A DNA stretch of 22,134 nt from a virus, in IMG/VR virus record IMGVR_UViG_3300042691_001672, positions 1 to 22,134 of that record. The stretch is one strand, 5' to 3'. Of the stretch, positions 1 to 22,134 are shown in pieces; the stretch's first letter is position 1; each line of letters opens with the position of its first letter. Below the pieces are notes generated by a model. That model had not been told where the DNA came from and made no database searches. It worked only from the letters and a program-made list of their open reading frames with translations. The translations under genes were made by a program, and so were the position numbers.

Positions 1-958
1 GCAAGCGAACCGTGCCGGCGTCAACGGCATCAATTACTGGAAAGATATCTCCAGCCTGATAATTATGATTAGGAAAATATACATAAATTATGGATTGCTC
101 ATTCGTAAATCTAAACACAGGCATATCGCCCAATCCAGGATTTACTGACGCTGAATTGGTAACGGCAGGCTGAGGATCGCCTAAAGCATCTCGAGCTGTG
201 ATTTGAAAGTTATTTATGCTGACATATTGTGTTCTATACAAACCAAATAAAACAATGCCACCAACGCTTATTGGCGTTTTAATATAAATTGAACTGTAGC
301 TATTAAGATTAGAGCCCGGGATATAAACATCTACCGTTGCAGATCCAGCTCTTGTAACAAAGCCATTGCCATAGCCTACGCTTCCGCCCGTGGCCGTAGC
401 GGCCGCAAGTGTGGAGATTGTAAATTCAAACTGATTATAGGCAGGAACAGCTGTAACAACGAATGATCCATTGTAATAGGAATCTGACATGCCAGTAATA
501 TAAATGTAATCGCCTATCTCAAAGAAATGATATCCCGTAATCGTTATTGTCGCCGTTGATCCAGAAGCGGCACCAGTGCAGGCAAAGAAAAACGGCGTAT
601 AAATACTTGCAGACTGCGTATAAATGCCAAGATCGAGCTCAGTGATTGTTGGCGTTAAAACTTCTCTCTGGCCGTTTGAAATAACGGAAAGACCAGCGCC
701 GTTATTTGCATCGCCTTCTGCGCCTACGCCAAGATATGTTGTCGCGTTTGTATCTTCCCAAGCCCACAGAGCCCTGACGACAGTTGGGAGAGCGGCATTA
801 AAATATTTAACCCATCCGCCTAGCTTTTGAACAAGCGCAATATTCTGCTTATCAGGGACAAAACGTATAAGATTGCTTTCGGATATCGCAGCTTCGTTTA
901 ATGCAAGCGTGCGATTCTGATCTACGCCAGGGATAAGCTTTAGCGTTGAATGCGGCAT
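1..958 (-). CDS. P22 gp10-like tail/DNA-stabilisation protein, partial (C-terminus beyond left edge)
   Basis: An uninterrupted minus-strand frame starts with ATG at 958 (MPHSTLKLIPGVDQ...) and stays open for 319 codons to the left edge, so the C-terminus is missing. The N-terminal pattern, IPGVDQNRTLALNEAA, then NLIRFVPDK, then LGGWVKYF at about residues 44-55, resembles the start of the phage stabilisation / P22 gp10 family, in which a 'VRFR...KIGGW' motif follows a short lead-in. The rest is Ser/Thr/Gly-rich and looks beta-rich (for example GYHFFEIGDYIYITG). In P22, gp10 plugs the portal after packaging and joins gp4 to the tail needle. The gene begins 5 bases after the stop of the adaptor-like gene, which matches the gp4-then-gp10 order. 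The coding frame is clear; the family is a motif-level judgement. A generic podovirus tail hub protein is the alternative. Confidence 0.72.
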   Translation of the reverse strand, partial: MPHSTLKLIPGVDQNRTLALNEAAISESNLIRFVPDKQNIALVQKLGGWVKYFNAALPTVVRALWAWEDTNATTYLGVGAEGDANNGAGLSVISNGQREVLTPTITELDLGIYTQSASIYTPFFFACTGAASGSTATITITGYHFFEIGDYIYITGMSDSYYNGSFVVTAVPAYNQFEFTISTLAAATATGGSVGYGNGFVTRAGSATVDVYIPGSNLNSYSSIYIKTPISVGGIVLFGLYRTQYVSINNFQITARDALGDPQPAVTNSASVNPGLGDMPVFRFTNEQSIIYVYFPNHNYQAGDIFPVIDAVDAGTVRL

Positions 959-963
959 CTATA

Positions 964-1773
964 TCACCGTGTCGGCGTAGCGGTTGTAGAAGTGCTTTGC
1001 GATGACCACGCAGCCGCCTCGAACTTCTTGCGGTTTTCTTCGGACATCGCGCTCTTCAACAGTGTTTGATACTGCGTCTCATACGTGATTGGCATTTGTG
1101 GGTCATTGCCTAGCGCGCTTGAAAAATTGCGCTGATAAGCGGCAATATAGATCATGCTTGCCAATATCATTAATTCAGGCAGGTAAAGACTGATAAATGT
1201 TGTCGTCGTCGTGCTTGCAAAATTAGGATATGCAGCGCCTGTATAAGTTACATAATTTGCCAAGAATGTTGCGTCAGACGCGCCGGGCCCAAGGCTCTGT
1301 GGACGATAAGTGCCAACTAATTCGACAGTGTAATTTTGATCAGGAAAAGGCCCGACGTAAAAAGTATAATCATCGAACGGGCAAAAGTATTTTGGCATCG
1401 CCGTGTAGGTATAATCACCATAGACAGCGTCTAGAAATTCTTTTGTCGTCGGCAAAAGAGGATATCGTATTGCCGCGTTAGGGTCAGACACGCCGATCGG
1501 CGTTAAGATGTTAATCTGCTCAGGCACAACAAATGTGCCGGCTGGGACAGCTAATTGCCGATTGCCTGTGGTGAGCGTGTAGGACGTGGTCGAGATTGAC
1601 GTGAATAGAAAGTCTAAGTCTCGATAGATTCTATTCTCGGCATAGGTAATCATCGCCGGGAGAATGGTCAAAAAATTAGGGTCAGTCGTATCGACGACCG
1701 CCATCGTAGCTATTTGGTTCAAATAGTTCGCGCCCGTAGCCGGCGTGCCGTTAAAGCTAAGACCTGTCGTCAT
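964..1773 (-). CDS. Head-tail adaptor-like protein (P22 gp4 / SU10 adaptor type)
   Basis: A 269-residue protein. The N-terminal third reads as two helices (NYLNQIATMAVVD, then NFLTILPAMITYAENRIYRDL), followed by a beta-rich middle and a C-terminal helical part (LPELMILASMIYIAAYQRNF) with a polar, low-complexity Ser/Thr tail. This helix-beta-helix plan, with aromatic motifs such as YFCPFDDYTFYVGPFP, is common in podovirus connector/adaptor proteins that stack under the portal. Its position directly before the gp10-like gene supports the role. It starts at ATG 1773, after a 49-base gap behind the Rz1-like gene, with a GGGG tract about 5 bases upstream. It could be a tail tubular (T7 gp11-like) protein instead. 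A second connector-like protein lies at 15261-15941. Confidence 0.65.
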   Translation of the reverse strand: MTTGLSFNGTPATGANYLNQIATMAVVDTTDPNFLTILPAMITYAENRIYRDLDFLFTSISTTSYTLTTGNRQLAVPAGTFVVPEQINILTPIGVSDPNAAIRYPLLPTTKEFLDAVYGDYTYTAMPKYFCPFDDYTFYVGPFPDQNYTVELVGTYRPQSLGPGASDATFLANYVTYTGAAYPNFASTTTTTFISLYLPELMILASMIYIAAYQRNFSSALGNDPQMPITYETQYQTLLKSAMSEENRKKFEAAAWSSQSTSTTATPTR

Positions 1774-1822
1774 CTAGAACCCCATAATTTAGGGCAGTTT
1801 ACCATAAGACAGGGCCCGAAAG

Positions 1823-2056
1823 CTACTTGCGACCCCATCCGCATAGCTCCTTTCCGATCCGGTTGTGCTCTTTGGCTTCCCAGATCGTTGCGTCTGTGTC
1901 TTTTGAGCTCCAGTAAATGGGTTTTGCTGTTGCGCAAAATGTCGCCTGCTCGCTAATCGGGGCGTCTAAACCCGTCGTCGTCGCGCACCCCGCCAGGATT
2001 AAGCTGACGCTCGCGCTCAACAGCCAGACGGGCTTCAAGGGCTTTATGTGCCGCAT
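1823..2056 (-). CDS. Rz1-like outer-membrane spanin lipoprotein
   Basis: A 77-residue protein with a lipoprotein signal: basic n-region (R2, K5, K8), hydrophobic core about residues 10-21, lipobox L-A-G-C with the lipidated Cys at 24. The mature part is short and carries the pattern PIYWSSKDTDATI...EHNRIG...LCGWG, a pattern I recall from Rz1-like proteins of proteobacterial phages. Its first 104 bases overlap the Rz-like gene (1953-2192) in another frame, the classic Rz/Rz1 overlap. O-spanins bind an inner-membrane spanin across the periplasm and fuse the two membranes at the last step of lysis. Besides Cys24 there are two more cysteines (about residues 41 and 72) that could form disulfides. 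Overlap, lipobox and position after the endolysin agree. Confidence 0.85.
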   Translation of the reverse strand: MRHIKPLKPVWLLSASVSLILAGCATTTGLDAPISEQATFCATAKPIYWSSKDTDATIWEAKEHNRIGKELCGWGRK

Positions 2057-2192
2057 CTATCTGTGCCTTTAAGTCTGCCACCTGCTGCTGCGTCTTACCC
2101 GCGTCAACAAGGTTCTTGGCGTAAAGCCAATCAAACATCTTACCAGCAGCCGCGAATAGGCTGCCAATAATTGTCAGGATGGCGTAGATCAT
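1953..2192 (-). CDS. Rz-like inner-membrane spanin
   Basis: A 79-residue protein with an N-terminal hydrophobic segment (about residues 2-16, IYAILTIIGSLFAAAG) followed by a charged, heptad-like region (QQQVADLKAQIDAAHKALEA), which fits a membrane anchor plus periplasmic coiled coil. The tail is Arg/Asp-rich. It starts at 2192 in an ATGA overlap with the stop of the holin-like gene, so translation is probably coupled. The Rz1-like lipoprotein starts inside it in another frame. The protein is shorter than lambda Rz (153 residues), but short i-spanins are common. Assignment rests on topology and the overlap, not on sequence family. Confidence 0.8.
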   Translation of the reverse strand: MIYAILTIIGSLFAAAGKMFDWLYAKNLVDAGKTQQQVADLKAQIDAAHKALEARLAVERERQLNPGGVRDDDGFRRPD

Positions 2193-2356
2193 TTGCCGGT
2201 GACGTTAAAGTCTTTGGCGGCAACAAGACCAATGCCGATCAAAGCATTTTGAAGGGCTGGCCAATCAAGCGTCTTGGTTTGCCAAGCTTGGATGCCGACA
2301 GTAATTAGCGTGATGATTCCTGGGATTGTCGTTAGAAAATTTTTAAAGATACCCAT
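2189..2356 (-). CDS. Small holin-like membrane protein (55 aa)
   Basis: A 55-residue ORF (ATG at 2356, TGA at 2189-2191) begins MGIFKNFLTTIPGIITL and ends AAKDFNVTGK. It has two hydrophobic stretches, about residues 7-22 and 34-47, separated by a polar turn (AWQTKTLDW). The ending GL-x-AAKD-x-NVTGK recurs in small phage lysis-region proteins. It lies between the endolysin (9-base gap with an AGGGGAAG ribosome site) and the Rz-like spanin (ATGA overlap), the position expected of a holin. No function is proven by sequence; the protein at 2866-3099 is a rival holin candidate. Confidence 0.72.
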   Translation of the reverse strand: MGIFKNFLTTIPGIITLITVGIQAWQTKTLDWPALQNALIGIGLVAAKDFNVTGK

Positions 2357-2365
2357 TGTCTTCCC

Positions 2366-2869
2366 CTATTTAGTTAAAGCGATAATTTGATTCTTGACGT
2401 CTGCAATACGCGCAGACCAGCCCTTGCCGAATGTTGACCAGATCGCCAAAGATTGCATAAATGAAAGTCGCTTATTAGTCACAGCCATTGCGACATATGT
2501 CTTGGTGGCCTGTATCGTCTGAGGTCCTATCTGGCCATCTTGCGTGACGCCAACCACGGCTTGCAGATATTTGGCCGCTCTTGATACGCCACTATTTACT
2601 GCAAAATCGAACACAGCAAAATCAACGCCAGAGGGCAAATCATCTCCGCGAATGCTATCCCAATATTCCTGACGGTAGATCGCCGCAACTTCATTTTGGC
2701 TAATCGTAAAAACATCAGCCGTCGGAAGATTTTGCTTTTTACGCCAGGCATTATAAGTATCCTGCGTTACGCCGAAAGCAGTGCGTCCCCCCGGATCGCG
2801 AGGGTCGTCTACTTTGCCTCCTTCATACTTTAAAACTTGTTTAAGAGCTTGCGGATAATTTTCCTTCAT
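2366..2869 (-). CDS. Endolysin, GH108-type N-acetylmuramidase with peptidoglycan-binding region
   Basis: A 167-residue protein that cleaves the glycan backbone of peptidoglycan. The N-terminus carries the GH108 signature: YEGG with the presumed catalytic Glu16, then DDPRDPGGRTAFGVTQ (residues 21-36). The C-terminal half contains LQAVVGVTQDGQIGPQT, the pattern of the PG_binding_3 domain that follows GH108 in phage lysozymes. Length is normal for the family. No signal peptide or SAR segment is evident (MKENYPQALKQ), so export would need a holin, and holin-like genes flank it on both sides. The start at 2869 shares ATGA with the stop of the upstream membrane-protein gene. Confidence 0.92.
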   Translation of the reverse strand: MKENYPQALKQVLKYEGGKVDDPRDPGGRTAFGVTQDTYNAWRKKQNLPTADVFTISQNEVAAIYRQEYWDSIRGDDLPSGVDFAVFDFAVNSGVSRAAKYLQAVVGVTQDGQIGPQTIQATKTYVAMAVTNKRLSFMQSLAIWSTFGKGWSARIADVKNQIIALTK

Positions 2870-3099
2870 TTGTCGGCCTTATCGTCTAACTTATCGAATA
2901 TTTTACCAAGCATTTCTTTTACTTCTTTCATGGCTTCGGCAAATTCGTCTTTTCTTAAATAATGGCTTGGGAGTTCAACTTCTATTTTATGGATGTCTTC
3001 TTTAAGCTCTTTGACTGCTACCCATAACTCTCTGGCAAACCACCCAAAAACAGCTATTGCCGCGCCCACGCCAAGGTTAAGGATATTCTGGAAATCCAT
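2866..3099 (-). CDS. Small membrane protein with C-terminal coiled coil, lysis-cassette associated
   Basis: A 77-residue protein (MDFQNILNLGVG...) with one hydrophobic segment at about residues 8-20 (NLGVGAAIAVFGW) and a long charged helical remainder (VKELKEDIHKIEVELP..., then EAMKEVKEMLGKIFDKLDD). I chose the ATG at 3099 over one 24 bases upstream (3123) because it overlaps the glycosyltransferase stop as TAATG, a junction used repeatedly here; the upstream start would extend into that gene. The single membrane span plus amphipathic coiled coil resembles small phage XhlA-like or accessory lysis proteins. It may be a holin, antiholin or membrane tether. Its stop overlaps the endolysin start (ATGA). 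Confidence 0.75.
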   Translation of the reverse strand: MDFQNILNLGVGAAIAVFGWFARELWVAVKELKEDIHKIEVELPSHYLRKDEFAEAMKEVKEMLGKIFDKLDDKADK

Positions 3100-4832
3100 T
3101 ATTCTTTCTCGCCCGTATACCACAGGAGATTTTCCTGTAGTCGCTTGTCGTCTGGATCAAGCTCACAGGCGAGCCTGCCCTGTTCTATCGCCGCTTCCGT
3201 CAGCCCAAGACGATACGCGGCAATTGCGGCGTGATCGTGCGGGAGCGCCCCCCAAGAAGATGGGTCAGTAGTATAAACTAATTCTTTATTTTTGATAGAT
3301 AGGGCGCGCATCGCAGCCCCATAACTTTCAGCCCATTTGTTCTGCTCATAATATAATTTAGTCAACGCCACCCAAGGCTCGCGCGTGTGCGGAGCTTCAG
3401 CCGCCGCCTTGTGATACCAGCCTTCAGCCGCAGCCTGATCGCCAAGCGCCGCGTAGCATTGGCCCAAGACGCGCATGGCGTAGCATCGATCGTTGACCCA
3501 AGTCGCTTCTGGCATTTTCAGATAGCGGTTAAGGGCCTCAATAGCCTCCTCATAGCGGTTATAAAAATAAAGCTCACGCGCATAATAAAAGGCATTTCGT
3601 GGGCAGTGCGGGTCTTCTTTGACTGATAGCTCCAGCGTCTCCATGTAATGACCCCTACTTTTTGTGGGATCAGGATGATGCGTTATGAGCAAAAAGTCAG
3701 TGTGCGCCCACACTTCTGTGATCCGCAGATCAGCCCTTATGTGTTCATGACAAGGATGATGCCAGTAATAGCCGTGCCGCGCGTGGATCTTTTCTGAGTA
3801 GAAAACAATGCCCAAACTCCAATCAAACTTATAGCGTAAGTGAGTTGTGCCTGGCACCCAAACGCGCTCTATTTCTTCCCGCCAGCCGGGTTCCATAACC
3901 TCATCCGCGTCAAGACAAATGCAGACGTCCATATCGCGAGGAATAAGAGCAAGAGAGGCATTACGCGCATGATCGAAGCGCCAAGGCGTAACGCAGATCT
4001 CATGAACGGTAACTCCGTTTTCTTTTGCAATTTTGACCGTATCGTCTGTTGAGCCAGTATCGGCAATGAGAAGCAAGTCTGCGTCTTGTGCTGATTTTGC
4101 CCAACGCTCTATAAACTGCTCTTCGTTCTTTGTGATCGTATAGACGGCAATCTTTAATTTCTTTTCCATCTTTTTTCTGGCCCCTTCTCCAAAAAATAGA
4201 TCCAAATATTGTGGGCGATTTTGTATCAACCACGGCAACGCTTCATCATGCAGCTTTTGCGTGTTTTGCCCTAATGTCTGCGAGCCAGCGTGATGCACAT
4301 ATGCGCGCGAGATATAATGCGTGTATCCTTTCGCATTTAAATCCTCGCACATGACATCGTCGCTATACCACTCAATTGGCGGCAGAAATATATCGTCATA
4401 CATTTTCTTGGATAGATAATGGAATATTGGGCTGAGACGCTTTATTGGTCTGCACTCATGCTCCCAAGACCATTTGCCATATTCCAGTTTGTCTGATGGC
4501 GTTTGCTGATAGCGTATGTTTTGGGTGTAGCGCGTGAAGTCCGTATGAGCCGCAACTATGCCAAGCTTATCGCCATGTATGACTTTTAGATTGCTAATGT
4601 CTTCGCATAGTAAGCGATAGCTATCAGGCGTCAAAACCAGATCATCAGCGCAGACGATGACTTCATCATATTCTTGAAAGGCTATTTTTAGCGCGACGTC
4701 ATATGATTTTGCAGATGTCTCTTGCTTTGGGCTGTAGATTAGATGCGGGACATCAGGCGCGTATGCTTTCACGCTCGCCTGTAATACGGGCAAGCATTTT
4801 CCGTCCACTGTGCAAGTGACGATTGGAAGCAC
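3099..4832 (-). CDS. Two-domain glycosyltransferase with C-terminal TPR repeats
   Basis: A 577-residue protein. Residues 1-220 look like a divergent GT-A domain: parallel beta-alpha pattern, VIVCADDLVL with Asp63-Asp64 as a candidate DxD-type site, then WYSDDVMCEDLNAKGY near 155-170. Residues 226-385 form a second, more canonical GT2-like domain: AVYTITKNEEQFIERW, then IADTGSTDDT (256-265) for nucleotide-sugar binding and CLDADE (306-311) as the metal-binding DxD. Residues about 395-575 read as TPR-like helical pairs (YYARELYFYNRYEEAIEALN; LGQCYAALGDQAAAEGWYH; PDDKRLQENLLWY). The start is a GTG with a GGGGGAG ribosome site 3 bases upstream. It lies between the glycine-rich fibre gene and the lysis cassette. 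Target unknown: virion fibres or the host surface are both possible. Confidence 0.85.
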   Translation of the reverse strand: MLPIVTCTVDGKCLPVLQASVKAYAPDVPHLIYSPKQETSAKSYDVALKIAFQEYDEVIVCADDLVLTPDSYRLLCEDISNLKVIHGDKLGIVAAHTDFTRYTQNIRYQQTPSDKLEYGKWSWEHECRPIKRLSPIFHYLSKKMYDDIFLPPIEWYSDDVMCEDLNAKGYTHYISRAYVHHAGSQTLGQNTQKLHDEALPWLIQNRPQYLDLFFGEGARKKMEKKLKIAVYTITKNEEQFIERWAKSAQDADLLLIADTGSTDDTVKIAKENGVTVHEICVTPWRFDHARNASLALIPRDMDVCICLDADEVMEPGWREEIERVWVPGTTHLRYKFDWSLGIVFYSEKIHARHGYYWHHPCHEHIRADLRITEVWAHTDFLLITHHPDPTKSRGHYMETLELSVKEDPHCPRNAFYYARELYFYNRYEEAIEALNRYLKMPEATWVNDRCYAMRVLGQCYAALGDQAAAEGWYHKAAAEAPHTREPWVALTKLYYEQNKWAESYGAAMRALSIKNKELVYTTDPSSWGALPHDHAAIAAYRLGLTEAAIEQGRLACELDPDDKRLQENLLWYTGEKE

Positions 4833-4852
4833 ATTCTCCCCCTTCTGAGAAT
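4833..4852 (-). promoter_or_regulatory. Hairpin masking the ribosome site of the glycosyltransferase
   Basis: On the minus strand the 20 bases directly before the GTG start form a 6-bp stem, ATTCTC/GAGAAT, around the loop AGAAGGGG. The purine-rich ribosome site GGGGGAG sits in the loop and the descending arm, and the start codon begins at the very next base. Folding would hide part of the site, so translation may depend on ribosomes leaving the upstream glycine-rich gene, whose stop is 8 bases before the hairpin. The stem is short, so this is tentative. Confidence 0.4.
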
Positions 4853-4859
4853 GCCAATA

Positions 4860-6584
4860 TTAATTGAACTTGATGATGACTATGCCGGAGCCGCCGTTGC
4901 CGCCAACATTGGGATAATTTCCACAACCGCCGCCACCGCCGCCAGTGTTTGACGTTCCGGCAGTCCCGTTTCCAGAAGCATTAGTGACACCAGCGCCACC
5001 GCCGCCTGTTCCGCCAGTTCCTCCGGTTCCGGGGCTTCCTGCTGCTCCGCCGCCGCCGCCTGCATATGTTCCGCCGCCTAATCCAGCAGAGACAGACTGA
5101 CCAGCGCCGCCGTTGCCGCCGTTATTGTTAGCGCCAGAAATGCTTGCGCCAACTGCGCTTGCACCGCCGCCGCCAGCCCCGCCATAATAACCAGCAGATG
5201 TAGTAGCGCCGCCGCCATTGTTGCCCTGACCCGGTGTTCCCGGACCAGCAGTTCCTGCCGCTAATGGAGAAGCATCACGGCGAGCAGCGCCGCCACCAGA
5301 ACCGCCACTTAATCCACTTAAATAAGAAGTGCCGTATGTTCCAGCGCCACCGCCGCCTGTCGATGTGATTGAGCTAAATACCGAATTAGCTCCAGAGCTT
5401 CCTGTAGTGGCATAAGTAGCAGAAGCCGATCCGGCACCACCCGCACCTACAGTAACGGCATAAGAACTACCAGCAGTTACGGATAAACTCGTTCCAGTTA
5501 AGAACCCTCCAGCACCACCACCGCCGCCAAGCTGACCACCACCACCACCACCCGCGACAACAAGATAATCAACGGATGTGCAGTTATTGGGTATCGTCAC
5601 CGTTCCCGATGAATAGAAAATGGCGAGCGAAGATGCGGGTTGGGTGTAGGATAGAATGACTATACCCGATCCACCAGATGATGTTGTATAAGACGCGCCA
5701 TATGCTCCGCCGCCACCGCCACCGCCTGTGTTTGCAGAGCCATTCGCGCCCACGCCTGTGTAGCTGCCATTGCCGCCGCCGCCAGTGCCGCCTGACGCAC
5801 TATTAGGCCCAACAGTTGTATTACCTCCGCCGCCGCCACCGCCAGCATAAGTGACCGAAGAACCGCTTATTGAAGAGGCGGTTCCATTTCCGCCATTACC
5901 TAATTGATTGCCTCCGTTTGTCCCTGCCGCCGATGCGCCGCCCCCTCCTGCGCCGCAATATGGAGGATTATAAGAAGGACAAATACCACCACTTGTTCCT
6001 TGTGCCGGTGATGTTGCTGGATTACTTGAACCAGCCGCAGCGGTTGCGGCATTAACAGAAGATGCGCCACCACCAGACCCCCCATCAGCACCATTCGATG
6101 TTGATGTTTGTGGCGATGTATATCCTCCTCCACCGCCCCCACCTGTAGAAGTGTAAGCAGAATAAGGCGCAGAGCCTATAGCAATATAACTATCTACTCC
6201 ATTGCCTCCTCTAACACCACTTGCCGCACCAGCGTAAGAGCTACCAGATGCTCCCGCGCCAACTTGAATTGTATAAGATGTTCCGGGAGTTACAGTTATG
6301 CCCGTTCCAATTCTAAAACCACCTGCTCCACCGCCACCAGCTTGACCGCCGCCGCCGCCGCCGCCGCCGCCGACTATGAGATAATTGATGCTTGTCACTC
6401 CCGTCGGCGCGGTCCAGTTACCAGATGCGGTAAAAGACTGAATAACCGTAGCAACAGGAAATGGCCAAATGCCTTGGCTGCGATAAATTTGCTCTGCCAA
6501 TAAAGACCAAACACCAGAAGCAGATGTTCCTGTCGGCGTATTATTGGGGCCGATTATTCCGCCATTTATGCGCCGCTCACCCAT
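4860..6584 (-). CDS. Glycine-rich tail fibre/adhesin, two modules (574 aa)
   Basis: The N-terminal 65 residues are non-repetitive (MGERRINGGIIGPNNTP, then GVWSLLAEQIYRSQGIWP at about 24-41, a motif I recall from many environmental phage tail proteins) and probably attach the protein to the tail. Two Gly_rich-type modules follow, each running from YLIVGGGG or YLVVAGGGG to a closing SGIVIL/SGIVII strand, with YTIQVGAG or YAVTVGAG strands and many GGGGG blocks. Such poly-Gly stretches can pack as polyglycine-II helices, as in the gp38 receptor-binding adhesin of phage S16. Host recognition at the fibre tip is the likely role. It is a shorter paralogue of 8982-12452. The start overlaps the upstream stop as TAATG. 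Confidence 0.8.
   Translation of the reverse strand: MGERRINGGIIGPNNTPTGTSASGVWSLLAEQIYRSQGIWPFPVATVIQSFTASGNWTAPTGVTSINYLIVGGGGGGGGGQAGGGGAGGFRIGTGITVTPGTSYTIQVGAGASGSSYAGAASGVRGGNGVDSYIAIGSAPYSAYTSTGGGGGGGYTSPQTSTSNGADGGSGGGASSVNAATAAAGSSNPATSPAQGTSGGICPSYNPPYCGAGGGGASAAGTNGGNQLGNGGNGTASSISGSSVTYAGGGGGGGNTTVGPNSASGGTGGGGNGSYTGVGANGSANTGGGGGGGAYGASYTTSSGGSGIVILSYTQPASSLAIFYSSGTVTIPNNCTSVDYLVVAGGGGGGQLGGGGGAGGFLTGTSLSVTAGSSYAVTVGAGGAGSASATYATTGSSGANSVFSSITSTGGGGAGTYGTSYLSGLSGGSGGGAARRDASPLAAGTAGPGTPGQGNNGGGATTSAGYYGGAGGGGASAVGASISGANNNGGNGGAGQSVSAGLGGGTYAGGGGGAAGSPGTGGTGGTGGGGAGVTNASGNGTAGTSNTGGGGGGCGNYPNVGGNGGSGIVIIKFN
6346..6372 (-). repeat. (CCG)9 trinucleotide tract in the glycine-rich fibre gene
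   Basis: Nine tandem CCG units on the plus strand encode a run of nine glycines (residues 72-80), almost all GGC codons. Unit-number changes would lengthen or shorten the poly-Gly block without a frameshift. Confidence 0.9.
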
Positions 6585-6973
6585 TAGGAAATTACCTCAT
6601 AGGAGACAGTAAAGGTCAGATTACTTGCTGTTCCTGATGTGACGGAAATGCAAGCATTCTCTAACAAATAAATTCCATTTGTTTTTTCAATAACAACTAA
6701 TGAAGCATATGCAGGAACAGAAACCGTCGAGCAAATTGGATATGCCGTTCCGCCAGATGGCGCGTTACCTTGAACTGTTGCATTTGAATAATATGCAACA
6801 GTGCAGTTTACTGCAGCAGCAGATGTATTGGCAGCAACAAGGCTTTCAATCTTGACGACGGTGCCAGATCCAGATGCATTATTCAGCAACGAAACGGCGC
6901 TTGTTCCAGACGGAACATAATATGTCGTCTGCCCCAATATCGATGTTACGTTAACAATATTAGGATTAGCCAT
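6584..6973 (-). CDS. Small structural/tail protein (129 aa), unknown function
   Basis: The protein starts MANPNIVNVTSILGQTTYYV and alternates short hydrophobic strands with Ser/Thr/Ala loops (VVKIESLVAANTSAAAVNCTVAYYSNA; YASLVVIEKTNGIYLLENACISV), which suggests an all-beta sandwich such as a fibre, collar or decoration domain. The composition matches its structural neighbours. The ribosome site (GGAGGA) overlaps the last codons of the upstream gene; the stop overlaps the next start as TAATG. I recall this type of protein beside tail fibre genes in aquatic phages but know no proven function. Confidence 0.75.
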   Translation of the reverse strand: MANPNIVNVTSILGQTTYYVPSGTSAVSLLNNASGSGTVVKIESLVAANTSAAAVNCTVAYYSNATVQGNAPSGGTAYPICSTVSVPAYASLVVIEKTNGIYLLENACISVTSGTASNLTFTVSYEVIS

Positions 6974-6974
6974 C

Positions 6975-7292
6975 TTATCCTCCGAAGACTATCGACATCG
7001 CCACGGCAAAGCCTGTTGTGGAGACGGTTCCGGTAGACGCCGGAAGTGTGAGTGTGCCAGAAGCAGTGGCGCTTGCTTGAACAACCGTGCCACCGCTTGA
7101 AGATCCATTAAACTGTAAGCCACCAGTTGCGGGAACGCGCAAACGCTCAACGCTATTTGTCGAGAAAGCGACAACATTTGCGGCAGGGTAAAGAACGCCA
7201 GCGGTGCTGCTTGTCGTTCCAGCAATTGGCGGAACAGACGCGCTGCCGTCTGGAGTTGTGATACCTGTCGAACCGTTGATGACTACTGGCAT
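6975..7292 (-). CDS. Short tail-fibre-like protein (105 aa)
   Basis: The start, MPVVINGSTGITTPDGSAS, is the beginning seen in many phage tail fibre proteins of the 'INGSTGITTP' type. The middle (STNSVERLRVPATGGLQFNGSSSGGTVVQ) matches the repeating strand pattern of fibre shafts. At 105 residues it is short and lacks a large distal domain, so it may be an accessory fibre or a remnant that keeps only the attachment region. An AAGGAAT ribosome site precedes the ATG. Confidence 0.75.
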   Translation of the reverse strand: MPVVINGSTGITTPDGSASVPPIAGTTSSTAGVLYPAANVVAFSTNSVERLRVPATGGLQFNGSSSGGTVVQASATASGTLTLPASTGTVSTTGFAVAMSIVFGG

Positions 7293-7303
7293 TTTAGTAT
7301 TCC

Positions 7304-7675
7304 TTATGCAGGCTGTGGCTCAACCAACTGCCAAGACAACGTGCCTTCATTCCAGAAGTAAACCTTGCCATCAGTTGGATAAGGAACGGGTGCTTCCCAA
7401 TCAATCGTGATTGGGCTCAATACCCATGATGGATAAGGCTTTGGTGGAATAAACGCATCAAGCTGCGAATTATATGTGTAGCCAATTCCCGCATAGCGAA
7501 CGCGGAAATTGCCGTTATAGCTGGTTTGCTTCCAATTGCCGCCAAAGAGGCGTTGGCAAAAAGCGATACCAATGCTCTCGACTTCATTGCCGTCAGGCGT
7601 TGACGTATCAGCATTTGATACGACGATCACCCGAAGGACGACATCGTTGTTATCTAATTCAGCGAAATGCGCCAT
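7304..7675 (-). CDS. MAHFA-type fibre-associated protein, copy B (123 aa)
   Basis: It begins MAHFAELDNNDVVLRVIVV, then GIAFCQRLFGGNWKQTSYN, YAGIGYTYNSQLDAFIPP and YPSWVL, a Trp/Tyr-rich layout I recall from a small protein family common near tail fibre genes in T4-like cyanophages and other aquatic phages. Function is unknown; a fibre-tip or assembly role is plausible. It is clearly paralogous to 8584-8973: both share MAHFA at the start, KQTSYN in the middle and a VPYPTDGK motif near the end. The two copies bracket the 2OG oxygenase and an 89-residue protein. It starts 1 base after the stop of the oxygenase gene. Confidence 0.8.
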   Translation of the reverse strand: MAHFAELDNNDVVLRVIVVSNADTSTPDGNEVESIGIAFCQRLFGGNWKQTSYNGNFRVRYAGIGYTYNSQLDAFIPPKPYPSWVLSPITIDWEAPVPYPTDGKVYFWNEGTLSWQLVEPQPA

Positions 7676-7676
7676 A

Positions 7677-8282
7677 TCATTTACCCAAATAGAGTGCGGT
7701 TAATTCGTCTTCGTCCCCGACATGCCCGACAGGGAAAGTATTAAAAGCCAGACTGACTCTTGTGTCTTCGCCGCCGACAGGCTGAACCATGTGGGTCAGT
7801 TCAGAGGGGAAAAGAATAATATCGCCAGTGCCGACAGGATACCACCAACTCTCTGAGTTGTAACTATTCCATTCCACAGGCGGAAACTTAATTCTCTTAT
7901 ACCCTTCCCTGTAGAAGAATATCTTGTCGGTTTCCTTATTGGCGTTCACATAATAGCAGCCAGAGATAAGGCTGTTGGGATGCGCATGCTTATGATGATA
8001 CTGCCCCGGCGTTGTCCAGTTCAGCCAAGATTGAGTTATACGCAGTCGGACATCAAACTTTGGATTGATCGTCGCCATGAGATATTCATGCACACATTTC
8101 TCAATATATGTCGTAAGATTTGAAAGCTTCTTCTGCTTTAAGATATACCGATCGACGCTGCTTGTATTGCCGTCATTGGGACGCTGCTCTTGGTCAAGCA
8201 TAAAAGTCTTTTGAGCTTCTGTGATGCCTTCTTCATGTTTGAAGAACCCGATTGGCGTTGGGAATAAATTTTCCATAATCAT
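7677..8282 (-). CDS. 2OG-Fe(II) oxygenase superfamily protein
   Basis: A 201-residue protein that begins ENLFPTPIGFF, the typical start of the phage/cyanobacterial 2OG-FeII_Oxy_5 group. The jelly-roll core shows YHHKHAHPNSLISGCYYVN (95-113), where His99 and/or His101 are likely iron ligands, followed by GDIILFPSELTHMVQPV with distal His164, and TRVSLAFNTFP with Arg175 in the 2-oxoglutarate-binding position. Such enzymes use Fe(II), O2 and 2-oxoglutarate, usually to hydroxylate a protein side chain or small molecule; the substrate here is unknown. The acidic ligand expected between the histidines is not obvious, so activity is not certain. ATG at 8282 overlaps the upstream stop (ATGA); Met3 is an alternative start. 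It sits among fibre genes. Confidence 0.8.
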   Translation of the reverse strand: MIMENLFPTPIGFFKHEEGITEAQKTFMLDQEQRPNDGNTSSVDRYILKQKKLSNLTTYIEKCVHEYLMATINPKFDVRLRITQSWLNWTTPGQYHHKHAHPNSLISGCYYVNANKETDKIFFYREGYKRIKFPPVEWNSYNSESWWYPVGTGDIILFPSELTHMVQPVGGEDTRVSLAFNTFPVGHVGDEDELTALYLGK

Positions 8283-8548
8283 TCTGCAAGCGCCTTTTCT
8301 AGTTCTTCATACTTGATGCCCATCTCCTTTAATTGAGCTTCAGTCCATATTGTTGGAATGCTGTCCTCAAAGGCTTTGATTTTATCAATCGTCTCGTAAA
8401 CTTCTTCAATCGTCGGGCAAGGACGTTCGTCCTCCCAACGTGTAAATTGATTATTGCTAATCTCCCAAGCAGCGCCGGGACGCAATAAATGCATGGCGGT
8501 ATCAATACCCATTAGCCTATATATCTTCGTGTTTTCTGGTTTTTTCAT
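8279..8548 (-). CDS. Small protein with RPG...RP.PT motif (89 aa), fibre-region, unknown
   Basis: The protein reads MKKPENTKIYRLMGIDTAM, then HLLRPGAAWEISN, then RWEDERPCPTIEEVYETIDKIKAFE. The pattern 'RPGA.W ... W.D.RP.PT..EV' with a helical Lys/Glu-rich tail resembles small phage tail-region proteins such as the XkdW type, but the match is by pattern only. No signal peptide or membrane segment. It follows the MAHFA copy A gene after a 35-base gap and is coupled to the 2OG oxygenase by ATGA, so it may work with that enzyme or as a fibre chaperone. Confidence 0.7.
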   Translation of the reverse strand: MKKPENTKIYRLMGIDTAMHLLRPGAAWEISNNQFTRWEDERPCPTIEEVYETIDKIKAFEDSIPTIWTEAQLKEMGIKYEELEKALAE

Positions 8549-8583
8549 TTCATGAGACCCCTTCTTCTCATTAGTGAAGTGAA

Positions 8584-8973
8584 TTATGCAGTAACTTCAA
8601 TCCATGCCAACGTCGCCTCATCCCAGCTGTAACGCTTGCCGTCAGTTGGATAAGGAACAGGCGCATCCCACAAGCAGGATTGCTCATTCAATACCCAAGA
8701 TGGGAATGGCTGCGGCGGGATGAATGCATCGCGCGTGGCGTCGTATGTATAGCCCAAGCCAGCATAGTTCTTGCGAAACGCCTTTGACTGATCAGGATCA
8801 GGCTCATTGGTGTTTGGCGTATAATAAACGCCGCCACGGGTATTGTATGATGTCTGCTTATAGACATCTCCCGTGCGCTGGAACAATTCGTCCTCCTTGC
8901 CATCGTCATGCTCCGCGCCGACGGTGACAAAGACAACGACGTTATTCTCATCAAGTTTTGCAAAGTGTGCCAT
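8584..8973 (-). CDS. MAHFA-type fibre-associated protein, copy A (129 aa)
   Basis: It begins MAHFAKLDENNVVVFVTVG and continues with DVYKQTSYNTRGG, YAGLGYTYDATRDAFIPPQPFPSWVL and WDAPVPYPTDGKRYSW. It is the paralogue of 7304-7675; most of the similarity is in the second half. Copy A has an extra Asp/Glu-rich stretch (EHDDGKEDELFQ) and an N-E-P-D-P-D-Q loop where copy B has the GIAFCQRLFGG segment. It follows the giant glycine-rich gene by 8 bases, so it probably accompanies that fibre. Function unknown. Confidence 0.8.
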   Translation of the reverse strand: MAHFAKLDENNVVVFVTVGAEHDDGKEDELFQRTGDVYKQTSYNTRGGVYYTPNTNEPDPDQSKAFRKNYAGLGYTYDATRDAFIPPQPFPSWVLNEQSCLWDAPVPYPTDGKRYSWDEATLAWIEVTA

Positions 8974-8981
8974 GTTATCCT

Positions 8982-11900
8982 CTATGCAAATACTACAGTT
9001 TCGTCTGTGGTTGATGTAGCGGTTACGGTGTAAATGTTATAGCCAGCCGTCGCCGTGGACAAGGATGCGGTTACGCCGCTGGAGAAGACAGCCTTAACGG
9101 TGTTTGGAATTTTAATGATGACAACGCCGGAGCCGCCTGTGCCAGATGTAACACTGCCAGCATGACTGTCTGCACCACCACCGCCACCGCCAGTGTTTGC
9201 TGTTCCACTAACAGCTGATCCGGTATTAGCACCTGCGCCACCGCCACCATTGCCGCCAGCGCCAGTTACTGAGCTATATGTGCCACCACCACCGCCACCG
9301 GCGTAGTAAGTTGCTGACCCTGTAATAGATGATTGAACACCAACGCCGCCAGTTGCGTTACCAGAACCAGCTGGTGTTGTGCCAGCGCCACCAGCGCCGC
9401 CACCGCCACCACCGGACGTTCCGGCAAGATTACTTGGAGTATTTACAGCACCATTGCCACCGCCAAAACCTTGATTTGTAGTGCCAGAACCGCCCGGAGT
9501 TGCCGGACCACCGACTGAGCCCCCGCCACCGGAGCCACCTGTGACACCGCTTGTTGCAGTTCCTGCAACATACGAACCGCCGCCGCCGCCGCCAATTGAT
9601 GTAATGGTAGAAAATACAGAGTTGTTACCACTGCCACCAGTTGTAGATGCACTAGCAGTGCCGCCTGCGCCCACAGTTACAGTGTATGAAGTTCCTAATG
9701 TAAGAGTTAATGAACTTTCAGCAGATGCGCCTCCCCCAGATGTCCCCGCTGATGTTCTAAAGCCACCAGCGCCGCCGCCACCGCCGTAATATAAGCCACC
9801 ACCTGCGCCACCACCAGCAACCACAAGGAAGTCAGCAGTCGTCGTTGATGAATTGGCCTTAAACGTCACCGTCTCGCTGGTCGTTGATGTCGCGGTTACG
9901 GAGTAGATGTTAAATCCTGATGTCGCGGTGCTAACGGTCGCCGTAACGCCGCTGGAGAACTGCGCGCCGTATGTGTTGGGGAGCTTTAGGACGACAATGC
10001 CGGAGCCGCCGGAAGCGCCATTGGTGTTAGGAGAATTACCACCGCCACCACCGCCGCCGCCTGTATTAGCTGTTCCGGCAACAACTGCCCTAGATGCATG
10101 GCCGCCAGCGCCACCACCGCCTGTGCCGCCTGTGCCGCCAGCTGTTTGGCTTTGGTTACCGCCACCGCCGCCGCCTGCATAAGTAGATCCTGTAATACTA
10201 TTGGTGCTGGAACCTGCGCCGCCATTACCAGCGGTATTGGAAGACGATGCACCGCCTACCGCGCCTGCGCCGCCACCGCCACCGCCTTGGCTGTTGCTAG
10301 GCGCAGTAACAGCGCCAGCGCCACCGTTATTTCCTTGACCTGATGGCGATGCGTTACCCGCGCCACCTTGATAACCTCCACCACCGCCAGAACCACCATT
10401 GCCACCTGCGGTGCTTGCAGCGCCAGAACCGCCGCCACCGCCGCCTGTAGAAGTAGTCCCAGAAAAAACAGAATCACTACCATTAGTGCCATTGCTACTT
10501 ATAGATGAGCCCGGTCCACCTGCACCAACTGTTACGGTATATGCTGTATTGACAGATAGCGATTGAGTTGTAAGTGCGCGGTAACCACCAGCGCCACCGC
10601 CGCCTTGACCGCCGCCATTTGCACCACCACCACCACCACCACCCGCGACGACGAGATAATCCATCAGCACACCCGTCGCAAAGGACACGGTCTCGCTTGT
10701 GGTTGATGTCGCGGTTACGGAATAGACGTTGTAGCCAGCGGTCTGGGTTATTGAAGACGTAACGCCGCCTGAGAAAGAGGCGACGATGTTGTTTGGAACT
10801 TTAAGGATGACGATGCCGGAGCCGCCTGCGCCGCCTGTCTGGTTTGAACCAGAAGACCCAACTGAGCAACCACCGCCACCGCCACCAGTGTTTGCCGTTC
10901 CTGCGGTGCCAGCATTAGATGGCGAAGCACCAGCCGCACCACCACCACCAGAGCCGCCATTGCCAGCCGTTCCGCCAGCATATACGCCGCCACCGCCGCC
11001 GCCTGCGCGTGTTACTGAAGATCCCGAAATTGACGATGCTGTTCCTGCGCCGCCTGCACCGCCAGTAGTTGATGTTCCATTGCTCCCAACAGCACCAGCA
11101 CCACCGCCGCCACCAGAGCCGTAATTAGGGCCAACATTGCCTACGCCATCGCCGCCTTTACTACCTTGAGATGGCGATGTGCTTGGCGTGTTACCCGCTG
11201 CGCCTGTGCCAGTATTGCCAGCGCCACCACCACCAGAACCACCAGCTAACGCTCCATTACCAGAATTAGCACCGCCGCCACCGCCGCCTGCAGATGTTAT
11301 TGTAGAGAAAACAGAGTTGTTCCCAGAACCACCTTGACCTCCGGGAGCTCCTGCTGCTGGACCAGCATTTCCTCCACTACCAACTGTAACGGTATATGGC
11401 GTAGAAAGAGAGAGATTTTGGCCTGTAAACTCACGATAGCCGCCAGCACCGCCGCCGCCGCCGCCCCACGAGCCAGCAACGCTGCCACCACCACCACCAC
11501 CACCTGCGACAACGAGATAGTCAGCAACAATACCGGGATTGAAGGATACGGTCTCGCTGGTCGTGCTTGTGGCCGTTACGGTGTAGACGTTATATCCAGC
11601 AACAGATGTGCTTACGGAAGACGTAACGCCGCCTGAGAATGTTGCGGTGTAGGTATTGGGGACTTGCAAAATAACAACGCCAGAGCCGCCTGTGCCGCCA
11701 GAACCTCTGGTATTTGATGGCGCGGTCCAACCGCCGCCTCCTCCACCGCCGCCTGTATTTGGAGAACCGGATGTTGCTGTAGTTGCGCTAGTCGAGCCTG
11801 CTCCACCGCCGCCAGAGCCGCCTGTTCCGGCTGTTCCACCGCCATATGTTCCACCACCACCGCCGCCTGCACGGGTTACGGGAGAGCCAGTTATTGGAGA

Positions 11901-12452
11901 AGCAGAACCTGCTCCACCATTGCCGCCTGCTGGTCCCGTGCCAGCCGCGCCTACCGCACCAGCACCACCACCGCCACCAGAGCCATAAAAAGGACCAACA
12001 TTTCCAGACCCTAAACCACCATCGTTACCTTGCGATGGTGTAGTAGCTGGCGTATTCCCTAATCCAATAGACCCAGATACGTTACCGGGATTTTGTATAT
12101 AGCCAGCGCCGCCTCCAGAACCGCCATCCTTACCATTGCCTTCAGAGCCGGGAGAAATACTTGTCCAAGCACCGCCACCACCGCCACCGTTTGTGGCTAT
12201 AGTGCTAAAAGCTGAATTATTTCCAGTTGTCCCTGCTGTGTTATCAGAGGTTGAACCACCACCACCTGCACCTACTGTGACAGTGTAAGAACTACCTGCT
12301 GCAATAGATAAAGTGCTTGCTAAATATCCACCAGCACCACCGCCACCTGCTTGCCCACGGCCACCACCGCCGCCTCCAGCGACAACAACATAGTTGGACA
12401 GGAAGGTAGCACCGCCGCCTTGGCCAACAAGCATATGCATAATGCCGGACAT
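8982..12452 (-). CDS. Giant glycine-rich adhesin/tail fibre, four modules (1156 aa)
   Basis: After a short lead (MSGIMHMLVGQGGGATFLSN) the protein is four copies of a module of about 280 residues. Each module opens with DYLVVAGGGGGG or similar, has a YTVTVGAGG strand and a VFSTITSxGGGGGG turn, several Gly blocks, and closes with SGIVILKVPN. Modules are joined by a linker of about 45 residues ending in YNVYTVTATSTTSETVSF. The protein stops inside a fourth linker (ends TTDETVVFA), exactly where a fifth module would begin. Gly_rich-type modules and polyglycine-II packing, as in S16 gp38, suggest an elongated surface-binding fibre. Start and upstream stop overlap as TAATG. There is no obvious signal peptide, which fits a virion protein. 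Bacterial surface adhesins use similar modules, but the context is phage. Confidence 0.85.
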   Translation of the reverse strand: MSGIMHMLVGQGGGATFLSNYVVVAGGGGGGRGQAGGGGAGGYLASTLSIAAGSSYTVTVGAGGGGSTSDNTAGTTGNNSAFSTIATNGGGGGGAWTSISPGSEGNGKDGGSGGGAGYIQNPGNVSGSIGLGNTPATTPSQGNDGGLGSGNVGPFYGSGGGGGAGAVGAAGTGPAGGNGGAGSASPITGSPVTRAGGGGGGTYGGGTAGTGGSGGGGAGSTSATTATSGSPNTGGGGGGGGWTAPSNTRGSGGTGGSGVVILQVPNTYTATFSGGVTSSVSTSVAGYNVYTVTATSTTSETVSFNPGIVADYLVVAGGGGGGGSVAGSWGGGGGGAGGYREFTGQNLSLSTPYTVTVGSGGNAGPAAGAPGGQGGSGNNSVFSTITSAGGGGGGANSGNGALAGGSGGGGAGNTGTGAAGNTPSTSPSQGSKGGDGVGNVGPNYGSGGGGGAGAVGSNGTSTTGGAGGAGTASSISGSSVTRAGGGGGGVYAGGTAGNGGSGGGGAAGASPSNAGTAGTANTGGGGGGCSVGSSGSNQTGGAGGSGIVILKVPNNIVASFSGGVTSSITQTAGYNVYSVTATSTTSETVSFATGVLMDYLVVAGGGGGGGANGGGQGGGGAGGYRALTTQSLSVNTAYTVTVGAGGPGSSISSNGTNGSDSVFSGTTSTGGGGGGSGAASTAGGNGGSGGGGGYQGGAGNASPSGQGNNGGAGAVTAPSNSQGGGGGGAGAVGGASSSNTAGNGGAGSSTNSITGSTYAGGGGGGNQSQTAGGTGGTGGGGAGGHASRAVVAGTANTGGGGGGGGNSPNTNGASGGSGIVVLKLPNTYGAQFSSGVTATVSTATSGFNIYSVTATSTTSETVTFKANSSTTTADFLVVAGGGAGGGLYYGGGGGAGGFRTSAGTSGGGASAESSLTLTLGTSYTVTVGAGGTASASTTGGSGNNSVFSTITSIGGGGGGSYVAGTATSGVTGGSGGGGSVGGPATPGGSGTTNQGFGGGNGAVNTPSNLAGTSGGGGGGAGGAGTTPAGSGNATGGVGVQSSITGSATYYAGGGGGGTYSSVTGAGGNGGGGAGANTGSAVSGTANTGGGGGGADSHAGSVTSGTGGSGVVIIKIPNTVKAVFSSGVTASLSTATAGYNIYTVTATSTTDETVVFA
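8985..11670 (-). repeat. Four direct repeats encoding the linker between glycine-rich modules
   Basis: Near-identical segments of about 130 bases lie at roughly 8985-9120, 9858-9996, 10683-10812 and 11537-11670. Each codes for VPN...(A/S)xFS(G/S)GVT, then GYN(V/I)Y(T/S)VTATSTT(S/D)ETV. Spacing is about 820-875 bases, the module length. They look like footprints of tandem module duplication and offer substrates for in-frame recombination. Confidence 0.8.
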
Positions 12453-13146
12453 TAGCTGACGTTCCCCGAAACGACACAGACAGTAGAGCTAATAAAAAGA
12501 ACCGTTGCAAGACCGCGAGTGGCTAAAGTCATTGTATCCTTATCGGTATTTGTCCCGGCAATGTAAGCCGTCGCAATTGAGCATGTGATCGTAATGTTTC
12601 CAGACGTATTATTAAAGATCGAAATAACATCGCCTTCAGAAAATGTTAAATCTGGAATTGTAATTGAGCCGCCTGTGCTAACTTGAACATATTTGCCAAC
12701 ATCAGCAACAGCAAGCGAATAAGATCCCGTCTTCGTTCCGACAGGAGGAATATTAAGATAACCAACGCTAACATTTGCGCCGGGATTATTAAACGTCCAA
12801 GTATATCCAGAACCAGCAGCAGCAGCGGTTTGCAATACAGCCGTTCCGCTTGTCGCGCCGGAAAGCGTTAATGTGCCAGCTGTCGTTCCAGCAATACCCA
12901 AAACAGGAGCGGAAGTCGCCGTAATTGTATTTGCCGTTAGCGCAGCTAAAACAGTTCCAGCAGCAGCCGTTGATGGAAATGTGTTTGTCGTCCAAGACGC
13001 GACACCGGCAGTCGTTGCCGAAAGAAACGAACCGCTTGAACTAGGAACATTCTGCGGAAGCGTCAGTGTCCAGTTAGCCGTAATTGTCGTTGGCGTGGCT
13101 ATGGCGACATAATTTGACGTATCGCCGTTTAGAGTTATCTGGGACA

Positions 13147-13147
<1 letters not shown>
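12452..13147 (-). CDS. Beta-rich tail/fibre protein (231 aa), unknown
   Basis: The start at 13147 (MSQITLNGDTSNYVAIATPT) is preferred to an in-frame ATG 15 bases upstream because it overlaps the collagen-gene stop as TAATG. The opening 'ITLNGDTSNYV...TLTLPQNVPSSSGSFL' and the phrase GVASWTTNTFP are typical of phage fibre shaft or tail collar proteins. The C-terminal half (PPVGTKTGSYSLAVADVGKYV..., then GSITIPD...GDVISIFNNTSGNITI) looks like a small beta domain often found at the end of such proteins. It shares the Ser/Thr/Ala composition of its neighbours and stops overlapping the giant fibre gene, so it may be the baseplate-proximal part of that fibre. Confidence 0.75.
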
Positions 13148-14517
<1,370 letters not shown>

Positions 14518-15270
14518 TTATAGCGGCCCCGTCTGCGGTATCTGATCGGTCCCGTATGGCAAGCCGGCGTTTGCCGTAACCATTTTAGTTGTGCCGGTCA
14601 GTAAAGATCCCGCGGATAATACAGGATTCAATTGATATGTGAAAGCTGTCGCTGTCGTAACTGTGACTGTATAGAAGCCATTTGCTGTTGCAACAGAAAG
14701 GCCTTCAACTGAAATTTGATCGCCGCTAGATAAGCCATGCGCAGACGAACAAGTAACAGTCGCGATACCAGCGCCATCGGAAGTAACAGAAACAAGCGAT
14801 AATGTTACATAATAAGCTGTCGTTCCCTGCAGCGGCGTAACAGCATTTTGATCAAGTCCTGGCTGCTGACTGCGATCAGCTCTTGTGCCACCAACTTGCT
14901 GCGTAACGCGCGTATCATTATTTTGCGTAATACGCGTATCGCCGCCAGGAACTGGAATACCCGTAGCGGCGTTCGTCGTATTGCCTTGCGTAAGACGATA
15001 ATCCGACTCTGCAGTATTATAATCTTGAATACGCGGATTCATGATTGGCACAGGATCAGCAGGCAATACGATCGCGCGGAGCTGTTGTTGAGGCTTATCG
15101 TTGCAGGTCTCGCAAACAAGAATGCGCTTATTAATTAAAGATGCGCCCGACCAGTCAAACTGCCAAGACAGTTGATCGTGATTCATTAGAAACCCGCATC
15201 GATCGCATATTGCAAAAGCTCTCGGGTTTCTCGAGCTTACCCTAGCGCGCCCATGAGGCCTCATCGCCAA
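14518..15270 (-). CDS. Zinc-ribbon structural protein with C-terminal beta domain (250 aa)
   Basis: Near the N-terminus two CxxC pairs, Cys22/Cys25 (CDRC) and Cys53/Cys56 (CETC), form a probable zinc ribbon around the segment QLSWQFDWSGASL. It is followed by LRAIVLPADPVPIMNPR, a strongly patterned stretch I recall from many aquatic podovirus proteins of this gene neighbourhood. A Gln/Asn/Thr-rich linker (about 80-145) leads to a C-terminal beta domain (ATVTCSSAHGLSSGDQISVEGL), of a type common in tail proteins. The start at 15270 overlaps the previous gene by 10 bases; Met3 at 15264 is equally possible. A role at the head-tail junction is plausible from position, but not shown. Confidence 0.75.
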   Translation of the reverse strand: MAMRPHGRARVSSRNPRAFAICDRCGFLMNHDQLSWQFDWSGASLINKRILVCETCNDKPQQQLRAIVLPADPVPIMNPRIQDYNTAESDYRLTQGNTTNAATGIPVPGGDTRITQNNDTRVTQQVGGTRADRSQQPGLDQNAVTPLQGTTAYYVTLSLVSVTSDGAGIATVTCSSAHGLSSGDQISVEGLSVATANGFYTVTVTTATAFTYQLNPVLSAGSLLTGTTKMVTANAGLPYGTDQIPQTGPL

Positions 15271-15941
15271 TACCCACTAAGTTGCGGCGAGATATATTGC
15301 GAAGCCGTTTCGACATTTTGATTCGCAGCAATTTGATACGCCTCATCAGCCATCGGCTTCATAATGGCGACCTTTTCAGGAGCCCATATCAAAGCAAGCC
15401 GTTCAGCAAGACCAAAAGCCATGGCCTCAAGCCATATTGGCGGGATGTCGACTTCTTGCGTGCCATTCATGTTGGCGTCCTGAAGACGATTTACTTTGTA
15501 ATATTTTAAGCTGGTTTGTGTGCCATCTGGGGTTGGCCAAAGCGTAACCGTTGGAGACAAAAGACGGTCAAACCAGAAAACTGTAGGGAAGCCCTGCTGC
15601 GTTTTATTTGGGTATGACGCATATTCTGTGCGGCTGATCGGCATAATGATTCGATCGATCGGCGGCGTGCCATACTCAATATACGCATCAAGCATCACAA
15701 CCGTGCTTGCATCAACATTGTAAGTCGCCGTTCCGGCAACAAGCGGAACCGTTACGAGGCTAACTTGCCAGAGATTTACGCCTTGATTGCTCCAGCGCGT
15801 AAACATCATGTTTGTCGCTAGACGCGCAGAATCCATGTGCTCTTGCAATAGAGCCGTAGGTCTTATGCCGATCAGCTGATACGCGTAGACCGTGAGCTCG
15901 CCAAGAGACGGATTGAAAGTATATGTTCCGCTCGTGGCCAT
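15261..15941 (-). CDS. Head-tail connector/adaptor protein, P22 gp4-like (226 aa)
   Basis: The N-terminus is two helices with the pattern LTVYAYQLIGIRPTALLQEH...ARLATNMMFTRWSNQG, which matches small portal-adjacent adaptor proteins of podoviruses (P22 gp4 and relatives). A beta-rich middle follows (VTVPLVAGTATYNVDASTVV, then IIMPISRTEYASYPNKTQQG), and the C-terminus is helical (PIWLEAMAFGLAERLALIW, then MADEAYQIAANQ). In P22, gp4 forms a ring under the portal and recruits gp10. It is longer than P22 gp4 (166 residues) because of the middle insert. It lies about 13.5 kb upstream of the second adaptor-like and gp10-like genes. Confidence 0.7.
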   Translation of the reverse strand: MATSGTYTFNPSLGELTVYAYQLIGIRPTALLQEHMDSARLATNMMFTRWSNQGVNLWQVSLVTVPLVAGTATYNVDASTVVMLDAYIEYGTPPIDRIIMPISRTEYASYPNKTQQGFPTVFWFDRLLSPTVTLWPTPDGTQTSLKYYKVNRLQDANMNGTQEVDIPPIWLEAMAFGLAERLALIWAPEKVAIMKPMADEAYQIAANQNVETASQYISPQLSGYWR

Positions 15942-15951
15942 TTATTCATCC

Positions 15952-16440
15952 TTAGCTAATCTGCCAAACTGCGATAACAACTGATGGACAAGCAGGCATT
16001 GCAGGCGACACACCAGGAACCGCTGCTTGCGCGCCAGTGGCTAAAATCTGCGTGCTATTATCCTGCCCAGCCATAAATAATTCGTAGTAATCGCCAACAG
16101 TCGTGCAGTCCAAATCAAATGTAGCAACAACAGTTATAGGCTCATCCTTTACTGTCGCGACAATCGTGCTGCTATTATCGACAAGATTTCCGTTTTTCTT
16201 AAAGAAAATGTTTAACCATTTCGCGCTGGCTGAGCCTGAGTTGTGGCCAATCACAGAAAAGGTAAAGCAATAATTGCCGATCTGCGGCAATACAATTTGC
16301 GTATTACTATTTAATGTAATGCCAGCAGCGTTTAACGTCGTATTATATGTGATCGCTTGCGAATTTGCCGCATTCAATACTGTTTGCGTCTGAGTGCTGG
16401 AAAAGGTCGCATGAGGGCCGGGGGGTATGTGATGAGACAT
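15952..16440 (-). CDS. C1q/TNF-like jelly-roll structural protein (162 aa)
   Basis: After a His/Pro/Ser-rich start (MSHHIPPGPHATFSSTQTQT), the strand pattern fits a C1q/TNF-like jelly roll: AITYNTTLNAAGITLN, then IVLPQIGNYCFTFSVIG, then AKWLNIFFKKNG and VVATFDLDCTTVGDYYELFM. Phages often carry such trimeric domains as decoration or fibre tips. It starts in a TAATG overlap with the upstream gene. Which particle part it belongs to cannot be told from sequence. Confidence 0.75.
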   Translation of the reverse strand: MSHHIPPGPHATFSSTQTQTVLNAANSQAITYNTTLNAAGITLNSNTQIVLPQIGNYCFTFSVIGHNSGSASAKWLNIFFKKNGNLVDNSSTIVATVKDEPITVVATFDLDCTTVGDYYELFMAGQDNSTQILATGAQAAVPGVSPAMPACPSVVIAVWQIS

Positions 16441-16757
16441 TATACAACAATCCAGTTCGCGTTATTGGAAACGACGAAATATGCCTCGTATCGGACGGCC
16501 AATATTTGTTGCGCTTGACCATCAATTGTTTCAGAGCCAAATGCGTCAAGTGTAATAACGCCAGTTCCGCTATTCTTAATAATAAAATATTGCCCCTCCT
16601 TACCAATGGCTGTAGGCAGCGTCACGGTAAATGTTCCAGATGTGCAATTTACTATGCAATCTGTGTTTTGGACAATGTAAGTAGCCGACACACCCGTATA
16701 CGGAAGCGTCGTAGACGCAGTGCCGCTTGTGTCAGGTATCCAAGCAGGTCCACTCAT
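16440..16757 (-). CDS. Small structural protein (105 aa), beta-rich
   Basis: The sequence MSGPAWIPDTSGTASTTLPY, then VQNTDCIVNCTSGTFTVTLP, then QYFIIKNSGTGVITLDAFGS, and the ending ANWIVV is a compact beta domain resembling the 'TVTLP...G..Y.IKN.G.G.ITL' module common in phage tail fibre and tailspike proteins (usually at their C-terminus, with GxxIDG and a final W). Here it stands as a separate gene. It overlaps the upstream stop by ATGA and the downstream start by TAATG. Confidence 0.75.
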   Translation of the reverse strand: MSGPAWIPDTSGTASTTLPYTGVSATYIVQNTDCIVNCTSGTFTVTLPTAIGKEGQYFIIKNSGTGVITLDAFGSETIDGQAQQILAVRYEAYFVVSNNANWIVV

Positions 16758-17410
16758 TTGTTCACCACGTTAAACTGAGCAAAGGTAGACGTTACGGAAC
16801 CCGTGCCGCTGTTTAGTAAGACGCGAGCAAAAGTTGGCGTAAACTGAAAATTCGTGAACACATTGGCGACAGAAGTCACAGCATCTGTGTCGTTGGTGTT
16901 AAGCCATTCAACATCGCCAATTGCGATTGGGTTTGTTGGACTATTTGGATCGTCCATTGTAACTTGAACCGTGTAATTAACAGTCCCAGAAACATTGCAC
17001 TGAATAGACGTCTGAGCATCTGCCCAACTATCAAGACGGACCCAGCGAGATCCAGCGACGCCATTTGTGCCAACAGTCACACCACTTACGCTTGTCGCGC
17101 CGCTTGCAGCTACGCGTGTCACAGTTGCAAAGTCTAATGTTGTTGCAACAGTGCTGCCGCTTGTGCCCTGCACCGTCTCAGAAATCGTCTGACCGCCGAT
17201 CCATGTGCCATAAACTGTAAATGTAATACCGCTGTCGTTGCCGACGTTCGTGATAAGAACCTGACGCGGCTCATCGAGAACAGCAACGCCGCTAGTAACG
17301 GTAGACCCATTAAGCGTTAAATTAGCCGCTCCAGCCGTAGTCTGGCTTAATGCAATGTTGTTGGCTGAAGCCGCAGCTAAAGGACCAACAGTGACAGAAA
17401 TAGGCTGCAT
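16754..17410 (-). CDS. Structural protein, Ser/Thr/Ala-rich beta protein (218 aa)
   Basis: It begins MQPISVTVGPLAAASANNIA and is rich in Val/Thr/Ser/Gly. Strand-like segments include QVLITNVGNDSGITFTVYGT and VNYTVQVTMDDPNSP; WIGGQTISETVQGT lies between them, and the end is VTSTFAQFNVVNK. The layout fits an Ig-like or jelly-roll virion protein. I recall similar proteins in capsid regions of aquatic phages without a proven role. It starts in a TAATG overlap with the DUF5872-like gene and ends in an ATGA overlap. Confidence 0.75.
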   Translation of the reverse strand: MQPISVTVGPLAAASANNIALSQTTAGAANLTLNGSTVTSGVAVLDEPRQVLITNVGNDSGITFTVYGTWIGGQTISETVQGTSGSTVATTLDFATVTRVAASGATSVSGVTVGTNGVAGSRWVRLDSWADAQTSIQCNVSGTVNYTVQVTMDDPNSPTNPIAIGDVEWLNTNDTDAVTSVANVFTNFQFTPTFARVLLNSGTGSVTSTFAQFNVVNK

Positions 17411-17814
17411 TATGCTTTTCCTTCTTTACTTTTACCAGACGGCGAAACAGGCCAAGATTGTCTAGCAGAGCTTGTCTTCTTGGCGGCCATCGTTTTTTTC
17501 TGTTCTTTCGACATAGAAGCAGCCGCTGCCGCTGGGCGACACGCTGGATAAGGGCGTTTGCCCTTTTCTCCTTCTATTCTACCACATTCTTTTCCTGTTT
17601 TCACATCGCGCCAATCTTCAGCAAACCATTTTCCAAGGCCGCCGCCAGATGCTTTATTCACGCGATTGTCTTCGCCAGACCATCTACCGCCATGCTGCTT
17701 ATACCACTTAGATGCCCAAGCATTTGCATAGGCAGAAGGATAAACATCAAATTTAGCGCGAGCAGCTGCTTTGGCGCGACCCCAAAGACCAGAGTTTTGA
17801 GGTTTAGACGCCAT
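17410..17814 (-). CDS. DUF5872-like small basic protein (134 aa)
   Basis: Residues 21-45 contain the signature FDVYPSAYANAWASKWYKQ followed by GGRW, then GLGKWFAEDWRDV (59-71), CGR (77-79), YPACRP (89-94) and a Lys/Ala-rich tail (MSKEQKKTMAAKK). This order of motifs is how I remember DUF5872, a family found in phages and also in giant eukaryotic viruses. Function unknown. It is strongly basic, with two Cys that could bind metal. It abuts its neighbours (TAAATG upstream, TAATG downstream) and is one of three basic proteins in a row. Confidence 0.75.
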   Translation of the reverse strand: MASKPQNSGLWGRAKAAARAKFDVYPSAYANAWASKWYKQHGGRWSGEDNRVNKASGGGLGKWFAEDWRDVKTGKECGRIEGEKGKRPYPACRPAAAAASMSKEQKKTMAAKKTSSARQSWPVSPSGKSKEGKA

Positions 17815-18084
17815 TTAGCAGTCCCACTTACGAAGAGATTTATTGATTCGGCTATTTGGGTCAGCCGCCTTGGCCGATCCCGTAAGCTTTTTCTTCATGC
17901 CCGTCATGCGGGCACAAAATGAAGAACGACGCGATGCGGATTTTTCGCTTTTCGCAGCCTGCTCTTTAGAAACTGGGGGTTTTAAATTATGGCCTTCACG
18001 CTTTGCAGAAGCGCGCCCTTTGGCGTTTAAACCGCCTTCAGGATTCTTTCCTTCTTTGCGTGTCCAAGCAGGGCTTTTTGCCAT
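17815..18084 (-). CDS. DUF6321-like small basic protein (89 aa)
   Basis: The sequence opens MAKSPAWTRKEGKNPEGGLN, continues KGRASAKREGHNLKPPV, and closes SFCARMTGMKKKLT...DPNSRINKSLRKWDC. The dense run of fixed motifs over only 89 residues is what I associate with DUF6321, a phage-encoded family of unknown role. It is very rich in Lys/Arg with almost no hydrophobic core, so it may bind DNA or an acidic capsid surface. A GGAGAG ribosome site precedes the start; a hairpin lies upstream at 18102-18130. Confidence 0.75.
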   Translation of the reverse strand: MAKSPAWTRKEGKNPEGGLNAKGRASAKREGHNLKPPVSKEQAAKSEKSASRRSSFCARMTGMKKKLTGSAKAADPNSRINKSLRKWDC

Positions 18085-18101
18085 GATTCTCTCCGAAGAA
18101 C

Positions 18102-18130
18102 CGACGGGATTTCTCGAAAAAACCCCGTCG
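18102..18130 (-). terminator. Intergenic hairpin, 11-bp stem
   Basis: Minus strand: CGACGGGGTTT and AAATCCCGTCG pair (10 Watson-Crick plus one G-U) around the loop TTTCGAG. It fills the 63-base gap between two small basic genes. There is no U-run after the stem in the transcribed direction, so it is a weak terminator candidate; an RNA-processing or stability element is just as likely. Confidence 0.5.
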
Positions 18131-18147
18131 ACTTTGTCACCGACAAA

Positions 18148-18378
18148 TTAGTAGTGAGAAGCTTTGCCGCGTGGCGTGCCAGCCTTAGCTGACGAAAATA
18201 CGCCGCCGCCAGATGCGCGAGCAGGCTTTTTGCCTTTCGCAGCTTCAGACATTACAGCTTTGCCGCCTTTTTTCATGCAGCCGCCGTGAGCCTTCTCAGC
18301 CTTGCCGCCTTTTTTGAAAGTTTCTGTTCTTACTTCAGCATCTTTGATTGAAGAAGCAGGACCTTTGTAAGCACCCAT
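18148..18378 (-). CDS. Small Lys/Gly-rich basic protein (76 aa)
   Basis: The protein starts MGAYKGPASSIKDAEVRTET and contains FKKGGKAEKAHGGCMKKGGKA, then KGKKPARASGGG. Repeated 'KKGGKA' motifs and the near absence of hydrophobic residues suggest a flexible nucleic-acid- or capsid-binding peptide. Similar short KGGK-rich proteins are, from memory, frequent in aquatic phages next to capsid genes. An ideal AGGAGG ribosome site lies 5 bases before the ATG, which suggests high expression. Function unknown. Confidence 0.75.
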   Translation of the reverse strand: MGAYKGPASSIKDAEVRTETFKKGGKAEKAHGGCMKKGGKAVMSEAAKGKKPARASGGGVFSSAKAGTPRGKASHY

Positions 18379-18390
18379 AATGGCCTCCTA

Positions 18391-18855
18391 TTAGGCGTTG
18401 TTTGCTTGGATGTATGTGACGATGAGCTTGCCTGCGCCAGGTGTTGCACCAGGAGCGCCGCTATCTACCCAGATAGCAACGTCAGACGCGCCAACATCCT
18501 GCCAAACGCCAGTGCGGGTAGCGTCAGTGCCTGGATTTAAAGACAGGACGCCAACAGCATTCGCATTCGTCGAGGCAACAAGTTCAGTTGCTGTCGAAGA
18601 CGTTCCAACGCTTAATGTGTAAGTCGTCGTCGCGCTTGACCATGCAACATCAACAAGAACAGTAATGCTAACAATCGTGCTGTTTGCAGGAATTGTAATT
18701 GCAGTCTGCGCTGATGTCGTTGACTGAACAATGTCAGCCGTTTGAGCCATTAAGCAAAAACCAACATTCTTGATTGAACCAACTGTTGTGCCAGTCGTAT
18801 CAAGAACGTCTCCAGCTTTTATGGGGCCGGTGAACGTAGTCGTTCCCATTTTCAT
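18391..18855 (-). CDS. Capsid-region structural/decoration protein (154 aa)
   Basis: It reads MKMGTTTFTGPIKAGDVLD, then NVGFCLMAQTADIVQSTT, then ITIPANSTIVSITVLVD and, near the end, AGKLIVTYIQANNA. The 'TTFTGPIKAG' opening and the TIPANSxIxxIxVxVD strand recur in virion proteins encoded just after capsid genes in aquatic phages; I take it as a decoration or head-fibre protein. The AAGGAG ribosome site is only 4 bases from the first ATG but about 10 from Met3 (18849), so Met3 may be the true start. The HNH gene ends 24 bases before it. Confidence 0.75.
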   Translation of the reverse strand: MKMGTTTFTGPIKAGDVLDTTGTTVGSIKNVGFCLMAQTADIVQSTTSAQTAITIPANSTIVSITVLVDVAWSSATTTYTLSVGTSSTATELVASTNANAVGVLSLNPGTDATRTGVWQDVGASDVAIWVDSGAPGATPGAGKLIVTYIQANNA

Positions 18856-18879
18856 TTACTCCTTCTGCACAAGGTTTAA

Positions 18880-19584
18880 TTACGTCGTCTGTGCAGCGTC
18901 CGCTTGGCCGGTCGACGTAACTGATGTTCCAAGATTTTTATTGGAAGAATGCTTCCTAATATAGTCGGCAGCCGCCAATAAAACTTCTACATTATCCTTT
19001 GCCTGTCCCAGCATGCTGTTGCAAGCATAGCATAATAATTCACGCACGGCACCTGTATCGTGGCAATGATCTACCGCTAGATCTTTTTTAGTTCCGCGAT
19101 AATCCATCGTCGTCTCAGGCTGATGGCAAATAGCGCACTTACCATCTTGCTTGCGATACATTTCGGCGTAATCACCAATTGAAATGCCATAATAGCGCAT
19201 CAATCCGTAATGACGCTGTTGGTCCTTACTCATTTTATAGCCGACAGAACCATCTTCTTTCAAAACTCTTTCGGCTTTATGATCAGCCATTTTCAAGTTA
19301 GAAATTTTAAGATTTTTCGTATCGTTATCTATAAAAAACACAGATCTATCTGGCCATTTGCCGTAATAAAGAAGCCATGCTGCCTGAGCTCCGGATATTT
19401 TTCTTCCACGATATGTGATGGAATAATAATCCTTGCCATTTTGCATTCGCTGCCAAACGCCGGCGCGTTGACCAACTTGAGCCCTGGAGCTTGTTGACAC
19501 TTTCCAGGTAAAAGAACCTGTTTCAGCATCATAATCCAGAACCTCTGATAGACACTCAAATGTCAGATCAACATTTTTTACCAT
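18880..19584 (-). CDS. HNH endonuclease, endonuclease VII-type, with degenerate N-terminal HNH_3-like domain (234 aa)
   Basis: Residues about 139-212 form a recombination endonuclease VII-type domain: Cys150/Cys153 (CAIC) and Cys185/Cys188 (CYAC) for zinc, catalytic D172-H173 within DHCHDTG, and Asn189. Residues about 8-100 resemble the HNH_3/NUMOD architecture of phage homing endonucleases: LDYDAETGSFTWK, ISGAQAAWLLYYGKWP, then FFIDNDTKNLKISNL. In that second motif the usual D-H-I-D of HNH_3 is replaced by F-F-I-D, so the N-terminal site is probably dead and kept for DNA binding. The gene has its own promoter and sits between capsid genes, which fits a free-standing mobile endonuclease. Its tail after residue 212 is Ser/Thr/Ala/Gln-rich and unlike either domain. 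Confidence 0.88.
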   Translation of the reverse strand: MVKNVDLTFECLSEVLDYDAETGSFTWKVSTSSRAQVGQRAGVWQRMQNGKDYYSITYRGRKISGAQAAWLLYYGKWPDRSVFFIDNDTKNLKISNLKMADHKAERVLKEDGSVGYKMSKDQQRHYGLMRYYGISIGDYAEMYRKQDGKCAICHQPETTMDYRGTKKDLAVDHCHDTGAVRELLCYACNSMLGQAKDNVEVLLAAADYIRKHSSNKNLGTSVTSTGQADAAQTT

Positions 19585-19619
19585 TTTGTAAATCCCCTTC
19601 TCTTTTATTAGAGTTAGAG

Positions 19620-19647
19620 ATTATACTTTAGATAAATATAATGTCAA
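19620..19647 (-). promoter_or_regulatory. Consensus sigma70 promoter for the HNH gene
   Basis: Minus strand: TTGACA (19642-19647), 16-base spacer, TATAAT (19620-19625). Both hexamers are perfect. The predicted start lies about 30 bases before the HNH ATG, and an AAGGGG ribosome site follows. This is the strongest promoter seen in the window. Confidence 0.8.
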
Positions 19648-19655
19648 TCTGACAT
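19641..19655. promoter_or_regulatory. Palindrome ATGTCA-N3-TGACAT overlapping the -35 box
   Basis: A perfect 6-bp inverted repeat with a 3-base centre. The -35 hexamer TTGACA of the HNH promoter lies inside its right arm. It could be an operator through which a repressor silences the endonuclease gene, but no binding protein is encoded here and a 6-bp arm can arise by chance. Confidence 0.4.
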
Positions 19656-19663
19656 TTATATTT

Positions 19664-19701
19664 ATAACTCGCTGCATTCTTTTTAAAATACAGCGAGTTA
19701 T
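19664..19701 (-). terminator. Strong hairpin just after the capsid gene
   Basis: Minus strand: ATAACTCGCTGTATT and AATGCAGCGAGTTAT pair over 15 bp (one G-U) around an 8-base A-rich loop, starting 6 bases after the capsid stop codon. The downstream side is A/T-rich (AAATATAAAT) but not a clean U-run; on the plus strand the stem is followed by TTTATATTA. It probably ends or protects capsid mRNA and separates it from the HNH promoter. Confidence 0.65.
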
Positions 19702-19707
19702 TTTATA

Positions 19708-20619
19708 TTAGGTTGGGAAAGAACCAAATATTGAACGCCAATTATAGTATCCAAAACTATAACGTTCATAGCCCTTCACCAAAAGGTTGTCAGTCACAAA
19801 ATCGACTTGCATGTCGGTCTCGAACTTTACACGTTCCATGTAAGACAGACCGTCAATGTTGGTCAGCAAGAACCAAGCAGATGCAGACGTCAAGAAGTCG
19901 TTGACCATGTAACCTTCAGGCAAGCCGCCTGCAGTCATCATGATCGCATTGACGTCGTTGTCCGCTGTGCCTGGACGCAATTCAGTCTTTGTAAGACGAA
20001 TTGCAGTTGGCTCGAGAGCTGGCGGAACAACAAGACGACGACCGCGAGCAAATACTTTAAGACCAGCTTGGTCTTTAAAGTTTGTTCTGATCGAGATCAT
20101 TGCGTTAAGCAGCGTGCTCTCATTGAGATCCACATCAACTGCAGGACGGTTAGCAACCGTGCCGCCATCGATTGGATGGTTCGTTGCAATAAGAGCAACG
20201 CCGTCACCGCCGACAGAAGCATTATACGTCGTGGCCGTGTTCAACACGTTCGCGCCGTAAATTTCTTTTGTCTGCTGGAACGATTCAATGAGGCCGAGGT
20301 TCGACGGCATAAACTGTGACTTATACAGGTTATCGTCGATTGCCTTACGCGTAATCGAATAGCCGAGAGCAATTTCAGTGTGCTCTTGGTTATAGACGTA
20401 GCGTTCACCTGCGGCGTTATCAAACGACGTTTGAGCGCCTTCAGTTTTCAGCTGAGCAAGACCCAAGAAACGCATTTCCGCAGTGCGCTCAAGCGCCATT
20501 TTGGAATCATGTTTCGTGAAGATCTTGTCGTATTGAGATGGGATCATCTCATACTTGCCTTCTATCCCACGGAGACCGGGGAGGAGAAGGTCTTTGATGG
20601 CAGAGAGATTAACAGCCAT
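19708..20619 (-). CDS. Major capsid protein, Mu gpT-like (HK97 fold), 303 aa
   Basis: Length matches Mu gpT (about 305 residues). Motifs fit the 'major head subunit gpT-like' family: MIPSQYDKIFTKHDS (25-39), EIALGYSITRKAIDDN (82-97), ALIATNHPIDGG (142-153) and RLVVPPALEPTA (195-206). In the virion it would form the icosahedral shell. The upstream gene ending at 21983 has a Mu protease/scaffold-like C-terminus, which fits the Mu I-then-T order. The start (MAVNLSAIKDL) has an AAGGAG ribosome site; a long hairpin follows the stop. The HK97 fold is inferred from the family. Confidence 0.82.
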   Translation of the reverse strand: MAVNLSAIKDLLLPGLRGIEGKYEMIPSQYDKIFTKHDSKMALERTAEMRFLGLAQLKTEGAQTSFDNAAGERYVYNQEHTEIALGYSITRKAIDDNLYKSQFMPSNLGLIESFQQTKEIYGANVLNTATTYNASVGGDGVALIATNHPIDGGTVANRPAVDVDLNESTLLNAMISIRTNFKDQAGLKVFARGRRLVVPPALEPTAIRLTKTELRPGTADNDVNAIMMTAGGLPEGYMVNDFLTSASAWFLLTNIDGLSYMERVKFETDMQVDFVTDNLLVKGYERYSFGYYNWRSIFGSFPT

Positions 20620-20632
20620 TGGTCCTTACTCC

Positions 20633-21217
20633 TTAGATGGTGACAAGCGTCTTGGTCGAGACGTTCAAGAAGCCAACAATAACGTAGTTAGCGTTCGAGG
20701 CCGTATCGGTGCCATTAGAACCTGGCGGATCCGTCACAAGGCTGATGACGCGGAAAGGAGCCGTCGAAGACGTTCCAAGCGTTTCAACATACATGCCAGA
20801 GATGCCGTTCGAAGTATTGCCGCTTGAGCCACCCGCAAGGGAGATTGAAGCGCCAACGCCAGCCTGCGTCACATTCGTGGTGCTGCCAGCTTGAACAAGG
20901 AATCGCGCATTAGGATCGTTTACGACATAGGCGTAGATTGAGCCATTGTTGTCTGAGCCTGGCCAATAGTTTGACCAAACAGTGCGCTTCTGAGACGTTG
21001 AAAGATATTTACAGCCTTGGAACACGCCAGCAAGCTGCGTCGTCGGCGCGTCACCCGCGCGTGTGATGTAGCCGTTAGCGTCCTGAAGGACAGCATCACC
21101 GTAGAAAATAGCAGTCGTATAGTCGGATTTGATCTGCATTTCGACCTGTTCGTAGGTCGGGGCAGAGCCGTTCCCGCTATACTGACGAAAACCGAAAGGC
21201 GCAAACGTATTCGCCAT
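20633..21217 (-). CDS. Putative capsid decoration/head protein (194 aa)
   Basis: It begins MANTFAPFGFRQYSGNGSAP, then TTAIFYGDAVLQDANGYITR, LAGVFQGCKYLS...RTVWSNYWPGS, and ends FLNVSTKTLVTI. The YGDAV...G....A....LAGVF.G pattern and the size resemble small beta-tulip decoration proteins that sit next to capsid genes. It lies 13 bases before the capsid gene and directly behind a terminator-promoter pair, so it is probably co-expressed with the capsid at high level. Ribosome site AGGAGA lies upstream of the ATG. Confidence 0.75.
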   Translation of the reverse strand: MANTFAPFGFRQYSGNGSAPTYEQVEMQIKSDYTTAIFYGDAVLQDANGYITRAGDAPTTQLAGVFQGCKYLSTSQKRTVWSNYWPGSDNNGSIYAYVVNDPNARFLVQAGSTTNVTQAGVGASISLAGGSSGNTSNGISGMYVETLGTSSTAPFRVISLVTDPPGSNGTDTASNANYVIVGFLNVSTKTLVTI

Positions 21218-21330
21218 GACGGGTTCTCCTTATATAGGAGGCTCATCATCGCGCGCCGGGGCGATTATAGAACCGGAAGATTGTTAATGCTCCACGCCGG
21301 GGGAGCTCGAGCTGTTAAAAGCTTATGTAT

Positions 21331-21359
21331 ATTATCGCTTGACAAGGCATAAAAGTAAA
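21331..21359 (-). promoter_or_regulatory. Candidate promoter for the decoration-capsid unit
   Basis: Minus strand: TTTACT (21354-21359), 17-base spacer, GATAAT (21331-21336). The -35 overlaps the tail of the preceding terminator. A second perfect -10 (TATAAT, 21264-21269) lies nearer the gene but lacks a good -35 box at 16-18 bases. Either could drive the decoration and capsid genes. Confidence 0.45.
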
Positions 21360-21379
21360 GGGGCCGGCGAACCGACCCC
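21352..21379 (-). terminator. Rho-independent terminator with TTCG tetraloop
   Basis: Minus strand: GGGGTCGG, loop TTCG, CCGGCCCC, then TTTACTTTT. The 8-bp stem has one U-G pair and is closed by C(UUCG)G, an exceptionally stable tetraloop. It lies 26 bases after the stop of the 188-residue gene and separates it from the decoration-capsid unit. Confidence 0.8.
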
Positions 21380-21405
21380 TCAAACCATAATTCTTACCAG
21401 AGAAA

Positions 21406-21972
21406 TTACTTCTCAGGGATCGGCATTGCTTCATAAGATTTTTTAATTTGAGGCTTAACGCGGGCATCATCGCGGGTCATTGTGCCATCAGGCGTGCCTG
21501 CAATTTGCTGCTCTTTTGCCCTTACCTGCATGCGCGCCTTGCGCAAGTCAGAAGCACGGCGCTCATCTATAATCTCAGTAGGGCATTGCATAAGGATCAT
21601 GCCCTTACGCAAAATCGTCTGGGTCGATGTATTGTTTGGCATCATCCAAGGATGACGCGCAACAGGCACAGGTTCCCAGCCAGCACGCGCTAACTGAATC
21701 TGATATGCAGGATCTTCCTGCCCATAAATGGTGTGGCGCTTCCACTCATACGTCCAGCCATCAGGTATTTCATCAAGCGGGATGTAGAAATCATCTTGCG
21801 CGTCTACAACATCGCCAAGATGCTCGCGCAGCTGGGCTGCGCGGCGAGAAGCGGCTGCCCGAGAATCATCTTCACGCATTGGCGGCCTCATCGTGTCTTC
21901 TTCGACGGCTTCAATCTTCTTTACTGCATTTGCAAATTTACCGCCGCGGCGGGGAGCGTTGATAGGTTCCAT
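21406..21972 (-). CDS. Conserved capsid-module protein (188 aa), unknown function
   Basis: A hydrophilic, charged protein. The N-terminal 60 residues are Arg/Lys/Glu-rich (MEPINAPRRGGKFANAVKKI), the middle carries IPLDEIPDGWTYEWKRHTIYG, then WEPVPVARHPWMM, and the C-terminal part is helical (IIDERRASDLRKARMQVRAKEQQI). I recall the 'DGWTYEWKR' pattern from proteins encoded between scaffold/protease and capsid genes of aquatic phages, but no function is established. A scaffold-like or head-assembly role fits its position, charge and helical content. It is the last gene before the terminator; the upstream gene stops 10 bases before its start. Confidence 0.75.
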   Translation of the reverse strand: MEPINAPRRGGKFANAVKKIEAVEEDTMRPPMREDDSRAAASRRAAQLREHLGDVVDAQDDFYIPLDEIPDGWTYEWKRHTIYGQEDPAYQIQLARAGWEPVPVARHPWMMPNNTSTQTILRKGMILMQCPTEIIDERRASDLRKARMQVRAKEQQIAGTPDGTMTRDDARVKPQIKKSYEAMPIPEK

Positions 21973-21982
21973 TTTTCAATCC

Positions 21983-22134
21983 TTAACGACCATAACGGCC
22001 TTCTTTTTGAGCCAAAGCTTTATTCTTTGCATATTCTTCAGGTTTCATACCAAGAGATGCAGCCATGTCAGCCTCTGCAGCCGTTAAGCGCATAACATTT
22101 GGTCGAGAGCTCCCACGAGACACAGGCGCAGGAG
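21983..22134 (-). CDS. Protease/scaffold-like protein, partial (C-terminus only)
   Basis: About 50 codons remain, open from the right edge to TAA at 21983-21985. The visible end reads VMRLTAAEADMAASLGMKPE and EYAKNKALAQ before a short basic tail. 'LT..E...A..LG..PEEYAK.K' is a typical C-terminal motif of Mu gpI-like protease/scaffold proteins and related prohead scaffolds, which matches the gpT-like capsid gene downstream. The catalytic part, if present, lies outside the window. Confidence 0.6.
   Translation of the reverse strand, partial: PAPVSRGSSRPNVMRLTAAEADMAASLGMKPEEYAKNKALAQKEGRYGR

Follow-up and report, generated by a model that had tools for sequence, protein, structure and literature searches.

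A homing-type endonuclease gene beside a structured leader RNA upstream of a probable phage cement gene

Described systems and layout of the locus

The free-standing homing endonuclease genes of phage T4 (seg and mob) are intergenic, show a presence/absence distribution and are found near the capsid gene, with segD located between genes 23 and 24; promoters, terminators or RNA structure restrict their expression (PMC2988022). In ICP1-like phages, nuclease genes (HEGs) are located at the boundaries of genetic exchange and are clustered near essential genes, including that for the capsid protein, and one locus can house different HEGs (PMC10448857). The endonuclease gene described here is mobile and of a known kind, but its setting beside a leader RNA is new. 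It differs from the T4 genes in that it abuts and overlaps the leader RNA of the downstream gene, is inserted in sense orientation behind a perfect promoter, and encodes a nuclease of the EndoVII type. Whereas the HEGs of ICP1-like phages reside in introns or gene neighbourhoods, the site occupied by this gene is fixed and borders an RNA element on its 5' side.

Pseudoknots that are located directly upstream of a Shine-Dalgarno sequence (SD), or overlap it, are present in the leader of T4 gene 32 and in riboswitches of the SAM-II and preQ1 types, and the RNA discussed here has the same position. It shows no sequence or model match to these RNAs and has two pseudoknots that cross around a single stem of 9 bp. 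To our knowledge, little is understood of how tailed phages control the stoichiometry of capsid and cement proteins. We consider it quite probable that the locus combines a promoter-bearing homing endonuclease gene with the adjacent leader RNA of a cement gene, and that this RNA most likely controls the initiation of cement translation.

The window, i.e., the whole stretch of DNA that was analysed, is a virus record of 22,134 bases with its structural genes on the minus strand. The endonuclease gene is flanked by the following features:

19708..20619, minus strand: major capsid protein gene (PHROG 371 major head protein, E=3e-12; weak match to Pfam Mu-like_gpT, E=0.0026)
19664..19701, minus strand: hairpin 3' of the capsid gene, 15 bp (14 Watson-Crick pairs and one G.U) with an 8-nt loop and without a U-tract
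18391..18855, minus strand: capsid cement (decoration) protein gene, assigned by an AF2 model with Foldseek and by the annotation of DSL-LC04

The capsid protein has more than 597 relatives among viral contigs. The hairpin behind its gene is clearly structured (local fold z -9.2 for region 19640-19710), and its 11 perfect base pairs were equalled in none of the shuffles. An earlier note on this DNA had counted it in one cassette with the promoter and the HNH gene. The hairpin does exist, but its membership of the cassette is not clear, because alleles that lack the insert have their post-capsid terminator at the same position. The note had also stated that almost all other genes abut or overlap; most do abut, but there are further gaps at 18085-18147 and 21218-21405. 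The latter, 188 nt long and located upstream of the gene that precedes the capsid gene, is accompanied by a 10-bp terminator-like hairpin on the minus strand (21358-21381). Elsewhere in the window, 4860-6584 and 8982-12452 encode very long, Gly-rich proteins with Ala/Ser repeats (574 and 1156 aa), which are probably fibre-like and have long open frames antisense to their genes, and a 456-aa collagen-like protein with GPTG/GATG repeats is encoded within the structural operon (13147-14517).

The cement gene likely starts at its second ATG (18847-18849), as in relatives. The best PDB matches of the AF2 model of its product (pLDDT 81) are the cement protein of cyanophage Pam1 (7eel_H; Foldseek E 8e-5) and a chain of the Ralstonia phage GP4 capsid (8h89_J; E 7e-4). 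The structural alignment with the Pam1 protein, which has the same fold, shows 20% identity. In phage DSL-LC04, the gene at the same position is annotated "cement protein".

The endonuclease gene and its mobility

The insert comprises the following features:

19620..19647, minus strand: predicted sigma70-type promoter of the endonuclease gene, TTGACA-16-TATAAT, with perfect boxes
19640..19656, no strand assigned: 7-bp inverted repeat AATGTCA-ATC-TGACATT over the -35 box, within chance
19594..19600, minus strand: SD-like GAAGGGG of the endonuclease gene, found by sequence inspection
18880..19584, minus strand: endonuclease gene (234 aa), with a degenerate HNH_3-like N-terminal half and an intact EndoVII nuclease

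The perfect promoter noted earlier before the HNH gene is indeed the only one in the window (19647-19620), with 0.00 expected from shuffles. Promoters of the sigma70 type, predicted from sequence, recur 5' of divergent endonucleases at this site: the non-redundant sum score of the insert promoters is 199 against 174 +/- 5.4 in shuffled sequences, and none of 200 shuffles scored as high. The palindrome that overlaps the TTGACA box is present as described, but the label "operator-like" fails, because 7.7% of shuffles of the same AT-rich stretch match it (p 0.077) and it is absent from the cassettes of L084 and L085, the endonucleases of which are 65% identical to that of the window. A role as operator was therefore rejected. 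In the autorepression of I-TevI, an operator that is related to the homing site overlaps the promoter; the palindrome of the window has the same position, yet it is at chance level and not conserved.

The earlier assignment of the product as HNH/EndoVII was confirmed. It matches Pfam Endonuclease_7 with an E of 3e-23, and a weak match to HNH_3 falls just under the cut-off. The signature CxxC...DH...CxxCN (C150, C153, D172, H173, C185, C188 and N189) is invariant in the endonuclease alignment, which marks the product as a homing-family nuclease whose active site is intact. According to the alignment, the N-terminal HNH_3-like half appears to have lost the usual catalytic histidines and is probably DNA-binding.

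Alignment of the capsid gene junction with relatives lacking the insert, as the earlier note had proposed, yielded its borders. Among more than 200 loci of capsid relatives, the spacing between the capsid stop codon and a conserved block downstream of it has a bimodal distribution in the clade of the window (47-67 bp or 760-870 bp); it is 70-200 bp or 700-2025 bp in other clades. The sequence common to empty and filled alleles begins at CCTTGG and continues rightwards to the SD of the next gene. At this one site, the insert is absent from L004, L018 and L002 and present in L081 and L001. In the three empty alleles, the proteins of the upstream gene are 94-95% identical to that of the window, and the cement proteins are 94% (L004), 90% (L018) and about 60% (L002) identical. 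After deduplication, the window-like capsids comprise 64 empty and 19 filled alleles in a sampling that was not random.

The ancestry of the endonuclease is uncoupled from that of its flanking genes. In L081, the endonuclease gene is 98% identical in DNA to that of the window, at 89% for the capsid and 86% for the cement gene; in L024, with flanks that are 84% and 91% identical, the insert is an unrelated endonuclease. L067/L160 and L123 contain deletion scars, in which an endonuclease is reduced to its start and its last codons. Moreover, different endonuclease families occupy the same site in other loci: a second EndoVII architecture (L172, L168, L183 and L134), GIY-YIG enzymes (L150 by Pfam; L425 and, more weakly, L133 by homing-endonuclease families of PHROGs), the DUF723/DUF4379 type (L146 by Pfam; the similar L373 is a homing/HNH endonuclease by PHROGs), and other HNH types (L203, L439, L411 and L324). 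A few inserts at the site, i.e., those of L289 and L313, are not endonucleases, which counts against the explanation that we prefer.

The EndoVII domain with all its catalytic residues would also suit a domesticated resolvase that serves packaging or recombination, is immobile and merely happens to be located here, and an HNH nuclease can be a component of the packaging machinery, as in HK97 (discussed in PMC10448857). However, this is very improbable for a gene that is absent in close relatives with similar neighbourhoods, is replaced by unrelated families and is seen as deletion scars. The proposal that the gene is a mobile, separately promoted, intergenic endonuclease within a structural operon is thus upheld by the empty alleles, the uncoupled identities, the scars and the recurrent promoters, and by its sequence features the window gene qualifies as a putative free-standing homing endonuclease.

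The leader RNA

The conserved block downstream of the insert contains an RNA element with the following parts:

18859..18933, minus strand: structured leader RNA of the cement gene, with helices P1, P1b, P2 and P3 in a double pseudoknot, defined by covariation
18929..18933, minus strand: 5' strand of P1, CUUGG, pairing with CCAAG in the loop of P1b; right-hand border of the endonuclease insert
18913..18921, minus strand: 5' strand of P2, GUUACGUCG, pairing with 18879-18887
18900..18911, minus strand: hairpin P1b, CCG[GCCAAG]CGG, the loop of which forms P1
18890..18896, minus strand: 5' strand of P3, CUGCACA, pairing with UGUGCAG at 18865-18871
18879..18887, minus strand: 3' strand of P2, which holds the endonuclease stop codon UAA (18880-18882)
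18859..18871, minus strand: 3' strand of P3, leading into the cement-gene SD GAAGGAG

P1 crosses P2, and P2, with its 9 bp, crosses P3. The RNA model R1 matches 18837-18936, including the first codons of the cement gene, with 83.6 bits and an E of 4e-20, the window copy being one of those used in building R1. The stem of P1b is CCA/UGG in L079 and CAG/CUG in L015. With a program that does not handle pseudoknots, the best nested fold of the window copy is no more stable than those of shuffles, and minimum-free-energy z-scores of single copies were set aside as uninformative.

The earlier note had called the cassette self-contained; its 3' end is superimposed on the structured leader of the next gene, which had gone unseen. 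The endonuclease frame runs on into the RNA block (..NLGTSVTSTGQADAAQTT) and ends at a TAA within it, so that the last ~19 codons are encoded inside the element. The inserts in other loci, unlike this one, end before the block. The C-terminal tail may be a passive read-on into the RNA, and the very low confidence of residues 217-234 in the structure model fits with this. An apparent mosaic is found in L001 (5683-5775, compared with 18837-18936 of the window): an endonuclease of the window type and the 5' half of the RNA are joined to a different 3' half, P2 is still paired via a G.U, and the cement protein is 60% identical.

In an alignment of 88 sequences, made without reference to structure and scored over 23 pairs, 96.9% of the cells are paired and 16 of the 23 pairs have changed on both sides. 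Cells with double changes number 328, as compared with 30-47 in slid controls; thus, compensatory covariation beyond the controls marks a conserved structured RNA. An independent test used a model of the P2 and P1b pairs only, leaving out those of P1 and P3, and loci fetched with the capsids of Pelagibacter phage HTVC023P and phage DSL-LC04. This model matched 41 of the 80 HTVC023P-capsid loci and 63 of the 80 DSL-LC04-capsid loci, with most matches 60-200 bp downstream of the capsid gene. In this way, 96 copies were added, almost without exception at the orthologous site. When strands were exchanged between sequences in 61 of the added copies, which have differences of more than 15%, P1 and P3 scored z values of 11.6 and 13.7, with 0 of 1000 swaps as good. 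The helices are wholly different in sequence between clades, e.g., UGCACA, GUAUAG, UAGUAG, ACAUGC and GCCUAG for the 5' strand of P3, and the unpaired GAC, GGAC and AGAC of the core are near-invariant. Many relatives have an additional hairpin at the start codon, such as GUUCC-UAUG-GGAAC or GCUC-UUAU-GAGC (again 0 of 1000 swaps as good); it is missing from the lineage of the window.

The RNA is present in many uncultured phage contigs, in the cultured Pelagibacter phage HTVC023P and in phage DSL-LC04. It was not detected in about a quarter of the close capsid relatives, many of which have a plain ribosome-binding site before the cement gene; therefore, it is dispensable in some lineages. Nor was it detected in Planktothrix phage Pag-Yong1, the capsid region of which is related. 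Bacterial genomes gave 43 pattern matches, nearly all without the helices and rejected as chance matches in GC-rich DNA; the helices are present in L229, L231, L234 and L242. Pelagibacter phage HTVC027P contains a weak copy (L277 4470-4563; E 0.0027 in a local search, no match for the whole record), located before gp62 and some 560 bp downstream of the capsid gene, with P2 and P3 paired and TGTATAAT upstream. It is likely a divergent member of the group.

No family of Rfam 15 matches the RNA, at gathering or at permissive E-value thresholds, and membership of a known family was rejected on these grounds. The gpT-like capsid had suggested Mu-gpT-DE (RF03012; membership threshold 49 bits), but no match was obtained in the window or at the RNA of the relatives searched. 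A match of 72 bits is located in Roseobacter phage CRP-901 (L273 3994-4046), directly before the gene that follows the capsid gene. Thus, Mu-gpT-DE is likewise a structured RNA that separates a gpT-like capsid gene from its downstream neighbour, and its place in CRP-901 corresponds exactly to that of the leader described here. It is 53 nt long with different helices and conserved letters, and R1 and RF03012 show no convincing cross-match. These data suggest that Mu-gpT-DE is also a cement-gene leader, which would give this orphan motif a likely context. No report of such a cement-gene leader was found in the open-access literature, and the RNA is apparently undescribed, although an earlier description elsewhere is possible.

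Could the block be conserved as DNA, i.e., as a site for endonuclease recognition, recombination or packaging? The core sequence is highly conserved, and the recombination breakpoint of the L001 mosaic is apparently located inside the block. However, this is extremely improbable, as hundreds of compensatory cells are found in crossing helices, which a DNA cruciform cannot form together. Moreover, the element has a fixed strand and position relative to the SD and AUG and to the -10 box, and it is present in lineages without any endonuclease.

Function of the leader and position of the inserts

The RNA is tied to the cement gene rather than to the capsid gene. In L012, the cement gene is located upstream of the capsid gene and the RNA has relocated with it. 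Since the RNA follows the cement gene when the gene order changes, the possibility that it is a 3' untranslated region of the capsid gene was rejected. Most copies precede a start codon whose product contains a [TS]xFxGP-like motif. In L022, the downstream gene shares only the N-terminal motif TTFTGP. One phage contig of ~61 kb (G024) contains two copies (L419 1077-1172 and L442, near 1209-1304), both before genes starting with MSA, and THYSGP occurs in the product of the second gene.

In distant clades, TATAAT-like -10 boxes cluster at positions -13 to -10 upstream of the RNA, which therefore probably forms the 5' end of their cement mRNAs. A self-cleaving ribozyme or a processing signal could also set this end, and compact topologies with two pseudoknots are frequent in small ribozymes. 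Yet, there is no match to a ribozyme in Rfam, and the start site is already predicted at the 5' end of the RNA in the distant clades, which makes such an activity very improbable. More weight is due to a passive role, in which the RNA would stabilize the 5' end of the mRNA of a highly expressed gene or serve as a ribosome standby site or insulator, without any switch. Such a role would fit its position, which immediately precedes a strong SD and, in distant clades, is predicted to be the start of the cement transcript. However, the unpaired GAC...GGAC...AGAC is near-invariant across very different helices, which suggests a specific tertiary core or a binding pocket, and we regard a passive element as rather unlikely.

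Our preferred reading remains that the RNA controls the initiation of cement translation. The order in the leader would be the double pseudoknot of P1, P2 and P3, then the SD and, in many relatives, the start-codon hairpin. As P3 extends up to the SD and a hairpin often encloses the start codon, folding of the RNA should compete with access of the ribosome to the cement gene, and it is because of this presumed competition that translational control is considered most likely. The state of the RNA could be set by a metabolite, by a protein, such as the cement or capsid protein, or by kinetics alone. The endonuclease gene was probably inserted between the capsid gene and the cement leader by homing-type recombination, with cleavage of empty alleles as the presumed step. 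Several endonuclease families would thus insert just 5' of the RNA, leaving it intact and doing no harm, probably because the RNA is well-conserved DNA in the region and is used as the target. In the window, ribosomes that finish the endonuclease frame would unfold the RNA and could switch cement translation on.

With slightly less than even confidence, we extend this proposal to a new class of double-pseudoknot RNA that controls cement synthesis in a large group of phages including HTVC023P, and the DNA of which is a landing site for unrelated families of homing endonucleases, one of them with its stop codon inside the RNA. A conserved cement-gene leader in a cultured marine phage and in many uncultured ones would make the control of capsid-to-cement stoichiometry directly testable, and the repeated invasion of one spot by different endonuclease families places homing genes beside, rather than inside, a functional RNA. 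Inserts were found in 19 of 83 loci with the RNA and in none of 17 without it (Fisher p 0.037); this association is only suggestive, because the loci were partly sampled by RNA and endonuclease and phylogeny was not controlled for.

Some inserts show further structure at their own starts. In four inserts of the second EndoVII architecture (L172, L113, L194 and L097), the SD GGAGGAG is held in the stem of a strong hairpin and a U-run touches the start codon, which resembles the RNA-sequestered ribosome-binding sites of T4 homing endonucleases. In L080, the SD and the start of the insert lie within an inverted repeat of 11 bp.
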